DNA of 64,000 bases from Rhizobium sp. (GTDB lineage: Bacteria; Pseudomonadota; Alphaproteobacteria; Rhizobiales; Rhizobiaceae): the NCBI GenBank assembly GCA_028290545.1, contig JAQGJP010000104.1, positions 1 through 64,000 on the forward strand, written 5' to 3'. Under the pieces are notes generated by a model. The model did not search any database, was not told the origin of the DNA, and worked only from the letters and a program-made list of their open reading frames with translations. This document shows, piece by piece, positions 1-64,000 of the stretch; position 1 is the first letter of the stretch, and each line of letters opens with the position of its first letter. A program made the translations under genes and the position numbers.

Positions 1-1050
1 GGTGTTGGTGTAAAGCGGTAGCGAGTTCACCTTCACCGCCGGATAAAAATACGAATTATCGCAGTGGAACAGCGCCCTATCGCTCACCGGCCCGGTAAGG
101 TCGGACGAAAAGCCGCCGCGCGCTGCGTAGGTCGCGGTGACGGCTTCGATCATGCCGTCGTCATTGTAGCCGACATCGTAGCTGACTACGAAATCGTGCC
201 GCTTGCCGGTTGCGATCATATCGTCGTCGCGGTCCGGGCGAATCTTCACCGCTCGCTTCCACTTCTTCGCCGCCAGCGCGGCGACGCAGGCAAAAAGGTT
301 GCCCTGCGTTTCCTTGCCGCCAAAGCCACCGCCCATACGGCGTACATTGACCGTCACCGAGTGCTGCGGAATGCCAAGCACCGCGCCGACCATCGACTGG
401 ATCTCGCTGGGGTGTTGGCTGGATGCATAGAGCGTGACGTCTTCGTCCTCGCCCGGAATAGCCAGCGAAATCTGGCCTTCCAGGTAGAAGTGGTCCTGCC
501 CGCCTATCGCGATGCGGCCCTTCACCCGGCGTTGCGCCTTGGCCATGCCCGCGGCCACATCGCCGCGCTCGAGCTTTAGCGGCGGGGTAACCAACTTGCC
601 GCCGGCGGCAATCGCCGCATCGATGTCGAGCGCAAACGGCAGGTCGCGATATTCGACCTTCGCCAGCCGCGCCGCCCGTCGGGCCGCATCGCGAGTTTCG
701 GCGACGACCGCGAACATCGGCTGGCCGTAGAACTGCACCACGCCGGCCGCAAAGATCGGCTCGTCATGCAGATGCGATGGGCTGACGTCGTTGACGCCCG
801 GAATGTCCTCTTCCGTAAGCACCCCAATGACGCCCGGCGCATTGCGCACAGCATCGAGGTCCATTGTGACGATTTCGGCATGCGCCCGTTCGGAGAGCCC
901 GAGATAGGCGTGGATCGCGCCCTCGGGCTCGACCATGTCGTCAATGTATTCGGCGGTGCCAGCAACGTGCTTCGGCCCGGAATCGTGCGGGCGGCTGACG
1001 TGGACGCGCGGGGCGAATTCGGTCGGAGACATGGGGGATTGCTTGTTCAT
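1..1050 (-). CDS. xdhB: Xanthine dehydrogenase molybdopterin subunit XdhB, partial (C-terminus beyond left edge)
   Basis: This is the molybdenum-cofactor subunit that oxidises hypoxanthine and xanthine to urate in the cytoplasm. Only the first 350 residues are present; the frame is open to base 1, so the C-terminus is missing. The ATG at 1050 starts MNKQSPMSPTEF and is followed by the family's N-terminal segment (GTAEYIDDM, LHDEPIFAAG, YGQPMFAVVAET). Further on are GGQDHFYLEGQ and RRMGGGFGGKE, the aldehyde oxidase/xanthine dehydrogenase molybdopterin-binding signatures. It lies downstream of xdhA on the same strand, with a palindromic repeat between the two. An xdhC maturation gene would be expected beyond the left edge. 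Confidence 0.95.
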   Translation of the reverse strand, partial: MNKQSPMSPTEFAPRVHVSRPHDSGPKHVAGTAEYIDDMVEPEGAIHAYLGLSERAHAEIVTMDLDAVRNAPGVIGVLTEEDIPGVNDVSPSHLHDEPIFAAGVVQFYGQPMFAVVAETRDAARRAARLAKVEYRDLPFALDIDAAIAAGGKLVTPPLKLERGDVAAGMAKAQRRVKGRIAIGGQDHFYLEGQISLAIPGEDEDVTLYASSQHPSEIQSMVGAVLGIPQHSVTVNVRRMGGGFGGKETQGNLFACVAALAAKKWKRAVKIRPDRDDDMIATGKRHDFVVSYDVGYNDDGMIEAVTATYAARGGFSSDLTGPVSDRALFHCDNSYFYPAVKVNSLPLYTNT

Positions 1051-1059
1051 CGCGTAAAC

Positions 1060-1180
1060 CCCTCTCCCGCCCGCCGGCACCCTCTCCCCGACGGGGAGAG
1101 GAATCGGTGTGGCACGGCCATGCCTTTCCTCTCCCCGTCGGGGAGAGGTCGGTCCGGTAGGACCGGGTGAGGGGTCTGCT
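1060..1180. repeat. RIME-like palindromic intergenic repeat
   Basis: The spacer between xdhA and xdhB holds two near-identical 21-bp palindromes. Each has 10-bp arms (CCTCTCCCCG / CGGGGAGAGG) around a single A or T, at 1081-1101 and 1128-1148. A smaller hairpin, CGGTCC-GGTA-GGACCG, follows at 1150-1165. The outer bases (cccctctccc at the left, gggtgagggg at the right) are also roughly complementary. This resembles the Rhizobium-specific intergenic mosaic elements, which combine two large palindromes in about 110 bp. Transcribed in the operon it would fold into strong stem-loops and could damp or stabilise the message. Confidence 0.8.
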
Positions 1181-1189
1181 GAGCCACCA

Positions 1190-2662
1190 TCATGCCACCA
1201 CCCTCTGCAACCGCTCGCCCACCCCGGTCGTCTCCAAATGGAACCGCCGCAGCAAATTCTGCGCCGCCAACATCCGATACTCCGTCGAGGCGCGCATGTC
1301 GGTGATCGGCTGGTAATCCACTGGAAACGCAGCGACCGCCGCCTCGATGGTCTCGAACGTCCACGGCTTCCCGATCAGCGCCTCGTCCACCGCTCCGGCC
1401 CGTTTCGGCGTCGCCGCCATGCCGCCGAAGGCGATCCGTGCTGTCTCAACGACGCCGTTGTCGCTGATCGATACCCGGAACGCCCCGCAAAGCGCCGAAA
1501 TATCCTCGTCGCTACGCTTGGTGATCTTGTAGACGGCGAACTGCTCGCCTTTGGGCAATGCCGGGATCGACACGCTCTCCACGAACTCACCGGGCTGCCG
1601 GTCCTGCTTGCCGTACGCAATGAAGTAATCTTCGAGCCTGACCTCACGGAGCGTCGCGCCCTTGCGCAGCGTCACCGTGGCGCCAAGGACCATCAGCGGC
1701 GGCGGGGTGTCGCCAATGGGCGACCCGTTGGCGATATTGCCGCCGATCGTGCCCATGTTGCGCACCTGCTCGCCACCGATACGCGGCAGAAGCCTGCCGA
1801 GCGCCGGATAGGATTTCGCCAGAGTCGCGAGTGCCTGCGTATAGGTGACGCCAGCGCCGATGACGATCTTCTCATCAGTCGCTTCGATTGTTTGCAGGGC
1901 CTCGATGCCGCCGATGAAGATCACCGGGTTGATCGGCAGCATTTGTTTTGTCACCCAGAGCCCAACATCGGTGGCGCCCGCAACCACCGTCGCATGCGGA
2001 TGCTGGCCCAGAATCTCCGCCAGGTCACCGACCGTTGCCGGCACATGCAGATCGTCGCCGTTGTGTGCGATATGCACCGATGGGCCGCGGGCGATTTGCG
2101 TCAGCTTTCCGATTACGGCATTCCGAGTCTTCTCGATCGGGTCGAAAATCGCGGTTGGCCGTATCTCGGCAGCCCGTTCTGCCGCCTTGATGATCGGCTC
2201 GTATCCCGTGCATCGACAGAGATTGCCTTGCAGCGCTTGCTCGATGCGCTCGCGCGAAGGGCTGTCCTCGCTCAACCACAGGCCATAGAGCGACATCACG
2301 AAGCCGGGCGTACAGAAGCCGCATTGCGAACCGTGACAGTCGACCATCGCCTGCTGCACCGGGTGTAGAATACCATCGTCGCCTTTCAGATGCTCGACCG
2401 TCACCACATGGGATGCGTTGAGCGAGCCCATGAAGCGGATGCAGGCGTTGACTGTTTCGTAGGTGAGCTTGCCGCCCAGCAACCGCCCGACCAGCACGGT
2501 GCAGGCGCCGCAATCGCCTTCCGCGCAGCCTTCCTTCGAACCGGTCATGCGCCGGTCCAGCCGCAGCCAGTCGAGCAATGTCAGTCGCGGCGATATCGCA
2601 CCGAGTTCGATATCCTGCCCGTTCAGGATAAACCGGATGGTGTTGCGTGGGTTTTCAGTCAT
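1190..2662 (-). CDS. xdhA: Xanthine dehydrogenase small subunit XdhA (2Fe-2S and FAD domains)
   Basis: This 490-residue subunit passes electrons from the molybdenum centre of XdhB through two [2Fe-2S] clusters to FAD and NAD+ during purine catabolism. The plant-type ferredoxin ligands are visible as C46, C51, C54 and C74. The second cluster has C114 and C117 in SQCGFCTPG and C149 and C151 in NLCRCTGY. The FAD-binding domain follows, with VVAGATDVGLWV and RNMGTIGGNIANGSPIGD. The C-terminal CO-dehydrogenase flavoprotein domain is complete. The ATG at 2662 gives the usual short N-terminus before the ferredoxin fold. xdhB follows after a RIME-like repeat, so the two are probably one operon. Confidence 0.96.
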   Translation of the reverse strand: MTENPRNTIRFILNGQDIELGAISPRLTLLDWLRLDRRMTGSKEGCAEGDCGACTVLVGRLLGGKLTYETVNACIRFMGSLNASHVVTVEHLKGDDGILHPVQQAMVDCHGSQCGFCTPGFVMSLYGLWLSEDSPSRERIEQALQGNLCRCTGYEPIIKAAERAAEIRPTAIFDPIEKTRNAVIGKLTQIARGPSVHIAHNGDDLHVPATVGDLAEILGQHPHATVVAGATDVGLWVTKQMLPINPVIFIGGIEALQTIEATDEKIVIGAGVTYTQALATLAKSYPALGRLLPRIGGEQVRNMGTIGGNIANGSPIGDTPPPLMVLGATVTLRKGATLREVRLEDYFIAYGKQDRQPGEFVESVSIPALPKGEQFAVYKITKRSDEDISALCGAFRVSISDNGVVETARIAFGGMAATPKRAGAVDEALIGKPWTFETIEAAVAAFPVDYQPITDMRASTEYRMLAAQNLLRRFHLETTGVGERLQRVVA

Positions 2663-2850
2663 GCCGTTCCGCTCTTTTTCTTATTCGCCACAGCCTGTGC
2701 GCAACTGCAAAAAATCGCAAGAGGCAATCTTTTATCGAACGGTCAATATTTATTGCCGTAGGCGGCCCGTGGATGCGCGTTTGTTTTCCTTTGACTTTCG
2801 TTTTGAGTTCATATTGAAAATCTCCTCAGCAATCAGATGGGGAGGATCGG

Positions 2851-4344
<1,494 letters not shown>

Positions 4345-4364
4345 GCGAATATCCATCATTCGTA

Positions 4365-4393
4365 TTGACATTGTCATGACGTTAAATTAGATT
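4365..4393 (+). promoter_or_regulatory. Sigma70-type promoter of the TacA/TacT-like module
   Basis: TTGACA (4365-4370), a 17-bp spacer and TAGATT (4388-4393) form a good housekeeping promoter. Transcription would start about 4400, just before the ribosome-binding site GGGAGGA at 4404-4410. TTGACA/TTGTCA hexamers recur around the promoter (4365, 4371, about 4395) and could be antitoxin contacts; that last point is inference. Confidence 0.65.
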
Positions 4394-4417
4394 TTGTCAC
4401 CTAGGGAGGATATCCTC

Positions 4418-4693
4418 ATGGCAGCCAGACCCCAACGTTCCGACAAGCTCGATATCCGCATCTCTCCGGCAGCAAAGCGCATTTTGCAGGAGGCGGCGCA
4501 GGAACGTCATACGACGATCAGCCAGTTCGTGATCGACAGCGCGCTTAGCACCGCACAGGAAGTGCTTTCCGAGCGCACCCGCATCGGTCTCGATTCTGAA
4601 CATTGGTCGGCTTTTCAGGCGGCGCTCGATGCTCCGGCCGAGCGTCATCCACGCATGGAGCGGCTTCTCAAAGAACCAACGATTCTTGATTGA
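4418..4693 (+). CDS. TacA-like (DUF1778) type II antitoxin
   Basis: This 91-residue protein has the ribbon-helix-helix N-terminus of DUF1778/TacA antitoxins (DKLDIRISPAAKRILQEAAQERHTTISQFVIDSAL). It is followed by a short C-terminal arm (residues 60-91) that would wrap and block the acetyltransferase encoded next. The RHH domain normally binds the module's own promoter. I chose the ATG at 4418 because GGGAGGA lies 7 bp upstream; an upstream TTG at 4394 would fall inside the -10 region. Its stop is 6 bp before the toxin start, so the two are translationally coupled. Confidence 0.9.
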   Translation: MAARPQRSDKLDIRISPAAKRILQEAAQERHTTISQFVIDSALSTAQEVLSERTRIGLDSEHWSAFQAALDAPAERHPRMERLLKEPTILD

Positions 4694-4699
4694 GGAGTG

Positions 4700-5203
4700 A
4701 TGACCACCAAGTTGCAAATCACGAAGCTTTCAGCCGCGCATGACCTCACATCATTCGATTGCGGCAACGAAGCGCTGAACCGCTTCATCGTGCTTTATGC
4801 TTCGCAAGGGCAAAAAGCAGGCATCTCGCAGACCTATGTCGCATCTACAGGTTCGGAAATCGCCGGCTACCATACGCTAGTTGTTGGTCAGGTTGCCTAT
4901 GATGACGCGCCGGATCGGTTGTCAAAAGGTCTCCCGCGATATCCAGTGCCGGCAATCATTCTGGCACGGCTCACAATAGACAAGTCTTGGCAGGGCAAGG
5001 GGCTGGGGGCAGCGTTGGTGGCCGATGCAATGCGCCGCGTGCTGCAAGCAGCCGATATTGCCGGCGTTCGGGCGATGGTGGTGCATGCCAAAGACGAAAC
5101 GGCGCAGAATTTCTATGAACATCTTGGCTTCCTGGCCTTTCCCGGAAAGCCGCTCACGCTTTATCGGCTGCTCAAGGACATCCGCGCCATGCGCGATGCC
5201 TGA
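4700..5203 (+). CDS. GNAT acetyltransferase toxin, TacT-like
   Basis: This 167-residue Gcn5-related N-acetyltransferase has the acetyl-CoA pyrophosphate loop as QGKGLG in LTIDKSWQGKGLGAALVADAMRRV. The C-terminal KDETAQNFYEHLGF strand-helix is the usual end of the fold. Paired with a DUF1778 protein, such enzymes acetylate the amino group of aminoacyl-tRNAs and stop translation. Two starts are possible, GTG at 4697 and ATG at 4700; AGGAG of the antitoxin end overlaps both, which suggests re-initiation. The N-terminal DLTSFDCGNEALNRFI is typical of TacT/AtaT-type toxins rather than housekeeping GNATs. Confidence 0.9.
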   Translation: MTTKLQITKLSAAHDLTSFDCGNEALNRFIVLYASQGQKAGISQTYVASTGSEIAGYHTLVVGQVAYDDAPDRLSKGLPRYPVPAIILARLTIDKSWQGKGLGAALVADAMRRVLQAADIAGVRAMVVHAKDETAQNFYEHLGFLAFPGKPLTLYRLLKDIRAMRDA

Positions 5204-5292
5204 ATTGGATTGACTGGCATTCCTAAAAAAATTGCTGCCGGTTGTCGGCAGAGCGGATATTCATGCGTCCTTAGCCACACAAGGAGCATGCA

Positions 5293-5667
5293 ATGCTTTA
5301 CGCCATCCTTTGCTACAATGATGAAGACCTGGTCTGGAACTGGTCGAAGGAAGAAGAAGACGCCACGATAGCGCGTCTCGGAGCGGTCCAGGAAGAGCTT
5401 GCGGATCGGGGCAAGCTCGGCCCGGTCGCGCGGCTTTTGCCAACCACGGCCGCCACCACCTTGCGCAAGACAGGCAAGGAAAACTTCATCACCGATGGCC
5501 CCTTCGCCGAAACCAAGGAACAATTCCTCGGCTTCTATGTCGTCGATTGCGAAAATCTCGAAGAAGCAATCGCTATCTCCAGAGATCTCGCCGCAGCCAA
5601 TCCCGGCACCGGCTCCTATGAGATCCGGCCGCTGGCCATCTACCACCCCCCGAGAAATTTCAAATGA
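5293..5667 (+). CDS. YciI/DGPF-family protein, partner of ECF42 sigma
   Basis: This 124-residue YCII-related protein carries the DGPF signature (DGPFAETKEQFLGFYVVDC) that names the family. Its enzymatic role is unknown; the fold is a ferredoxin-like dimer. DGPF genes are commonly linked to ECF42 sigma factors and are their main targets. Here the last codon overlaps the sigma start (ATGA), indicating one translationally coupled unit. The start is supported by AAGGAG about 8 bp upstream. The order DGPF protein, sigma, SRPBCC protein, DoxX-like protein is probably one operon. Confidence 0.9.
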   Translation: MLYAILCYNDEDLVWNWSKEEEDATIARLGAVQEELADRGKLGPVARLLPTTAATTLRKTGKENFITDGPFAETKEQFLGFYVVDCENLEEAIAISRDLAAANPGTGSYEIRPLAIYHPPRNFK

Positions 5668-6932
5668 CCGATATCGCCTGGATCGATGCTGCCCTGACTG
5701 CCGCCCGCCCCCAGGCGCTTGGCGCATTGCTGCGCTATTTCCGCAATCTCGATCTCGCCGAGGAAGCCTTCCAGGAAGCAAGCCTCAGGGCGCTGCGCAA
5801 CTGGCCGAAGAACGGCCCGCCCGGGGATCCCACAGCCTGGCTGATCTTCGTCGGTCGCAACGCGGGCGTCGACCAGATCCGCCGCGGTGCAAAACTCACC
5901 GAAATGCCGGACGAGGAATTCGTATCAGATCTCGGCGATGCGGAGACCGACATGGCCGAGCGACTGGACGGCGCGCATTACCGGGACGACATCCTGCGGC
6001 TACTGTTCGTTTGCTGTCATCCGGACCTGCCGGCAACGCAACAGATAGCGCTAGCGCTGCGGATCGTCTCCGGCCTTACCGTCAAGCAGATCGCCCGGGC
6101 ATTTCTGGTCGGAGAAGCCGCTATGGAGCAGCGTATCACCCGGGCGAAATCGAAAATTGCCGCAGCCGGACTGCCGTTCGAGGCTCCGGGACCCGTCGAG
6201 CGCTCCGAGCGGCTCGGGCTGGTGGCCGCCATGACCTACCTGGTATTCAACGAGGGCTACTCCTCGGCTGCGTCCAACCCGGACGCTACGCAATTTTGCG
6301 AAGAGGCGATCAGGCTCGGCCGCATCCTGCTGAAGCTTTTTCCCGCGGAGCCCGAAATCATGGGCTTGCTGGCGCTGATGCTGATCCAGCATTCGCGCCG
6401 CAATACCCGTTTCGACAACAACCTCGCGATCGTCCTGCTCGAAAAGCAGGATCGAGCCAAATGGGACAAGGTATTGATCGGCGAGGCTCTCGCCCTGGTC
6501 GACAAAGCCTTTCGCCATCGCGAGCCCGGCGCCTATCAGATCCAGGCAGCGATCGCCGCTCTTCATGCCCGCGCCCAAAAGGCCGAGGATACAGACTGGA
6601 CCGAGATTGCGCTGCTGTATCGGATGCTCGAGCAGCTGCAGCCCTCGCCGGTCGTGACGCTGAACCGCGCGGTCGCCGTCTCGAAGTCCGATGGCCCGGC
6701 CGCAGCACTGGCGCTGATCGAGCCGCTCGCTGAACAGCTTTCCGGCTATTTCTATTATCATGGCGTCAAGGGCGGCCTTCTGAAGCAGATGGGCGCAAAC
6801 CATGATGCCCGCGAAGCCTACAACCGGGCCATTGCGCTTGCCAATTCGCCAGCCCAGGCTACCCATATCCGCGAGCATCTGGACCAACTCGAAGCCGAAG
6901 CTTACGCATCTCTCGAAACAAAAAAAAATTGA
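5664..6932 (+). CDS. ECF42-type RNA polymerase sigma factor with C-terminal TPR-like extension
   Basis: This 422-residue protein begins with ECF sigma region 2 (residues 15-80: LDLAEEAFQEASLRALRNWP, WLIFVGRNAGVDQIRR) and region 4 (about 110-165: LALRIVSGLTVKQIARAFLVGEAAMEQRITRAKSKI). A helical C-terminal half of about 220 residues follows (MTYLVFNEGYSS, LNRAVAVS, AYNRAIALA). That extension defines ECF42 proteins, which have no anti-sigma gene; the extension is thought to control activity. It overlaps the DGPF gene by 4 bp and precedes SRPBCC and DoxX-like genes. No ECF-type promoter could be assigned to it. Confidence 0.92.
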   Translation: MTDIAWIDAALTAARPQALGALLRYFRNLDLAEEAFQEASLRALRNWPKNGPPGDPTAWLIFVGRNAGVDQIRRGAKLTEMPDEEFVSDLGDAETDMAERLDGAHYRDDILRLLFVCCHPDLPATQQIALALRIVSGLTVKQIARAFLVGEAAMEQRITRAKSKIAAAGLPFEAPGPVERSERLGLVAAMTYLVFNEGYSSAASNPDATQFCEEAIRLGRILLKLFPAEPEIMGLLALMLIQHSRRNTRFDNNLAIVLLEKQDRAKWDKVLIGEALALVDKAFRHREPGAYQIQAAIAALHARAQKAEDTDWTEIALLYRMLEQLQPSPVVTLNRAVAVSKSDGPAAALALIEPLAEQLSGYFYYHGVKGGLLKQMGANHDAREAYNRAIALANSPAQATHIREHLDQLEAEAYASLETKKN

Positions 6933-7026
6933 GATTTTTCGAATGTGGTTGTCGGATCAGACCGGCGATCAACGTCCTTGGGACATCAGCAACGACTGAA
7001 CATTCAACACTTGAAAGGAACCGGCC

Positions 7027-7512
7027 ATGACCGAAGCTGCCAAATCCAGCACCGCATCCGAATCCCGCGAACTCGTACTCGTCCGGACTTTCGACGCACC
7101 GGCTGCCAAGATCTACGAAGCCTGGACCAATCCCGAAATCCTCAAGAAGTGGTTCGCACCGCTGCCCTTCACCACGCCGGAAGCGCATCTCGACGTCCGC
7201 GCCGGCGGCGAGAGCACGATCACCATGCAGGATGCGGCCGGCAACAGATATCCGAATACCGGCGTCTATCTCGAACTCGTACCGAACCGCAAGATCGTCT
7301 TCACAGACGCTTTCACTGCAGGCTGGAAACCCTCCGGCAAGCCGTTCATGGTGGCCGAAATCCTGCTGGAGGAACAGCCGGACGGCAAGACCAAATATAC
7401 CGCCACCGCCCGCCACTGGAGGGAGGAAGACAGGGAAGCGCATGAGAAAATGGGCTTCCACGAAGGCTGGGGCCAGTGCGCCGATCAGCTGGCGGCCCTG
7501 CTTGCCAAGTAA
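7027..7512 (+). CDS. SRPBCC/AHSA1-domain protein
   Basis: This 161-residue protein has the Bet v1-like fold of the AHSA1 family, with the start LVLVRTFDAPAAKIYEAWTNPEILKKWFAP and the end HEKMGFHEGWGQCADQLAALL. The fold binds hydrophobic ligands; no specific substrate can be named. Such proteins are often encoded with DGPF proteins and ECF42 sigma factors, as here, and probably belong to the same regulon. AAAGGAACCGGCC precedes the ATG. The 94-bp gap after the sigma gene is short enough for co-transcription. Confidence 0.88.
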   Translation: MTEAAKSSTASESRELVLVRTFDAPAAKIYEAWTNPEILKKWFAPLPFTTPEAHLDVRAGGESTITMQDAAGNRYPNTGVYLELVPNRKIVFTDAFTAGWKPSGKPFMVAEILLEEQPDGKTKYTATARHWREEDREAHEKMGFHEGWGQCADQLAALLAK

Positions 7513-7539
7513 CGCTCAAAGCCATTCGGAGACATTGCA

Positions 7540-7953
7540 ATGAACACGATCGATATGTCGGTGCCGCCTGGCCGGGCGGCCCTCGTCGTTGGCTGGACCT
7601 TAAGCGGCCTGCTGATCGCCTTCCTGATCTTCGACGCGGCGATCAAGCTGGTGCCGCTGCAAGTGGTGATCGACACCAGCCGGGAGCTCGGCCTGCCTGT
7701 CGACATCACCTCAGCCCGTATCCTCGGAGGACTGACACTGATCTGCACGGTTCTCTACGCGATCCCGCGCACCTCGATCCTCGGCGCGATCCTGCTGACC
7801 GGCTATCTCGGCGGGGCGATGGCCATCCATTTCCGTATCGGCAATCCGCTGTTCAGCCATCTGCTGTTCGGGCTCTATCTCGGGCTGTTTGCCTGGGGCG
7901 GATTGTTTTTCAGATATCCGTGGCTGAGGCGGCTGATTCCGCTGAAGGTGTAA
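7540..7953 (+). CDS. DoxX-like small membrane protein
   Basis: This 137-residue integral membrane protein has four hydrophobic segments (about residues 15-35, 60-80, 85-105 and 108-130). DoxX-like features include the LGGLTLICTVLYAIPRTS loop and GYLGGAMAIHFRIGNP. The function of the family is not established. It lies 28 bp after the SRPBCC gene on the same strand and ends the ECF42-linked cluster; AHSA1 and DoxX-like genes often travel together. Confidence 0.85.
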   Translation: MNTIDMSVPPGRAALVVGWTLSGLLIAFLIFDAAIKLVPLQVVIDTSRELGLPVDITSARILGGLTLICTVLYAIPRTSILGAILLTGYLGGAMAIHFRIGNPLFSHLLFGLYLGLFAWGGLFFRYPWLRRLIPLKV

Positions 7954-7983
7954 CGAGGTTTAGCATTGATTTTGGAAGCAAAA

Positions 7984-8007
7984 TGATGTAGCAACGTAGC
8001 TACATCA
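7984..8007 (+). promoter_or_regulatory. Palindromic operator of the first Phd/VapC module
   Basis: A perfect 9-bp inverted repeat, TGATGTAGC-AACGTA-GCTACATCA, ends at the first base of the AGGAG ribosome-binding site (8007-8011). Its location directly before the antitoxin gene fits autorepression by the Phd-type antitoxin or the toxin-antitoxin complex. An internal GTAGC repeat could allow two dimers to bind side by side. Confidence 0.65.
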
Positions 8008-8020
8008 GGAGTGCAAAGCC

Positions 8021-8275
8021 ATGACCATGATGTCCAGCCGCGAATTCAATCAGGATAGAAGCAAGGCGAAAAAGCTTGCCGACGACGGCCCGGTGATCAT
8101 TACCGACCGTGGCAAGCCCAGCCATGTGCTGATGACCTATGACGAATATCTACAGCTCGCCAAACATAGGAAGAGCATTGCCGAGCTGATTTCCATGGAT
8201 GCCGATGACGACATCGACTTCGATCCGCCAAAGCTTGAAGACGACAGGGAATTCAAGCCGATGGAATTCGACTAG
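8021..8275 (+). CDS. Phd/YefM-family antitoxin (module 1)
   Basis: This 84-residue protein has the Phd/YefM DNA-binding fold: SSREFNQDRSKAKKLADDGPVIITDRGKPSHVLMTYDEYLQL. The acidic C-terminal tail (DADDDIDFDPPKLEDDREFKPMEFD) is the part expected to wrap the toxin. AGGAG lies 9 bp before the ATG at 8021. Its stop codon shares one base with the GTG of the PIN-domain toxin, so the two are coupled. Confidence 0.92.
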   Translation: MTMMSSREFNQDRSKAKKLADDGPVIITDRGKPSHVLMTYDEYLQLAKHRKSIAELISMDADDDIDFDPPKLEDDREFKPMEFD

Positions 8276-8697
8276 TGTACATATTCGATACCAACGTCAT
8301 TTCCGAACTTCGCAAAACAAAATCGGGGCGAGCCGACAAAGCGGTCGTCAAATGGGTGCAATCTGTCCCACCAAGCGGCGCTTTTCTGTCTGCAATCACC
8401 GTGTATGAAATAAAGCTCGGAATCCTGAAGCTTGTAAGCCGCGATCCGCCCGAGGCACAGCGCCTGGATGATTGGTTATCACACACTATCGTCCCCTCGT
8501 TTGCCGGTCGCATACTGCCACTTGACGAAAATGTTGCCATTCTACTTGCTGGCATGATGGCAACGAGAACGCGGCCTTATCGGGATGCGCTGATAGCTGC
8601 GACGGCACAGCATCATGGCTATGCCGTCGTCACCCGCAATTTCCGCGATTTCGCCGAACTTCCCGTTCGCGTCATCAATCCCTGGGACTTCACGTAG
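8275..8697 (+). CDS. vapC: VapC-like PIN-domain toxin (module 1)
   Basis: This 140-residue PIN ribonuclease has acidic metal ligands in the expected places: D5 in YIFDTNVISELR, the glutamate of VYEIKLG, and the aspartate of RPYRDALIAATA with a further NFRDF near the end. VapC toxins cut tRNA or rRNA and are held inactive by the upstream antitoxin. The GTG start overlaps the antitoxin stop (TAGTG). The 3' end overlaps the end of the convergent LysE-family gene by 8 bp. Confidence 0.92.
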   Translation: MYIFDTNVISELRKTKSGRADKAVVKWVQSVPPSGAFLSAITVYEIKLGILKLVSRDPPEAQRLDDWLSHTIVPSFAGRILPLDENVAILLAGMMATRTRPYRDALIAATAQHHGYAVVTRNFRDFAELPVRVINPWDFT

Positions 8698-9325
8698 TCC
8701 TCTTCCACCCGATTGCCAATAATCCCGCGCCGATCATCAATGTGCCGCCGGTGCGATTGACGATCCGCTGCACGCGCGGTCTGCGGATCTGCTGTCTGGC
8801 CATGGACGCCAGCAGCGCGTAAAGCGTGGCATTGGCTGTCGCCAGCACCAGGAACGTGATCTCGAAGATCGCCAGTTGGGTCACCACCGGCTTCCCGGCA
8901 TCGAGGAACTGCGGCAGGAAGGCCACGAAAAAGATCAGGCTTTTCGGATTGAGCGCCGTCACCAGATAGGAATGCAGGAATATCCGCAGCGGCTTCTCGG
9001 CCTTCACAGGCTCATCGATGCCGGTGGTCTCGCCCGCCGCGACAGGCGCCCGCCAGAGTTTTATGCCGAGATAGATGAGATAGCCAGCACCAATCCATTT
9101 GAGGACTGTGAAGATCGTCGCGGACGCCGCCAGCAGTGCACCCAACCCCAGCATGGAGGCGGTCATGGCGGTGAAATCGCCTAGCGTCACACCGGCCACC
9201 GTCGCGCCGGCCACTTTCCGGCCATGACCCAGCGCATAGGAAATGACCAGCAATACCGTCGGTCCAGGTATCGCCAGAAGCACTGCCGACGCCGCGCAGA
9301 ATGCGAGCCAATGTTCGATCGACAT
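8690..9325 (-). CDS. LysE/RhtB-family amino-acid exporter
   Basis: This 211-residue inner-membrane protein has about six hydrophobic segments and the LysE/RhtB hallmark near the N-terminus ([23 protein letters not shown]). Members export basic or neutral amino acids or homoserine lactones; the substrate here cannot be told. The second signature, [17 protein letters not shown], is present. It is transcribed alone, convergent with the PIN toxin and divergent from the luciferase-like gene. An AGGGAGGAT ribosome-binding site precedes the ATG at 9325. Confidence 0.92.
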
Positions 9326-9488
9326 GGATATCCTCCCTTTTCACAATGGGAGCAATCCACAGCGAATTCGATTTGGCAACCGGATCAGTCAGGAAATTTC
9401 GAAAGCCGAACAATCTGTTTCATCGACCCGCTCTTTAAATAAAGCGCATACGCCGCCATGTTCGCAACAACGAACTCTGGAGCATGAA

Positions 9489-10613
9489 ATGGAACTCGGA
9501 CTTTATACATTTGCGGACGTCAAACCCGAGCCGGCAGCCGGCCAGCGCGGCCCCGAAGGCGCCCAGCGCATCAGGAACCTTCTGGAGGAAATCGAGCTTG
9601 CCGATCAGGTGGGACTCGATGTCTTTGGTCTTGGCGAACACCATCGGCAGGATTATGCTGCCTCAGCGCCCGCAGTGATCCTCGCCGCAGCAGCCTCCCG
9701 CACCAAAAACATCCGCCTGACCAGCGCGGTCACCGTCTTGAGTTCCGACGATCCCGTAGGGGTCTATCAGCAATATGCGACGCTGGACCTGATTTCCAAC
9801 GGTCGCGCCGAGATCATGGCGGGCCGTGGTTCCTTCATCGAATCCTTTCCGCTGTTCGGCTACGATCTCGGCGACTACGATGATCTGTTTTCCGAAAAGC
9901 TCGACCTCCTGCTGGCCATACGCGAGAGCGAGAAAGTCAGCTGGAAGGGCGAGACCCGCGCGGCGATCAGTGATCGCGGCGTCTACCCGCGCTCGCTGCA
10001 GGAACAACTACCAATCTGGATCGCCGTCGGCGGCACGCCGCAATCGGTCGCCCGCGCCGGCTATATGGGCCTGCCCTTCGCACTCGCCATCATCGGCGGC
10101 GAGCCGGCCCGCTTCGCGCCTCTCTTCGACCTCTATCGCCAGGCGGCGGAGAAAGGCGGTCATGATCCGGCAACGCTGAAGACCTCGATCAATGTGCATG
10201 GATTCGTGGCCGATACCGACCAGTTTGCGCGGGATCAGTTTTTTGGTCCATCGACCGAGGTCATGAACCGCATCGGCCGCGAACGCGGCTGGGGTCCGTC
10301 GAGCCGCGCGCAGTATGACCGGTCGACTGGCCCGGACGGGGCGCTGTTCATCGGCGATCCCGAAACGCTGGCAAGGAAGATCATCGCCCATCACAAGATC
10401 TTCAACAACGACCGTTTCCTGCTGCAGATGGCGATCGGCCTCATGCCGCATGAGCAGATCATGCGCGGCATCGAACTCTACGGCACCAAGGTCGCGCCGA
10501 TCGTCCGCGATGCCCTCGGCTCGCAACGCGATGCCCCGGGCTCGCAGCGCGATGCCCCGGGCTCGCAGCGCGATGCCCCGGGCTCGCAACGCGATGCCTC
10601 ACGGGCAAAATAG
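9489..10613 (+). CDS. Luciferase-like FMN-dependent monooxygenase with repeated C-terminal tail
   Basis: This 374-residue (beta/alpha)8 flavin monooxygenase-like protein begins [15 protein letters not shown]. It has the family segments [54 protein letters not shown] and [19 protein letters not shown]. The substrate is unknown. The open frame extends upstream to 9243, but homology begins only at the ATG at 9489. The last 31 residues are four copies of GSQRDAP or a variant plus SRAK, added beyond the normal end (VRDAL) by tandem duplication at DNA level. It is followed on the same strand by a methionine aminopeptidase. Confidence 0.9.
10518..10601 (+). repeat. Four tandem 21-bp repeats in coding sequence
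   Basis: Four adjoining 21-bp units start at 10518, 10539, 10560 and 10581. Each reads GGCTCGCARCGCGATGCC plus CCG (CTCA in the last unit's end) and encodes GSQRDAP (last copy GSQRDAS). Units differ by single bases (A/G at one site), so the expansion is recent or kept even. The seed is the CGCGATGCC of the preceding VRDAL codons. Unit length is a multiple of three, so copy-number change keeps the frame. Confidence 0.95.
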
Positions 10614-10687
10614 GTCTGCGCTGTCGCCTGCATTGACGATAAAGCCAAAGCAGGCGATAGATCCGCCAGGACTTGGGACTTTGTGAC

Positions 10688-11437
10688 ATGGTTGTTTCCA
10701 ACGATAGCGAACTGACGAAGCTGAAGGAGATCGGCCGCATTTGCGCTGTCACGCTGCAGAAGATGGCGGCTGCAATGGAGCCAGGCATGACGACGACCGA
10801 GCTGGACCAGATCGGCCGCAAGCTGATCGAGGACGCCGGCGCGCAATCGGCCCCCGAGGCCTGCTATAGTTTTCCCGGCGCGACCTGCATCAGCGTCAAC
10901 GAGGAAGTTGCGCACGGCATTCCGGGTGCGCGCGTGCTGAAGCCCGGCGATCTCGTCAATATCGATGTGTCAGCCGTCAAGGACGGCTATTTCGGCGATA
11001 CCGGCGCCTCTTTCGTACTGCCTCCGGCACATTCCAGGACGGAAAAACTCTGCCGCGACGGCAAGCGTGCGCTGTGGACCGGGCTCAACCAGGTGCGCTC
11101 CGGACAGCCCTATGCGAAAATCGGCCAGGCGATTGGAACGTTCGCCGCCAAGAACCGCTATACGCTGATCCAGAATCTCGCCAGCCACGGCGTCGGCCGC
11201 TCCTTGCATGAGGAACCGACCGAGCTTTCCACCTGGCCCGACCCGAGCGAACGCCGGATTATCGAAGATGGCCAGGTCTTCACGGTCGAGCCCTTCCTTT
11301 CGCTCGGCGCAAACTGGGCAGAGAGCAGCGATGACCCATGGACCTTGCTCGCCGAACCAAAGGCTCTGACGGTGCAGTTCGAGCATACAGTCGTCGCGAC
11401 CAGGAACGGTCCGCTCATCCTGACTCTGGCCGAGTGA
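10688..11437 (+). CDS. map: Type I methionine aminopeptidase
   Basis: This 249-residue metalloprotease removes the initiator methionine from nascent proteins. The five metal ligands are in place: both aspartates in VNIDVSAVKDGYFGDTGASF, the histidine of SHGVGRSLHEEP, and the glutamates of VFTVEPFLS and VQFEHTVV. The substrate-side histidine of EVAHGIPG is also present. I use the ATG at 10688 (MVVSNDSELTKL); a TTG at 10673 is in frame but starts before the homology. Rhizobia often carry a second map, and this stand-alone copy next to a luciferase-like gene may be accessory rather than the essential one. Confidence 0.93.
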   Translation: MVVSNDSELTKLKEIGRICAVTLQKMAAAMEPGMTTTELDQIGRKLIEDAGAQSAPEACYSFPGATCISVNEEVAHGIPGARVLKPGDLVNIDVSAVKDGYFGDTGASFVLPPAHSRTEKLCRDGKRALWTGLNQVRSGQPYAKIGQAIGTFAAKNRYTLIQNLASHGVGRSLHEEPTELSTWPDPSERRIIEDGQVFTVEPFLSLGANWAESSDDPWTLLAEPKALTVQFEHTVVATRNGPLILTLAE

Positions 11438-11451
11438 TCGCCGCTATTGGC

Positions 11452-11476
11452 GGAACCATACCGAAAGGTCAGAGTT
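11452..11476 (+). promoter_or_regulatory. Near-consensus EcfG (general stress) promoter
   Basis: GGAAC (11452-11456), a 16-bp spacer and AGTTT (from 11473) match the alphaproteobacterial EcfG/RpoE2 promoter except for A in place of C before GTT. It lies about 50 bp upstream of a secreted-protein gene followed by a YflT-like stress gene whose paralogue sits in a block of exact EcfG promoters at 58 kb. Confidence 0.5.
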
Positions 11477-11512
11477 TAGCCCCCGAGCCCTTCCGATGAA
11501 GGGACTAAACTC
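11472..11512 (+). other. Nested hairpin in the 5' leader, directly before the ribosome-binding site
   Basis: An outer stem GAGTTTAG / CTAAACTC (11472-11479 with 11505-11512) encloses an inner stem CCCTTC-CGAT-GAAGGG (11488-11503). The GAGGAG ribosome-binding site follows at once. No U-run follows, so it is not a terminator. It may protect the mRNA 5' end or influence access to the ribosome-binding site. Confidence 0.5.
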
Positions 11513-11523
11513 GAGGAGCCAAT

Positions 11524-11913
11524 ATGAAAAAGATATTGACCGCCGCGGCGATCGGCGCATTTTCACTCGTAACCGTCACCCCCGTTTTTGCCCTTGACGC
11601 CACCAAGCAGACCGAGACGCAGCCTGCAGAGAAAATTATCGAACAGCCGGCGGACACGACGGTGAAAGTGCCCGAGGCATCGCCGGACGAAACCGGCGCG
11701 ATCAATCGCGTCACGCTTGAACCGGGCGAAAACAGTTTCACCGAAAACCAGGCCAAGGAACGCATCCAGGATGCGGGCTTCACCAATGTCGGCACGCTGA
11801 CGCTGGATGAACAGGGCATCTGGCGCGGCAACGCCAGCAAGGGCGCGACATCCGTGAAAGTCGGCCTCGACTTCAAGGGCAATGTCGCAGCCGACGGCGC
11901 TACCGCACAGTAA
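11524..11913 (+). CDS. Small secreted protein with PepSY-like C-terminal domain
   Basis: This 129-residue protein has a clear signal peptide (MKKILTAAAIGAFSLVTVTPVFA) with cleavage after AFA. A Pro/Glu/Thr-rich linker (residues 25-60) leads to a domain of about 65 residues (FTENQAKERIQDAGFTNVGTLTLDEQGIWRGNASKGATSVKVGLDFKGNV). That helix-then-strands pattern recalls PepSY-like periplasmic domains; the assignment is by pattern only and the function is unknown. A strong GAGGAG and a leader hairpin precede the ATG. It is followed after 38 bp by a YflT-like gene and probably shares its stress promoter. Confidence 0.75.
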   Translation: MKKILTAAAIGAFSLVTVTPVFALDATKQTETQPAEKIIEQPADTTVKVPEASPDETGAINRVTLEPGENSFTENQAKERIQDAGFTNVGTLTLDEQGIWRGNASKGATSVKVGLDFKGNVAADGATAQ

Positions 11914-11951
11914 TCCTCCAGACGTGGCTCAACTCAGAAAAGGATAGAAAC

Positions 11952-12587
11952 ATGAAAACTGTAACAGGACTTTTCGACACATATCGCCAGGCGGAAGATG
12001 CCGTGGCCGCCCTGAAGGAATCCGGCATTTCGGGTGATGATATTTCCATCGTCTCACGCGATCCGGAATATGTCGATGACACGCCGGAGAGCAGTGCCGT
12101 GGACGGCGCGGGCGTCGGCTCCGGGCTCGGTCTCGTGGCCGGCGGCGGCGCGGGCCTCCTGACCGGCCTCGGGATGATGGCCATTCCCGGTGTCGGTCCC
12201 GTAGTGGCCGCCGGCTGGCTGGTGGCAACGCTTGCCGGAGCAGCGGCCGGTACTGTCGTAGGCGGCGCCGCGGGCGGCCTGATCGGCGCGCTCACTGGCT
12301 CCGACGTGCCTGAGCAGGATGCGCATGTCTATGCCGAAAGCGTCCGCCGTGGCGGCACGGTGGTCAGCGCCCGTGTTCACGATGACCGCGTGCTCGATGC
12401 GCAAGCCATCCTCGATCGCCATACGCCGGTCGATATCGAAGGACGTCGCAAGACTTATGCCGAGAGCGGCTGGGAGCGCTTCAACGAGGACCTGCCACCC
12501 TACACCGCGGCAACGCCCTCCATCACGCCGACTGACATCTCCAAGCTTGATGAGGAGCGCTATGGCAATCGCGCGGGCACTGTCTGA
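11952..12587 (+). CDS. YflT-like (general stress 17M-type) protein, paralogue 1
   Basis: This 211-residue protein starts with the YflT-like domain (MKTVTGLFDTYRQAEDAVAALKESGISGDDISIVSRD). A central Gly/Ala-rich hydrophobic hairpin follows (residues 50-115: GSGLGLVAGGGAGLLTGLGMMAIPGVGPVVAAGWLVATLAGAAAGTVVGGAAGG, given here only as position and character), then a soluble tail with DAHVYAESVRRGGTVVSARV. It resembles stress proteins that associate with membranes. A second copy at 58565-59167 shares the same three-part plan, and both follow EcfG-like promoters. A perfect terminator hairpin follows at 12611. Confidence 0.85.
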   Translation: MKTVTGLFDTYRQAEDAVAALKESGISGDDISIVSRDPEYVDDTPESSAVDGAGVGSGLGLVAGGGAGLLTGLGMMAIPGVGPVVAAGWLVATLAGAAAGTVVGGAAGGLIGALTGSDVPEQDAHVYAESVRRGGTVVSARVHDDRVLDAQAILDRHTPVDIEGRRKTYAESGWERFNEDLPPYTAATPSITPTDISKLDEERYGNRAGTV

Positions 12588-12610
12588 TCGACGGATGCCC
12601 GATAATTCCG

Positions 12611-12640
12611 ACGGGCCGGTTCTTCATCCGGCCCGTTCGC
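12611..12640 (+). terminator. Rho-independent terminator after the stress gene pair
   Basis: A perfect 9-bp stem, ACGGGCCGG-TTCTTCAT-CCGGCCCGT (12611-12636), is followed by TCGCTTTT. Confidence 0.75.
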
Positions 12641-12791
12641 TTTTGCGGTTCAAGATTACCGCCGGATTAACGGGCGATTACATTACTGTTACCCCGCCAT
12701 GCGGCCATTGCGGCTATGCACATTCTGAACTACGGTCCCGCAAAATCAATGCTTCGCGACCAACGCGAAGCAAGCACGGAGACTGCTCGTC

Positions 12792-14063
12792 TTGTTCAGA
12801 TCCTTTTTTCCTAAGCCAAGCCTCTTTTTCGCTTCAGCGATTGCATGGGCGCTCGTCGCAGGCGCAATCTGGTTCATTGCACTGGATAGCTGGGAACCGG
12901 CGATAAGATTTTTCTCAAACTTTACTTCCACAGCACCTGGAACTGATGGCCGAGCGCCCTTTCTTACTCCGGACAAGCTCTATATCTACTGTTTCCTCAT
13001 ATTTTCGGGAATATTGTTCTCGCTATTCTGGACACTATATTCGGATCACGAGTGGCGTCGGTGGTCAGTTTGGGGCTCGACGCTGATCGTGCTGACGGCC
13101 TATTTCAACGTGCAGATCGACGTTTACCTAAACGACTGGTTCGGCAGCTTTTTCGACATGCTGCAGGCAGCTCTGACAAAGACGCGTGTCGTCACGACCG
13201 ACGAATATTACAGCTCACTTTTTTCGGTCACCGGAATTTTGGTGGTCAACATCATCTTCCTAGTTTTGCTGTCATTCTTCATCTCGCATTACGTATTCCG
13301 CTGGCGGACAGCGATGAACAATTACTATGTCGGTTATTGGCCCAAGGTGCGGATGATCGAGGGTGCGTCCCAGCGCGTGCAGGACGATACGATGCGCTTT
13401 GCGCGTGGACTTCAGGGTCTGGGCGTCAGCTTCATCAGCTCGATCATGACGCTGATTGCTTTCCTACCTTTGCTCTGGAACTTGTCCAAGCATGTCAAGG
13501 ATATCCCGCTGCTTGGCAGCGTGGACGGGTCGCTTGTGTTCGTGGCGCTGCTGTCAGCCAGTTTCGGCACGATCTTGCTGGCCTTGGTCGGTATTCGCCT
13601 GCCGGGACTTGAATTCCGCAACCAGAGAGTTGAAGCCGCATACAGAAAGGAACTGGTTTACGGGGAGGACCATGAGAATCGTGCCGATCCGATGACCTTG
13701 GCGGAATTATACGAGGGGGTGAAGCGCAACTATTTCCGACTCTATTTCAACTACATGTACTTCAACGTCGCTAAATACGCATATCTGCAGGGTGCTACGT
13801 TTGTTCCGTACTTTGCGCTGGGACCAACCGTGGTTGCCGGCACGATCACCTTCGGAATTTTCCAGCAGATCACCAATGCCTTTAGCCAGGTCGACAGTTC
13901 GTTCCGCTTCTTTGCTTCCTCCTGGAATGATATCGTCGAGATGCTTTCCATCTATAAACGACTGCGAGCGTTCGAGGCTGCGATTGAGGGTGAACCGCTT
14001 TCCTCGGTTGAGAAACCGTTTATCGACAGCAGCACGACCGAGATCGCGCAGTCGGAACTCTAA
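12792..14063 (+). CDS. bacA: SbmA/BacA peptide transporter
   Basis: This 423-residue inner-membrane transporter of the SbmA/BacA family imports proline-rich and other antimicrobial peptides. In rhizobia it is needed for survival of host NCR peptides in nodules and affects very-long-chain fatty acids in lipid A. The N-terminus MFRSFFPKPSLFF and the SbmA_BacA domain (FNVQIDVYLNDWFGSFFDMLQ, YYVGYWPKVRMIEGASQRVQDD, FRFFASSWNDIVEMLSIYKRL) span the whole protein. No ATP-binding cassette is present, as expected for this proton-driven branch. The homologous start is a TTG at 12792, with GGAG about 10 bp upstream, so translation may be modest. A terminator at 14079 follows. Confidence 0.95.
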   Translation: MFRSFFPKPSLFFASAIAWALVAGAIWFIALDSWEPAIRFFSNFTSTAPGTDGRAPFLTPDKLYIYCFLIFSGILFSLFWTLYSDHEWRRWSVWGSTLIVLTAYFNVQIDVYLNDWFGSFFDMLQAALTKTRVVTTDEYYSSLFSVTGILVVNIIFLVLLSFFISHYVFRWRTAMNNYYVGYWPKVRMIEGASQRVQDDTMRFARGLQGLGVSFISSIMTLIAFLPLLWNLSKHVKDIPLLGSVDGSLVFVALLSASFGTILLALVGIRLPGLEFRNQRVEAAYRKELVYGEDHENRADPMTLAELYEGVKRNYFRLYFNYMYFNVAKYAYLQGATFVPYFALGPTVVAGTITFGIFQQITNAFSQVDSSFRFFASSWNDIVEMLSIYKRLRAFEAAIEGEPLSSVEKPFIDSSTTEIAQSEL

Positions 14064-14075
14064 TCCCGGACGCAA

Positions 14076-15053
14076 TCAAAAGGCGGATTTGTCCGCCTTT
14101 TTCCCGTCCATCTCAATCGCCTGCGCATAGCTGACGCAGGCGACGTCGGGCTTGCCGCAGGTCTCCGTCAGGAATGTATCGAGCGCGTTCCAATAGGCGC
14201 CGCCGTTCATCTCCACGAAATGGAAGCCAAGCTGCAATGGAATGCGCGAGCCGCTATATTGCTCGTTGAATGCATGGCGGAAGGCCTCGAGCGTGCGGGC
14301 TGAAAACTCCGGCTCATGCTCCGGCGCTTCCCTGGCCTTCGAATGGCGGACAAACAGGTTATAGTCCATGCCGATCACCAATTTTCCTTCCGGCCCCTCC
14401 GGGATACGCGGCAGGGCAAAGCGCGTCAGCCCATTCTGGTTCTCCGCCTTAGCGGGGCCCTTTGAAACCAGGCTCGCATCGTAGCGGAAACCATGCGCCT
14501 TGAGCGCCGGCACGAGGCTGACCCCGAACGAGAGGTAGGGCACACGAAAACCCCTGATGTCGTTGCTGACGAAATCCGCCCATTCCTTAGGCTCGTTGGC
14601 CGCGTCGTCATTGGCCTTCCAGGCCGTGAGCAGCGTCCGGTCGAAATCACCGAATTCCTGGCTCCAGTCGGCCTTCGACCAGTCGCGGCCATCGAAATGG
14701 CCGCAAGCGTGCGAGCCGATTTCATGCCCCGCCAGATGCGCCTGCCAGATATGGCCGAGCCGCTCGCGCACCTCCGCTTTCGTCTGGGCAAATCCGGTGT
14801 TCGACCGGCCGCGCTTCTGGTGCGGCCCCTGATAGGCGTGCCGCTCATCGGGGCTCATGAGATAGGTGCAGGACAAGAAATAGGTGAACTTCGCACCGGT
14901 CTTCTCCGCGAGCTTTTGGGAGCGCACCCAGAGCGTGTTATCATGGGCGCCATCGAAGGAAATAATTACGAGTTGCCTGGGCTTCTCTTCAGCCTGGGCA
15001 AAAGTCGATATGGCTGCGAGGAGTGAAACAACGAAGGGAAATTGGATGCGCAT
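14076..15053 (-). CDS. Secreted polysaccharide deacetylase (NodB-like)
   Basis: This protein of about 325 residues has a signal peptide (MRIQFPFVVSLLAAISTFAQA). The deacetylase fold follows: VIISFDGAHDN carries the first aspartate pair, and HEIGSHACGHFDGRDW has the zinc histidines (HxxxH spacing in GSHACGH). The GFRVPYLSFG and LGFHFVEMNGGAYW segments follow. Such carbohydrate esterase 4-type enzymes remove N-acetyl groups from polysaccharide or peptidoglycan; the substrate is not known. The ATG at 15053 gives a standard signal peptide; an in-frame GTG at 15074 lies inside a hairpin (15058-15082) and is less likely. It follows aglA on the same strand. Confidence 0.88.
   Translation of the reverse strand: MRIQFPFVVSLLAAISTFAQAEEKPRQLVIISFDGAHDNTLWVRSQKLAEKTGAKFTYFLSCTYLMSPDERHAYQGPHQKRGRSNTGFAQTKAEVRERLGHIWQAHLAGHEIGSHACGHFDGRDWSKADWSQEFGDFDRTLLTAWKANDDAANEPKEWADFVSNDIRGFRVPYLSFGVSLVPALKAHGFRYDASLVSKGPAKAENQNGLTRFALPRIPEGPEGKLVIGMDYNLFVRHSKAREAPEHEPEFSARTLEAFRHAFNEQYSGSRIPLQLGFHFVEMNGGAYWNALDTFLTETCGKPDVACVSYAQAIEMDGKKADKSAF
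14079..14106 (+). terminator. Rho-independent terminator of bacA
   Basis: AAAGGCGGA-TTTG-TCCGCCTTT (9-bp stem, 14079-14100) runs into further T residues. It sits inside the last codons of the convergent deacetylase gene, and the A-run on the left could also serve the opposite strand. Confidence 0.85.
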
Positions 15054-15057
15054 GGGA

Positions 15058-15082
15058 ACCGGCTTGATTTTCACAAGCCGGT
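15058..15082. other. Hairpin between aglA and the deacetylase gene
   Basis: A perfect 9-bp stem, ACCGGCTTG-ATTTTCA-CAAGCCGGT, fills the short space after aglA and just before the deacetylase ATG. There is no U-run on the coding strand; it could be an attenuator-like or mRNA-processing structure. Confidence 0.4.
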
Positions 15083-15119
15083 CATTGTCAGGTCAATTGC
15101 GGAGATTTGATGATTTTTA

Positions 15120-16772
15120 TCAAATCTTCCCGCAGAACACATCCATGCCTTCAAGCGCGATGGATTTGCCGTCGAACGCCGGCTTGAAGCCGGGCAAAGC
15201 GACCTGCTCGCTCACCGTCACCGTGCTCGGGATGATGAAATCCTGCGGCTCGCGGGTGAGGTTGAACACGAACAGCAGCGCCTCGTTCCCCTTCTTGCGG
15301 GTGAAGGCCAGCAGATCCTGATTGACTTGCAGCAGCGCGAACTCGCCAACGGTCATCGCGCCATGGTCTCTGCGGAAAGCGAGCGTCCGGCGATAGTGAG
15401 TGAGAACGGATTCCGGCACCCCGTCCTCGGAGTCCACCGCCATAGCCTTATGCATATCGGGTACCGGCAACCATGGCTTGGACACCGAGAAGCCGGCATT
15501 CGGCGCATGGGATTGCCAGACCATCGGCGTGCGGGCTCCATCGCGGCCCTTGAACGCCGGCCAGAAGCGGATGCCGTAGGGATCGCGCAGGTCCTCGAAG
15601 GCCAGATCGGCTTCCGGCAACCCCAGTTCCTCGCCCTGATAGAGGCAGAGCGACCCACGCAGCGAGGCGATGACCGTCAACGCGATCTTGGCAATGCGGA
15701 TCGGATCATCGCCGATCTGGGTGAAGCGGCTGACATGGCGCATGACGTCATGATTGGAGAAGGCCCAGCAGATCCAGCCGTCAGACGCCTGCGTCTCGAC
15801 CGCGACCACGCATTTGCGGATATGCGTTGCCGAGAATTCCGGCGACAGCAGGTCGAACGTGTAGCACATATGCAGTTTGTCATTGCCCGACGTATAGGCG
15901 GCGACCGTTGACAGCGAACGGTAGCCGTCGCCGACCTCGCCGACCGAAGTGCGGTCTTCATACTGGTCGAGCAGCGCCCGGAACCGCTGTAGAAAGGCGA
16001 TATTTTCCGGCTGGGTCTTGTCGTGGAGGTGGTTCTGGAAACTGTAGGGATTGGTTTCGGGCGCGTCGGCGCTGGTGGCGCCCTCCATCTTCACGAGCGG
16101 GGGATTGTCGCGCAGCAGCCTGTCGTGAAAATAGAAATTCACGGTGTCGAGGCGGAAACCGTCGACGCCGCGCTCAAGCCAGAATTTGACCGTCCCGAGC
16201 AATGCATCCTGCACATCCGGATTGTGGAAATTGAGGTCCGGTTGGGAGGTCAGGAAATTGTGCATGTAGTATTGCCGGCGAACGCCATCCCACTCCCAGG
16301 CCGGCCCGCCAAAGATCGACAGCCAGTTGTTGGGTGCCGTGCCATCCGGTTTGGGATCGGCCCAGACGTACCAGTCGGCTTTGGCATTGTCCCGGCTGGT
16401 GCGGCTTTCCTTGAACCACGGATGCTGGTCGGAAGTGTGCGAGATCACCTGGTCGATCATCACCTTGAGGCCGAGGCGGTGGGCTTCCCCCACCAGCGCG
16501 TCGAAATCGGCAAGCGTTCCGAACATCGGATCGACGTCGCAATAATCCGAGACATCATAGCCCATATCGGCCATCGGCGACTTGAAGAACGGCGACAGCC
16601 AGATGGCGTCAACGCCGAGCGAGGCGATATGACCCAGGCGTTGCGTGATGCCCCTGAGGTCGCCGCTGCCGTCGCCGGTGGAATCCTGATACGAGCGGGG
16701 ATACACTTGGTAGATAACCGAACCACGCCACCAATCGGCACTGGATCTAGAGGCAAGGCCGGCACCGCTCAT
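15120..16772 (-). CDS. aglA: Alpha-glucosidase, GH13 family (AglA-like)
   Basis: This 550-residue cytoplasmic glycoside hydrolase starts WWRGSVIYQVYPRSYQDSTGDGSGDLRGI, the usual GH13 alpha-glucosidase opening. The catalytic nucleophile lies in GVDGFRLDTVNFYFHD, the acid/base glutamate in TSVGEVGDGYRS, and the transition-state stabiliser in AFSNHDVMRH. Rhizobial AglA proteins of this length hydrolyse sucrose, maltose or trehalose-type glucosides brought in by AglEFGK. Here no transporter genes are adjacent, so the substrate is uncertain. I use the ATG at 16772 (MSGAGLASRSS); an upstream start at 16793 would add seven residues. It is divergent from the sugar kinase gene. Confidence 0.92.
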   Translation of the reverse strand: MSGAGLASRSSADWWRGSVIYQVYPRSYQDSTGDGSGDLRGITQRLGHIASLGVDAIWLSPFFKSPMADMGYDVSDYCDVDPMFGTLADFDALVGEAHRLGLKVMIDQVISHTSDQHPWFKESRTSRDNAKADWYVWADPKPDGTAPNNWLSIFGGPAWEWDGVRRQYYMHNFLTSQPDLNFHNPDVQDALLGTVKFWLERGVDGFRLDTVNFYFHDRLLRDNPPLVKMEGATSADAPETNPYSFQNHLHDKTQPENIAFLQRFRALLDQYEDRTSVGEVGDGYRSLSTVAAYTSGNDKLHMCYTFDLLSPEFSATHIRKCVVAVETQASDGWICWAFSNHDVMRHVSRFTQIGDDPIRIAKIALTVIASLRGSLCLYQGEELGLPEADLAFEDLRDPYGIRFWPAFKGRDGARTPMVWQSHAPNAGFSVSKPWLPVPDMHKAMAVDSEDGVPESVLTHYRRTLAFRRDHGAMTVGEFALLQVNQDLLAFTRKKGNEALLFVFNLTREPQDFIIPSTVTVSEQVALPGFKPAFDGKSIALEGMDVFCGKI

Positions 16773-16880
16773 ATAGATTCTCCATCGTGTCAAATCATCT
16801 GGTACTCCCCTTTACCGGCAAGCGGCGATTCCGTAAACCGGCCTGATAAAACTGCCTGCCGCCTACCCCGGAGTTGCCAG

Positions 16881-17789
16881 ATGCCCCTCTTCCTGTCCAT
16901 CGGTGAATGCATGATCGAACTCGCCAGCCTTGGCGGCGACACCATGCGGAAAGGCTTTGCCGGCGATACGTTCAATACCGCGTGGTATGCCCGGTCCTTC
17001 CTTCCCGAAGGGTGGAGAACCGCCTATTTCACCGCGCTGGGAGACGACAGGGCGTCGGGGGAAATGGCTGATTTCATGACCGGCGCCGGCATCGATACCG
17101 GCTATATCCGCCGCATTCCCGGCAAGAGCCCCGGCCTCTACATGATTCATCTCGACAATGGCGAAAGGTCATTCAGCTACTGGCGCAGTGCATCGGCAGC
17201 AAGGAGCCTTGCCGATGACCGCGCCGCGCTGGAGGTCGCCATGAACGATGCCGAGATCATTTATTTCTCCGGTATCACACTGGCAATTCTTACATCGGGC
17301 GCGCGCAAGACCCTGCTGGAACTCGCGGCGGTACAGAAAGCGCGCGGCAAGATCGTCGCCTTCGATCCCAATCTGCGGCCCAGGCTCTGGACGGACAAGG
17401 ATGAAATGCTGGACGTCATATCGGATGGCGCCCGCGCCGCATCGATTGTCATGCCGGGCTTCGATGATGAGGCGGTCCATTTCGGCGATGTATCGATCGC
17501 CGCGACGGTTTCACGCTATCGCGGCCTCGGCGCCGCTAGCGTCATCGTCAAGGACGGCGCCAACGGCGCGACAATCGCGGAGACCGCAGAGCAGACACAT
17601 GTCCCGGCATTTCCGCCCGCCGGTATCGTCGATACCACGTCCGCCGGCGACAGTTTCAACGGCGGATACCTTGCACGTATTGCCGCGGGAGATACGCCCC
17701 GCGATGCCGCCGCCTTCGCAGCCCGCGTCGCCTCCGCCGTCATCGGCCATGCCGGCGCCCTGATCAGCCGCGAAACCCTTGGCGTGTAG
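16881..17789 (+). CDS. kdgK: PfkB-family sugar kinase, probable 2-dehydro-3-deoxygluconokinase
   Basis: This 302-residue ribokinase-fold kinase would phosphorylate KDG to KDPG for the Entner-Doudoroff pathway. The N-terminal FLSIGECMIELA and GGDTMRKGFAGDTFNTAWYA are typical of KDG kinases, as is IPGKSPGLYMIHLDNGERSFSYWR. The PfkB C-terminal signature with the catalytic aspartate is DTTSAGDSFNGGYL. The open frame continues far upstream, but only the ATG at 16881 (MPLFLSIGE) fits the family. It is divergent from aglA, with a 108-bp shared promoter region. KDG specificity is inferred from motifs. Confidence 0.85.
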   Translation: MPLFLSIGECMIELASLGGDTMRKGFAGDTFNTAWYARSFLPEGWRTAYFTALGDDRASGEMADFMTGAGIDTGYIRRIPGKSPGLYMIHLDNGERSFSYWRSASAARSLADDRAALEVAMNDAEIIYFSGITLAILTSGARKTLLELAAVQKARGKIVAFDPNLRPRLWTDKDEMLDVISDGARAASIVMPGFDDEAVHFGDVSIAATVSRYRGLGAASVIVKDGANGATIAETAEQTHVPAFPPAGIVDTTSAGDSFNGGYLARIAAGDTPRDAAAFAARVASAVIGHAGALISRETLGV

Positions 17790-17869
17790 CGTCATACGCC
17801 TGTAACATTATCAATGGAAAAACGTTTCCAGGCAGGTCCGATTCCGACCGGATCACGTTGCGGGGCGAA

Positions 17870-18901
17870 ATGGCCAAGATTACGATTGTGACGGATGCCT
17901 GGCATCCGCAGGTAAACGGAGTTGTGCGCTCGCTTGACAGCACGATCGAAGAAGTGCGGCGGCTCGGCCATGATATCATGCTGGTGACGCCCGACCGGTT
18001 CCGCAATATTCCGCTGCCATCCTATCCGGAGATCCGCATCGCGCTGACACGCTACAGCACGGTCGCCAAAGAGATCGACAAGTTCCAACCCTCCTTCGTC
18101 CATATCGCGACGGAAGGTCCGCTCGGCTTTTATGCGCGCAAATGGTGCCTCAAGAACGGCATGCCGTTCTCGACCAGCTACCATACCCGTTTTCCGGAAT
18201 ATGTTTCGGCACGCCTGCCGCTACCGCAAAGCCTGCTCTACGGCTTCGTGCGCCGGTTCCACAATGCCGGCAATCTCTGCATGGTGGCGACCCAGAGCCT
18301 AGAGACCGAACTTTCGCTGCGCGGTTTCAAAAATCTGAAACGCTGGACGCGCGGTATAGATCAAAGCCTTTACACACCACAGCCACTTGTCGAACGGCCA
18401 TTCGGTCTGCCGCGTCCGATCTTCATGTCGGTAGGCCGGGTGGCGGTCGAAAAGAACGTGCCCGCGTTTCTTGAACTCGAGCTTCCGGGCTCGAAAGTCG
18501 TGGTTGGTGACGGCCCGGATCGTGAAAAACTGCAAAGGGCTTTCCCGGACGTTCTCTTCACAGGCTCGAAGTTCGGCAAGGAACTGGCGGACCACTATGC
18601 CCAGGCCGACGTTTTCGTCTTTCCATCGAAGACGGACACGTTCGGCAATGTCATCCTTGAGGCGCTGGCTTGCGGCGTTCCGGTCGCCGCCTATCCGGTG
18701 ACCGGCCCTGCCGACATTCTCGGCGGCCATCCGGATGCGAGCGCGCTGCATGAGGACCTTCGCCAGGCCTGCCTGAACGCCCTGACGTCATCGCGAATTG
18801 CCGCGCGCGACCTCGCCAAGACTTTCACATGGGAAGCGGCGACGCACCAGTTCCTGGAAAATGTCATGCGTGCCAATGGCATCACGCTGGCGGCTGAGTA
18901 G
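17870..18901 (+). CDS. GT4-family glycosyltransferase
   Basis: This 343-residue GT-B fold enzyme has the N-terminal VTDAWHPQVNGVVRSLDSTIEEV that binds acceptor. The donor-binding domain follows, with FMSVGRVAVEKNVPAFLELELPG and the EX7E-like PSKTDTFGNVILEALACGVPVAA. Close relatives in Agrobacterium and other rhizobia glycosylate diacylglycerol to make glucosyl or glucuronosyl lipids under phosphate limitation. That role is plausible here, but no Pho box was identified. The ATG at 17870 is used; GGGGCGAA lies just upstream. It is a separate unit from kdgK, 80 bp upstream. Confidence 0.85.
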   Translation: MAKITIVTDAWHPQVNGVVRSLDSTIEEVRRLGHDIMLVTPDRFRNIPLPSYPEIRIALTRYSTVAKEIDKFQPSFVHIATEGPLGFYARKWCLKNGMPFSTSYHTRFPEYVSARLPLPQSLLYGFVRRFHNAGNLCMVATQSLETELSLRGFKNLKRWTRGIDQSLYTPQPLVERPFGLPRPIFMSVGRVAVEKNVPAFLELELPGSKVVVGDGPDREKLQRAFPDVLFTGSKFGKELADHYAQADVFVFPSKTDTFGNVILEALACGVPVAAYPVTGPADILGGHPDASALHEDLRQACLNALTSSRIAARDLAKTFTWEAATHQFLENVMRANGITLAAE

Positions 18902-18934
18902 CATATTATTTGCAATTCCTGATGATCTGGCTTA

Positions 18935-18956
18935 CCTTAGCTAAAGTTAGCCAAGG
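18935..18956 (+). promoter_or_regulatory. Palindromic operator of the second Phd/VapC module
   Basis: CCTTAGCTAA-AG-TTAGCCAAGG is a 10-bp inverted repeat with one mismatch, overlapping the AAGGAG ribosome-binding site (18953-18958). As in module 1, the antitoxin would bind here and block its own gene. Confidence 0.6.
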
Positions 18957-18964
18957 AGCCATCA

Positions 18965-19219
18965 ATGCGTGTTGTCAACATGCTGGATGCCAAGACGAAT
19001 TTATCCAAACTCGTCGATGCAGTCGAAAGCGGCAACGAGAACGAAATTGTTATTGCACGGAACGGCAGACCGGCGGCGAAATTGGTGCCAATCACGGCTG
19101 CGTCGGCGGATCGCCAGCCTCTCGGGTTCCTCAATGGCAAATTTCCGCCGATGTCCCTGGAAGACTTCAATTCATCGAACGATGAGATCGAACGCCTTTT
19201 CTACGGAGACGACGATTGA
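18965..19219 (+). CDS. Phd/YefM-family antitoxin (module 2)
   Basis: This 84-residue protein begins MRVVNMLDAKTNLSKLVDAVESGNENEIVIARNGRPAAKLVPI, a classic Phd/YefM N-terminal fold. The C-terminal tail (MSLEDFNSSNDEIERLFYGDDD) is acidic and should bind the toxin. The stop overlaps the TTG start of the PIN toxin. It is clearly distinct in sequence from the antitoxins at 8.0 and 40.9 kb, so the three modules are not recent duplications. Confidence 0.93.
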   Translation: MRVVNMLDAKTNLSKLVDAVESGNENEIVIARNGRPAAKLVPITAASADRQPLGFLNGKFPPMSLEDFNSSNDEIERLFYGDDD

Positions 19220-19605
19220 GATTGCTGCTGGATACGCATGTTGCAATATGGGCTGTCGCGCAATTGGATCTCCTGCCCGAGCACATATTCGCGACGATAA
19301 CCAAAAATCTGAGTGAAGCCTTTGTTTCATCGATCAGCATACTCGAAATATCGGCAAAATATCAGCTTGGGAGAAAAGATGCGCCGCCTTTCGGCGGTGC
19401 TGACGCCGTCAGCTATTTCAAAGCTGTGGGATTCCAGTTCTTGCCAGTCTCACCGGAACATTCAGCAGCGGTCGATAATCTGGATCCTCATCACAAAGAT
19501 CCGTTCGATCGACTGCTTGTCGCTCAAGCGATGGTGGAGCCAATGCATCTTGTCTCCAAGGACGCGATGTTCTCGCTCTACGATTGTCCGCTGATAACCT
19601 GGTGA
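19216..19605 (+). CDS. vapC: VapC-like PIN-domain toxin (module 2)
   Basis: This 129-residue PIN protein has D6 in LLLDTHVAIWAV, the glutamate of SILEISAKYQLG, and the C-terminal acidic group HHKDPFDRLLVAQAMVE plus SKDAMF. It belongs to the PIN subgroup usually paired with Phd antitoxins. The TTG at 19216 overlaps the antitoxin stop (TTGA); a second TTG at 19222 is possible. Its end is 4 bp from the end of convergent der. Confidence 0.92.
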   Translation: MRLLLDTHVAIWAVAQLDLLPEHIFATITKNLSEAFVSSISILEISAKYQLGRKDAPPFGGADAVSYFKAVGFQFLPVSPEHSAAVDNLDPHHKDPFDRLLVAQAMVEPMHLVSKDAMFSLYDCPLITW

Positions 19606-19609
19606 TCGT

Positions 19610-21040
19610 CTACCGCTTCTTGCTCTTGGTCTCGTACGGATTGACCGAACCGCGATAGGAAATCCGGATCGGCACGCCTGTCAGACCGAAATCATCCCGC
19701 AAGCCGTTGATCAGGTAACGGGTATAGCTCTCCGACAGCGCTTCCGGTCGCGAGCTATGGATGATGAAGCCCGGCGGACGGGCCTTGATCTGCGTCATGT
19801 ATTTCAGCTTGACGCGGCGTCCCGAGACAGCCGGAGGCGGATGGCCCTGCGTCTGGAAATCGAGCCATCGATTGAGCTTGGCCGTCGAAACACGCTTGTT
19901 CCAAATCTTGTCGGTCTCTACGACAGCCTGCATCAGGCGATCGAGGCCGTCGCCGGTCTGGCCGGAAACCGTGACAGCACGGACGCCGCGAATCTGCGGC
20001 AACAACCGATCGGTCTTCTCGCGCAGCTCCGCGAGCACCTTCTGGCGATCCTCGATCAGATCCCATTTGTTGAAGGCGAGCACCACGGCCCTGCCCTCGC
20101 GCGCCGCGAAATCAACGATGTGCAGGTCCTGCTTTTCAAACGGAATGGTCGCGTCGAAGACGACGATGACCGTCTCGGCAAAACGCACGGCGCGCAAAGC
20201 GTCGGCAACCGAGAGCTTCTCGAGCTTTTCCGTCACCCGGGCCCGGCGGCGCATGCCGGCGGTGTCGAACATCTTGACCGTGCGGCCGCGCCATTCCCAT
20301 TCGACCGAGATGGAATCGCGGGTGATCCCGGCTTCCGGGCCGACCAGCAGCCGGTCCTGACCGATGAACCGGTTGATCAGCGTCGATTTGCCGGCATTCG
20401 GGCGACCGACGACGGCGATGCGCAACGGCTTGGTGTCATCGTAAACAGGCTCGATCTCCTCGCCATCGTCATCGAGATCGAGCTCTGTCGGCAGCGAGAT
20501 ATCCGTTTCGGCGAAATCCTCGTCGTCCTCGAAGGCCTTTTCCTCGCCGATCGCCAGCACGATCGCATCGCGCAGATCGCCCATGCCTTCTCCATGTTCG
20601 GCGGAGATCGGGCATGGCTCGCCCAGGCCAAGCGTATAGGCGTCATAGAATCCGGCATCCGAGCCCTTGGCCTCGGCCTTGTTGGCCACTAGGACCACGG
20701 GCCTGCCCCGACGACGGAGCATTTCGCCGAGCGTATTGTCGAGGTGCGTCAGGCCAAACTTGGCATCGATCAGAAACAGCGTGAGATCGGCTTCGTCGAT
20801 CGCCGCCTCCGTCTGCGCCCGCATCCGGCCTTCGAGCGTGTCTTCGTGAGCGTCTTCGAGACCGGCGGTATCGATGATCCGAAACCTGAGATCAAGAAGC
20901 TTCGCATCGCCGGGCCGGCGATCGCGGGTGACGCCCGGCATGTCATCGACGAGGGCGAGCTTCTTGCCCACCAGGCGGTTGAACAAGGTCGATTTGCCGA
21001 CATTGGGACGCCCGACAATAGCCACGGTAAAAGTCATCAT
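19610..21040 (-). CDS. der: Ribosome-assembly GTPase Der (EngA)
   Basis: Der is an essential double GTPase needed for 50S ribosomal subunit maturation. Both GTPase domains are complete: [27 protein letters not shown] and NKAE in the first, and [25 protein letters not shown] and NKWD in the second. They are joined by an acidic linker (about residues 165-205) and followed by the KH-like domain ([37 protein letters not shown]). The length of 476 is normal. Two adjacent ATGs (21040, 21037) are possible, with GGAG just upstream. It lies 30 bp after a TPR membrane protein gene. Confidence 0.97.
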
Positions 21041-21070
21041 GCGCTCCGGGTCGTCAAAATAGTCGTGAGG

Positions 21071-21751
21071 TCAGCCGTTGGCCAACTTGCCGCTGGCCGT
21101 AATCAAGGCAAGCATGGTGCGGGCGCGCTGGGCAGCACCGGTCGGTGCCTCCGTATCGTCCACGATCAACTGGAACCAGTCGCGCGCCTTGGCATAATCA
21201 CCAGCCTTCCACGCCGACAGGCCGAGAACCTCGCGAGCGCTATGGCGCACGGATGCCGACGGCACCGCCAATTCCTCGACTTCGACCGCAACCTGCTCAT
21301 AAGTGCCGGTATCGACCAGCAACCAGCCAGCCCTCAGGCGCGATGCATTGCGGACGGCGAGGGGGACGGACTGGTCCTTGCCGATCGCCGAGAAATCGGA
21401 AACGGCGGCGGCGACATCGCCCTTTTCCGCCTTCAGGGTCGCAAGTCGCATGCGCGCCAGCACCGGATAGGCGCCGAAGCCATCCTTGGTGAGCGCCTCA
21501 AGTTCCTTGGTAGCTTCGTCCTTGCGATTTTCGTCCGAATTCTTCAGCGCCGAAAGATAGCGGTCGCCGGATGCGGAAGACTGCGATACCTGCCACCATT
21601 CATAAAGCGAAGTCCCGGCCACGCCCACGACGATAAGCACGGCAATGCCGACAATGAATGGCGCAAACCGCTTCCAGATGGATTTCATCTGCTCGGAACG
21701 CAATTCTTCGTTCACCTCGCGGATGAAACTGTCATTTTCATTCATGGCCAT
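21071..21751 (-). CDS. YfgM-like TPR membrane protein
   Basis: This 226-residue protein has a short cytoplasmic start (MNENDSFIREVNEELRSEQMKSIWKRFAP), one transmembrane helix at about residues 31-50, and a periplasmic tail of tetratricopeptide-like helices (residues 60-220). This is the TPR_21/YfgM architecture, which in other bacteria aids SecYEG-linked folding of exported proteins. In many genomes the order is yfgM, bamB, der; here bamB is absent and der follows directly. A start at 21745 (MNEND) is also possible. Confidence 0.85.
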   Translation of the reverse strand: MAMNENDSFIREVNEELRSEQMKSIWKRFAPFIVGIAVLIVVGVAGTSLYEWWQVSQSSASGDRYLSALKNSDENRKDEATKELEALTKDGFGAYPVLARMRLATLKAEKGDVAAAVSDFSAIGKDQSVPLAVRNASRLRAGWLLVDTGTYEQVAVEVEELAVPSASVRHSAREVLGLSAWKAGDYAKARDWFQLIVDDTEAPTGAAQRARTMLALITASGKLANG

Positions 21752-21814
21752 GGCATTTTCCGTCGTGACGCGACTAGCACTCTAATATGGAAATGCCGCT
21801 TCTAAACGATTTTG

Positions 21815-22013
21815 TGGTCAATGTAAGGGGGGCTCGCCAGAATCTCGCATGACCATGATCGCCACGCCGATCAGCAACCCATGCATCGTTGTGAAAAACG
21901 CCGGCCCGATCATAAAAAGCGCCACCGCCGCCAACGCAATGTATGATCGGTTCAGATCAGTGTTCAGTCGGACGACCGCGTGCTTCTCGCCCCGCGTGAA
22001 CGTGTCACACGAC
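21815..22013 (-). other. Spacer with a possible small membrane-protein reading frame
   Basis: The space between the hybrid kinase stop and the YfgM-like gene holds an open minus-strand frame ending LNRSYIALAAVALFMIGPAF and then HGLLIGVAIMVMRDSGEPPLH with a TGA stop near 21819. It reads as two hydrophobic stretches with a charged turn. No ATG or GTG lies at a sensible start; TTG in front of AAVALF is the only candidate. It may be a real small gene, a decayed one or chance. Confidence 0.25.
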
Positions 22014-25000
22014 CTATGATCCCACCGCCAGTAGCCTGAAATCGGCGCCCGCCCATTGCACGATTTTTTCTTCGAGCCGTTCAGGGCTGATTGGCTTGGT
22101 AATGTGGTCGTTCATTCCCGACGCAACGCATTGTGCGGCATCGCCATCCTGAACATGGCTGATCACACCGATGATCGGCGTATACCCTCCGGTCATCGCC
22201 TCGATGGCGCGGATCATTCGCGTTGCCTCGAAACCGTCAAGTATCGGCATCGTCGTATCCATCAGTATCACCGACGGTCTCGCCTTCTGCCATGCCGCGA
22301 CCACCGCTTCGCCATTCTCCACGATGCGGTAGTCGATACCGGCGGATTCCAGAATCTGCGAGAAGAAGATCTGATTGACCTCATTGTCTTCCGCCACCAG
22401 CACATAGGGTCGGTCCGGCGGAGGGGAATCTGCCGAGACAATTCCCCGTGGTGGCGTTGACGGCAGGTGTGTGACATTGCGCCGGGAAGTAACCGAGCGT
22501 GCCCTTCCAGCCTGGATGACGTCCAGCAATGTCCCGCGCAACAATGGAATCCGGATAGGCTTTGTCAGATAGGCCTCAATCTTGATATCGGCGACCATCT
22601 TCTCATAAGTGGCGATATCCTGCGACGTCATGAAAATTACCGCAACGCCATGAAAGCGCGGATCGCTCCTGATCTGCCGGGCCATGTCGCCGCCACTCAT
22701 GTCAGTCATCTGTGAATCGATGATCACCGCATCCACCTCGACGCCGCTTTCGGCGGCGGCATGCAGAATCGACAGCCCCGTCGCGCCGTCTGCCGCGCCC
22801 ACGCATTCAAAGCCCCAGTCATTGGCATGTTCCAGCAAATGGTTGCGCGCGATATCATGATGATCGACGATCAGGATACGGGCGCCCTCCACATTGGCAG
22901 GCAGAGGCTTTGGCCTGCTTTGTTCCGCAGCGATCTGCACCGGCAGGCTCAGGGTAAAGATAGACCCCTTGTTTTCCGAACTGTGGACCGAAATCGTCCC
23001 GCCCTGAATGCTCGCGAGGCGCTGTGCGATCGCCAGACCAAGGCCGGAGCCCTCCCGGCGGTTCGCGTTGATTTCTATCTGCGAGAATTTCTCGAAAATC
23101 GTCCGCAACTTTTCGGCGGGGATGCCGATGCCAGTGTCCTCGATCATGACATTGAGAATGGTCTGGCCCTGGCCGTCGGATGCAGTGCCGATGCTGGCGG
23201 CAACGAAACCATGCTCGGTAAATTTCACGGCATTGTCGAGCAGATTGGTGATGATCTGGCGAAACCGACCGGCATCCCCCATGATCATCGCCGGTATATC
23301 GCCGGACCGCTTGACCAGAAGCTCAATATCCTTTTCGGATGCCGTGGTGGCAAGGAGCGATGCCACGTCCTCCAACGCCTCCCCGGGATCGAACGGCATA
23401 TATTTCAGTTGCATATGTCCGGCATCGAGCTTGGAGAAATCCAGGATGTCGTTGATGATCGTCAGCAACGCGTGGCCGGATTTCATGATGATTTCGACGA
23501 ACGCTTTCTGGCGCGTATCGAGTGCCGATTTCGCCAGCAATTCAGCCATTCCGAGAATGCCGTTCATCGGTGTCCGGATTTCCAGGCTCATATTGCCGAG
23601 GAATTCGGATTTGGCGCGATCGGCGGCCTCGGCCCGGGCAATCAGCCGCTTCAGTTCCGCTTCACGCCGCATCGTGGTTGTCTGGTCACTACACAGGATC
23701 ACGATCTGGCCGTCATCCCTCGAGCGCATATCGAGATGCACCCAGCGCTCGTTGTCGAGCGGAAAATTGTAGGACGTGCCCTTCTTGTTTGTCATTGCCT
23801 CGCGGAAGCGCGCTATTCCATCGGCAATTGTCAACTCGTCGTTCATCGGGTTCTGCAGGGCAGTGGCGCGGAACAGGTCGTCCCAGCGCCCTCCTTCCAT
23901 GAGCAGATGTTCCGAAATATTGAGCACCGCCGCCAGGCTCGGATTGGCGAATACGATGAATTCACCTTCGATCACCATCAGGCCTTCAGGCATGGTGTCT
24001 GTGGCGCTGCGCACCAGGCTATAGGCCTTCTGCGCCATTTCATGGGCTTGCACCACCTCGGCGTCGCGCTTCCTGAGCTCGGTCAAGTCCACATAGCAGA
24101 GCATGAACTTGCCGTCGGACAGCGGAATCCCGGAGTAGAAAACTGCCGCTCCGTTCTGCAGCAAGGCTTCGCGACCATGGATGCGGCCCGAGCGGATTTC
24201 ACCCACGCGGCGCTCATAATAGTCTTCGAATGTCTCATTTGAATCGACGCGACGATCGTTGACAAAATGATCGTACATGAAGTCCCGCAGCGGCCGTCCG
24301 ACGATCCCGCCCTGCCAGTCTTCCGACGCCTTGCCCCAGATCTTCTTCTTGTAGGCCTCGTTCATCAACAGGACATTCATATCGCGGTCCAGGACAACGA
24401 GCGCGACATCGATAGCCGAAATTATGTTCTCGAAGTCCTGGCGACTGGACTCCGCCTTTTCCGTGGCCTCCTTGAGCAGCAACTCCCGCTGACGGATCGG
24501 TGAAATATCGACGACGGTTCCGACGATATAGGGCGTGCCCTTCTCGGTGATCAGACGCCCTGTCCTGACAATGGTCCTGGCGATCCGTCCGCCAGCAACG
24601 GTTATTTCGTCTTCGCGCTCACTGCTTGTGCCGTTGATCAGCGTATCAAGATTGGCTTCCGCCACGACGGCCGCAAGTTCCCCCAGTAGTTCGGCCTGCG
24701 TCGTGCCGATCAGGTCCTCCACCTTGCGGCCGTAGAGTTCGGCATAGGCCTGATTGGCCACCGCAAGGCGCAGGTCCGAACCACGCGCGAAAGCCGCCAC
24801 GGGCAACCTGTTCAGCAGTTCGCGATAGAGCCCGACCTCCTCGATATGCTGCTCGAGCATGGCTTCACGCGCCTTCATATCGGAGACATCGATCCTGAGG
24901 CCGATCATGCTGCCGTCAGCCAGCCGTCGATTGACATTGTAAATCCAGACACCGGTCGGCAATTTCTGGTAAACTGCCGAACTAGGTTGATTGTAGGCAG

Positions 25001-25721
25001 CCAGCCGCTCGTCAATCCACTGCCTGCGCGCCTCATCGTTGGCGAGCAATTCGGCATCTTCCGGCGAGGAAAAGGTTTCGAATGACTGGCTCGCGACCTC
25101 GCTCAGATCCATGCCGATCCACAGTCGATCGACGGTGCCGCGAAACATCTCCCGCAGTTTTTCATTGAAATAAGTGAGCTTGTTATCGGCACTCCAGATG
25201 CAGACGCCGACATCGATGACGCCGATCAGATGTTCGAACTGAGAACCATCGATCAGGCTCGACTGCAGGGCGCGCGATTCTTCTTCCACCGCAGCCAATA
25301 GAGGCGTCTGCAAAGGCGACAAGGCCTTTTCAGGGGCAGCGGAGCGCACGTCGCCGAAAACGCAATAAAGAAACGTCTGGCCGTCGGCGAGAGTAAAGCG
25401 TTCCATCTCGATCCGGAACCGCCCTTTGCCGAACGGATCGGCGAATGACGATACCTGGTCCTCGCCGAACACGAGGCAGGCGCGCTCCTTGTCATCGATG
25501 TCGAGCAAGGCCTCAAGTTCGGCATTCTCGCCGTCCGTGCCGACGAGATCCGAGACCCGCATGTTGAAAAGATTGGCAAAAGCGTCGTTGACGGCAACGA
25601 ATACACGCTCGCTATTCTTGATGAACGCGGGGGTCCCGAGACCGAGTATTCGATCGCAAATTTTATCCAGCAGAGGATCGCGGTAATAAATCAAGAATTC
25701 TCTCCCGCAGAATCGGGACAT
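22014..25721 (-). CDS. Multi-PAS hybrid histidine-kinase-like protein lacking the phosphoacceptor histidine
   Basis: This 1235-residue cytoplasmic protein has no clear membrane span. Four to five PAS-like segments (residues about 20-130, 165-285, 300-410, 425-555, 570-680) lead to a HisKA-like dimerisation helix, a HATPase domain (about 755-880) and two receiver domains. In the H-box the usual NMSHEIRTP reads NMSLEIRTP, with L713 in place of histidine (codon CTG). The ATP lid is intact: NLLDNAVKF, DTGIGIP, GSGLGLA. Both receivers keep their acceptor aspartates (D1002 in VIIDSQMTD, D1155 in ILMDTTMP) and lysines (LTKPI, ITKPI). It may act as a ligand-controlled scaffold or phosphatase, as DivL does. 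No cognate regulator is adjacent. Confidence 0.9.
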   Translation of the reverse strand: MSRFCGREFLIYYRDPLLDKICDRILGLGTPAFIKNSERVFVAVNDAFANLFNMRVSDLVGTDGENAELEALLDIDDKERACLVFGEDQVSSFADPFGKGRFRIEMERFTLADGQTFLYCVFGDVRSAAPEKALSPLQTPLLAAVEEESRALQSSLIDGSQFEHLIGVIDVGVCIWSADNKLTYFNEKLREMFRGTVDRLWIGMDLSEVASQSFETFSSPEDAELLANDEARRQWIDERLAAYNQPSSAVYQKLPTGVWIYNVNRRLADGSMIGLRIDVSDMKAREAMLEQHIEEVGLYRELLNRLPVAAFARGSDLRLAVANQAYAELYGRKVEDLIGTTQAELLGELAAVVAEANLDTLINGTSSEREDEITVAGGRIARTIVRTGRLITEKGTPYIVGTVVDISPIRQRELLLKEATEKAESSRQDFENIISAIDVALVVLDRDMNVLLMNEAYKKKIWGKASEDWQGGIVGRPLRDFMYDHFVNDRRVDSNETFEDYYERRVGEIRSGRIHGREALLQNGAAVFYSGIPLSDGKFMLCYVDLTELRKRDAEVVQAHEMAQKAYSLVRSATDTMPEGLMVIEGEFIVFANPSLAAVLNISEHLLMEGGRWDDLFRATALQNPMNDELTIADGIARFREAMTNKKGTSYNFPLDNERWVHLDMRSRDDGQIVILCSDQTTTMRREAELKRLIARAEAADRAKSEFLGNMSLEIRTPMNGILGMAELLAKSALDTRQKAFVEIIMKSGHALLTIINDILDFSKLDAGHMQLKYMPFDPGEALEDVASLLATTASEKDIELLVKRSGDIPAMIMGDAGRFRQIITNLLDNAVKFTEHGFVAASIGTASDGQGQTILNVMIEDTGIGIPAEKLRTIFEKFSQIEINANRREGSGLGLAIAQRLASIQGGTISVHSSENKGSIFTLSLPVQIAAEQSRPKPLPANVEGARILIVDHHDIARNHLLEHANDWGFECVGAADGATGLSILHAAAESGVEVDAVIIDSQMTDMSGGDMARQIRSDPRFHGVAVIFMTSQDIATYEKMVADIKIEAYLTKPIRIPLLRGTLLDVIQAGRARSVTSRRNVTHLPSTPPRGIVSADSPPPDRPYVLVAEDNEVNQIFFSQILESAGIDYRIVENGEAVVAAWQKARPSVILMDTTMPILDGFEATRMIRAIEAMTGGYTPIIGVISHVQDGDAAQCVASGMNDHITKPISPERLEEKIVQWAGADFRLLAVGS

Positions 25722-25729
25722 TAATGTCC
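25716..25729. promoter_or_regulatory. Perfect 14-bp palindrome over the hybrid kinase start codon
   Basis: GGACATTAATGTCC is self-complementary and contains the ATG (minus strand, 25721). It could be a binding site for a repressor or an mRNA structure at the start; nothing in the window shows which. Confidence 0.35.
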
Positions 25730-25944
25730 ATTGGGTTTACCATTGCAACCTTAAGCACCGGTTAACCATGCAGGGCTTGCCCGAACATAATCATTCGCAT
25801 CCAGTCGCCACTCTGGCGCATGCAGGATAGAACCTTGTCTCTTCGCGGCAATCATTTGTTTGGTGTGTCGCTTTTAATAGAGGCTCGACACAGCGGTTTT
25901 TGATATGGTTATGTATATACAAATCGAAAATGAACGGGCAGGAC

Positions 25945-27531
25945 ATGAGCACTGAGGGCACACAGGCAGCGACCATTCACGAAGAGACCTCGGGCGATGG
26001 TGCCCGTCGCAGGCGCCCCGGAGGTCGTGGCGGCGATCGGACGCGCAAGAGCTCGGGTTCGTCCTACCTCAACCTCACCAACACCCGCGCGAAGACGGAG
26101 CTGCTTTCCGCCGATCAGATCGAAGCGATCCACAATGCATCGCTGACCGTCCTCGAAGAGATCGGCATGGACATCATGCTGCCGGAAGCGCGCGACCGGA
26201 TGAAAGCTGCCGGGGCATCGGCAACCCCGGGAACGGACCGCGTTCGCTTCGATCGCGGCCTGATCATGGACATGATCGCCACCGTGCCGAAGGAATTCAC
26301 GCTGCACGCCCGCAATCCGATCCGCAACGTCAGGATGGGCGGCAACAGTCTGGCATTCGGGCAGGTTGCGTCCGCGCCTTTCGTGTCCGATCTCGACGGC
26401 GGACGCCGGACCGGCAATCAGGCCGATTACCGCAAGATGCTGAAGCTCGCCCAATCCTATGACATCATCCACCTGAACGGCGGCTATCCGGTCGAGCCGG
26501 TGGATATCCACGCCTCCGTCCGCCATCTCGACTGCCTTTCCGACTGCGTGAAGCTGACGGACAAGGCATTCCACGCCTATTCGCTCGGCAAGCAGCGCAA
26601 CACCGACGCGATCGAGATCGCACGCATCGGTCGCGGCATCAGCATGGAACAGATGGAGCGCGAACCGTCGCTGTTCACGATCATCAACTCGTCCTCGCCG
26701 TTGCGGCTCGACGGCCCGATGCTTCAGGGCATTATCGAGATGGCCTCGACCAACCAGGTCGTGATCCTGACGCCGTTCACCCTTGCCGGTGCCATGGCCC
26801 CGGTGACGATTGCCGGTGCACTGGTGCAACAGAACGCTGAGGCTCTCTGCGGTATTGCGTTCACCCAGATGGTTCGTCGCGGCGCCCCGGCCGCCTATGG
26901 TGGCTTCACGTCGAACGTCGACATGAAAACCGGCGCTCCGGCATTCGGCACACCCGAATATATGAAAGCGGTGATCGCCGGCGGCCAGCTCGCCCGCCGT
27001 TACGGCTTCCCCTACCGCACGTCCAACACCAACGCCGCCAATACGATCGATGCACAGGCGGCCTACGAATCGGTGTTCTCGCTCTGGGGCGTGATCGAAG
27101 GCGGCGGCAATTTCGTCATGCATTCGGCCGGCTGGACCGAGGGCGGCCTGACCGCCTCCTTCGAAAAGTTCATCCTCGATGTCGACCTCCTGCAGATGGT
27201 CGCGGAATTCCTCAAGCCGCTCGACGTCTCGGAAGACGCGCTGGCGCTTGACGCCATCCGCGACGTTGGTCCCGGCGGTCATTTCTTCGGTACGGCGCAC
27301 ACGCTTGCGCGCTATGAGACAGCCTTCTATTCGCCGCTGATTTCTGACTGGCGCAACAACGAGACCTGGGTTGAGGCCGGTAGCCCGACGGCCTTCGACC
27401 GCGCAAACAAGATCTACAAGGAAACGCTCGCCAACTATGAGCGCCCGGCAATCGATCCGGCGGTCGAGGAAGAACTCGATGCTTTCGTCGCCAGGCGGAA
27501 GGCGGAAGGCGGCGTGCCGACCGATTTCTGA
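25945..27531 (+). CDS. MttB-family (non-pyrrolysine) corrinoid methyltransferase
   Basis: This protein of about 528 residues belongs to the trimethylamine methyltransferase MttB superfamily. Recognisable segments are LTVLEEIGMDIMLPEARDRM, FGQVASAPFVSDLDGG, LNGGYPVEPVDI and YRTSNTNAANTIDAQAAYES. No in-frame UAG codon occurs, so it is the pyrrolysine-free kind. Characterised members of that kind (MtgB and relatives) demethylate glycine betaine or similar quaternary amines onto a corrinoid protein. Partner corrinoid protein and reactivase genes are not adjacent. The first 35 residues are Arg/Gly-rich (RRRRPGGRGGDRTRKSSGSS). The ATG at 25945 is preferred; 25930 adds five residues. Substrate is unknown. 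Confidence 0.85.
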   Translation: MSTEGTQAATIHEETSGDGARRRRPGGRGGDRTRKSSGSSYLNLTNTRAKTELLSADQIEAIHNASLTVLEEIGMDIMLPEARDRMKAAGASATPGTDRVRFDRGLIMDMIATVPKEFTLHARNPIRNVRMGGNSLAFGQVASAPFVSDLDGGRRTGNQADYRKMLKLAQSYDIIHLNGGYPVEPVDIHASVRHLDCLSDCVKLTDKAFHAYSLGKQRNTDAIEIARIGRGISMEQMEREPSLFTIINSSSPLRLDGPMLQGIIEMASTNQVVILTPFTLAGAMAPVTIAGALVQQNAEALCGIAFTQMVRRGAPAAYGGFTSNVDMKTGAPAFGTPEYMKAVIAGGQLARRYGFPYRTSNTNAANTIDAQAAYESVFSLWGVIEGGGNFVMHSAGWTEGGLTASFEKFILDVDLLQMVAEFLKPLDVSEDALALDAIRDVGPGGHFFGTAHTLARYETAFYSPLISDWRNNETWVEAGSPTAFDRANKIYKETLANYERPAIDPAVEEELDAFVARRKAEGGVPTDF

Positions 27532-27598
27532 CACTGTTGCCATTTTTTGTCACCATCCTGCTTTAGGGTTTCGCCGAAACCGGATGCAGGAGGACGAC

Positions 27599-27967
27599 AT
27601 GGTTATCAGGGGAAGCTGCCATTGCGGCGGCACGAAATTCGAAGTGACGGAAGCGCCAGCCTCCGTCACGCGCTGTACCTGCAGCATCTGCTCAAAGCGA
27701 GGCGCTCTCTGGGCCTACTACGATCTGTCGAGATTCACGCTCCTGACGCCGAGGGAGAATGTCGCGTCCTATCGCTGGCAGTCCAAGACGGTCAGCCACA
27801 ATTTCTGCCCGGTCTGCGGCTGTGGCACATTCACCGAAACTCCGGATTGGTCGACCGGCGAGCCGGATTTCGCTCATCCCCGGATTGCCGTCAACGCCCA
27901 CCTGTTCGACGATTTCGACACCCAGTCCTTGCATGTGGAAGTCATCGACGGGAAAAACCTCTGGTAA
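27599..27967 (+). CDS. GFA-family zinc protein
   Basis: This 122-residue protein of the glutathione-dependent formaldehyde-activating (GFA/Mss4-like) fold has zinc cysteines in GSCHCGGTKFEV, RCTCSICSKRG and FCPVCGCGTF. Members were first described as S-hydroxymethylglutathione synthase, but many have unknown roles. A formaldehyde link would fit demethylation by the upstream MttB-family protein; this is inference. GCAGGAGG at 27587-27593 sets the start at 27599; an in-frame ATG at 27584 precedes that site. It lies 67 bp after the MttB-family gene. Confidence 0.88.
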   Translation: MVIRGSCHCGGTKFEVTEAPASVTRCTCSICSKRGALWAYYDLSRFTLLTPRENVASYRWQSKTVSHNFCPVCGCGTFTETPDWSTGEPDFAHPRIAVNAHLFDDFDTQSLHVEVIDGKNLW

Positions 27968-28262
27968 GTATTGTCTCGCAACCGCGAACAAATGCCCTTG
28001 ACTTTTGCCGTGATATGAACGACATGAGCCTCAGCTTTCCCCACAAGGGCGCCGCGTGAGCTGCCCGTGCGATGATGGACTTCGCAAGCTAAGGTGAAGC
28101 GCGGTAATATGTGTACCCCTCTCCCAGGGGACTGAATGCGCCGGAAAGCACTTCCTGAAACTTACAAGTTCCCAGATCACGCGGGGTTCTTGGGCCAGAC
28201 GCACCGGAAAGCAATGATGCTTCTCCGGCACGGTCGTTTGGTACCCCGAAAGGCTATTGAAA
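27968..28262 (+). other. Long structured leader before the DEAD-box helicase gene
   Basis: This 295-bp gene-free stretch holds several possible stems. A near-perfect one, CCGGAAAGCA / TGCTTCTCCGG, lies at about 28203-28227, and AACTT-AC-AAGTT near 28160. The string CCGGAAAGCA occurs twice (about 28141 and 28204). CCCCTCTCCCAGGGG gives another short hairpin near 28115. Long structured leaders are common for cold-inducible RNA helicase genes and allow autoregulation; that role is inferred here. Confidence 0.4.
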
Positions 28263-30035
28263 TTGACCAGCTTTGAAACGCTCGGACTTTCCAAACATAC
28301 TTTGCCCACTCTCGCCGCCAACGGCTTTGAAATTGCCACACCGATCCAGGCACAGGCCATTCCGCTGCTGCTTGAAGGCCGCGACATGGTCGGCCTCGCA
28401 CAGACCGGCACCGGCAAGACCTTCGCATTCGGCCTGCCGATCATCGAAATGCTCCTCAAGGAAGGCGTACGCGCCGAACCGAAAGCCGCCCGCGCACTGA
28501 TCCTTGCTCCAACCCGCGAACTGGTCAACCAGATCGCTGAAAGCCTGTTGCTCTTCACCCGCAAGACCGCCTTGAAGATCACCACCGTCGTCGGTGGCGC
28601 CTCGATCAACAAGCAGATTCAGATCGTCGGTCGCGGCGTCGATATTCTCGTTGCCACTCCGGGCCGCCTGCTTGATCTCTGCGAGCGCCGCGCGCTGTCG
28701 CTGACGGCGACCCGCATCCTGGTGCTCGACGAAGCCGACCAGATGCTCGATCTCGGCTTCATTCATGACCTTCGCAAGATCGTTAAAATGGTGCCGAAGC
28801 GCCGCCACACCATGCTGTTCTCGGCGACGATGCCGGCTGCGATCGCCGATATCGCCGAGAACTACATGGAAAATCCGATTGAAATTTCTGTCACGCCTCC
28901 GGGCAAGGCGGCCGACAAGGTCGAGCAGCAGGTCCATTTCGTTCTCGGCCGCGACCACAAGGCCGTGCTCCTGAAGGAACTTCTGCGCGCAAATCCCGAC
29001 AGCCTGTCGCTGGTCTTCGCCAAGACCAAGCACGGTGCCGAAAAGCTGATGACCCACCTTGCCCATAGCGGCTTCAAGGCGGCGTCGATCCACGGCAACA
29101 AGAGCCAGGGCCAACGCGACCGCGCGCTCAAGGGCTTCCGTGATGGCGAAGTCCGCGTTCTCGTGGCAACGGACGTTGCCGCACGCGGCATCGACGTCCC
29201 GGGCGTCAGCCACGTCTTCAACTTCGACCTTCCGAACGTTGCCGAATCCTACGTCCACCGCATCGGGCGCACGGCGCGTGCAGGGCGCGAAGGCATCGCC
29301 ATCGCATTCTGTGGCCCGGAAGACGTCAAGCTGCTGTTCGACATCGAAAAGCTGATGGGCACGCCGATCCCCGTTGCCAGCGGCGAACGCCCGGAATGGA
29401 TGGGCAAGAAGGCCAAGACCGGCGGCGAAGGCCATCGCGGCCAGCGCGAAACCAGCCGTGGTCCTCGCGAGCAGCGCGAACGTCAGGATAGCCATGCTGC
29501 GCGCCAGCAGCGCCCGGCACGCCAGCCACGCGAGCGTTCGAGCTTCGCCGAAGTCGAGGAACTGTCCGGCGGCGAATTCAAGCCCGTGCGCACGGAAATC
29601 CAGGGCGAACGCCGCGAGCATCACTCAGGCGAGCCGCGCCGTGAAAATCGTCCGGGCGAAGGCCGCCGCGAACGTCCGGTTCATGCCCATGGCGATCGTC
29701 CGGTCCGCACCGACCGCCCGGCCCATGGCGACCGCCCCAACCGGGGCGAACGTCCCGCGCAGGGCGAGCGCCGCGACACCCGCGTCCAGGGCGAGGAAGC
29801 AGCCAAGCGCACTGCGCCCGGCCATAACCGCCATACCCCGGCCCGCCATGCAGGCTTTGCCGATGACCGCAATCTTCTCGGCGCCGATGCTCCCGCCGAA
29901 GCCCGTCCGGCCCGCAAGCCTCATCAGGCCCCTGCAGCCGGCAAGAAGCCATTCAATGGCGGCAATCGCACCGAAGGCCGCAACGGCAATGGCGGCATGC
30001 GCCGCAACGCCAATTCCGGCAATCGCCAGGGTTGA
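28263..30035 (+). CDS. DEAD-box ATP-dependent RNA helicase (RhlE/DeaD type)
   Basis: This 590-residue RNA helicase has all the core motifs: Q motif GFEIATPIQAQAIP, Walker A AQTGTGKT, PTRELVNQI, TPGRLLD, DEAD, SAT, and HRIGRTARAGREG. The core ends at about residue 370. A basic tail of about 220 residues follows, rich in Arg, Gly, His and Pro, with imperfect repeats such as GDRPVRTDRPAHGDRPNRGE. This tail likely gives RNA affinity and may promote condensates. Such helicases act in ribosome assembly and mRNA decay in the cold. TTG codons at 28257 and 28263 are both possible; 28263 (MTSFETLGLS) fits homologues better. Confidence 0.93.
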   Translation: MTSFETLGLSKHTLPTLAANGFEIATPIQAQAIPLLLEGRDMVGLAQTGTGKTFAFGLPIIEMLLKEGVRAEPKAARALILAPTRELVNQIAESLLLFTRKTALKITTVVGGASINKQIQIVGRGVDILVATPGRLLDLCERRALSLTATRILVLDEADQMLDLGFIHDLRKIVKMVPKRRHTMLFSATMPAAIADIAENYMENPIEISVTPPGKAADKVEQQVHFVLGRDHKAVLLKELLRANPDSLSLVFAKTKHGAEKLMTHLAHSGFKAASIHGNKSQGQRDRALKGFRDGEVRVLVATDVAARGIDVPGVSHVFNFDLPNVAESYVHRIGRTARAGREGIAIAFCGPEDVKLLFDIEKLMGTPIPVASGERPEWMGKKAKTGGEGHRGQRETSRGPREQRERQDSHAARQQRPARQPRERSSFAEVEELSGGEFKPVRTEIQGERREHHSGEPRRENRPGEGRRERPVHAHGDRPVRTDRPAHGDRPNRGERPAQGERRDTRVQGEEAAKRTAPGHNRHTPARHAGFADDRNLLGADAPAEARPARKPHQAPAAGKKPFNGGNRTEGRNGNGGMRRNANSGNRQG

Positions 30036-30055
30036 TCGGTTAACAGCATGAATCG

Positions 30056-30086
30056 AAAAGGGGTCGCGATCGCGACCCCTTTTTTG
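30056..30086 (+). terminator. Bidirectional rho-independent terminator
   Basis: A perfect 14-bp self-complementary stem, AAAAGGGGTCGCGA / TCGCGACCCCTTTT (30056-30083), with extra Ts. It separates the convergent helicase and mntH genes and has U-runs in both directions. Confidence 0.93.
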
Positions 30087-30113
30087 CTTGTAGAATGCTT
30101 CAGATCGAGTTGA

Positions 30114-31463
30114 TCAGATACCCACGGCCAGATCGAACAGCAGCTTGATGTTCAACCCGGCGATGAACACCGCGATAAAATAGGCAATCGCTGTCAGCCA
30201 GCGCGGCGAGACGAGCGCGCCCATCTTGGCCTTGCTTGCCGTGAACATCACCAGGGGGAAGACGGCGAACGAAAGCTGCAGGGACAGCACCACCTGAGAC
30301 AGGATCAGCAATTTGCCCGTGCCGCTTTCGCCGTACCAGATGGTGACGATGGCGGCCGGGACGATGGCGATGGCTCGGGTCACCAGCCGCCGCGCCCATG
30401 GCGGTATCCGGAACTGCAAGAAGCCTTCCATGACGATCTGCCCGGCCAGCGTGGCGGTGACGGTCGAATTGATGCCGCAAGCGAGCAACGCGATCCCGAA
30501 CATGGTCGGCGCAATGGCGAAACCCAACAACGGGGCGAGCAGCGTATGCGCCTCGCCGAGGTCGGCGACATCGGTCCGGCCGGTTGTGTGGAACGCGGCT
30601 GCGGCAAGGATGAGGATCGAAGCATTGATCAGCAGCGCAAACATCAGCGCCACGGTCGAGTCGATCGTCGCATAGGTCAGCGCGCTCTTCTTCTCCTCGA
30701 CCGTGTCGCCAAAATCACGTGTCAATACGATACCGGAATGCAGATAGAGATTGTGCGGCATGACGGTGGCGCCGAGAATGCCGAGCGCCAGATAAAGCAT
30801 GTCCGGGTTCTTGAGGATTTCCGTAGTCGGTGCGAAGCCACGGATGACATCGCCCCAGACCGGATCGGCCATGAAAATCTGTACACCGAAGCAAACGGCA
30901 ATCACAGCCAGCAGGGCGATGACCAGCGCTTCGACCCAGCGGAAGCCAAGCTTCTGCAGATAAAGGATCAGGAAGACGTCAAGCGCGGTAATGATCACGC
31001 CGATTTCAAGGGGAATGCCGAAAATCAGGTTGAGGCCGATGGCCGTGCCGATCACCTCGGCAATATCGGTGGCAATGATCGCGAGCTCGGCCATCGCCCA
31101 GAGAACGTAGGCGACCGGCTTGGGAAAGGCATCGCGGCAGGCCTGCGCCAGATCGCGGCCGGAAGCGATTGCCAGCCGTGCGGTCAGCGACTGTAAGATG
31201 ATGGCAATGATATTGGAGATCAGCGCGACCGAGAGCAGCGTATAGCCGAACTTGGAGCCGCCGGCGAGTGAAGTCGCCCAGTTGCCCGGATCCATGTAGC
31301 CGACCGCGACCATATAGCCTGGTCCGACGAAGGCCGCCATCCTGCGCAAGGAAAAGCCGGTCGAGCCCTTTGCGACGATGATCGTGCGATGCACATCCGA
31401 CAGCGGTGCGTCGCCGCGTTCGGCCCGCCAGCCGCGAGTTTCAAAGTTCGTCTTCGCATCCAT
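30114..31463 (-). CDS. mntH: NRAMP manganese transporter MntH
   Basis: This 449-residue proton-coupled manganese/divalent metal importer of the inner membrane has the metal-binding helix 1 motif ([18 protein letters not shown]) and the helix 6 MPHNLYLHS. About eleven hydrophobic segments are present. It supports manganese supply and resistance to oxidative stress. The open frame extends upstream to 31625, but the ATG at 31463 ([12 protein letters not shown]) is the fitting start, and it lies just downstream of a promoter and palindromic operator. It is convergent with the helicase gene. Confidence 0.95.
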
Positions 31464-31478
31464 GTCGCACTCTTTGCT

Positions 31479-31497
31479 ATTGAGAATTATTCTCAAT
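31479..31497. promoter_or_regulatory. Fur-superfamily operator (Mur/Irr-like) before mntH
   Basis: A perfect 9-bp inverted repeat around one base, ATTGAGAAT-T-ATTCTCAAT, begins 15 bp upstream of the mntH ATG and overlaps the proposed -10 box. The pattern is close to Irr/ICE and Fur-type boxes. Rhizobial and Brucella mntH genes are known to be repressed by the manganese-responsive Fur homologue Mur. No regulator gene is in the window. Confidence 0.75.
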
Positions 31498-31522
31498 ATA
31501 TCTGCGAATTTAGAATTGACAA
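31495..31522 (-). promoter_or_regulatory. mntH promoter
   Basis: On the minus strand TTGTCA (31517-31522), a 16-bp spacer and TATATT (31495-31500) form a housekeeping promoter. Its -10 end overlaps the palindromic operator, a layout suited to repression. Confidence 0.6.
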
Positions 31523-31725
31523 GGGCCGGATGTAACTTTCGTCTGCACTGGGCGTTGATGCGATTGAAATACCGAACATGCCTGATGGTCGCATTGCCGC
31601 GACCAGCGGTCGCCCGATATCCCAAGGAGTTGCAGATACTTGAATGAAGCCACTTGATAAGTTCAGGGTTAGGCCGCCATATCTTCCGATATGTTTTGCT
31701 TTGAGCTTAACCGCAGTGCTCCCGC

Positions 31726-33180
31726 ATGCTTGATGCTTTTTCCAACTACTGGCCCTACATTTTCCTGACGGTTTCATTGACCGTCGGTGCGGTCGCTGCC
31801 GCGCATGCGGCGATGACCAAGGACGACGTGCGCGCGGCCACCGGCTGGGTCGGTGTCATATTGTTGTCGCCGATGCTCGGCGCCTTTTTTTATCTGATTG
31901 CCGGCATCAACCGCATCCGGCATACCGCGCTTGCCACCCGACGCACCGGTCGCCGGACATTCGAGAAGCAATCCAGCGAGCATGCGCTGGAGCGGGAGCA
32001 GATCACCGCGCAATTCGGCCGGCAATTCCGGGCGCTGAACATTCTTGGCGATACGCTCACCCGCTTCTTCATGACCACTGGCAATTCGGTGACAATGCTG
32101 GAGACCGGCGACCAGGCTTATTCCGAAATCTGCGAGGCGATCGACACGGCAGAAAGAAGCATCATCCTTGAAAGCTACATCTTCGACTGCGACGAGATCG
32201 GCCGCCGCGTGGCGGGTCATTTGCTGCGGGCGCAAGCACGCGGCATCAACGTGCGGGTACTCATCGATGCCGTCGGCGCACGCTATTCGGTACCCAGCAT
32301 CGTCAAATATTTGAGAAACCGCGGCCTGCAAGCCCGCACCTTCAATGGCAATGTCATCATGGGCTTGCGCCTGCCCTATGCCAATCTGCGCACCCACCGA
32401 AAGATCATCGTCATCGACGAAGACGTGGCCTTTACCGGCGGAATGAATATCCGCGAAGCCTTTACCAGCGAATTTGCCGGCGACAAAGCCAGCCTCGATA
32501 CGCATTTCAAGGTCACGGGACCGGTGGTCGGCGATCTCTTCGCCGTGGTCGCCGAGGATTGGCATTTTGCATCCGGCGAGAGGCTGGAGCAGATCGTCTG
32601 CAGCGGTCCGGATGGCGACGACGCGCCCTTGGCAACCTATGCGCGCGTTGTGTCTTCCGGTCCCGACGGCAGCCTGGAGACCAACCACAAAATGCTGATG
32701 GGCGCCTTCTCGGTGGCGCAGAGCTCGATCAGGATCATGTCGCCCTATTTCCTGCCGGATCGCGAACTGGTGAGTGCCCTGACGACCGCCGCGCGCCGGG
32801 GTGTCCGCATCGATATCGTCGTGCCGTTGGAAAACAACCTCAAACTCGTCGATCTCGCCATGACCGCGCAGTTCGATCAGGTGCTGAAAAATGGCTGCCA
32901 TGTCTGGCGCGTCGCCGGCACGTTCAATCATTCGAAATTGCTGACCATCGACGGCAACTGGTCCTACGTCGGCACCAGCAATCTCGATCCGCGTTCGCTG
33001 CGGCTCAATTTCGAAGTCGATCTGGAAATCCTCGACAATGATTTCGCCGAACTGGTCGAGTCGCGAATCGATGCGGCGATTGCCGAAGGGACTGAAGTGA
33101 TGCTGGGCGATATCAGCAACCAGCCGTTCCTGCTGCGGCTGCTGGGAAAAGTTATCTGGCTTGGCTCACCCTACTTGTGA
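31726..33180 (+). CDS. cls: Cardiolipin synthase (phospholipase D superfamily)
   Basis: This 484-residue inner-membrane enzyme joins two phosphatidylglycerol molecules into cardiolipin and glycerol. Two N-terminal hydrophobic helices (about residues 8-30 and 40-60) are followed by two HKD catalytic motifs: THRKIIVIDEDVAFTGGMN and FNHSKLLTIDGNWSYVGTSN. The size and layout match bacterial Cls. An endonuclease/exonuclease/phosphatase-family gene follows after 50 bp, a pairing seen in other proteobacteria. No clear ribosome-binding site precedes the ATG at 31726. Confidence 0.93.
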   Translation: MLDAFSNYWPYIFLTVSLTVGAVAAAHAAMTKDDVRAATGWVGVILLSPMLGAFFYLIAGINRIRHTALATRRTGRRTFEKQSSEHALEREQITAQFGRQFRALNILGDTLTRFFMTTGNSVTMLETGDQAYSEICEAIDTAERSIILESYIFDCDEIGRRVAGHLLRAQARGINVRVLIDAVGARYSVPSIVKYLRNRGLQARTFNGNVIMGLRLPYANLRTHRKIIVIDEDVAFTGGMNIREAFTSEFAGDKASLDTHFKVTGPVVGDLFAVVAEDWHFASGERLEQIVCSGPDGDDAPLATYARVVSSGPDGSLETNHKMLMGAFSVAQSSIRIMSPYFLPDRELVSALTTAARRGVRIDIVVPLENNLKLVDLAMTAQFDQVLKNGCHVWRVAGTFNHSKLLTIDGNWSYVGTSNLDPRSLRLNFEVDLEILDNDFAELVESRIDAAIAEGTEVMLGDISNQPFLLRLLGKVIWLGSPYL

Positions 33181-33230
33181 ACTCTTGGGCAGAACATACG
33201 TTACCAACAAAAGACAAAAGGAGAGACGGC

Positions 33231-34025
33231 ATGATTCTCTCGGCAATCCGCAATATCCGCAGACGCCCGACTTCGGCTCCGATGGCGAGTCTACGAATCC
33301 AAGGCGATCTCATCGTCGCTTCCTACAATATCCACAAATGCGTCGGCACCGATGGCAGGCGCGACCCGGACCGCATCGTCCAGGTCATCCAGGAGATCGG
33401 GCCGGATATCATTGCGCTGCAGGAAGTCGACACGCGTTTCGGCGAGCGCAAGGGCCTGCTGAATTTGCAGCGGCTGGATCACGATTGCGGACTGGTGCCG
33501 GTGCAGCTTTCCAAGATTTCCGCCGCCCATGGCTGGCACGGCAATATCGTCATGGTGCGCAAGGACATGGCCAGTGCCGTCCATGAATTCCATCTGCCGG
33601 GGCTCGAACCACGCGGCGCGCTGCTTGCCGACATCGATTTCGCGGAAGGCCCGGGCGTCCGCATCATTGCCGCCCATCTCGGCCTGCTGCGGCGGTCGCG
33701 GCGTCAGCAGGCCGAGCACCTGATCGGCATCATGAAGAAGCAAACGGCGCGGCCGACGCTGTTGCTCGGAGACTTCAACGAATGGCGCGTGGGCGCGCAG
33801 TCCTCGCTCAACTCGTTCAGAACCGCATTCGGTACGATGCCGGCGGCTGTCGCGAGCTTTCCGTCGCGCCTGCCCTTTCTCGCTCTGGACAGGATCATCG
33901 CCGACCGCCAAGGCCTGATCGATGCCGTGAGCGTGCACGACTCGCCCCTGGCGCGGGTCGCGTCAGACCATCTGCCGATCAAGACGACATTGCTTGGTCA
34001 GGCGCGAAGCGCCGCTGTGGCCTAA
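33231..34025 (+). CDS. Endonuclease/exonuclease/phosphatase-family protein
   Basis: This 264-residue EEP-fold hydrolase shows IVASYNIHKCVG, DIIALQEVDTRFGE with the metal-binding glutamate, LLLGDFNEWR with the catalytic GDFN, and VASDHLPIKTTL with the SDHxP histidine. Relatives cleave phosphodiesters in nucleic acids or phospholipids. Placement 50 bp after cls suggests a lipid-related role, as for clsB-linked YbhP; this is inference. GGAGAG precedes the ATG at 33231. Its end overlaps the convergent DMT transporter gene by 4 bp. Confidence 0.88.
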   Translation: MILSAIRNIRRRPTSAPMASLRIQGDLIVASYNIHKCVGTDGRRDPDRIVQVIQEIGPDIIALQEVDTRFGERKGLLNLQRLDHDCGLVPVQLSKISAAHGWHGNIVMVRKDMASAVHEFHLPGLEPRGALLADIDFAEGPGVRIIAAHLGLLRRSRRQQAEHLIGIMKKQTARPTLLLGDFNEWRVGAQSSLNSFRTAFGTMPAAVASFPSRLPFLALDRIIADRQGLIDAVSVHDSPLARVASDHLPIKTTLLGQARSAAVA

Positions 34026-34906
34026 GCTGCCTTCGGCTTTCTCCCCGCGAGCCAGACGCCGAACACCACGATAACCGTGCCGGCAATCATCCATGGGCCG
34101 AGCGGCTCGCCAAGGAAAATAAACGATTCGATCGCGACGGCCGGTGGCATCAGATAGATCAGCGACGCGGCACGCGACACCTGTCCACTTCTGATCAGAT
34201 AAAGCAGCAATGCCACGGCACCCATCGAGAGCGCAAAGACCGACCAGCCAAGCGTCAGGAACAGTTGCAGGCTGAAATCGAACTTCGGCTCATCGACCAG
34301 AAAGGCCAACGGGAACACCACCGCCAGCGCCCCGATATATTGCAGCACCGCCGTCGTCCGCATATCGCCACCCTGGACGAACCGCTTCTGGTAGAGCGTA
34401 CCGAGCACCGCGCCCATCATCGAGATGATGTTGACCGCAATCGGGAATGACCTTTCGGCAAAGACCGCGGCATCGACCCCTTCGAAGCTCGGCACCAGCG
34501 CCGTCACAATGCCGGCAAAACCGAGCAACAGGCCGAGAACCTGAATCGCGCTCAACCGCTCCTTGACCAGAATGGGTGCCAGGGCCGCCGTCATCAGCGG
34601 CTGAAGTGCGGCGATGACGCCCGAAACAGATGCCGGCACGCCATTGAAGATCGCCCACCAGACGCCGCCGAGATAGCAGCCGTGCAGCAGCAGGCCCGAC
34701 ATGAAGCCATGAAACATGAGTTTCGGATCGCGCGGCCACCGCGCGCCCATGATCATGCTGAAGATCGCAAATGCCACGGCTGCGGTCGCGAAACGCACGG
34801 AAAGAAATACCTCGGCGCTTGCATGGCCGATGCCGTAGACCGGTGCGATCCAGCCGGATGACCAGAGAATGACGAAGAGGATCGGCGCAATGCGCTCGAG
34901 GGTCAC
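34022..34906 (-). CDS. EamA/DMT-superfamily exporter
   Basis: This 294-residue membrane protein has about ten hydrophobic helices in two EamA repeats. The first starts near FVILWSSGWIAPVYGIGHASAEVFLSVR and the second near VNIISMMGAVLGTLYQKRFV. DMT transporters export small metabolites such as amino acids; the substrate is not predictable. It stands alone between the EEP gene (convergent) and the ChrR/sigma operon on the same strand, 106 bp upstream. Confidence 0.88.
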   Translation of the reverse strand: MTLERIAPILFVILWSSGWIAPVYGIGHASAEVFLSVRFATAAVAFAIFSMIMGARWPRDPKLMFHGFMSGLLLHGCYLGGVWWAIFNGVPASVSGVIAALQPLMTAALAPILVKERLSAIQVLGLLLGFAGIVTALVPSFEGVDAAVFAERSFPIAVNIISMMGAVLGTLYQKRFVQGGDMRTTAVLQYIGALAVVFPLAFLVDEPKFDFSLQLFLTLGWSVFALSMGAVALLLYLIRSGQVSRAASLIYLMPPAVAIESFIFLGEPLGPWMIAGTVIVVFGVWLAGRKPKAA

Positions 34907-35012
34907 GATTGATGCTCCGGGAGATTTTGATGGGAGGGACGCGTAAGCGTTGCGTTACTCCAAACCATTCCGGGAAACAAGCCGCGCCCGTGGCATAGCC
35001 GGTCGCGCAGGC

Positions 35013-35666
35013 TCAAAAACCGAAGAGCGGCATCACCAGGCGAGCGATCCAGTTGTTGGGCCGCAGCGACCCTTCGATCACAGTCAGGCAGATGCATTCG
35101 TGGTCAGCATCGACTTTCGGCTGATGGTTGGATTCGCTGTCTTCTTCATCGATATCGCCCGGGCAATATCGTCCGCCCTGGTCACTGAAACAGCCCTTGA
35201 GAATGAGGGTCAATTCGCTGCCGGTGTGCCCGTGTTGCGGCAGCGCCCTGCCCGGCCCGACACGCAACAGCAGCACCTTGTATTTTGGGTCCTCGGCAAC
35301 ATCGACAGTGGCAAAACGAATGCCGGGCGCTACCGTGCGCCACTTGCCGATCCGTCGTTCGGCGAGCGGCGCGGGTAGTTCGACACCGATATCGAGACTG
35401 CTGTGATCGCGGGGAATACGGATTTGATCTTCCTGCGCGGGCATATCAAGACGTGCCATCATCCTCTCGAACAGATCCGGCGCCACATCCCCCATCGGCT
35501 GTTCATCGAGCAAGGCTCCACCCAGTTGCTCGAATGCCGCAAGGCGTTCCGCGCTCGCCTCCGACATGGCCAGATGACTTGCCACGACCAGTGACGGCGC
35601 GGGGCTCAGTTGCCCGGCGGCGTAGGCCAGGAGCAGTTCATCGCTGGCATTGTGGTTGGTCGTCAT
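35013..35666 (-). CDS. chrR: ChrR-like anti-sigma factor with a degenerate zinc-binding N-terminus
   Basis: This 217-residue two-domain protein is collinear with Rhodobacter ChrR, the anti-sigma factor that releases RpoE on singlet-oxygen stress. The N-terminal anti-sigma domain (residues 1-80) normally binds zinc through H6, H31, C35 and C38. Here those positions read N6, H31, S35 and S38 (SHLAMSEAS), so three of four ligands are gone. The C-terminal cupin keeps its metal set: H145 and H147 in QHGHTG, E151, and H181. The sigma gene ends 3 bp before its ATG. Zinc-independent binding or a weakened anti-sigma is possible. Confidence 0.88.
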   Translation of the reverse strand: MTTNHNASDELLLAYAAGQLSPAPSLVVASHLAMSEASAERLAAFEQLGGALLDEQPMGDVAPDLFERMMARLDMPAQEDQIRIPRDHSSLDIGVELPAPLAERRIGKWRTVAPGIRFATVDVAEDPKYKVLLLRVGPGRALPQHGHTGSELTLILKGCFSDQGGRYCPGDIDEEDSESNHQPKVDADHECICLTVIEGSLRPNNWIARLVMPLFGF

Positions 35667-35669
35667 CGA

Positions 35670-36227
35670 TTATCTTCCGTTATCTTCCATTATCAGGCGA
35701 AGCCGCTGAAGCGCCAGCCGCACACGCGATTTAACCGTGCCAAGCGGGATGCCCAACAGTTTGGCGATTTCCGCCTGCGGATTTTCCGCGAAAAACGACA
35801 ATCGGATCACCGCAGCCTGCTCCGCTGGCAGCCGGTTCAAGGCGATGCGCAAAGCGGCTTCGTTTTCGCGGACAATCATCATATGCTCGACGGACGGATC
35901 GGGGTCGGCCTCGTCGGCCTGTTCCTCGGCGACAGCAATCGCACTCCAGGCCCTGCGGCGGCGGCGGTCGATGCCACAGTTTCTCGCAATCGTAAATATC
36001 CAGGTCGAAACGCCCGCTTTGGTTGCATCGAAACTTCCAGCCTTCTTCCACATGTTGAGCATGGCTTCCTGGATCAGGTCCTCGCTCTCGATTTCGGAGA
36101 AACCCTGGCGCAGCAGGAAAGATTTGAGCCGCGGCGCATAGAAACGAAAGATAGCCGCGAAAGCCTGCCTGTCCCGGGAATCGGCAACCCTGCGCAGAAG
36201 AAGCTGTAGCTCCTCCGGCGTGAGCAT
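35670..36227 (-). CDS. rpoE: ECF sigma factor, RpoE/ECF11 type
   Basis: This sigma factor of about 185 residues has region 2 (FAAIFRFYAPRLKSFLLRQGFSEIESEDLIQEAMLNMWKK, FDATKAGVSTWIFTIARNCGIDRRRR) and region 4 (ALNRLPAEQAAVIRLSFFAENPQAEIAKLLGIPLGTVKSRVRLALQRLR). The ChrR-type gene follows after 3 bp, identifying the singlet-oxygen/photo-oxidative stress family. Starts at 36254 and 36227 are both possible; 36227 gives the family's usual length. A longer frame to 36368 would begin upstream of the proposed promoter and is rejected. Confidence 0.88.
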   Translation of the reverse strand: MLTPEELQLLLRRVADSRDRQAFAAIFRFYAPRLKSFLLRQGFSEIESEDLIQEAMLNMWKKAGSFDATKAGVSTWIFTIARNCGIDRRRRRAWSAIAVAEEQADEADPDPSVEHMMIVRENEAALRIALNRLPAEQAAVIRLSFFAENPQAEIAKLLGIPLGTVKSRVRLALQRLRLIMEDNGR

Positions 36228-36321
36228 ATGGTCCCGCTGGCCCGCAGCTACCATATAGGAAGCCCGCGCGGTGCATTTTCCGGCTCTTTCCGGGTAGCCT
36301 TGCCTATGCTCATTCATACCT

Positions 36322-36351
36322 CTTCTACGCCACGCCGCGCCCGATGGATCA
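36322..36351 (-). promoter_or_regulatory. Candidate autoregulated ECF11 promoter
   Basis: On the minus strand TGATCC (36346-36351), an 18-bp spacer and TAGAAG (36322-36327) resemble RpoE-dependent promoters of Rhodobacter, which carry TGATC-type -35 and TAAG-type -10 elements. It lies about 70-95 bp before the sigma start. The consensus is from memory of the family, so this needs testing. Confidence 0.45.
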
Positions 36352-36395
36352 GGCATGACATCTGACATTTCACTATTTCATATTAGCAGCTCCGG

Positions 36396-36998
36396 TCAAA
36401 TACCATCCGGCAGCAAGACAGATGGAATGATTACAAGAAGTTGTTTTAGCAATTGGCGATAGGGTGCGGGCGCGGCACCGGCGCCAATATCCAGCGCGGC
36501 GCGGTCGAACGCCGCCGAGAGCAGGCTGGACAGCGCCTCGAGCGATGCATCGACGGGCCGCCCTGTCGCCGCGGCAAGACCGGCGACCAGGGTCGAAGCC
36601 GGACTTTCCCGATCGATGCGGTCCATCAACTCACGTCCCAGCACCGCCGGACCGTCGATCAGCAGCAGTCTCGTGCGACCGAACAGGGCCATTGCATCGA
36701 GGTAAGCGTCGGCGCCTTCCTCCAGCGAAATCATCGGATCGGCGATATCCCTGGTCGCCTCGGCAATGGCCTCAGCAACCGCACTCGCTTCGCGCCGGAT
36801 CACCGCTTCGAACAGCGACGCCTTGTCGGAGAAATGATGGTAGAGGGCGCCCCGGGTCACGTGCGCTGCCGCCGCGATGTCGGGCGTAGCTGTCTCCGCA
36901 TAACCCATTTTCACGAAGAGTTCGCGTCCGGCATTCAGGAGTGAAGCGCGCGTCGCCTGGCTTCGGTCGGTATTCGAGCGTCTGGTTTTATCTTGCAT
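36396..36998 (-). CDS. TetR-family transcriptional regulator
   Basis: This 200-residue repressor has the TetR helix-turn-helix at residues 15-60 ([47 protein letters not shown]). The ligand-binding half is of the TetR_C type with no recognisable ligand. It is divergent from a VOC-fold gene, and two inverted repeats lie between the starts, one covering this gene's start codon. It should repress itself and the VOC gene until a small molecule binds. Confidence 0.92.
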
Positions 36999-37044
36999 AC
37001 ATTCAGCCTGTATGTTATCAGGAATTTACATACAAACTGTATGT
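36996..37044. promoter_or_regulatory. Two TetR-type operators between divergent genes
   Basis: Site 1 is CATACA-N7-TGTATG (36996-37014) and overlaps the tetR start codon. Site 2 is ACATACA-AAC-TGTATGT (37028-37044), a 7-bp inverted repeat, 25 bp before the VOC start. The shared CATACA half-site supports a common binding protein. Confidence 0.7.
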
Positions 37045-37069
37045 CTTTTTGATGGGAAAGGAAAGTGCC

Positions 37070-37495
37070 ATGAAAACCACCAGCTACTATCCGGTGCTGC
37101 TTGTCGCCGACGTCGCCGCTTCTTCCGCTTTCTTCGAGGCGCATTTCGGTTTCAAGAGCCTGTTCGCGAGCGACTGGTATGTGCATCTTCAATCGCTTGA
37201 GGACGAGAGCGTCAATCTGGCTTTCGTCGGCATCGATCATGAGACAGTGCCGCCGGAGGGCAGGAAACCTGTCAGCGGCCTCATTCTGAACTTCGAAGTC
37301 GAGGATCCGGATGCGATCTATTCCGGGGCCCAGGCCGCCGGTCTGCCGATCCTGAGATCGTTGCGCGACGAGCCTTTCGGCCAGCGGCACTTTATCACTG
37401 CCGACCCGAATGGGGTGATGATCGACGTCATCAAGCCGATCCCCCCATCGGCGGAGTATGCCGCTCAGTACGCCGACGAGGCTTTGCCCAACTGA
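37070..37495 (+). CDS. VOC-fold (glyoxalase/bleomycin-resistance) protein
   Basis: This 141-residue protein has two beta-alpha-beta-beta-beta modules: [35 protein letters not shown] and [56 protein letters not shown]. Family members bind or modify small toxic molecules. It is probably the target of the divergent TetR regulator, suggesting induction by a xenobiotic. GGGAAAGGAAAG precedes the ATG at 37070. Confidence 0.88.
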
Positions 37496-37647
37496 ATGGG
37501 CAGCGCGGCTGGATCCGCCGGCCTTGCCCCACCTGCCAACGGCATCGAAATCCACCGCCAAAAATCCTGTCCCAAGATTAAGCATGCTTCTTGCATTGCA
37601 ATGAACATTGGTTTCAAATGATCTTAATAAAAAAGGGGAATGATGAT

Positions 37648-39057
37648 TTGGCATTTGACGAAATGATCAACGCGGATGGGAGTCCGCGTGAACCTTACAA
37701 GAAATACTTCGAGTGGTTTAACGAACAGAACCCCGCCTATCTCACTCAAAAAGCGCGGGACGCGGAAAACATTTTCCGCAAGACAGGTATTACCTTCGCC
37801 GTCTACGGCCACGAAGATGCCTCCGAAAAAATCATCCCCTTCGACCTCATCCCGCGCATCATTTCCGGCTCCGAATGGCGCAAGCTGGCGCTCGGCATCG
37901 AACAGCGGGTGCTGGCGCTGAATGCCTTCCTTGAGGACATCTACCACAAGCAGGAGATCATCCGAGCCGGTCGCATTCCCCGCGAACTGATCGAGAAGAA
38001 TGTCGCCTTCCTGCCGCAGATGATCGGCATGAAACCGCCGGGCGGCGTCTATACCCACATTATCGGCACCGACATCGTCCGCACCGGCGAAGACCAGTTC
38101 TATGTTCTGGAAGACAATGCCCGCACACCGTCCGGCGTTTCCTACATGCTGGAAGACCGCGAAACAATGATGCAGATGTTTCCGGAACTCTTCCATCGCG
38201 TCCGTGTCCGGCCCGTAGAGCACTATCCCAAGCAATTGCGCCAGAGCCTCGACTATCTCGCCCCTCCCGGCTGCAAGGGCAAGCCGCGCGTCGCAGTCCT
38301 CACGCCCGGTATTTTCAATTCGGCTTTCTATGAACATGCGTTCCTGGCCGACCAGATGGGCGCCGAACTGGTCGAGGGGTCGGATCTGCGCGTCATGAAC
38401 GGCAAGGTGTGCATGCGCACCACGCTGGGCTACGAGCCGATCGACGTGATCTATCGCCGCGTCGATGACGATTTCCTCGATCCCCTCACCTTCCGTTCGG
38501 ATTCAGCCCTCGGCATCGCCGGCATCATGGATGTCTATCGCGCCGGCAATGTCACGATCGCCAACGCGCCGGGCACCGGCATTTCCGACGACAAGGCGAT
38601 CTATTCCTACATGCCGGAGATCGTCGAATTCTACACTGGTCGCAAGGCGATCCTCGAGAACGTGCCGACCTGGCGCTGTTCCGAGCCGGAAAGCCTGAAA
38701 TACGTCGTCGCCAACCTGCCCGATCTCGTCGTCAAGGAAGTCCATGGTTCGGGTGGCTACGGCATGCTGGTCGGCCCCACCGCATCCAGGAAGGAAATCG
38801 CCGATTTCGCTGAAAAGCTGAAAGCAAGGCCGTCCACCTACATCGCGCAGCCGACGCTGGCGCTATCGACCGTGCCGATCATGGTCAAGAAAGGCATTGC
38901 CCCCCGGCACGTCGATCTCAGGCCCTATGTTCTCGTATCCGACAAGGTGCATATCATTCCAGGCGGATTGACCCGCGTAGCCCTCAAACAGGGATCACTG
39001 GTGGTCAATTCCAGCCAGGGCGGCGGCACGAAAGACACCTGGGTGCTGGAGGACTGA
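37648..39057 (+). CDS. Circularly permuted ATP-grasp protein (DUF404/DUF407 type)
   Basis: This 469-residue enzyme belongs to the circularly permuted ATP-grasp type 2 family. Signature segments are FRKTGITFAVYG, ERxxPFDLIPRIIS-like IPFDLIPRIISGSEW, EDNARTPSGVSYMLEDR, the ATP-binding LKYVVANLPDLVVKEVHGSGGYGMLVGP, and DLRPYVLVSDKVHIIPGGLTRVA. ATP-grasp enzymes ligate carboxylates to amines; the substrate here is unknown. A TTG at 37648 (MAFDEMIN) is the start, because AAGGGGAA lies 8 bp before it and homologues begin there. The alpha-E and transglutaminase genes follow in an operon. Confidence 0.9.
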   Translation: MAFDEMINADGSPREPYKKYFEWFNEQNPAYLTQKARDAENIFRKTGITFAVYGHEDASEKIIPFDLIPRIISGSEWRKLALGIEQRVLALNAFLEDIYHKQEIIRAGRIPRELIEKNVAFLPQMIGMKPPGGVYTHIIGTDIVRTGEDQFYVLEDNARTPSGVSYMLEDRETMMQMFPELFHRVRVRPVEHYPKQLRQSLDYLAPPGCKGKPRVAVLTPGIFNSAFYEHAFLADQMGAELVEGSDLRVMNGKVCMRTTLGYEPIDVIYRRVDDDFLDPLTFRSDSALGIAGIMDVYRAGNVTIANAPGTGISDDKAIYSYMPEIVEFYTGRKAILENVPTWRCSEPESLKYVVANLPDLVVKEVHGSGGYGMLVGPTASRKEIADFAEKLKARPSTYIAQPTLALSTVPIMVKKGIAPRHVDLRPYVLVSDKVHIIPGGLTRVALKQGSLVVNSSQGGGTKDTWVLED

Positions 39058-39058
39058 T

Positions 39059-40000
39059 ATGCTCGGAAGAACAGCAAACGGACTATTCTGGATGTCGCGC
39101 TATCTGGAGCGCACCGAAAACACCGCCCGCCTCATCGATGCCGGCTTCCGCATGTCGCTCACCCGCTCGGTCGCCACCGATGAGGATTGGGATGGCGTGC
39201 TGCAGAGCGCCGGCGTGCGCGAGGTCTATGGCGAGAAATCCGACAAGGTGACCGGCGCCGATGCGATGGACTTCCTGCTCAGGGACAAGTCCAACCCGTC
39301 CTCGGTGATCAATTGCATGGAATTCGGCCGCAACAATGCCCGCACGGTGCGCACGGCGCTGACCCGCGAGAGCTGGGAAAGCATCAATGAAAGCTGGCTG
39401 GAGATCAAGCAGCTGCTCGCCAAGCGGGTGACGCATGCGACGCTGCCGGATGTCATCGAAGCCATCAAGCGGCGCACGGCGCTGATGCGCGGCACGTTCT
39501 CGGGCACACAGCTGCGCGACGAACTCTACAATTTCGCCATGCTCGGCTCCTTCGTCGAGCGCGCCGACAATACCGCCCGTATCCTCGACGTGAAATACTA
39601 TGTGTTGCTGCCGTCGCTGCTGCATGTCGGCACATCGATGGACAATTTCCACTGGCAGTCGATCCTGCGCTCGGTTTCGGCGCACCGCTCCTACTCCTGG
39701 GTCTATGACGGGGAATACAAGCCTGCCAATATCGCCCACTTTCTGATCCTGAACCGGCGCATGCCGCGCTCGCTGGCCTTCTGCTACGAGACGATCAACA
39801 GCAATCTGGCCCATCTCGCCCGCGATTACGGCGGTCAGATCGCCGCGCACGATACGGCGGCCAGGACCCGCAATATGCTGCTGACCACCTCTACCGAAGC
39901 AGTGATGGAGGCCGGGCTGCATGAATTCCTGGAAGAGTTCATGCTGGTGAACGACAAGCTCGCCAGCGAAATCACCGACGGATACCGGTTCTACACCTGA
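39059..40000 (+). CDS. Alpha-E domain protein
   Basis: This 313-residue, almost wholly helical protein has the alpha-E signature start MLGRTANGLFWMSRYLERTENTARLIDAGFRM and FVERADNTARILDVKYYVLLP. The family is known only from its constant partnership with circularly permuted ATP-grasp proteins and transglutaminases. No catalytic motif is visible. Its ATG follows the ATP-grasp stop by 1 bp, so the two are coupled. It is probably a structural or substrate-presenting partner. Confidence 0.92.
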   Translation: MLGRTANGLFWMSRYLERTENTARLIDAGFRMSLTRSVATDEDWDGVLQSAGVREVYGEKSDKVTGADAMDFLLRDKSNPSSVINCMEFGRNNARTVRTALTRESWESINESWLEIKQLLAKRVTHATLPDVIEAIKRRTALMRGTFSGTQLRDELYNFAMLGSFVERADNTARILDVKYYVLLPSLLHVGTSMDNFHWQSILRSVSAHRSYSWVYDGEYKPANIAHFLILNRRMPRSLAFCYETINSNLAHLARDYGGQIAAHDTAARTRNMLLTTSTEAVMEAGLHEFLEEFMLVNDKLASEITDGYRFYT

Positions 40001-40026
40001 GTTGGGACATATAGGTAGGTTGAGAA

Positions 40027-40824
40027 ATGCGCCTGAAGATCAGCCACATGACCGAATACAGCTACGACGAGCCGGTGGAATTCGCACTCCAGCGTCTGCG
40101 GCTGACGCCGAAGGACTGTCCCGGCCAGAAGGTGCTGCACTGGCAATCGCTGGTCAGTGGCGCCGGCCATGAAGCAGCCTATGACGATCATTTCGGCAAT
40201 CGTGTCGAACTCGTCAGCGTTTCCGGAGGCGAGAAAACCATCCGCATCATGGCCTCGGGCGAAGTCGAGACCGAGGAGCGCAATGGTGTCTTCGGCCCCC
40301 ATCTGGGCTATGTGCCACTCTGGCTCTTTCACCGCGAGACCGCGCTGACCAAGCCCGGCAAGCTGATCAAGGAACTGGCAAGGTCGGTCTCGGGCGACGG
40401 CGAACTGGCGCGGCTGCATGCGATGATGGGCGCGCTCCATGAAGCCGTCGAATACCGCAAGGACGTAACCGGCACGGGAACGACCGCCGAGCAGGCGCTG
40501 GAACTCAAGGCCGGCGTATGCCAGGACCACGCGCATATTTTCATTGCCGCAGCCCGCGTCATGGGCATGCCCGCCCGCTATATTTCCGGCTATATGCTGG
40601 ACGGCGGGGACGCCGGTGCCGCAAGCCATGCCTGGGCGGAAGCGCATGTGCCGGGGCTCGGCTGGGTGGGCTTTGACGCGGCCAATGATGTCTGCCCCGA
40701 TGAGCGCTATGTCCGGGTCGCTTCAGGCCTCGACTATGCCGACACGGCCCCGGTCTCCGGCATGCGGATCGGCACCGCACCCGAAATGATCATCGTCACC
40801 GTCAGCGTCGAGCAGGAACAATAG
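40027..40824 (+). CDS. Transglutaminase-like cysteine protease/transferase
   Basis: This 265-residue protein has the N-terminal bacterial transglutaminase-associated beta domain (MRLKISHMTEYSYDEPVEFALQRLRLTPKD) and a catalytic domain with triad C165 (AGVCQDHAH), H201 (ASHAWAEAHVP) and D217 (GFDAANDV). It has no signal peptide, so it acts in the cytoplasm. It is the third gene of the ATP-grasp/alpha-E operon. It has been predicted from comparative genomics that this trio makes or trims peptide-like conjugates; no product has been shown that I know of. Confidence 0.92.
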   Translation: MRLKISHMTEYSYDEPVEFALQRLRLTPKDCPGQKVLHWQSLVSGAGHEAAYDDHFGNRVELVSVSGGEKTIRIMASGEVETEERNGVFGPHLGYVPLWLFHRETALTKPGKLIKELARSVSGDGELARLHAMMGALHEAVEYRKDVTGTGTTAEQALELKAGVCQDHAHIFIAAARVMGMPARYISGYMLDGGDAGAASHAWAEAHVPGLGWVGFDAANDVCPDERYVRVASGLDYADTAPVSGMRIGTAPEMIIVTVSVEQEQ

Positions 40825-40842
40825 GCCCGCATTGGAGGATTT

Positions 40843-40873
40843 CCATGAATGCTGTATTATACAGCATTCATGG
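40843..40873 (+). promoter_or_regulatory. 31-bp perfect palindromic operator of the Phd/PemK-like module
   Basis: Two 15-bp arms, CCATGAATGCTGTAT and ATACAGCATTCATGG, flank a single T. The half-site TACAGCAT (40860) recurs at 40878-40885, overlapping the antitoxin ATG. The region should bind the antitoxin dimer with a third half-site for cooperative repression. Confidence 0.75.
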
Positions 40874-40885
40874 AGTTTACAGCAT

Positions 40886-41137
40886 ATGGCCCGACCCATC
40901 TTCACCACCAGCGACCTGTCCCGCAGGTCCGGCGACATTATCGCCGAGGCCATGCGCCAGCCAGTGACCATAACCCAGCGTAACAAGCCGCGCTTCGTGC
41001 TGCTGAACGTCGAAGATTACGAGCGCTTGAAGGAGTATGCGGATCACCGGCAAGCATATTCACTGGAAACAATGCCTGATGATGTCTTCGAAGCAATGAA
41101 GCAGGCCGTCGAAGATTATGCGAACGACCCCGAATGA
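40886..41137 (+). CDS. Phd-family antitoxin (module 3)
   Basis: This 83-residue Phd/YefM antitoxin reads MARPIFTTSDLSRRSGDIIAEAMRQPVTITQRNKPRFVLLNVEDYERL, the DNA-binding fold, then a C-terminal tail (TMPDDVFEAMKQAVEDYANDPE). The ATG at 40886 is used; a frame opening at 40832 would run through the operator. Its stop overlaps the ATG of the next gene. Unlike modules 1 and 2, the partner is not a PIN protein. Confidence 0.92.
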   Translation: MARPIFTTSDLSRRSGDIIAEAMRQPVTITQRNKPRFVLLNVEDYERLKEYADHRQAYSLETMPDDVFEAMKQAVEDYANDPE

Positions 41138-41553
41138 TGGCTTTCGAGAAATTTGAAACGGGGACGATATTTCGTTATTCTTACTTATGGTCACGAGAAG
41201 CCGAACACGGCGAGACGGAAGGGTGCAAAGAGCGACCGGTCGCCATCGCAATTCGGCTCAGAAGACGAAACGGTCGCGACGGATTTATTCTATTTCCGAT
41301 TACCTCGAAAATGCCTGAGGCAGACCGTTTCGCATCAGAAATTCCGCAAAGCGAAAAGCGCCGGGCTGGTTTGGATGTCGACTTGAGACTTTGGATCATT
41401 CTAGATGATGTCAATACCGACCAGATTGGTCAGTCTTTCTATCTTCGAGACCAGGAGCCGCTGGGGCGGCTCAGCAAATCGTATTTTCTGCCTCTTGTTC
41501 AGGAATTCATCACGCGGAAAGAGAAGGTCAGATCGACTGACCGCACCCGCTGA
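41134..41553 (+). CDS. PemK/MazF-like toxin candidate
   Basis: This 139-residue protein has a start FEKFETGTIFRYSYLWSREAEHGETEGCKERPVAIAIRLRR and ILFPITSKMPEADRFASEIPQSEKRRAGLDVDLRLWIILDDVN. The R-P-V pattern after a charged loop and the LFPITS strand recall the PemK/MazF fold, in which the equivalent arginine and serine/threonine cut mRNA. The start overlaps the antitoxin stop (ATGA). AT content is higher than in neighbours, suggesting mobile origin. Family assignment is by pattern and context. Confidence 0.7.
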   Translation: MMAFEKFETGTIFRYSYLWSREAEHGETEGCKERPVAIAIRLRRRNGRDGFILFPITSKMPEADRFASEIPQSEKRRAGLDVDLRLWIILDDVNTDQIGQSFYLRDQEPLGRLSKSYFLPLVQEFITRKEKVRSTDRTR

Positions 41554-41556
41554 TCC

Positions 41557-42684
41557 CTACCCCGTCTTCTCCCGCTTATATACCCCGACGCCATCGGCCA
41601 GGAACCGGTTGTTGGCCTCGCGGATCTTTGCTGCCGCATCATCGTAAAGGAACGGCAGGAAAGCGTAGCGGCTGCCTTGCGTGACGCGCGAGACCGAATG
41701 CAGCAACGAGCAAGAGAAGACCACCGCGCCGCCGGCGGGCGCCTTGTAGCGCCTCGCACCATATTCCGGAAAACCGACCTCTCCGCCCTCGAAGTCCTCA
41801 TTGAGATTGATCGAGACGGCAAAGCGACGGTGCGCCGTCCCGCTCGTCATATTGTCGCGGTGCGACTCGAAATGGCCCCCATCCTCGGCCGAATAGCAGC
41901 CGACGAGATAGCGCTCCATGCGGGTGACATGAAATTGATGCACTTTCCGGATCTCCGGGACCACACGGCGGAGTATCCGCGTCTGGGTTTCCTGGATCAG
42001 TGCCTGATCGGCAATATTGTAATCTTTCCGCCGCTTGTGCGAATGGTCGGTGACCGTGACGGTCTTGCCGTCACGCTCGCGCATGAAACCGGATTCCCGG
42101 CCGCCATCCGCATTGTAAAGACTGATCAGCATCTGGCAGAATTCAGGTTCGAAAACCTGCGGCAGGATGAGAATGGGCGCATTCACCTCGAAACCGGCGA
42201 AATGCGACGGCCGGGGCAGCCTGTCCATAAAGTCGACCAGTTCGGCAATGTCGCTTCGATCGTCGGCGAAGGGAATGACGCGCATGACGCGCATTGTCGG
42301 ATCAAGCACGAACCATGCTCGGCGGATGTCCGAGGCATTAACATCCCCCTCTTTCGGAAGCATTCCGTAAAGTCGGCCTATGGTCGCATCGAAATCCCAG
42401 AAGAATCGAAAGCCGGGATAGCTGTCGGCAAACCTCTGTCTGCTCTCGTCACTCGGATCGAGGCTCACCCCAAAAAAGCTAGCAAATGCGTCATCGAAGA
42501 TTTCCGCGCGTGACTGCACTGCCTTGATTGCTTCCTCGGCATGCGCATCGGCAGCGGACGCGAAGTAGCAGAGGACGATATAGCGGCCGGCGGCGGTATC
42601 GAAGCTGTAGTTCGGATTTGCGAACGAGCGCTGCTTGAACCAGGGCGCCGGATCCCCGGCGCTCAAGACATTATGCGTGCTCAT
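41557..42684 (-). CDS. Peroxiredoxin-like domain fused to a 2OG-Fe(II) oxygenase
   Basis: This 375-residue protein has two parts. Residues 1-160 resemble an AhpC/TSA thioredoxin fold (GDPAPWFKQRSF, FDTAAGRYIVLCYFA, FFGVSLDPSDESRQRF, RAWFVLDPTMRVMRVI). The peroxidatic cysteine is missing: the loop reads FASAADAHAEEA, and C39 is in the strand before it. Residues 165-375 are a prolyl-4-hydroxylase-type oxygenase with iron ligands H275, D277 and H329 and 2-oxoglutarate-binding R339 (FESHRDN, SLLHSVSRVTQGSRY). The N-terminal part may serve for binding rather than catalysis. Substrate unknown. Confidence 0.88.
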   Translation of the reverse strand: MSTHNVLSAGDPAPWFKQRSFANPNYSFDTAAGRYIVLCYFASAADAHAEEAIKAVQSRAEIFDDAFASFFGVSLDPSDESRQRFADSYPGFRFFWDFDATIGRLYGMLPKEGDVNASDIRRAWFVLDPTMRVMRVIPFADDRSDIAELVDFMDRLPRPSHFAGFEVNAPILILPQVFEPEFCQMLISLYNADGGRESGFMRERDGKTVTVTDHSHKRRKDYNIADQALIQETQTRILRRVVPEIRKVHQFHVTRMERYLVGCYSAEDGGHFESHRDNMTSGTAHRRFAVSINLNEDFEGGEVGFPEYGARRYKAPAGGAVVFSCSLLHSVSRVTQGSRYAFLPFLYDDAAAKIREANNRFLADGVGVYKREKTG

Positions 42685-42797
42685 CGCGCAAACCTCCCAG
42701 ATTGCTGTCGCCCGACACGCACCGTCGAGGCGCGATGCCGCATTCTGAATTAGAACGGAAAATCGCAGCTTGTCCAGCCCGCTTGGCCCCAGCCTGC

Positions 42798-45104
42798 CTA
42801 GCCTATGGGCGCCGATGCCTCCACCACCGCCAATGCCGCCATGTTGACCACGCCGCGCGAGGTGACCGAAGGCGACAGGATATGCGCCGGCAGTGCGGTG
42901 CCAAGCAGGATCGGCCCCACATGCAACGAATCCGTCATCGTCTTGACGAGCCCGAGCGAGATATTCGCGGCGTCGATATTCGGGAACACCAGCAGGTTGG
43001 CCTCGCCGGTCAGCGCCGAATCCGGCATGACGCGTTTGCGGAGGTGCTCCGAGATCGCGGAATCGCCATGCATTTCGCCATCCGCCTCAAGCTCTGGCGC
43101 AAGTTCCCTGACGAGGCTGATCGCCTTGCGCATCTTGTAGGCGCTTTCGGAGTCGCGCGAACCGAAATTCGAATGCGACAGCAGGGCGGCGCGCGGTGTG
43201 ATGCCGAACCGCCGGATCGCCTGCGCCGCCTCGATGGTCATTTCGGCGATCTCCTCGGCGGTCGGCATGATCTTCACATAGGTGTCGAGGAAGAATGTCG
43301 CGCCGCGCTGCGAGATCAGCAGGCTGAGGCCATAGAGGTCAAGCACATCCTTGCGCTTGCCGATGATCTGCGAGACATCGCGCAGGTGTTTCGCAAACCT
43401 GCCTTCGACGCCGCAGATCAGCGCATCCGCATCGCCGCGACGCAGTGCCAACGCGCCAATCACGGTGGTATTGGTGCGCACGACGGTGCGGGCGGCTTCC
43501 GGGATCACCCCCCTGCGGCCGACCAGCGCGAAATATTCATCGACATAATCCTTGTAGCGCGGATCGTCTTGCGGGTTGACGAGATCGAAATCGACGCCGG
43601 GCCGGATGCGAAGGCCGTAGCGCTTGAGCCGCGTTTCGATGATCGAAGGGCGGCCGATCAGGATTGGCTTGGCAATCTCTTCCTCAAGCAGCACCTGGGC
43701 GGCGCGCAAGACGCGTTCGTCCTCGCCTTCGGCAAAGATCACTCGCTTCTTCTGGGCCAACTTGGCCGCCGCGAAGATCGGTTTCATGATGAAACCCGAG
43801 CGGAAGACGAAGCGATTGAGCTGGTCCATATAGGCTTCGAAATCGGCGATCGGCCGGGCGGCGACGCCGGTTTCTTCCGCAGCCCTTGCAACCGCCGGCG
43901 CGATCCTGAGGATCAGCCGCTGGTCGAATGGCGACGGTATCAGATAGTCAGGCCCGAAAATCGGCGTCTCGCCGCCGATCGCCTTGGCGGCAACTTCGTT
44001 GACCTCCTCGCGCGCCAGAGCGGCAATTGCCTTGACCGCCGCCATCTTCATCGCTTCGTTGATCTCGCGCGCGCCGCAATCGAGCGCACCACGGAAAATA
44101 TAGGGAAAGCAGAGGACGTTGTTGACCTGGTTCGGGAAGTCCGAACGGCCGGTGCAGATCATCGCATCGGGACGGACTGCGCGCGCCTCTTCCGGCATGA
44201 TTTCCGGGTTGGGATTGGCCAGCGCCATGATCAACGGCTTGTCCGCCATTGCCTTGAGGAGTTCCGGCTTCAGCACCCCGGCGGCGGAAAGACCGAGGAA
44301 GACATCCGCGCCGCCAATCGAATCGGCGAGAACCCGCTTGTCGCTCTCCTGCGCATAGACATCCTTCCAGGGGTCCATCAAGACTGGCCGGCCCTTGTAG
44401 ACCAGACCCTCCAGATCGTGCACCCAGATGTTTTCGCGCTTCGCGCCGAGTTCGACCAGCAGATTGAGGCAGGCAAGCGCTGCGGCGCCTGCGCCGGAAG
44501 CGACGATCTTGACGTCGGAGATCGTCTTGCCGGCGAGTTCCAATCCATTGAGGATCGCTGCCGCGACGATGATTGCCGTGCCGTGCTGGTCGTCATGGAA
44601 GACCGGGATGTCCATGATCTCGCGCAGTTGCCGCTCGACCTCGAAACATTCCGGCGCCTTGATATCCTCGAGATTGATGCCGCCGAACGTCGGCTCCAGC
44701 GCCGAGACGACTTTGACCATGTCATCGATCCCGGGCGCGTCGATTTCGATGTCGAACACATCGATGCCTGCAAACTTCTTGAAAAGCACCGCCTTGCCTT
44801 CCATTACCGGCTTCGAGGCCAGCGGGCCGATATTGCCGAGGCCAAGCACGGCCGAACCGTTGGAGACGACGGCGACGAGATTGGCGCGCGATGTGTAGAG
44901 CGCCGCCATTTCCGGATCGTCCTTGATGGCGAGGCAGGGGGCAGCGACACCGGGGGAATAGGCCAGCGCCAGGTCACGCTGGTTGCCCAGCGGCTTGATC
45001 GCCTGGATCTCGAGCTTTCCCGGCCGTGGATAGCGATGGAAAAACAGCGCCTGTTCCTGGAGATCGCCGCTGATAGGCCCGCTTTTTCCGGTATCGTCAC
45101 TCAT
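42798..45104 (-). CDS. maeB: NAD(P)-dependent malic enzyme with phosphotransacetylase-like C-terminus
   Basis: This 768-residue enzyme decarboxylates malate to pyruvate. Residues 1-430 are the malic enzyme part ([56 protein letters not shown], and NAD(P)-binding [16 protein letters not shown]). Residues 440-768 resemble phosphate acetyltransferase ([33 protein letters not shown]), a regulatory tail in rhizobial Dme/Tme. Coenzyme choice is not visible; rhizobia carry both an NAD form needed in nodules and an NADP form. The ATG at 45104 is used; 45125 adds seven residues. Confidence 0.94.
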
Positions 45105-45211
45105 CAAATCGAATCCTTTTTGCAAGTGATCGAGCTTTAACGGATTTTCATGTCAAATCCAGTTTCGCGAACGGATAAACTCCTGATCCGATGAGGAAAG
45201 GTGTCGCAGCC

Positions 45212-46936
45212 TCAGGCCAGATCGGATTGTTCCCGGATGTAATCGCTCGTAACGCGTGCCATCAGCGAAAATGACACGGCCCCCGCATCGGCATGGCCGA
45301 TCGAGCGCTCCGCCAATGGCCGTGCGCGGCCGAGCTTCGGAGTAAGTTTCTTCGTTTCGTCTGCGGCATTGGCGGCGGCGGCGGCGGCTTCCAGCCAGGA
45401 TTCCGTAAGGCTCAGACCATCCGCACGCGATGCCTCCAGCGTATCGACGAACGGCACGAAGGCATCGACCAGTGTCTTGTCTCCGACTTTGGCGCCCCCG
45501 AGCCGCATGACCGCATCCAGTGCCGCTCTAGCGCCATCGATCACTGAATGGCCATTGACCGCCTTCTGATCCGAGAATGCGGTGCTCCAGGCGCGAAGCG
45601 CCAGACCCCAGATCGCGCCCGACGTGCCGCCTGCCCTGTCCGCCCAGGCGTCACCAGCCGCTGCCAGCACGCTTGCTGCGCCAGCCTTTGCCCACACAGC
45701 ATGAGCCGCGGCTTCCGACGCGGCCGAGCAGCCGCGCACCATGCCCTGACCATGGTCGCCATCGCCGGCCTGTGCGTCGATGCGGCCCAGTTCGTCCTCG
45801 ACCTCTTTCAGGGAAGACACCAAGAGTGATAGCAGTTCGGCGATGCATTTGCCGCTCGCCTGGGACTGCGGCGTGGCAGTGCCGAACACCGGCGCCGGAT
45901 CGTCCTCGGCTTCAAGGGCCTCCGCAGGCGTCACCGGTATGATGTAACCGCGACGAAAGGCGGGCGCGTCGCAGGGCGCGATCCAGTATTTTTCCAGTTC
46001 CTCATCCAGCCAGGTAAACGTCAGCGAGCAACCGGCCATATCGAGGCTGGTCACCAGTTCGCCCGCCTCCGGGGCGACGATTTCCAGGCCGGCGTCTTTC
46101 AATAAAACCGAGATCGACGTCCAGAGCACGAACAACTCTTCGTATTTCGTCGCACCGAGCCCGTTGAGCAGCACCGCCACACGTCGCCCCGCACCCTCCG
46201 GGCGCTCCTTGAGCAGCGTCTGGACAAGCTGGGTTGCCAAATCGGCGGCAGGGATCATGGTACTTTCATGGATGCCGGGCTCGCCATGGATACCCAGTCC
46301 GATTGCCATATGGCCCTTCGGCACCGTGAACAGCGGTTCCTTCGACCCCGGCAACGTGCAACCGGCAAAGGCGACGCCGATCGAAAACGTCCGCTGGTTT
46401 GCATGCTCGCCGACCCGCATCACCTCGTCGATCGGAAGCCCTGCCTCCGCCGCCGCACCGGCGATCTTGAACACCATGAGATCGCCGGCAATGCCGCGCC
46501 GCTTCAAATGCTGGTCGGCAGGCGCGCTGGCGACATCGTCGGTCACCGCCAGAATGCGCGTATCGATGCCGCTGGCACTGAGGCGCTCCGCCGCCAGGCC
46601 GAAATTCAGCACGTCGCCGGCATAATTGCCGAACCCGAGGATCACCCCGCCGCCATGATCGGCCAGCCGTCCGACGCGCGCCACCGCTGCGGTCGAGGGC
46701 GATGCGAACACGTCACCGGCCACTGCGGCATCCGCCAGCCCCGGTCCGACATAACCGGCGAAGGCCGGATAATGGCCCGACCCGCCGCCGACCACGACCG
46801 CCACCTTGCCTCTGGGCGATGCAGACGCGCGCAGTACGCCATTCCTGATCAGCCGGACACGGTCGCTATGAAGCTGGCTGAAGCCGGCAAGCGCTGCAGT
46901 GGCAAAGTTCTCCGGGGCATCATGAATGCGGGTCAT
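45212..46936 (-). CDS. One-chain dihydroxyacetone kinase-type enzyme (DhaK-DhaL fusion)
   Basis: This 574-residue ATP-dependent kinase has an N-terminal DhaK domain (VVVGGGSGHYPAFAGYVGPGLADAAVAGDVFASP) with the GIHGEPGI segment that carries the substrate-binding histidine in relatives. A C-terminal DhaL domain has the magnesium-binding DAQAGDGDHGQGM and GGTSGAIWGL. Such fused kinases use dihydroxyacetone, but many rhizobial ones phosphorylate erythrulose or other ketoses. It is divergent from the SDR/gluconokinase operon with a LacI-type operator between, which argues for a sugar-acid or ketose pathway. GGAGGA precedes the ATG at 46936. Confidence 0.9.
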   Translation of the reverse strand: MTRIHDAPENFATAALAGFSQLHSDRVRLIRNGVLRASASPRGKVAVVVGGGSGHYPAFAGYVGPGLADAAVAGDVFASPSTAAVARVGRLADHGGGVILGFGNYAGDVLNFGLAAERLSASGIDTRILAVTDDVASAPADQHLKRRGIAGDLMVFKIAGAAAEAGLPIDEVMRVGEHANQRTFSIGVAFAGCTLPGSKEPLFTVPKGHMAIGLGIHGEPGIHESTMIPAADLATQLVQTLLKERPEGAGRRVAVLLNGLGATKYEELFVLWTSISVLLKDAGLEIVAPEAGELVTSLDMAGCSLTFTWLDEELEKYWIAPCDAPAFRRGYIIPVTPAEALEAEDDPAPVFGTATPQSQASGKCIAELLSLLVSSLKEVEDELGRIDAQAGDGDHGQGMVRGCSAASEAAAHAVWAKAGAASVLAAAGDAWADRAGGTSGAIWGLALRAWSTAFSDQKAVNGHSVIDGARAALDAVMRLGGAKVGDKTLVDAFVPFVDTLEASRADGLSLTESWLEAAAAAANAADETKKLTPKLGRARPLAERSIGHADAGAVSFSLMARVTSDYIREQSDLA

Positions 46937-47004
46937 GGCAAGTCCTCCCAATTCTCGTGGCAATTGATAGCATGCGTGATCGCGTATGCCAGCAGACAAT
47001 GGCA

Positions 47005-47018
47005 TGATAGCGCTACCA
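47005..47018. promoter_or_regulatory. LacI/GntR-type operator between divergent sugar genes
   Basis: TGATAGCGCTACCA fits the TGxTAxCGxTAxCA pattern of LacI-family gluconate-type repressors. A TTGACA -35 hexamer lies just downstream at 47025-47030, pointing toward the SDR operon. No LacI-family gene is in the window. Confidence 0.6.
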
Positions 47019-47086
47019 AGAGGCTTGACAGGTTGGCAAAAATGCCTCCATGCGGAACAAGAAAATTTCTGGGAGGCGTCCGACAG

Positions 47087-47848
47087 ATGAGTCCGCTTTT
47101 TGATCTCGATGGAAAACTGGCGCTCGTGACCGGTTCCAGCCAGGGTATCGGTTTGGCTCTGGCAGAGGGACTTGCCGCACATGGCGCCCGTATCGTTATC
47201 AATGGCCGTGATGCCGCGAAGGTCGAAAACGCGGTGAATGCACTCTCCGCCAAGGGCTATCAGGTCTTCGGGGCGGCATTCGATGTCACCAATCCCGAGG
47301 TCGCCGGTCATATCGACCGCATCGAGGCCGAGATCGGCCAGATCGATATCCTCGTCAACAATGCCGGCATGCAGTTTCGCAGCCCGCTCGAGGATTTCCC
47401 CGCCGATAAATGGGAGCTGCTGCTGAAGACCAATGTCTCCAGCATCTTCTATACCAGCCAGGCTGTTGCCAGACACATGATCAGGCGCGGCGCCGGCAAG
47501 ATCATCAATATCGGGTCCGTGCAGAGCGAACTGGCGCGCACATCGATCGCCCCCTACACCACCACCAAGGGCGCGGTGAAAAACCTGACGCGCGGCATGT
47601 GCGCCGATTGGGCGAAATACGGGTTGCAGATCAACGGCATCGGTCCGGGCTATTTCCGCACGCCGCTCAATCAGGCCTTGGTCGACAACCCGGAATTCTC
47701 CTCCTGGCTCGAAAAACGAACGCCGGCCGGGCGCTGGGGCGATGTCGGCGAACTCGTCGGCGCGGCAGTCTTCCTCGCCAGTCAGGCCTCCTCCTTTGTC
47801 AATGGACACATGCTTTATGTCGATGGCGGCATCACCACCTCGCTCTGA
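47087..47848 (+). CDS. SDR-family oxidoreductase, gluconate 5-dehydrogenase-like
   Basis: This 253-residue short-chain dehydrogenase has the NAD(P) loop TGSSQGIG, NNAG, and the catalytic YxxxK in APYTTTKGAVKNL with an upstream serine in NIGSVQSE. The end GHMLYVDGGITTSL is classical. The start MSPLFDLDGKLALVTG and the adjoining gluconokinase suggest gluconate/5-ketogluconate interconversion (IdnO/Gno type). GGGAGG lies 10 bp before the ATG at 47087. The gluconokinase ATG follows the stop by 4 bp. Confidence 0.85.
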   Translation: MSPLFDLDGKLALVTGSSQGIGLALAEGLAAHGARIVINGRDAAKVENAVNALSAKGYQVFGAAFDVTNPEVAGHIDRIEAEIGQIDILVNNAGMQFRSPLEDFPADKWELLLKTNVSSIFYTSQAVARHMIRRGAGKIINIGSVQSELARTSIAPYTTTKGAVKNLTRGMCADWAKYGLQINGIGPGYFRTPLNQALVDNPEFSSWLEKRTPAGRWGDVGELVGAAVFLASQASSFVNGHMLYVDGGITTSL

Positions 47849-47852
47849 ACTG

Positions 47853-48362
47853 ATGGCCTATGTCGTCATGGGCGTTTCCGGAAGCGGCAAGAGCCTTGTC
47901 GGCCAAGCCCTCGCCGAAGCGCTTGGCCTGGCTTTCGCGGAAGGCGACGCACTGCATCCAAAGGCGAATGTCGAGAAGATGTCGAGGGGCATTCCGCTCG
48001 ATGACGCCGATCGTCTGCCCTGGCTCGACAGGATCGGCGAGGAAATCGCCAACGCGCTGTCGACGGGCAAAGGCATCGTTATTTCCTGCTCGGCGTTGAA
48101 GAAGATCTATCGCGACCAACTGCGAAGTTTTGCGGACGGACGACTGATCTTCGTGTTCCTCAAGGGTTCGGAAGAACTGCTGGCGCCGCGGATGGCCGCA
48201 CGCACGGGGCATTTCATGCCCCCCTCCCTGCTCAAGAGCCAATTGGCGACTCTGGAAGACCCGTCCGCAGAGGACAAAGTCATATCAGTCGATATCAGCG
48301 GCACGACCGCCGAAGTCATCGCCGAGGTCATCTTCCAGGTCCGTGCGAAAACTTCCATCTGA
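47853..48362 (+). CDS. gntK: Gluconokinase
   Basis: This 169-residue P-loop kinase phosphorylates gluconate to 6-phosphogluconate. It has the Walker A GVSGSGKSLVG, the gluconate-binding EGDALHPKANVEKMSRGIPLDDADRLPWL, SCSALKKIYRDQLR and the lid-like GHFMPPSLLKSQLATLE. The gene is coupled to the SDR gene upstream and feeds the pentose phosphate and Entner-Doudoroff routes. A KDG-kinase-like gene lies 30 kb away in the same window but is not linked. Confidence 0.95.
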   Translation: MAYVVMGVSGSGKSLVGQALAEALGLAFAEGDALHPKANVEKMSRGIPLDDADRLPWLDRIGEEIANALSTGKGIVISCSALKKIYRDQLRSFADGRLIFVFLKGSEELLAPRMAARTGHFMPPSLLKSQLATLEDPSAEDKVISVDISGTTAEVIAEVIFQVRAKTSI

Positions 48363-48424
48363 AGCCCTGAACCGAAACCCTGCCATCAGCGTTGTCTTTC
48401 CGGGCCCATTGTGCGGAGACGGTA

Positions 48425-49765
48425 ATGCGCAGATTTTTTCGGAACCTTCTACTTCTGATTCTCGTACTCTTGGTCGCGGCGGGCGCCTATGTCTACTTCG
48501 ATCGGGAATCGGCGACGCTGAACGCCGAGGAAGGCTATGGGCCTAACCCGAAGCTGCCTGACCCGAACCCGACCTTCATTCCCACCGTCAACATTGCCGA
48601 GGCCTCGAGCTGGCCGAAGGGCGAGACGCCCACGGCCGCCTTGGGCATGAAAGTGAATGCGTTTGCGGAAGGGCTGGATCATCCGCGTTGGCTGCATGTC
48701 CTGCCAAACGGCGATGTGCTTGTGGCCGAGACCAACAAGCCCGCCATGGAGGAGACCGAGCTTAGCGTCAAGGGCTGGATCATGGGGCTGGTGATGGGAC
48801 GCGCCGGCGCCAACGCCACCAGCGCCAATCGTATTGTACTGCTGCGGGATGCCGACAAGGACGGTGTCGCCGAAACCAAGGAAGTGTTTCTCGAAGGGCT
48901 CTATTCACCTTTCGGCATGACGCTTTCGAGTGGCATTCTCTATGTCGCCAACACCGATGCAATCATGGCTTTCCCCTACAAGGATGGCGATACCAAAATC
49001 ACGGCGACAGGGGAAAAGATCGTTGACCTGCCCGGCGGACCGATCAATCATCACTGGACCAAGGACGTGATCACCAGCGCCGACGGCAAGAAGCTCTATG
49101 CCACTGTCGGTTCCAACAGCAATGTCGGTGAGAATGGCATGCAGAACGAGACAGACCGCGCCGCCGTTCTGGAAATCGATCTCGCCACTAAAAAAACCCG
49201 GCTGTTCGCCTCGGGCCTGCGCAATCCGAACGGGCTGTCGTGGAATCCGCAATCGGGCGCACTATGGGTCGCGGTCAATGAGCGCGACGAGATCGGCAGC
49301 GATCTGGTGCCGGACTACATGACATCCGTCAAGGATGGCGGCTTCTATGGCTGGCCTTACAGCTATTATGGCCAGCATGTCGATTCACGCGTCTCGCCGC
49401 CACGTCCGGACCTGGTCGAGAAGGCGCTGGTGCCGGATTACGCGCTCGGTCCGCATACCGCCTCGCTCGGCCTGACCTTCAACACCGGCACACTGTTCGG
49501 TGCAAATTACGCCAATGGCGCTTTCGTCGGTCAGCACGGTTCGTGGAACCGCATTCCGAGAAGCGGCTACAAGGTCATATTCGTCCCCTTTGCCGATGGC
49601 AAACCATCGGGGGCGCCGCACGATATACTGACCGGCTTCGTGAGGGACGACAAGGCACTCGGCAGGCCGGTCGGCGTGGCAATCGACAAGCAGGGCGCGC
49701 TTCTGGTGGCCGACGACGTCGGCAACGTCATCTGGCGCGTGACGCCAAAGGCCCCCGCAAGCTAG
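48425..49765 (+). CDS. Membrane-anchored sorbosone dehydrogenase-like (PQQ-type beta-propeller) protein
   Basis: This 446-residue protein has an N-terminal membrane anchor ([25 protein letters not shown]) and a six-bladed propeller of the glucose/sorbosone dehydrogenase family. Recognisable segments are [60 protein letters not shown] and [13 protein letters not shown]. Relatives bind PQQ and calcium and oxidise sugars at the outer face of the inner membrane. No PQQ biosynthesis genes are nearby. It follows gntK by 62 bp and may belong to the same sugar-oxidation unit. Confidence 0.88.
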
Positions 49766-49837
49766 AGCCAAAGTCAAATCGCAAAAATTCAGTTGGCTCA
49801 AGCAGGTCGTCCGCTTCAGCCAACAGACTGCAAACCG
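49766..49837. terminator. Possible terminator stem between convergent genes
   Basis: TTGGCTCAAGC and GCTTCAGCCAA (about 49793-49823) form an 11-bp stem with one mismatch in the gap between the convergent dehydrogenase and kinase genes. No U-run follows. Confidence 0.35.
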
Positions 49838-52800
49838 CTAGTTCTGACGAATTGCGGCCGCGATCGCCTGTTCCAGCCCTTTGCGGTCGTAGGGCTTGCG
49901 CAACAACACCGGCGGTGGTCCGATCGGCACGTCGGGCGCCTTGTTGTTGCCGGTCGCAAAGATCACGCCGATCCCGGAGTCTTTCCCACGGATGGTTGCG
50001 GCCAGTTCGGCACCCGACATCTTCGGCAGGCCGAGATCGGTGAGCAGAATATCGAATGCGTCGGTTTCGGCGAACTTGATCGCCTCCTCGCCCGACCCCG
50101 CTTCGGTGACCGTATGGCCCATATCTTCGAGCGTCTCGACCAGATCCATCCGGATCAGGACTTCATCCTCGACCACCAAGATCTTGAATGCGGTACTGGA
50201 CGGTCCATCGGTGGGCTTATCGGCAGTTGTCGTCATGGTCGGCGGCGACGGAGTAAATGACGATACCTGGGTAAGGACGACCGCCGAGGCCTTTTCCATC
50301 GTCTTCTGCATCCGGTTGTTCAGCAGATGCCGGATCTTTCGTGCAAGTGTCTCGCGGCTATAGGGCTTGGAGAGCAGTTCCACGCCTGGATCCAGCCGGC
50401 CGCCGTGAACGATCGAATTCTCCGTATAGCCCGAGGTGAACAGCACCGCTATGTTCGGTAGCCGCTCCTTGGCTTTACGCGCCACGTCGGCACTCTTCAT
50501 CGGTCCCGGCATCACCACGTCGGTGAACAGCAGATCGACGGCGACGCCGCTCTCGATCACATTGAGGGCGCTAGCAGCATCGTGTGCCTTCAGCACACGA
50601 TAGCCCAGATCGCCAAGCATATCGACAACCGTGGCGCGCACGTCCTCATCGTCCTCCGCCACCAGGATCGTCTCGGTACCGCCACTGGTGGGACCATAGT
50701 CGAGATTGGTCAATCGGTCCTCGGCCTGCATCGAGCGCGGCAGATAAATGCGGATTGTCGTGCCCTGCCCGACCTCCGAATAGATTTTCACATGCCCGCC
50801 GGACTGCTTGACGAAACCATAGACCATGGACAGACCGAGGCCGGTGCCCTTGCCGACGGGCTTGGTGGAGAAGAATGGTTCGAACACGCGTTCGATCACC
50901 TGAGGCGGCATGCCGATGCCGGTGTCGGTGACGGCCAGCATCACATATTGACCCGCCTCGACCTCGGCATGGTTGCGCGCATAGACTTCATCGATGAAGG
51001 CATTGCCGACTTCGAGCGTCAACTTGCCCTGGCCGTTCATCGCATCGCGTGCGTTAATCGCAAGATTGAGCACGGCATTCTCGATCTGCTGCGGATCGAC
51101 GAACGTGTTCCATAGACCGCCAGCCGTGATCGTCTCCACCTCGACGGTCTCGCCCAGCGTCCGGCGCAGCATCTCGCCGATGGTCACCACAAAACGGCCG
51201 ATGTTGACGACCTTGGGATCGAGCGCCTGACGGCGTCCGAAGGCAAGCAGCTGGGTTGCGAGCTTGGCGCCGCGATTGACGCCAGCCAGTGCATTCTCGA
51301 TCCGCCGCTCGGCCCGCTCGTTGCCGCCCAGGTCCTTGCTCAACATCTGCAGATTGCCCGATACGACCTGCAACAGATTGTTGAAGTCATGGGCAATGCC
51401 GCCGGTCAGTTGGCCGATTGCTTCCATCTTCTGCGCCTGGCGCAGTTGCTCCTCGGTCTGCTTCAGCGCCTGCGCCTGTTCCTTTTCAGACGTCACATCC
51501 CGGCCGTAAGCGAAGATCAGGTCGTCCTCGAGCGATATCCGCCAGGTGAGCCAGCGCGGCGTGCCATCGCGATGCCGAAAGCGGATTTCCAGGCTCTCCG
51601 GTCCATCGGACGCCTTCATGTTGTCAATCACCGCCTGGGCATCGGCCCGGTCATCATTCCAGACGAACATTGACAACGGATGATTGACGACCGCGCCTGC
51701 AGTTTGTCCGAGCACCGCCGTCCATGCCGGATTGGCGGCGCGAATGATCCCCGCCTCGTCCAGCACGATAAGGATGTCCTGTGAATTCCGCCAGACCCGG
51801 TCGAGCTCGATCGTGCGCTGCCTCACCTGCCTTTCCAGCGACTCGGCAAATTCCTCAAGCGACTGCTCGGCACGGCGCCGCTCGACAGCGGTACGGGTAC
51901 GTTCCGCGACCTCGCGGATGAACGCCAGTTCGGCCGCCGTCCATTCGCGGCTGGTCGCATGATTGAGATAGAGAATGGCAACAACGCCGCCTTGCTCGCT
52001 GAGCGGCACATTGACAGCCGACTGGGCGCTGATCGCTTTCAGTCGGTCGGCGTTCGCCGCCGTGCGGGGATCGTTCTCAGCATCGGCGAACACGACGGTG
52101 TTACCGCGCTTGAGATCCTCCACATAGCTGCCATAATCGCGGAAATGCAGCGTGCCTGCCAGCGATTTGATGCCCGGCGCGTTCCAGTCACGCTCTATGG
52201 TCACGGTCTCGGCAATCGGATCGATCGTGCCATAGCCGGCGCGACTCACCTTCATCGCCTTGCCCAGGATTTCAGAGGCGGCAAAGGCGATTTCGGCCGG
52301 ATCATCCAGATTTCGGAACCTGTCGCTCAGTTCGATCAGCGCCAGGCGACGCACCTCCTCAAGCCGCGTGTCTGTCACGTCGACATTGACGCCGATCATG
52401 CCGAGAAAATCGCCATTGGCATCGAAACGCGGCTGCGCATTCGTCTGGATCAGCCGATAGACGCCATCCGCATTGCGGTAACGCCCCTCCACGGAGAAGC
52501 TCTCGTGCCGCTTCATCGCTCCTGCGACAATCGTTGCCAGGCGTTCGACATCGTCCGGATGGGTTGTCTCGTTCCAGTCGAACCCGACAACGCGATCTTC
52601 TTCGACGCCCCAGAACCTGCGTTTGGCGGCATTCAGATAAGCACATTTGCCGGTCACGTCGCCCATCCACAGCATGACGGGAGCGCTGTCGGCGATCAGG
52701 CGGAAGCGGGATTCGCTGTCACGCAGGGAATCCTCGGCATTCTTGCGCTTGGTCACATCATGGCCCTGGACGAATATGCCGGTCGTCCCGCCGGCTTCAT

Positions 52801-53611
52801 CGATCATCGGCTCGTAGACGAAATCGAGATACCGCTCTTCAAGCGGCGAACCCTTGTGATGCTGCAGCATGACGCGCACGGCTTCGCCCAAGTAGCGCTC
52901 CTGGGTCCGAAAGACATGATCGAGCAGATCGGTGAAACCTTGTCCAACGACTTCTGGCAACACTTCGCGGATCGGTTTGCCGATGACGTCGCGATGGCCG
53001 ATGAGCGTTAGGTAAGCGCTATTTGCCACTTCGAACACATGGTCCGGGCCGGTCAGAGTCGCGACAAAGCCTGGCGCCTGTTCAAACATCCGCTTCAGAC
53101 GATCGCTTTCACCTTGAACGCGGCGTACAGCCCGCACTTTTTCGGTCGTCTCGACGACGATGGCTATGACTCCGGCAGGCTTGCCTTCCTCATTGAGAAC
53201 AGGTGAATAATCAAGATCGAGCCAGACATCCTCCGGCCTGCCATTGCGCAACAGGACCATCCGTTGTTTCCGATAAGCCAGTGTCCCCCCGGCAAGTCCA
53301 ACTTTCATGACATTGTCGTTGAAATCGGCGACCTCTGGCCAGCCTTCGCGAACCTTGGATCCCAGCAATCCGGGATGCCGGCCGCCGGCGATCCGCGAAT
53401 AGCCATCGTTATAGAGCATGTAGCCATCCTCAGCCCAGAGCATGACGATCGGAACCGGCGAGCGGAGCAAAATGCTACAGGCGGTTTTCAGACTGAGGGG
53501 CCAGGTGGAAATCGGACCGAGAGACGTCGACGACCAGTCGAAACTTTCAATGAGATATGCCGTTTCGCCGCCCCCGGACAGAAACGGAAATTCTGCGTTT
53601 ATGAGACTCAT
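49838..53611 (-). CDS. Multi-PAS/GAF hybrid histidine kinase with two receiver domains
   Basis: This 1257-residue cytoplasmic sensor has PAS-type segments near residues 30-160, 175-300, 305-430 and 610-720, with a GAF domain near 430-590. The HisKA box is intact (IGQLTGGIAHDFNNLLQVV, H741), and the HATPase has DTGIGMP and GKGTGLGLS. Two receivers follow, with D1031 (LLFTDVVMPG) and D1192 (ILLTDLGLPKM). It lacks a DNA-binding output, so it passes phosphate to an unlinked partner. The ATG at 53611 follows GGGAG. The H-box and double receivers are intact, unlike the kinase-like protein at 22-25.7 kb. Confidence 0.92.
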   Translation of the reverse strand: MSLINAEFPFLSGGGETAYLIESFDWSSTSLGPISTWPLSLKTACSILLRSPVPIVMLWAEDGYMLYNDGYSRIAGGRHPGLLGSKVREGWPEVADFNDNVMKVGLAGGTLAYRKQRMVLLRNGRPEDVWLDLDYSPVLNEEGKPAGVIAIVVETTEKVRAVRRVQGESDRLKRMFEQAPGFVATLTGPDHVFEVANSAYLTLIGHRDVIGKPIREVLPEVVGQGFTDLLDHVFRTQERYLGEAVRVMLQHHKGSPLEERYLDFVYEPMIDEAGGTTGIFVQGHDVTKRKNAEDSLRDSESRFRLIADSAPVMLWMGDVTGKCAYLNAAKRRFWGVEEDRVVGFDWNETTHPDDVERLATIVAGAMKRHESFSVEGRYRNADGVYRLIQTNAQPRFDANGDFLGMIGVNVDVTDTRLEEVRRLALIELSDRFRNLDDPAEIAFAASEILGKAMKVSRAGYGTIDPIAETVTIERDWNAPGIKSLAGTLHFRDYGSYVEDLKRGNTVVFADAENDPRTAANADRLKAISAQSAVNVPLSEQGGVVAILYLNHATSREWTAAELAFIREVAERTRTAVERRRAEQSLEEFAESLERQVRQRTIELDRVWRNSQDILIVLDEAGIIRAANPAWTAVLGQTAGAVVNHPLSMFVWNDDRADAQAVIDNMKASDGPESLEIRFRHRDGTPRWLTWRISLEDDLIFAYGRDVTSEKEQAQALKQTEEQLRQAQKMEAIGQLTGGIAHDFNNLLQVVSGNLQMLSKDLGGNERAERRIENALAGVNRGAKLATQLLAFGRRQALDPKVVNIGRFVVTIGEMLRRTLGETVEVETITAGGLWNTFVDPQQIENAVLNLAINARDAMNGQGKLTLEVGNAFIDEVYARNHAEVEAGQYVMLAVTDTGIGMPPQVIERVFEPFFSTKPVGKGTGLGLSMVYGFVKQSGGHVKIYSEVGQGTTIRIYLPRSMQAEDRLTNLDYGPTSGGTETILVAEDDEDVRATVVDMLGDLGYRVLKAHDAASALNVIESGVAVDLLFTDVVMPGPMKSADVARKAKERLPNIAVLFTSGYTENSIVHGGRLDPGVELLSKPYSRETLARKIRHLLNNRMQKTMEKASAVVLTQVSSFTPSPPTMTTTADKPTDGPSSTAFKILVVEDEVLIRMDLVETLEDMGHTVTEAGSGEEAIKFAETDAFDILLTDLGLPKMSGAELAATIRGKDSGIGVIFATGNNKAPDVPIGPPPVLLRKPYDRKGLEQAIAAAIRQN

Positions 53612-53927
53612 TCTTCTACTCCCGCCTGATCGCCAGGAAAGGAGGTCGCACTCTGACTGAACTCGAGCAGTTTCATTTGGACAATCTTTGCAGGAACATT
53701 CAGATCGAAGGCGACTTTCGGGACAAGCCTTCACCCCTGACATTATCAGTACGCATCACTATACGCATCTTCACGATACTTCCCTTCCATATCGGCATGT
53801 AGTCTGCCGAAAAACAAAAATCGGTAATTGTGGTTCCCATCAAAACCGAAAATGTCGGACGAGGAAAAAAGTTCCCAACCACATAAGATATTTTCCTTCA
53901 CTACAAAAACAACCGCTGGCTCCCGAC
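53612..53927. other. Intergenic region between the hybrid kinase and ku
   Basis: This is a gene-free stretch of relatively low GC between divergent genes. It should hold the kinase promoter, but I could not assign one. No repeat, RNA gene or convincing small frame was seen. Confidence 0.5.
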
Positions 53928-53953
53928 GGAACAATCGTCAAGGCATGGCCGTT
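53928..53953 (+). promoter_or_regulatory. EcfG promoter of ku1
   Basis: GGAAC (53928-53932), a 17-bp spacer and CGTT (53950-53953) match the general stress sigma factor promoter exactly. The start codon of ku1 lies 31 bp further on. Confidence 0.85.
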
Positions 53954-53984
53954 CTCATGAATAAGACACGTCCGGAGTTTTGTC

Positions 53985-54776
53985 ATGGCGCCGCGTACCT
54001 TCTGGAAGGGCTATCTCAAATTATCGCTGGTCACCTGCCCCGTGGCGATGTCGCCGGCAACCAGCGAAAACGAGAAGCTGCGCTTCCATACATTGAACCG
54101 CGCAACCGGAAACCGCGTTGTCAGCCGCTATGTCGATTCCGTCACCCGCAAGCCGGTCGACGAGGATGACGAAGCCAAAGGCTACGAGCGCGGAGAAGGC
54201 GATTACATCATTCTCGATGATGATGAAATCGAAGCGGTCGGCCTCGAGAGCACGCGCACGATCGATATCGACGTATTCGTGCCCAAGGATGAGATCGAGT
54301 GGATATGGTACGACACGCCACATTACCTGGTCCCCAATGATAAAGTCGGCGAGGAAGCCTTCGCGGTGATCCGCGAGGCAATGGCGGAGAATGGTGTCGT
54401 CGGCATATCACGGCTCGTGATGTATCGCCGCGAGCGCGCAGTGATGCTCGAGCCGCGCGGCAAGGGCATCGTGCTTTGGACGCTGCGCTTCGGCGACGAG
54501 GTTCGCGACGCCAAGGACTATTTCTCGGGCATCAAATCGGACACGGCTGACAGCCAGCAGATGGCGCTGATGAAGCAATTCATCGAAAGGAAGACCATGC
54601 CATGGGATCCGAAGATCGTTGATGACCCGGTGCAGGACAAGCTCCTCGATATCATCGCCGCCAAGAAAAAGGGCCGCAAGCCAAAAGCAGCCAAGGCAAA
54701 AGCGGCGGAGGAGTCCAAGCCGACCAATGTCATCAACATCATGGACGCGCTGCGAAACAGCCTGAAAAAGAAGTAG
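53985..54776 (+). CDS. ku: Ku protein of non-homologous end joining (copy 1)
   Basis: This 263-residue bacterial Ku begins MAPRTFWKGYLKLSLVTCPVAM and has the core beta-barrel (LRFHTLNRATGNRVVSRYVDSVTRKPVDEDDEAKGYERGEGDYIILDDDEIEAVGLESTRTIDIDVFV is residues 30-100, given by position). It forms a dimeric ring on broken DNA ends and recruits LigD. The C-terminus is lysine-rich (KKKGRKPKAAKAKAAEES), as in Ku proteins that bind LigD or DNA. It has its own EcfG promoter and ends 2 bp from the end of convergent ligD. Confidence 0.96.
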   Translation: MAPRTFWKGYLKLSLVTCPVAMSPATSENEKLRFHTLNRATGNRVVSRYVDSVTRKPVDEDDEAKGYERGEGDYIILDDDEIEAVGLESTRTIDIDVFVPKDEIEWIWYDTPHYLVPNDKVGEEAFAVIREAMAENGVVGISRLVMYRRERAVMLEPRGKGIVLWTLRFGDEVRDAKDYFSGIKSDTADSQQMALMKQFIERKTMPWDPKIVDDPVQDKLLDIIAAKKKGRKPKAAKAKAAEESKPTNVINIMDALRNSLKKK

Positions 54777-54778
54777 AG

Positions 54779-57292
54779 CTACTTTTTGATCGGCTGGGCG
54801 GCCGCGCGCAACCCCTCCCAGGGGTTGCTGGAGAGTGAAGCGATCCGTGCGGGCGCATTCATTACGGTGAAATAGGCGGGGCCGATGGCTTCGTTGAGCT
54901 CTTCCCAGGCAAGCGGCATCGACACGGCGGCGCCCTTCCGCGCCCGCGTCGAATAGGGGGCCACCGCAGTATTGCCGCGACCATTGCGGAGATAATCGAC
55001 GAGAATCTTGCCGTGGCGCTTCGATTTTGTGATCGTCGCCACATATTTCTCCGGCTCGTCCCGCGCCATCTCGTCGGCGATGCGATGCGTGAAATCCTTG
55101 ACCTCGGTCCAGTCCGCCTCCGGCTTGAGCGGGGCCACGATATGAAGCCCCTTGCCGCCCGATGTCTTGACGAAAGCCGCAAGTCCCGCAGCCTCCAGCC
55201 GTGCCTTCACGTCGAATGCGCCTTCGATGACCCTTGCCCATGGCACGTCCTCGCCCGGATCGAGATCCATGATGATCATGTCGGGATGTTCGAGATCGGC
55301 CACCGTCGAGCCCCAGGGGTGAATTTCGAGAACAGCCGACTGCACCAGCGCTATCAGCCCATCGAGATCGTTGATCACCAGCAACGGCTCCTCGCTGCTG
55401 TCATGGGGATCGTCGAACAGCCCGATCTTCTTGTTCATGCCGCGCCAGGCGTGTTTCTGGAAGAAGGTCTGACTGCCGCCGACGCCCTCGGGCGCTCGCA
55501 ACAGAGCCAGAGGTCTCGCAACGATATACGGCGCGATCAGTGGCCAGACTTCGGAATAGTAGTTGGCCAATCCTTCCTTTGTGACGCCTTCGTCCGGCCA
55601 GTAGATCCTGTCCGGATGCGTGAGCTTCACATTGGGCTGCCTCGGCTTTTCCGTCTTGGTCGTGGGTTGGGATTCGCGCATGATTTCCCCCGCGGGCTTG
55701 TCTTCGCGCAGCCCCCGAAATGACGCGTGCCGAAGGTGGCCATCCGCCGTCCAGGCACGGAACTCGACTTCCGCGACCAGCTTCGGCTGGACATAGCGCA
55801 CGCCCCGCGCCTCTTCGCTGGTCAGTTTGTCATCGAACGGGCTCTTGTCGATGCGGATGCGTTCGAGCTGATCATAAAGCTGTTCGGCGATTTTTGCACT
55901 ATACCCGGTACCGACGCGGCCGACATGAACGAGTTTGTCACCATCATAGACGCCCATGACCAGCGAGCCGATCGCATTGCGCGAGGCAGTCGATGGCACG
56001 TAGCCGGTGACCACGAATTCCTGACGTGACGAACATTTCGATTTCACCCAGTCCTTGCTGCGGCCGGAATGGAACGGCGCGTCGCGCAGCTTCGAGACGA
56101 TGCCTTCAAGGCTCAGGCGGCAGGCGTGCTGCAAAACTAAATTTCCCTCATCCGGGAAATGATCGCTGAACCGGAGCAGGCCGCTCTGGCCGGTGATCAG
56201 TTTCTGCAACGTATTCTTGCGCTCGATCAGCGGCGTGTTGCGCAGGTCGGCGCCATCGAGATGCAGGAGATCGAAGGTGTAGAAGACGAACCGGTCGGTC
56301 CTGTCTTCACTAAGTGCCGCCTGAAGGGCCGAAAAGTCCGAACTGCCGGCGTCGTTCTCGACCACCAGCTCGCCGTCGATCATGGCGGTGCCCACTGGCA
56401 GTTCCTGAAACGCCGCCACCAATTCCTTGCCGAATTTCTTCGTCCAGTCGAGCCCGCTGCGGGTCAGCAGTTTCACCCGACCCGCCTGGATCCGCACCTG
56501 CAGCCGGTAGCCGTCGAACTTCACCTCATGGATCCAGCGCTTTCCGGCTGGCGGCTTCGCCACCAGGGTCGCGAGCTGCGGTTCGATGAAATCCGGCAGG
56601 TCACCCTTTCGGGCTTTCTTGACCTTCAGCGGATCGATGTCAGGAAGGAGTGCCTGCTCGACAGCAGCCTCTTTGGCCGGTTTCGCCTTCTTTGCGATAC
56701 GTCCGGTCTTGGACGACCAGCCGGGAGCCTCGCCTTCGAGCGCTTCGACCGGCCGGCCGGAGATCACCGAATTCGGTTCCTGCTCGAGAATATCCGGCGC
56801 GCCTTCGGGCTTGGCGAACTCATCCTCCGCCTTGATCAGCAACCAGTTATCCCGTTTTTCGCCGGGCCGATGTCCCATCCGGATCAGGTGCCAGCGCCCC
56901 TCCAGTTTCTGGCCTTCCAGCTCGAATTCCATATGGCCTTTCGCGTAGGCCTTGTGGACGTCCCCGATCGGGCTCCACGAACCGCGGTCCCAGACGATCA
57001 CGGAGCCGCCGCCATATTCGCCCTTGGGAATATTGCCCTCGAAGCCGCCGTAGTCCAGCGGATGATCCTCGACATGCACAGCCAGACGCTTCTCCCCCGC
57101 GATGAGGCTCGGCCCCCGCGTCACCGCCCAGCTTTTCAGCACACCATCCATTTCCAGCCGGAAATCGTAATGCAGGCGGCGGGCGGCATGCTTCTGGATC
57201 ACGAAGCTGTGCCCCTTGTTGCTGGCGAGTTCGCCTTTCGGCTCGGCGGTGCGTTCGAAATTGCGCTTGGCGTTATAGGTTTCGAGAGCCAT
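54779..57292 (-). CDS. ligD: Multifunctional ATP-dependent DNA ligase D
   Basis: This 837-residue enzyme trims, fills and seals double-strand breaks bound by Ku. The order of domains is phosphoesterase (residues 20-170: FVIQKHAARRLHYDFRLEMDG), ligase (230-530: IHEVKFDGYRLQVRI with the adenylated lysine), and primase/polymerase (550-830: RIYWPDEGVTKEGLANYY, DLDPGEDVPWARVIE, FVKTSGGKGLHIVAPL). All three are complete. The order with the polymerase last is typical of rhizobia. The start is 2 bp after the ku2 stop, so ku2 and ligD are one operon. Ku1 lies convergent at the other end. Confidence 0.96.
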   Translation of the reverse strand: MALETYNAKRNFERTAEPKGELASNKGHSFVIQKHAARRLHYDFRLEMDGVLKSWAVTRGPSLIAGEKRLAVHVEDHPLDYGGFEGNIPKGEYGGGSVIVWDRGSWSPIGDVHKAYAKGHMEFELEGQKLEGRWHLIRMGHRPGEKRDNWLLIKAEDEFAKPEGAPDILEQEPNSVISGRPVEALEGEAPGWSSKTGRIAKKAKPAKEAAVEQALLPDIDPLKVKKARKGDLPDFIEPQLATLVAKPPAGKRWIHEVKFDGYRLQVRIQAGRVKLLTRSGLDWTKKFGKELVAAFQELPVGTAMIDGELVVENDAGSSDFSALQAALSEDRTDRFVFYTFDLLHLDGADLRNTPLIERKNTLQKLITGQSGLLRFSDHFPDEGNLVLQHACRLSLEGIVSKLRDAPFHSGRSKDWVKSKCSSRQEFVVTGYVPSTASRNAIGSLVMGVYDGDKLVHVGRVGTGYSAKIAEQLYDQLERIRIDKSPFDDKLTSEEARGVRYVQPKLVAEVEFRAWTADGHLRHASFRGLREDKPAGEIMRESQPTTKTEKPRQPNVKLTHPDRIYWPDEGVTKEGLANYYSEVWPLIAPYIVARPLALLRAPEGVGGSQTFFQKHAWRGMNKKIGLFDDPHDSSEEPLLVINDLDGLIALVQSAVLEIHPWGSTVADLEHPDMIIMDLDPGEDVPWARVIEGAFDVKARLEAAGLAAFVKTSGGKGLHIVAPLKPEADWTEVKDFTHRIADEMARDEPEKYVATITKSKRHGKILVDYLRNGRGNTAVAPYSTRARKGAAVSMPLAWEELNEAIGPAYFTVMNAPARIASLSSNPWEGLRAAAQPIKK

Positions 57293-57294
57293 GT

Positions 57295-58161
57295 TCAGCT
57301 GGCCCTCTTGATCTTCGCGGATCTGGCGGGCGCTTTTTCCTTCGACGCGGCTGATTTTGTCCTGGCCTTAGGCGGCGGCTTCCCGGTCATAGCACCAGCG
57401 CTCTGGCGCAGGGCCTCCATCAGGTCGGAAGCCTTGGTCTCCTTGGGCTCGGGGCGCTTTTTGATTTCCTTGCCTTCGATCTTGGCCTTGACCATTTCCG
57501 CAAGAGCCTCTTCATAGCGGTCATCGAACTTGCCGGGATCGAACTTGCCCTTTTTGGTATCGATGATGTGGGTGGCAAGCTCAAGCATCTCGTCCTTGAG
57601 CTTGAGGTCCGGCAGATCGTCAAAGGCCTGCTCAGCGGACCGCACTTCGTACACATAATTCAATGTCGAGGCGACCAGCCCCATTCCATGCGGCCTGATC
57701 AGCACTGTGCGTGCGCGCCTGAACAGCACGGTTTCCGCAATTGCCGCAACCTTCATCTTCTCCAGACCGTCGCGGATCAAATCGAACACGGCATGCGACT
57801 CCTTGTCCGTCGGCGCGAGATAATAGGGCTTGTCGAAATAGACGTCGTCGATGTCCGCACAGGCAATGAAGGTCTGCACATCGAGCATCTTGTCGGCCTC
57901 GGGAACGGCGGCGGCGATTTCTTCGGGCTCCAGAGTCACGTAATCGCCGTCGGTCACCTCATAGCCCTTGATCTGTTCGTCGCGTTCGACCGGCTTGCCG
58001 GTTTCGATATCGACGAATTCGCGATTGAGCCGATGGCCTGTGTCGCGATTGACCATGTGGAAAGCGATGCGTTCGGATGTCGATGCCGCCGTGTACAGCG
58101 CGACGGCGCAATTGAGCTCGCCGACCTTGAGAAAACCCTTCCAGTTTGCCCTTGGAGCCAC
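57295..58161 (-). CDS. ku: Ku protein of non-homologous end joining (copy 2)
   Basis: This 288-residue Ku begins MAPRANWKGFLKVGELNCAVALYTAASTSERIAFHMVNRDTGHR and has the same core as Ku1 but differs widely in sequence. Its tail is longer (residues 220-288) and rich in Lys/Ala/Pro (KKRPEPKETKASDLMEAL, ARTKSAASKEKAPARSAKIKRAS), fitting a LigD/DNA-binding extension. It is the first gene of the ku2-ligD operon under an exact EcfG promoter. In Sinorhizobium different Ku pairs act in growth and in stress; the two here may form homo- or heterodimers. Confidence 0.96.
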   Translation of the reverse strand: MAPRANWKGFLKVGELNCAVALYTAASTSERIAFHMVNRDTGHRLNREFVDIETGKPVERDEQIKGYEVTDGDYVTLEPEEIAAAVPEADKMLDVQTFIACADIDDVYFDKPYYLAPTDKESHAVFDLIRDGLEKMKVAAIAETVLFRRARTVLIRPHGMGLVASTLNYVYEVRSAEQAFDDLPDLKLKDEMLELATHIIDTKKGKFDPGKFDDRYEEALAEMVKAKIEGKEIKKRPEPKETKASDLMEALRQSAGAMTGKPPPKARTKSAASKEKAPARSAKIKRAS

Positions 58162-58219
58162 CGTTTTCTCCTTTGTTTGGAATCGGTTGCATCTTGCCGA
58201 TGGGGAAATTCAAAATTCA

Positions 58220-58244
58220 AACGGTTACTCCGTCCATAAGTTCC
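58220..58244 (-). promoter_or_regulatory. EcfG promoter of ku2-ligD
   Basis: On the minus strand GGAAC (58240-58244), a 16-bp spacer and CGTT (58220-58223) match exactly. The ku2 start is 59 bp downstream. It is divergent from the next promoter, with the -35 boxes 33 bp apart. Confidence 0.85.
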
Positions 58245-58276
58245 AGCCGGGCACACTCGGGAACCCTCCGTTGGCT

Positions 58277-58301
58277 GGAACTCTCAGATGCGCACGGCGT
58301 T
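58277..58301 (+). promoter_or_regulatory. EcfG promoter of the small protein/YflT/BON unit
   Basis: GGAAC (58277-58281), a 16-bp spacer and CGTT (58298-58301) lie 34 bp before the ATG of a 66-residue protein. Three collinear genes follow with short gaps. Confidence 0.85.
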
Positions 58302-58334
58302 CTAGCTCTGATGAGGATAAGAAGGAGCAGTTCC

Positions 58335-58535
58335 ATGGGCAGATATCCGGAAGCCGAAGATCGCGATTCCACGACTATTTCCAATCCCGATTCCACGGTG
58401 GTCGATCTGGAGAGCTATCGCCGCCGGCGCGACATCAAACAGGTCGACACCGAGGCGAACCAGAAGCCGCGAGACTCCGGCGGTGAAGGCGCTGGCGCCC
58501 GCAACACGCCGATCGAAGGCAACCGCCAGGAATAG
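58335..58535 (+). CDS. Small charged stress-linked protein (66 residues)
   Basis: This 66-residue hydrophilic protein (start MGRYPEAEDRDSTTISNPDS, then VVDLESYRRRRDIKQVDTEA) is rich in Asp, Glu and Arg and looks disordered. I do not recognise a family. A good AAGGAG ribosome-binding site and the EcfG promoter support it as a real gene. Its composition recalls small hydrophilic desiccation-related proteins, but no motif confirms that. A YflT-like gene follows after 29 bp. Confidence 0.7.
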   Translation: MGRYPEAEDRDSTTISNPDSTVVDLESYRRRRDIKQVDTEANQKPRDSGGEGAGARNTPIEGNRQE

Positions 58536-58564
58536 TCAGCCAAAACCGAAGTCGGGAGTTCGCC

Positions 58565-59167
58565 ATGAAAACCATTATCGGCCTTTTCGACGATCGCGCG
58601 GAAGCCTTGGCCGCAGTCCATGACCTGCATCAGCGCCGTATTCCCCCGCATGACATCAGCCTCGTCGCCAACAATGCCGATGGCTGGTATTCCGACAACT
58701 CCAAGCCGGAGGCCGGCGCCGAAACCGGTGCTGGCGTCGGCGCCGTACTCGGAGCTGTGGGAGGATTGCTGGCCGGCCTCGGCATGATCACCATTCCCGG
58801 CATAGGGCCAGTGATTTCAGCCGGCTGGCTGCTTTCCACCCTTGCTGGTTCGGCAACTGGGGTCATTCTCGGCGGCGCTGCCGGCAGCCTGGTCGGCGCA
58901 TTGAATGAGCATGGCATCGATGATCCGGACGCGCAGGTCTACGCCGAAAGCCTGCGTCGAGGCGGCTCGCTGGTGATGGTGCGCGTCGAGGACAAACTTG
59001 TCACCGCGGCCGAAGCCATCCTGATCAAGCATCGGGTCGATATCGCCGCGCGGCGTGACGAGCTGACGGCCGGCGGATGGTCGCGGTTCGACGACAGCGC
59101 ACAACCCTATGCGCCACCCCCCACCGAGCGTGGCGATCCGCTACGTCCCGAACATCCAACATACTAG
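58565..59167 (+). CDS. YflT-like (general stress 17M-type) protein, paralogue 2
   Basis: This 200-residue protein has a YflT-like start (MKTIIGLFDDRAEALAAVHDLHQRRIPPHDISLVANN) and a Gly/Ala-rich central hydrophobic hairpin (residues 45-115). The C-terminal part contains DAQVYAESLRRGGSLVMVRV, almost matching DAHVYAESVRRGGTVVSARV in the paralogue at 11952-12587. Function is unknown; membrane association under stress is likely. It is the second gene of the unit driven from 58277, and a BON-domain gene follows after 21 bp. Confidence 0.88.
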   Translation: MKTIIGLFDDRAEALAAVHDLHQRRIPPHDISLVANNADGWYSDNSKPEAGAETGAGVGAVLGAVGGLLAGLGMITIPGIGPVISAGWLLSTLAGSATGVILGGAAGSLVGALNEHGIDDPDAQVYAESLRRGGSLVMVRVEDKLVTAAEAILIKHRVDIAARRDELTAGGWSRFDDSAQPYAPPPTERGDPLRPEHPTY

Positions 59168-59188
59168 GTTTCAGCAAAGGACACCGTC

Positions 59189-59674
59189 ATGGACGCATCG
59201 AACAACACGACGCCGGAAAAGGATCGCGAAGAGGATTTCCGCGACTACGATCAGCGCAACAACGGCGAAGGCTGGCCCTATGCCGATGGCGAGCCGGTCA
59301 AGAAGCGCAATGCCGCCTATGGCGACACGTCCGACGAACTCGACCCGACGAATATAGAGGTCGCGAGCGACACCTTCATCGAAAGCGAGGGCGGCCCGAC
59401 ACTCTTTCCAGATGAGGAGCATGGAAACATCAACGATGACGGCATCGAAGAGGAAATCGCCAACAAGCTGTCCGAAAGCGGCCGCTGGGATGACACCCAG
59501 ATCGAAGTGACGGTCCACAACGGCATTGCCGAAATCAATGGCCAGGTGGAAACCGAACACGACCGCCAGTTGATCAACCAGATCGCCCTCAGGACGGCCG
59601 GCATAAGGGATACCCGCAACAAGCTGATCCTGATCGGGGTGGACAGCCACATTCCGTCAGATGCAGATGAATAG
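59189..59674 (+). CDS. BON-domain protein
   Basis: This 161-residue protein has a hydrophilic first half (residues 1-85, rich in Asp, Asn, Glu) and a C-terminal BON domain (IEEEIANKLSESGRWDDTQIEVTVHNGIAEINGQVETEHDRQLINQIALRTAGIRDTRNKLIL as residues 90-152). BON domains bind phospholipid or act in envelope stress (OsmY-like). No signal peptide is evident, so it may be cytoplasmic. It is the last gene of the EcfG-driven unit. Confidence 0.88.
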   Translation: MDASNNTTPEKDREEDFRDYDQRNNGEGWPYADGEPVKKRNAAYGDTSDELDPTNIEVASDTFIESEGGPTLFPDEEHGNINDDGIEEEIANKLSESGRWDDTQIEVTVHNGIAEINGQVETEHDRQLINQIALRTAGIRDTRNKLILIGVDSHIPSDADE

Positions 59675-59887
59675 ATTGCGCATACAGAGTGTGATTCCGC
59701 ACACAAGATAATTCATGACGAATTTGTAGTATTCACCATGTAAACCAGAGACTATTCGCTCGGAATTTCTCAGGACTTGATGCGAAAATCGATGCTGATA
59801 CATCGATGTCGATCGTTGACAATGAAAACGGGCAGCGATCGCCTGCGAGAACAGGCCACTGTACAGTAACATATTTGCAACCCATTA
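59675..59887. other. Intergenic stretch before the RTX-like frame
   Basis: This 213-bp AT-richer region has no convincing gene. A short plus-strand frame (SGLDAKIDADTSMSIVDNEN) in a different phase from the RTX-like frame may be a remnant of that gene's beginning. No promoter or ribosome-binding site was found. Confidence 0.35.
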
Positions 59888-60775
59888 TTGACAGTCTCGC
59901 TTTGGAATTCGGGTCGGATCGTTGCGAACGGTTTCGGCGTGAGTATTCAGGGCACCAACAATGACATCCGCAACATGGGCCTGATCAGCGGAAACTGCGG
60001 CATAATTGCCGGCTCCGGTCACATCATCAATGAAAAAGGCGGCGAAATCGTCGGCATCACATATGGTGCCGTCGGTCAGAACATCGAGAACTATGGCCAG
60101 ATCACCGGTGACATCGCAGTTTTTCTCGACGGTGACGGCACGCTTATCAATAAAGGGACAATCGACGGCAACGTTAAATTGGGACATGGTAGCGATCTGG
60201 TCGATACCCGAGGCGGAATAATCAACGGCGTGATCCGGGGCGGCTATGGCCGGGACACCTTGATTACCGACGACGCCAGGATTCTTCTGTTAGAAGAAAG
60301 CAGGGCAGCCGGTGACACCGTCAAATCCTCTGTCAGGTACAATCTTTCCGAAAATGTAGAAAAGCTCGTTCTGCTGGGACGTAAGGATATCGACGGCAAA
60401 GGTTCCAATCAGGACAATATTCTGACCGGCAGTGGCGGAAACAACATACTTTCCGGCATGTCTGGCTCCGACAAACTGGACGGCGGCCAAGGTAGCGATC
60501 GGTTAAGCGGCGGGGCCGGCAGAGACTATTTCATCTTTGCCCGAGGTGATGGCAGCGATACGATCACCGACTTCGCGATATCTCCGACGGCGCGGGACGA
60601 AACCTACGATGCGCCGGTCCTGAATGGCTGGCAGGATGTCAGAAACTTTTCCGAGGTGATGGAACACGCGCGAAATGTGGATGGAAACATTCTCATTGAA
60701 CTGGGCGGTGACAGCATTACCCTGTTGGATGTTCAAAAGAACGAACTCACCGAGCAACACTTTTTTATCAATTGA
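59888..60775 (+). pseudogene. RTX-type calcium-binding protein, probably 5'-truncated or frameshifted
   Basis: This open frame of up to 295 residues has Gly/Asn-rich parallel-beta repeats (NNDIRNMGLISGNCGIIAGSGHIINEKGGEI) and then RTX nonapeptide repeats (GSGGNNILSGMSGSDKLDGGQGSDRLSGGAGRDYF) that bind calcium. The C-terminus (DFAISPTARDE, EQHFFIN) resembles secreted RTX proteins. It has no good start: the only early codon is a TTG at 59888 without a ribosome-binding site, and a stop lies at 59867 in frame. GC is lower than in neighbours. I think it is a decayed or horizontally acquired fragment. Confidence 0.55.
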
Positions 60776-60815
60776 CTATTGATAGCGAGCTTTGAATTTG
60801 GGACAATTGAAAATT

Positions 60816-60846
60816 GAGGGGCCGCTGAATGGCGGACCCTCTTTTT
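60816..60846. terminator. Rho-independent terminator
   Basis: GAGGGGCCGC and GCGGACCCTC (about 60817-60842) pair through a TGAATG loop with one bulge and run into TTTTTC. It lies between the RTX-like frame and the end of the PRC-barrel gene. Confidence 0.7.
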
Positions 60847-60870
60847 CTTGGAACGGCAAATCCGGCGAGA

Positions 60871-61908
60871 TTACTGCGCCTTGTATTCCGGCTGAGCCTT
60901 CAGCGCGTCCTTGTTTGCCTCGACGTAGACGCGGAAGTCATCGCCCTTGGCGTTACGGACGATGTTGAGCTCGTCCGGCGTCACGGCGATCTCACGTTCG
61001 CCCATGCCAAGGAAGCCGCCAATGTCGAGAACGAAGAGCTTCACCTGGCCCTTGTCGTCCATGACCAGACGATTGATCTCGCCGACATCCTCGTCCTTTG
61101 CGCCATAAACACGCGCACCTTCAAGTTTGTCAGCCGTCAGTTCGGTCATCTGGACCGACTGATAGCCTTCGCGTGTGACCTCGGGACGGGCAAGGCGCGC
61201 ACGGGCTTCTTCCATCGTGCTCTGAACGGCGTTGTCAGACTTGGTGGACGCCGTCGTCTGGGTGTCGGTGTCGGTTGCCGTGGCATCCGGCGTCGTCATG
61301 GTGCTGGAAGCCTGGTCGTCGGCTGTATCGGCCGGCTTTGCCATCGTGTTGGTCGCCGTGTCTGCAGGCTTGGCCATATCCGTGGTCGCGGCAGTATCAT
61401 CTGTCATGGCCGGTGTCGTCGTGTCGGAAGCAGTGTCTGTCGCGTTGGTCGTATCTGCCGCATTATTGGCAGCGGCCTTCACGTCATCCGGTGTCATGTA
61501 GGCAGGCGCAGCATTGAGTGCTTCCTTGGTTGAATTGACGACGAGGAAGTAGTCATTGGCGCCGTCGCCATTTCTGACGAACCTGACGTCATTCATCGAA
61601 ACGGCGACATTTTTTTCGCCAATGCCAAGAAAGCCGCCGACCCCGAGGACAACTGCCTTGATCGAGCCATCGCGGCCAAGGACGACTTCATTGATTTCGC
61701 CAATGTTGTCCCAGTCCTTTTCTGCACCGGCCTTGACGGTCTGGTCAGCAGTAAAGTCGGTGTCGCTCGCATAGATCGTCTGGCCAATAAAATCAGAAGC
61801 CTGAACGTCGCTCGCCTGGGCCTGATAGGTATTGAACTGCGCGGGAGCAGCATAAGCTGCACCGCCCATGACAAGAACGAGGGCTGTGGTTGCCAGGAAA
61901 TTTTTCAT
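60871..61908 (-). CDS. Exported protein with two PRC-barrel domains
   Basis: This 345-residue protein has a signal peptide (MKNFLATTALVLVMGGAAYA), then two PRC-barrel domains at residues 40-130 (WDNIGEINEVVLGRDGSIKAVVLGVGGFLGIGEKNVAV) and 250-340 (VGEINRLVMDDKGQVKLFVLDIGGFLGMGEREIAVTPDEL). Between them lies a low-complexity Thr/Ala/Asp linker with MAKPADTA repeats. PRC-barrel proteins of this kind are abundant stress-linked periplasmic proteins of unknown role. A near-consensus EcfG promoter lies upstream on the minus strand. Confidence 0.9.
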   Translation of the reverse strand: MKNFLATTALVLVMGGAAYAAPAQFNTYQAQASDVQASDFIGQTIYASDTDFTADQTVKAGAEKDWDNIGEINEVVLGRDGSIKAVVLGVGGFLGIGEKNVAVSMNDVRFVRNGDGANDYFLVVNSTKEALNAAPAYMTPDDVKAAANNAADTTNATDTASDTTTPAMTDDTAATTDMAKPADTATNTMAKPADTADDQASSTMTTPDATATDTDTQTTASTKSDNAVQSTMEEARARLARPEVTREGYQSVQMTELTADKLEGARVYGAKDEDVGEINRLVMDDKGQVKLFVLDIGGFLGMGEREIAVTPDELNIVRNAKGDDFRVYVEANKDALKAQPEYKAQ

Positions 61909-62017
61909 CGGTTGTTCTCCTTAGGAAATATTCGAACTGGACAGTGTCGCGTTCAAATATCCAATTCGATGTGGTGTTGAAATCTGCAGCAGCCGCATCG
62001 GCTTGCCGTACCCTCCA

Positions 62018-62042
62018 AACTTTTCGGATTCAAAAAGGTTCC
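62018..62042 (-). promoter_or_regulatory. Near-consensus EcfG promoter of the PRC-barrel gene
   Basis: On the minus strand GGAAC (62038-62042), a 16-bp spacer and AGTTT (from 62021) differ from consensus only by A for C before GTT, as does the site at 11452. Confidence 0.5.
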
Positions 62043-62107
62043 GGATTTGCCAAATACGAATCGGCTCAAAAAAAGGGGCGAAAAATATCGAAAACGGCGA
62101 CATTGCC

Positions 62108-62132
62108 GGAACAATCGTCGCTTTTCCTCGTT
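62108..62132 (+). promoter_or_regulatory. EcfG promoter of the YciF-like gene
   Basis: GGAAC (62108-62112), a 16-bp spacer and CGTT (62129-62132) match exactly. The start codon is about 150 bp downstream, leaving a long leader. Confidence 0.8.
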
Positions 62133-62282
62133 CGAATGGCAGGATCAATCGATCTTATGGGTCTGGGGACGTTTTCATATCTTGAGGTAACTCTCGCTTG
62201 TTGCTGCCCCACGCCTAGCAAGCCTTGACCCTTTCTTGAACGGGCCACTGTAAGCGAACCAAAACCTCGAAGGAGATATTCC

Positions 62283-62783
62283 ATGGCACAGAAAATGCTC
62301 GATGACCTTTTCTACGATACTCTCAAGGATATCTATTATGCCGAGCGCCAGATCGTGAAGGCCCTGCCGAAGATGGCACGTGGCGCAACGGATCCGAAGC
62401 TCAAGGCCGCATTCGAAAAACACAAGGAGCAGACGGAAGGTCAGATCGAGCGCCTGCAACAGGTGTTTGAATCGATCGGCAAGCGCGCCCAGGGCAAGAC
62501 ATGCGAAGCCATCCAGGGCATCCTCGCCGAGGGCGAAGAGATCATGGAGGAATTCAAGGGCACGCCAGCGCTCGATGCCGGACTGATTTCCTCGGCACAG
62601 GCTGTCGAGCACTATGAAATCACCCGCTATGGCACGCTGAAGAGCTGGGCGAACCAGCTCGGCTACAAGGATGCCGTCAAGCTACTCGACGCCACTTTGC
62701 AGGAAGAATCGCAGACCGACACAGATCTCAGCAAGCTGGCCGAAACGGCCATCAATGCCGCTGCCCAGAAGAAAGCGGCCTGA
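62283..62783 (+). CDS. YciF/YciE-type ferritin-like stress protein (DUF892)
   Basis: This 166-residue four-helix protein of the DUF892 family has the start LDDLFYDTLKDIYYAERQIVKALPKMARGATDPKLKAAFEKHKEQTEGQIERLQQVFE and ISSAQAVEHYEITRYGTLKSWANQLG. The Glu/His pattern (E22, EKHKEQTEGQ, EHYEITRYG) fits a di-iron ferritin-like site. Homologues are strongly induced by general or osmotic stress. AAGGAG precedes the ATG. An exact EcfG promoter lies upstream and a strong hairpin follows. Confidence 0.93.
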   Translation: MAQKMLDDLFYDTLKDIYYAERQIVKALPKMARGATDPKLKAAFEKHKEQTEGQIERLQQVFESIGKRAQGKTCEAIQGILAEGEEIMEEFKGTPALDAGLISSAQAVEHYEITRYGTLKSWANQLGYKDAVKLLDATLQEESQTDTDLSKLAETAINAAAQKKAA

Positions 62784-62800
62784 TTGATCGAATCGCAAGC

Positions 62801-62830
62801 GAGGCGGCCGGCTGAAAAGCCGGCCGCCTC
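62801..62830. terminator. Strong hairpin after the YciF-like gene
   Basis: A perfect 13-bp stem, GAGGCGGCCGGCT-GAAA-AGCCGGCCGCCTC, in the gap between convergent genes. No U-run follows, so it may terminate by another route or shield 3' ends. Confidence 0.6.
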
Positions 62831-62887
62831 AATAATGGGTGCACCCATGCGCCGATGAATTGACGCCTATAAAATCCGGATGAACCG

Positions 62888-63097
62888 CTACGGCCGCCCG
62901 TCTGACAGATCGCGACCATTGATCGATGCCGGAACTGAAATCTGCTGGCCCGAAGGCTTCGGCAACGGGATATCGACCGCATCCGGCACCACAACATGCG
63001 CATCAGCGGCGTCAGAGCGCTGCAGTTTATGGCGGAAATTCGGCTGCGCTGGCTTGGTCGAACCGCTGGGCGTCGCCGGTACAATGTTCTTGTCCAT
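62888..63097 (-). CDS. Small proline-rich stress-linked protein (69 residues)
   Basis: This 69-residue protein reads MDKNIVPATPSGSTKPAQPN, then FRHKLQRSDAADAHVVVPDA and a Pro/Gly-rich end. It is hydrophilic, Pro/Ala/Asp-rich and probably disordered; I do not recognise a family. AAGGGA precedes the ATG at 63097. An exact EcfG promoter lies 66 bp upstream, separated by a 23-bp tandem duplication, so expression under stress is likely. Longer in-frame starts at 63157 and 63214 exist, but the first lies in the repeat and the second upstream of the promoter. Confidence 0.65.
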   Translation of the reverse strand: MDKNIVPATPSGSTKPAQPNFRHKLQRSDAADAHVVVPDAVDIPLPKPSGQQISVPASINGRDLSDGRP

Positions 63098-63117
63098 TTC
63101 AATCCCTTCCTCGCTTT

Positions 63118-63163
63118 TTATCTTTTGCCTCCATGTCTGATTATCTTTTGCCTCCATGTCTGA
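63118..63163. repeat. 23-bp tandem duplication in the leader of the 69-residue protein
   Basis: Two identical 23-bp units (TTATCTTTTGCC...CCATGTCTGA) lie side by side at 63118-63140 and 63141-63163, directly downstream of the minus-strand EcfG promoter. Each unit contains ATGGAGG on the minus strand, a start codon next to an SD-like string. Confidence 0.9.
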
Positions 63164-63187
63164 ACGATCTCGCCAGCGGTTGGTTCC
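63163..63187 (-). promoter_or_regulatory. EcfG promoter of the 69-residue protein gene
   Basis: On the minus strand GGAAC (63183-63187), a 16-bp spacer and CGTT (63163-63166) match exactly. It is divergent from the glgX promoter, whose -35 begins 28 bp away. Confidence 0.85.
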
Positions 63188-63214
63188 AACTTTGTCGTCA
63201 ATGCTGCGCCGCAC

Positions 63215-63239
63215 GGAACCATTGTTTCGCGAACTCGTT
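63215..63239 (+). promoter_or_regulatory. EcfG promoter of glgX
   Basis: GGAAC (63215-63219), a 16-bp spacer and CGTT (63236-63239) match exactly, 33 bp before the glgX ATG. Confidence 0.85.
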
Positions 63240-63271
63240 GCTTTTTGCGATGGAACTTAAAGGAACACACG

Positions 63272-64000
63272 ATGGACATGCGGACCACTCAATGGACGAT
63301 CGAAGAGGGCGACTCTGCGAAACTCGGCGCGACTGCGCAGGAGGACGGCGTGAACTTCGCGCTTTTTTCAGCGCATGCCGATGGAGTAGAACTGTGCCTG
63401 TTCGATCCGACCGGTTCCCATGAAACCGCCCGCCTGCCGCTGCCGCAATATACCAACGAAATCTGGCATGGGTTCGTGCCCAACCTCAAGCCCGGCGCGC
63501 TGTACGGCTACCGCGTCCATGGCAAATACGAGCCTGAAAACGGCCACCGCTTCAATGCCAACAAGCTGCTGGCGGACCCCTATGCGCGGGGCTTTGCCGG
63601 CGAACTCGTCAAATCCGATACGCATTTCGGCTACGACCTGCATGCGGAGGAAGACAAGGACTTGACTTTCGACAGCCGCGACAACGCCGCCGAAATGATC
63701 AAATGTGTCGTCATCGACCCGGCCAGGCATCGGCTGACGGACAAGCGTCCGAAAATCCGTTGGGCGGATACGATCGCCTATGAAACGCATGTAAAGGGTT
63801 TCACGCAACTCAATCCCGCCATTCCCGAGGATTTGCGCGGGACGTTCGAGGGGCTGGGCCACAAGGCGGCGATTGAATATATCAAGAGCCTGGGCATCAC
63901 CTCCGTCGAGCTGCTGCCCATCCACGAATTTTTCGACGACTTTCACCTGATCGACAAAGGCCTGAAGAACTACTGGGGCTATAATACGTTCGGCTTTTTC
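63272..64000 (+). CDS. glgX: Glycogen debranching enzyme GlgX, partial (C-terminus beyond right edge)
   Basis: Only the first 243 residues are present, open to the right edge. The N-terminal carbohydrate-binding domain (LGATAQEDGVNFALFSAHADGVELCLFD, IWHGFVPNLKPGALYGYRVHGKYEPENGHRFN, NKLLADPYAR) and the start of the GH13 barrel (IAYETHVKGFTQLNPAIPEDLRGTFEGLGH, NYWGYNTFGFF) identify GlgX/TreX. It removes alpha-1,6 branches from glycogen; with TreY/TreZ it can feed trehalose synthesis. AAAGGAACAC precedes the ATG and an exact EcfG promoter drives it. Further glycogen or trehalose genes are expected to the right. Confidence 0.93.
   Translation, partial: MDMRTTQWTIEEGDSAKLGATAQEDGVNFALFSAHADGVELCLFDPTGSHETARLPLPQYTNEIWHGFVPNLKPGALYGYRVHGKYEPENGHRFNANKLLADPYARGFAGELVKSDTHFGYDLHAEEDKDLTFDSRDNAAEMIKCVVIDPARHRLTDKRPKIRWADTIAYETHVKGFTQLNPAIPEDLRGTFEGLGHKAAIEYIKSLGITSVELLPIHEFFDDFHLIDKGLKNYWGYNTFGFF

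Follow-up and report, generated by a model that had tools for sequence, protein, structure and literature searches.

The gene at 22014–25721 of the window (the whole stretch analysed, 64,000 nucleotides of Rhizobium sp. contig JAQGJP010000104.1) encodes a hybrid histidine kinase by descent in which leucine occupies the position of the phosphoacceptor histidine. We put at about one in two the probability that the product is a functional pseudo-histidine kinase under selection, acting by partner docking like DivL or RetS. In six of the nine syntenic orthologues from the genus the histidine has been lost but the core has been kept by selection, and the protein is therefore likely to regulate another signalling protein. 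Translation of the minus strand gave 1235 residues with no internal stop. Matches to HisKA (64.8 bits against a cut-off of 26.9), HATPase_c and, twice, Response_reg were all above their Pfam cut-offs, placing the protein among hybrid kinases of the HisKA type. The CA domain carries motifs that we take to be the N, G1, F and G2 boxes. The features are as follows.

22014..25721, minus strand: putative pseudo-histidine kinase gene, 1235 aa (PAS region, HisKA with Leu, HATPase, REC, REC)
23652..25721, minus strand: N-terminal PAS region, residues 1–690 (Pfam PAS_7 in three stretches, PAS_4/PAS, PAS_8)
23418..23615, minus strand: HisKA (DHp), residues 703–768 (Pfam; two long helices in the AlphaFold model)
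23583..23585, minus strand: Leu713 codon CTG, at the phosphoacceptor histidine position
23571..23582, minus strand: E714-x-x-T717, motif of transmitter phosphatase activity (each residue present in all 76 aligned rows)
22935..23279, minus strand: HATPase_c (CA), residues 815–929 (Pfam and alignment; presumed N, G1, F and G2 boxes present)
22512..22880, minus strand: REC1, about residues 948–1070 (Asp1002 and Lys1054 retained; acidic pair D953-H954)
22062..22403, minus strand: REC2, residues 1107–1220 (Asp1155 and Lys1209 retained; switch Thr replaced by Ile1187, 22161–22163)
25945..27531, plus strand: MTTB-family methyltransferase, divergent neighbour
21071..21751, minus strand: TPR_21 protein, syntenic neighbour
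19610..21040, minus strand: presumed Der-type GTPase, syntenic neighbour

We noted that the H-box reads NMSLEIRTP, so that the histidine expected of an active kinase is missing, while the N, G1, F and G2 boxes look, as motifs, like those of an active enzyme. Leu713 and its CTG codon, first pointed out in the sequence-only reading, were borne out by translation and alignment. The alignment of homologues proposed there showed that the change is shared: residue 713 is L, L, I, V, V and V in six of the nine syntenic orthologues and H in three. The histidine-less proteins are those of the window's genome (G000), G001 (Leu, CTC), G007 (Ile, ATC) and G002, G003 and G005 (Val, GTG in each), and a similar loss was found in five of eight sister genomes. 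The histidine is present in G004, G006 and G008, with the codon CAC in all three. Because independent orthologues carry leucine from a different codon, isoleucine or valine, a sequencing error at Leu713 can be ruled out. Only these three aliphatic residues replace histidine in the genus, although a change to N, D, Q, P, R or Y would be no farther away in codon space than one to L. The acceptor histidine was found in 69 of the 76 aligned Rhizobiaceae homologues and in 38 of the 40 HisKA domains of the window's genome, where the only further departure is tyrosine in a separate DivL-like protein.

The possibility, raised beforehand, that the true acceptor lies elsewhere in the dimerisation helix was not borne out: neither the sequence nor the AlphaFold model has a second histidine on helix 1. 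In the model, His750 is in helix 2 and His769 is just past it. Across G000, G001, G007, G002, G003 and G005, the residues at 750 are H, H, N, K, K and K, and those at 769 H, H, Q, H, H and H. Both were rejected as replacement acceptors, as each lies off helix 1 and is missing from at least one of the six histidine-less proteins. His769 is in itself unusual, occurring in 3 of the 67 rows from outside the genus, and offers a faint lead.

The ATP site has been retained: all 11 residues checked in the alignment are present in all six histidine-less proteins, whose mutual identity falls to 40%. For the three Val species, dN/dS was 0.00–0.03 in DHp, 0.05–0.07 in CA and 0.12–0.16 in the PAS part; the Leu pair gave 0.08, 0.15 and 0.24, and two histidine-bearing pairs 0.03–0.04, 0.10–0.17 and 0.22–0.25, all rough ratios since dS in the pairs used was high (0.36–1.54). 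The order DHp < CA < PAS is also that of the histidine-bearing pairs; therefore, the core has not been visibly relaxed by the loss, and the pattern alone does not indicate a new function. DHp and CA of the histidine-less proteins are constrained about as strongly as in the histidine-bearing orthologues. Five of the histidine-less species have an intact reading frame, and that of the sixth runs open through REC1. The proposal that this is a pseudokinase rather than a decayed gene is thus supported by the shared loss, the retained ATP site and the low core dN/dS of the three Val species. A further difference was seen at residue 740, which is alanine in all six histidine-less genus rows versus 2 of 69 histidine rows (raw counts, uncorrected for relatedness); Thr740 is retained in G004, G006 and G008.

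The two receivers had been described as intact, with aspartate and lysine. The aspartate–lysine pairs are indeed present (Asp1002/Lys1054 and Asp1155/Lys1209), but the word intact is weakened by D953-H954 in place of D-D in REC1 and by Ile1187 in REC2. The acidic pair of REC1 is altered in G000 and G007; at 954, where the window protein has histidine, 47 of the 69 histidine-bearing rows keep the acidic pair. All nine genus rows have Asp1002, and Asp1155 is present wherever the REC2 of a genus row is in frame. The REC2 switch threonine is replaced in all five histidine-less genus rows with an in-frame REC2, by I, I, V and A and, in one row, by serine, which may still serve. Thr1187 occurs in 67 of 67 histidine rows with an in-frame REC2, the remaining two of the 69 (G006 and G400) being out of frame or cut there; these are raw row counts, uncorrected for relatedness. 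Two genus rows, G002 and G006, have REC2 out of frame, and in G006 that stretch still shows threonine; Thr1187 is retained in G004 and G008. The replacement of the switch threonine in five of five rows makes a role for REC2 as a phospho-switch less likely.

Pseudo-histidine kinases are already known, and make up 0.9% of HisKA proteins in the account of PMC12632262. Judged from its sequence, the protein studied here would belong with them as they are described there, a residue needed for kinase function being absent and the gene retained. Among solved structures, those closest in fold to the modelled core were GacS and RetS, followed by ShkA, HK853 and DivL. RetS, which restrains GacS in Pseudomonas aeruginosa, similarly has two receivers behind a HisKA and HATPase core, retains E-x-x-T and is not expected to autophosphorylate. 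Its sensor is periplasmic, unlike the PAS domains that form the sensing part here. The defects are also opposite: RetS is described as having a degenerate HATPase with a retained H-box (PMC5992135), whereas here the histidine has gone and the HATPase motifs remain.

DivL, known from Caulobacter and rhizobia, shares with our protein several PAS domains, a replaced acceptor histidine and a retained core, but has tyrosine at the histidine position, ends with the DHp-CA core and binds nucleotide weakly, as described in PMC4211667. The same paper reports that a Y550H change by itself did not restore autokinase activity to DivL. Here the residue is leucine and two receivers follow the core. The suggested DivL precedent therefore holds for the absent acceptor and not for identity: the DivL-type tyrosine H-box belongs to L196, a separate protein elsewhere in the genome, which by eye ends after the CA domain, and we rejected the reading of the window gene as divL. 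By description, Caulobacter CCNA_03265 (CC3162) is a hybrid kinase with a link to motility that lacks the conserved histidine and retains the receiver aspartate; PMC11481889 leaves open a role for the nearby His151 on the same helix, whereas our model has no other histidine on helix 1. The ChrS pseudokinase variant of Corynebacterium glutamicum, an inactive kinase with an effect of its own that forms heterodimers with HrrS, is reported as a product of laboratory evolution through a CA frameshift (PMC9491836), unlike the present protein. The histidine-bearing orthologues G004, G006 and G008 share its locus and architecture at 55–56% identity, and the homologues listed from other Rhizobiaceae genomes share the architecture at 33–44%. 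We also compared RdsA (Rhizobium etli, RHE_PE00024), assumed to be the sole sensor histidine kinase listed in NC_007765.1 (p42e) 15000–40000 as the old locus tag is absent from the table; this kinase is 24% identical over 387 columns. Among 194 plasmid records, p42e was outside the best 25. Both results weigh against orthology, given the assumed match of names.

The history suggested for the loss depends on the part of the protein considered. The whole-protein tree and the tree of core plus receivers place the six histidine-less proteins in one clade. In unconstrained trees of the core alone and of the receivers alone, the Leu and Val proteins are separate from the histidine group and the outside genera, and the Ile protein (G007) joins the outsiders (54) or the histidine group (63). 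Among six trees compared, the one with a histidine-less clade was favoured by the core alone and by the receivers alone. For the PAS part, that tree is rejected by the AU test (p 0.031) and the nuo-cluster order is preferred, with the histidine group nested within the histidine-less species; neighbouring-gene trees nest it there also. In the gene tree, the Val and Ile proteins are on long branches. At the locus, the MTTB-family gene adjoins the kinase gene in all nine genus genomes and at 4 of the 12 loci inspected outside the genus. A scan of 9 neighbouring proteins, which was the scope of the search for partners, revealed no regulator or Hpt. No partner, output or phenotype emerged, which counts against the preferred reading below, as does the out-of-frame REC2 of G002.

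For the preferred reading, a docking regulator, we envisage the following mechanism. By known chemistry, the protein cannot phosphorylate the usual position on its own DHp helix, and no His-to-Asp relay can start there. Signals received by the PAS domains, together with nucleotide binding, would set the conformation of the DHp-CA core, which may then dock on a partner, either a receiver or another hybrid kinase and possibly as a heterodimer. By analogy with RetS on GacS and DivL on CckA, docking would alter the partner's activity, and the fused receivers would be leftovers or docking modules more than phospho-switches. A pure scaffold needs no ATP site, as the weak nucleotide binding described for DivL (PMC4211667) and the degenerate HATPase described for RetS (PMC5992135) illustrate; another use of ATP may therefore be involved.

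A rival reading is that of a dedicated phosphatase, in which kinase activity has been lost and E714-x-x-T717 with bound nucleotide dephosphorylates a partner receiver. Both residues are invariant, RetS is reported to have phosphatase-type activity on GacS (PMC5992135), and the histidine is described as contributing to HisKA phosphatase activity without being essential for it (PMC12632262). However, the motif is kept in every ordinary relative and so does not single out our protein. DivL is described as inactive on DivK~P (PMC4211667), and frequencies are used in PMC12632262 to argue against phosphatase activity as a general function of pseudo-histidine kinases; we consider this explanation unlikely. 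The retention of all 11 checked ATP-site residues in histidine-less proteins as little as 40% identical, and the CA dN/dS of 0.05–0.07 in the Val species, would also fit half of a heterodimer, whose CA domain phosphorylates the histidine of a partner in trans and which signals only as a pair. The window's genome (81% complete) has no close histidine-bearing paralogue, the next match being 41% identical over residues 675–940. We regard this role as improbable, and give equally little weight to its evolutionary form, an obligatory two-gene kinase derived from a one-gene kinase. Within the genus, the trees would allow parallel loss of the histidine on two or three occasions, or a single loss with later restoration in the G004 group.

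The receivers could instead take phosphate from another kinase or an Hpt, with the dead core holding them as a sink or platform. This would suit the conserved Asp1002 and Asp1155 and the role of RetS REC2 as a phosphate sink for GacS described in PMC5992135. Against it are the replaced switch threonine in REC2 (Ser in one row), the altered REC1 acidic pair in G000 and G007, and receiver dN/dS values (0.08–0.29, in-frame) that exceed those of DHp and CA in the same histidine-less pairs. Receivers can be phosphorylated without the switch threonine, so its loss is not decisive, and we rate a sink as doubtful on the whole evidence. Early decay, with the kinase on its way out and a substitution of no functional meaning, is already disfavoured. 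It would fit the long Val and Ile branches, the changed receiver residues and the out-of-frame REC2 of G002, but the preserved frames, the low dN/dS of the core (far below 1, with the minimum in DHp and CA) and the purely aliphatic replacements leave it very little room.

Pseudo-histidine kinases are an accepted class of which few members are understood. What is new here is a lineage with aliphatic residues in place of the histidine, a retained ATP site and natural histidine-bearing orthologues at the same locus. As these sister genes occur with and without the histidine, and with ATP-site residues in both, the consequences of acceptor loss can be compared in natural orthologues. The all-aliphatic replacements and the altered REC2 switch threonine suggest a route by which a relay kinase becomes a regulator.

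Translation of the minus strand of 22014–25721 gave one open frame of 1235 residues, in which Pfam placed PAS folds, a HisKA domain (residues 703–768), an HATPase_c domain (residues 815–929) and two receiver domains (REC1 and REC2). The gene and its surroundings are as follows.

12792–14063, plus strand: SbmA/BacA-family transporter gene (Pfam, 455 bits)
19216–19605, plus strand: gene for a PIN-domain protein
19610–21040, minus strand: Der-type GTPase gene (named from its sequence)
21071–21751, minus strand: TPR_21 gene
22014–25721, minus strand: pseudo-histidine kinase gene
25945–27531, plus strand: MTTB-family methyltransferase gene

The H-box reads NMSLEIRTP, with Leu713 encoded by CTG at 23585–23583; re-reading of the frame and codon bore out the coordinates and residue number given in the sequence-only reading, which had proposed an alignment with close homologues to see whether a residue other than histidine is conserved there. 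This was the case in six of the nine orthologues from the genus: leucine in the window's genome (G000, codon CTG) and in G001 (CTC), isoleucine in G007 (ATC) and valine in G002, G003 and G005 (GTG in all three). The other three, G004, G006 and G008 (the His group), have histidine, encoded each time by CAC. Orthologues with Leu, Ile or Val in the same column rule out a sequence error or a private oddity of the window protein. Only aliphatic residues replace histidine in the genus, though by codon comparison Asn, Gln, Pro, Arg, Leu, Asp and Tyr all lie one base step from a His codon, which suggests that an aliphatic residue is required at this position.

Each of the nine genus genomes contained a single match with an E value of 1e-150 or lower, full length or almost, those in the other eight being 47–60% identical to the window protein. 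In all nine, the kinase gene has the TPR and Der-type genes to one side of it and the divergent MTTB-family gene to the other; the latter also lies beside the kinase gene at four of the 12 loci examined outside the genus (G137, G188, G369 and G086). A control region common to both genes is possible in 25722–25944. The MTTB-family protein scored 293 bits, far below the cut-off of 525 for the NCBIfam trimethylamine model. The PIN-domain gene, possibly encoding the toxin of a toxin–antitoxin pair, was matched only in G004 among the genus loci; the G008 contig stops short of that place.

Among 394 Rhizobiaceae genomes, 75 had a match with an E value at or below 1e-165 and the other 319 none at that level; in a smaller search, the weaker best matches outside the genus all had histidine at the acceptor column. 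We aligned 76 rows (the 75 best-matching genomes plus G006, with a duplicate record of G001 excluded), and residue 713 was His in 69, Val in three, Leu in two, Ile in one and Arg in one. The Arg row is G217, and the other five genomes of its genus have histidine. Its protein falls in a long-branched group, with a changed F box, from a different genus (L020, L110, L112, L113 and L117, from G022, G217, G360, G148 and G274). In REC1 of all five, Ser stands in place of Asp1002 and Arg in place of Lys1054; G217 additionally has Arg for the acceptor. The genome of the window, 81% complete, yielded 40 matches to HisKA, and reading all their H-boxes by eye showed histidine in 38. The two others are the kinase gene studied here and L196 (G000:C35:74160-74363), which we call DivL-like because of its Tyr H-box (MSYELRSP), and a frame that, read by eye, stops shortly after the HATPase_c (CA) domain and looks PAS-rich. 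According to PMC12632262, 722 of 76,471 HisKA domains (0.9%) have no histidine. On these counts, from Rhizobiaceae, the genome itself and PMC12632262, the His-less HisKA kind is known and uncommon.

The phosphatase motif residues Glu714 and Thr717 were present in 76 of 76 rows, and the six His-less genus rows share 53 invariant columns of 136 in CA and 44 of 81 in the HisKA dimerisation domain (DHp). All eleven ATP-site residues tested (Asn826, Asn830, Asp862, Gly864, Gly866, Phe876, Phe879, Gly891, Gly893, Gly895 and Leu896), positions chosen from the box motifs, were kept in those six, and in 65 to 70 of the other 70 rows. Position 740 is Ala in all six versus two of 69 His rows, and Thr in G217. 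His769, just after helix 2, was found in five of the six, in none of the His group and in three of 67 rows outside the genus.

The receivers have also changed. The REC1 acidic pair is Asp953-His954 in the window protein and Ala-Lys in G007; Asp954 occurs in 47 of 69 His rows. REC2 position 1187, the switch Thr, is Ile in G000 and G001, Ser in G007, Val in G005 and Ala in G003, the five His-less genus rows whose REC2 is in frame; the Ser may still act as the switch residue. Of the 69 His rows, 67 have Thr1187, while G006 and G400 are out of frame or cut off at that position; G217 retains the Thr. In two genomes REC2 lies in a different reading frame from the remainder of the gene: in G002 (L070) the out-of-frame stretch has no such Thr; in G006 (L067) the Thr is present. 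Assembly error is possible in both, given a completeness of 84% for G006, with 6% contamination, and of 86% for G002. Association of His loss with the changes at 740 and 1187 gave Fisher p ~ 1e-7 (G217 excluded), a value that describes a pattern and is not a test, since the rows are related.

We compared dN/dS by the Nei–Gojobori method; for REC2, no usable value was obtained where one member of the pair is out of frame.

Pairwise dN/dS; figures are rough, because dS was high (0.36–1.55)
Val pair G002–G005: DHp 0.00, CA 0.06, REC1 0.08, PAS part 0.13
Val pair G003–G005: DHp 0.02, CA 0.05, REC1 0.10, PAS part 0.12
Val pair G002–G003: DHp 0.03, CA 0.07, REC1 0.12, PAS part 0.16
Leu pair: DHp 0.08, CA 0.15, REC1 0.26, PAS part 0.24, REC2 0.29
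His pair G004–G008: DHp 0.03, CA 0.10, REC1 0.22, PAS part 0.25
His pair G004–G006: DHp 0.04, CA 0.17, REC1 0.14, PAS part 0.22

The DHp residues of G002 and G005 are identical (81 codons). DHp, CA and PAS part rank in constraint in the usual way, in His-less and His-bearing pairs alike, and the His-less core is constrained about like the His-bearing core, with neither relaxation nor a special signature seen.

How histidine was lost depends on which tree is followed. The six His-less proteins formed one clade in the whole-protein tree (key branch 93 and 91 in two runs) and in the tree of core plus receivers (96), the His group adjoining outside genera in both. Free trees of single parts placed the Ile protein beside outside genera (core, 54) or beside the His group (receivers, 63), and kept the Leu and Val proteins separate from those groups (97 and 100, respectively). 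The PAS part favours an order in which Val branches off earliest and Ile next, leaving the His group together with the Leu pair; a His-less clade is rejected by this part (AU p 0.031). The core (0.005) and receivers (0.019) reject the PAS order, but each does not reject a different order with the His group inside (0.061 and 0.054, respectively). The PAS order was also recovered from 14 frames around nuo (supports 95, 88 and 81; G008 absent, G006 partial), and the neighbouring-gene tree also put the His group inside, with one node at 65 and few outgroup genes. Given this conflict, the history would be either one of parallel losses with similar core changes, or of a single loss after which a His-bearing 3′ part was regained by recombination or mutation; CTC and CAC differ by a single base change in either direction.

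An AlphaFold model of residues 672–940, built on 50 of 75 usable aligned rows, had a mean pLDDT of 82 and a pTM of 0.72. It shows a hairpin of two helices and an ATPase part of alpha-beta type, with residue 713 in helix 1 (model residue 42; helix 10–59); its lid region (model residues 209–221) is not trustworthy. The closest solved folds were GacS (7z8n) and RetS (6dk7, 6dk8 and 7n0e), followed by ShkA (6qrj), HK853 and DivL (4q20); by sequence, the top five structures were 7z8n, 7p8e, 7n0e, 6dk8 and 6dk7.

At the level of sequence, these data show a protein in which the acceptor is absent and the dimerisation helix, ATP-site residues and phosphatase motif are kept under selection. We propose that it would dock on a partner and modulate it, the shape of the docking core being set by PAS input and nucleotide state. 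As described in PMC5992135, RetS restrains GacS by phosphate capture on REC2, phosphatase activity and a block of autophosphorylation, and has a degenerate HATPase with an intact H-box; the window protein is its mirror image in the parts lost, having ATP-site residues and no His. DivL, according to PMC4211667, has Tyr for His and neither kinase nor phosphatase activity; its binding of nucleotide is weak, and it senses DivK~P. Further comparison papers were PMC9491836, PMC11481889 and PMC9022086. Phrase searches gave none on this protein family among the matches listed, the Rhizobium etli sensor kinase RdsA being an unlikely exception, which does not disprove that such a paper exists. A plain scaffold leaves one feature unaccounted for, the kept ATP site, which could be used to lock a conformation, to stimulate phosphatase activity or to phosphorylate a partner in trans.
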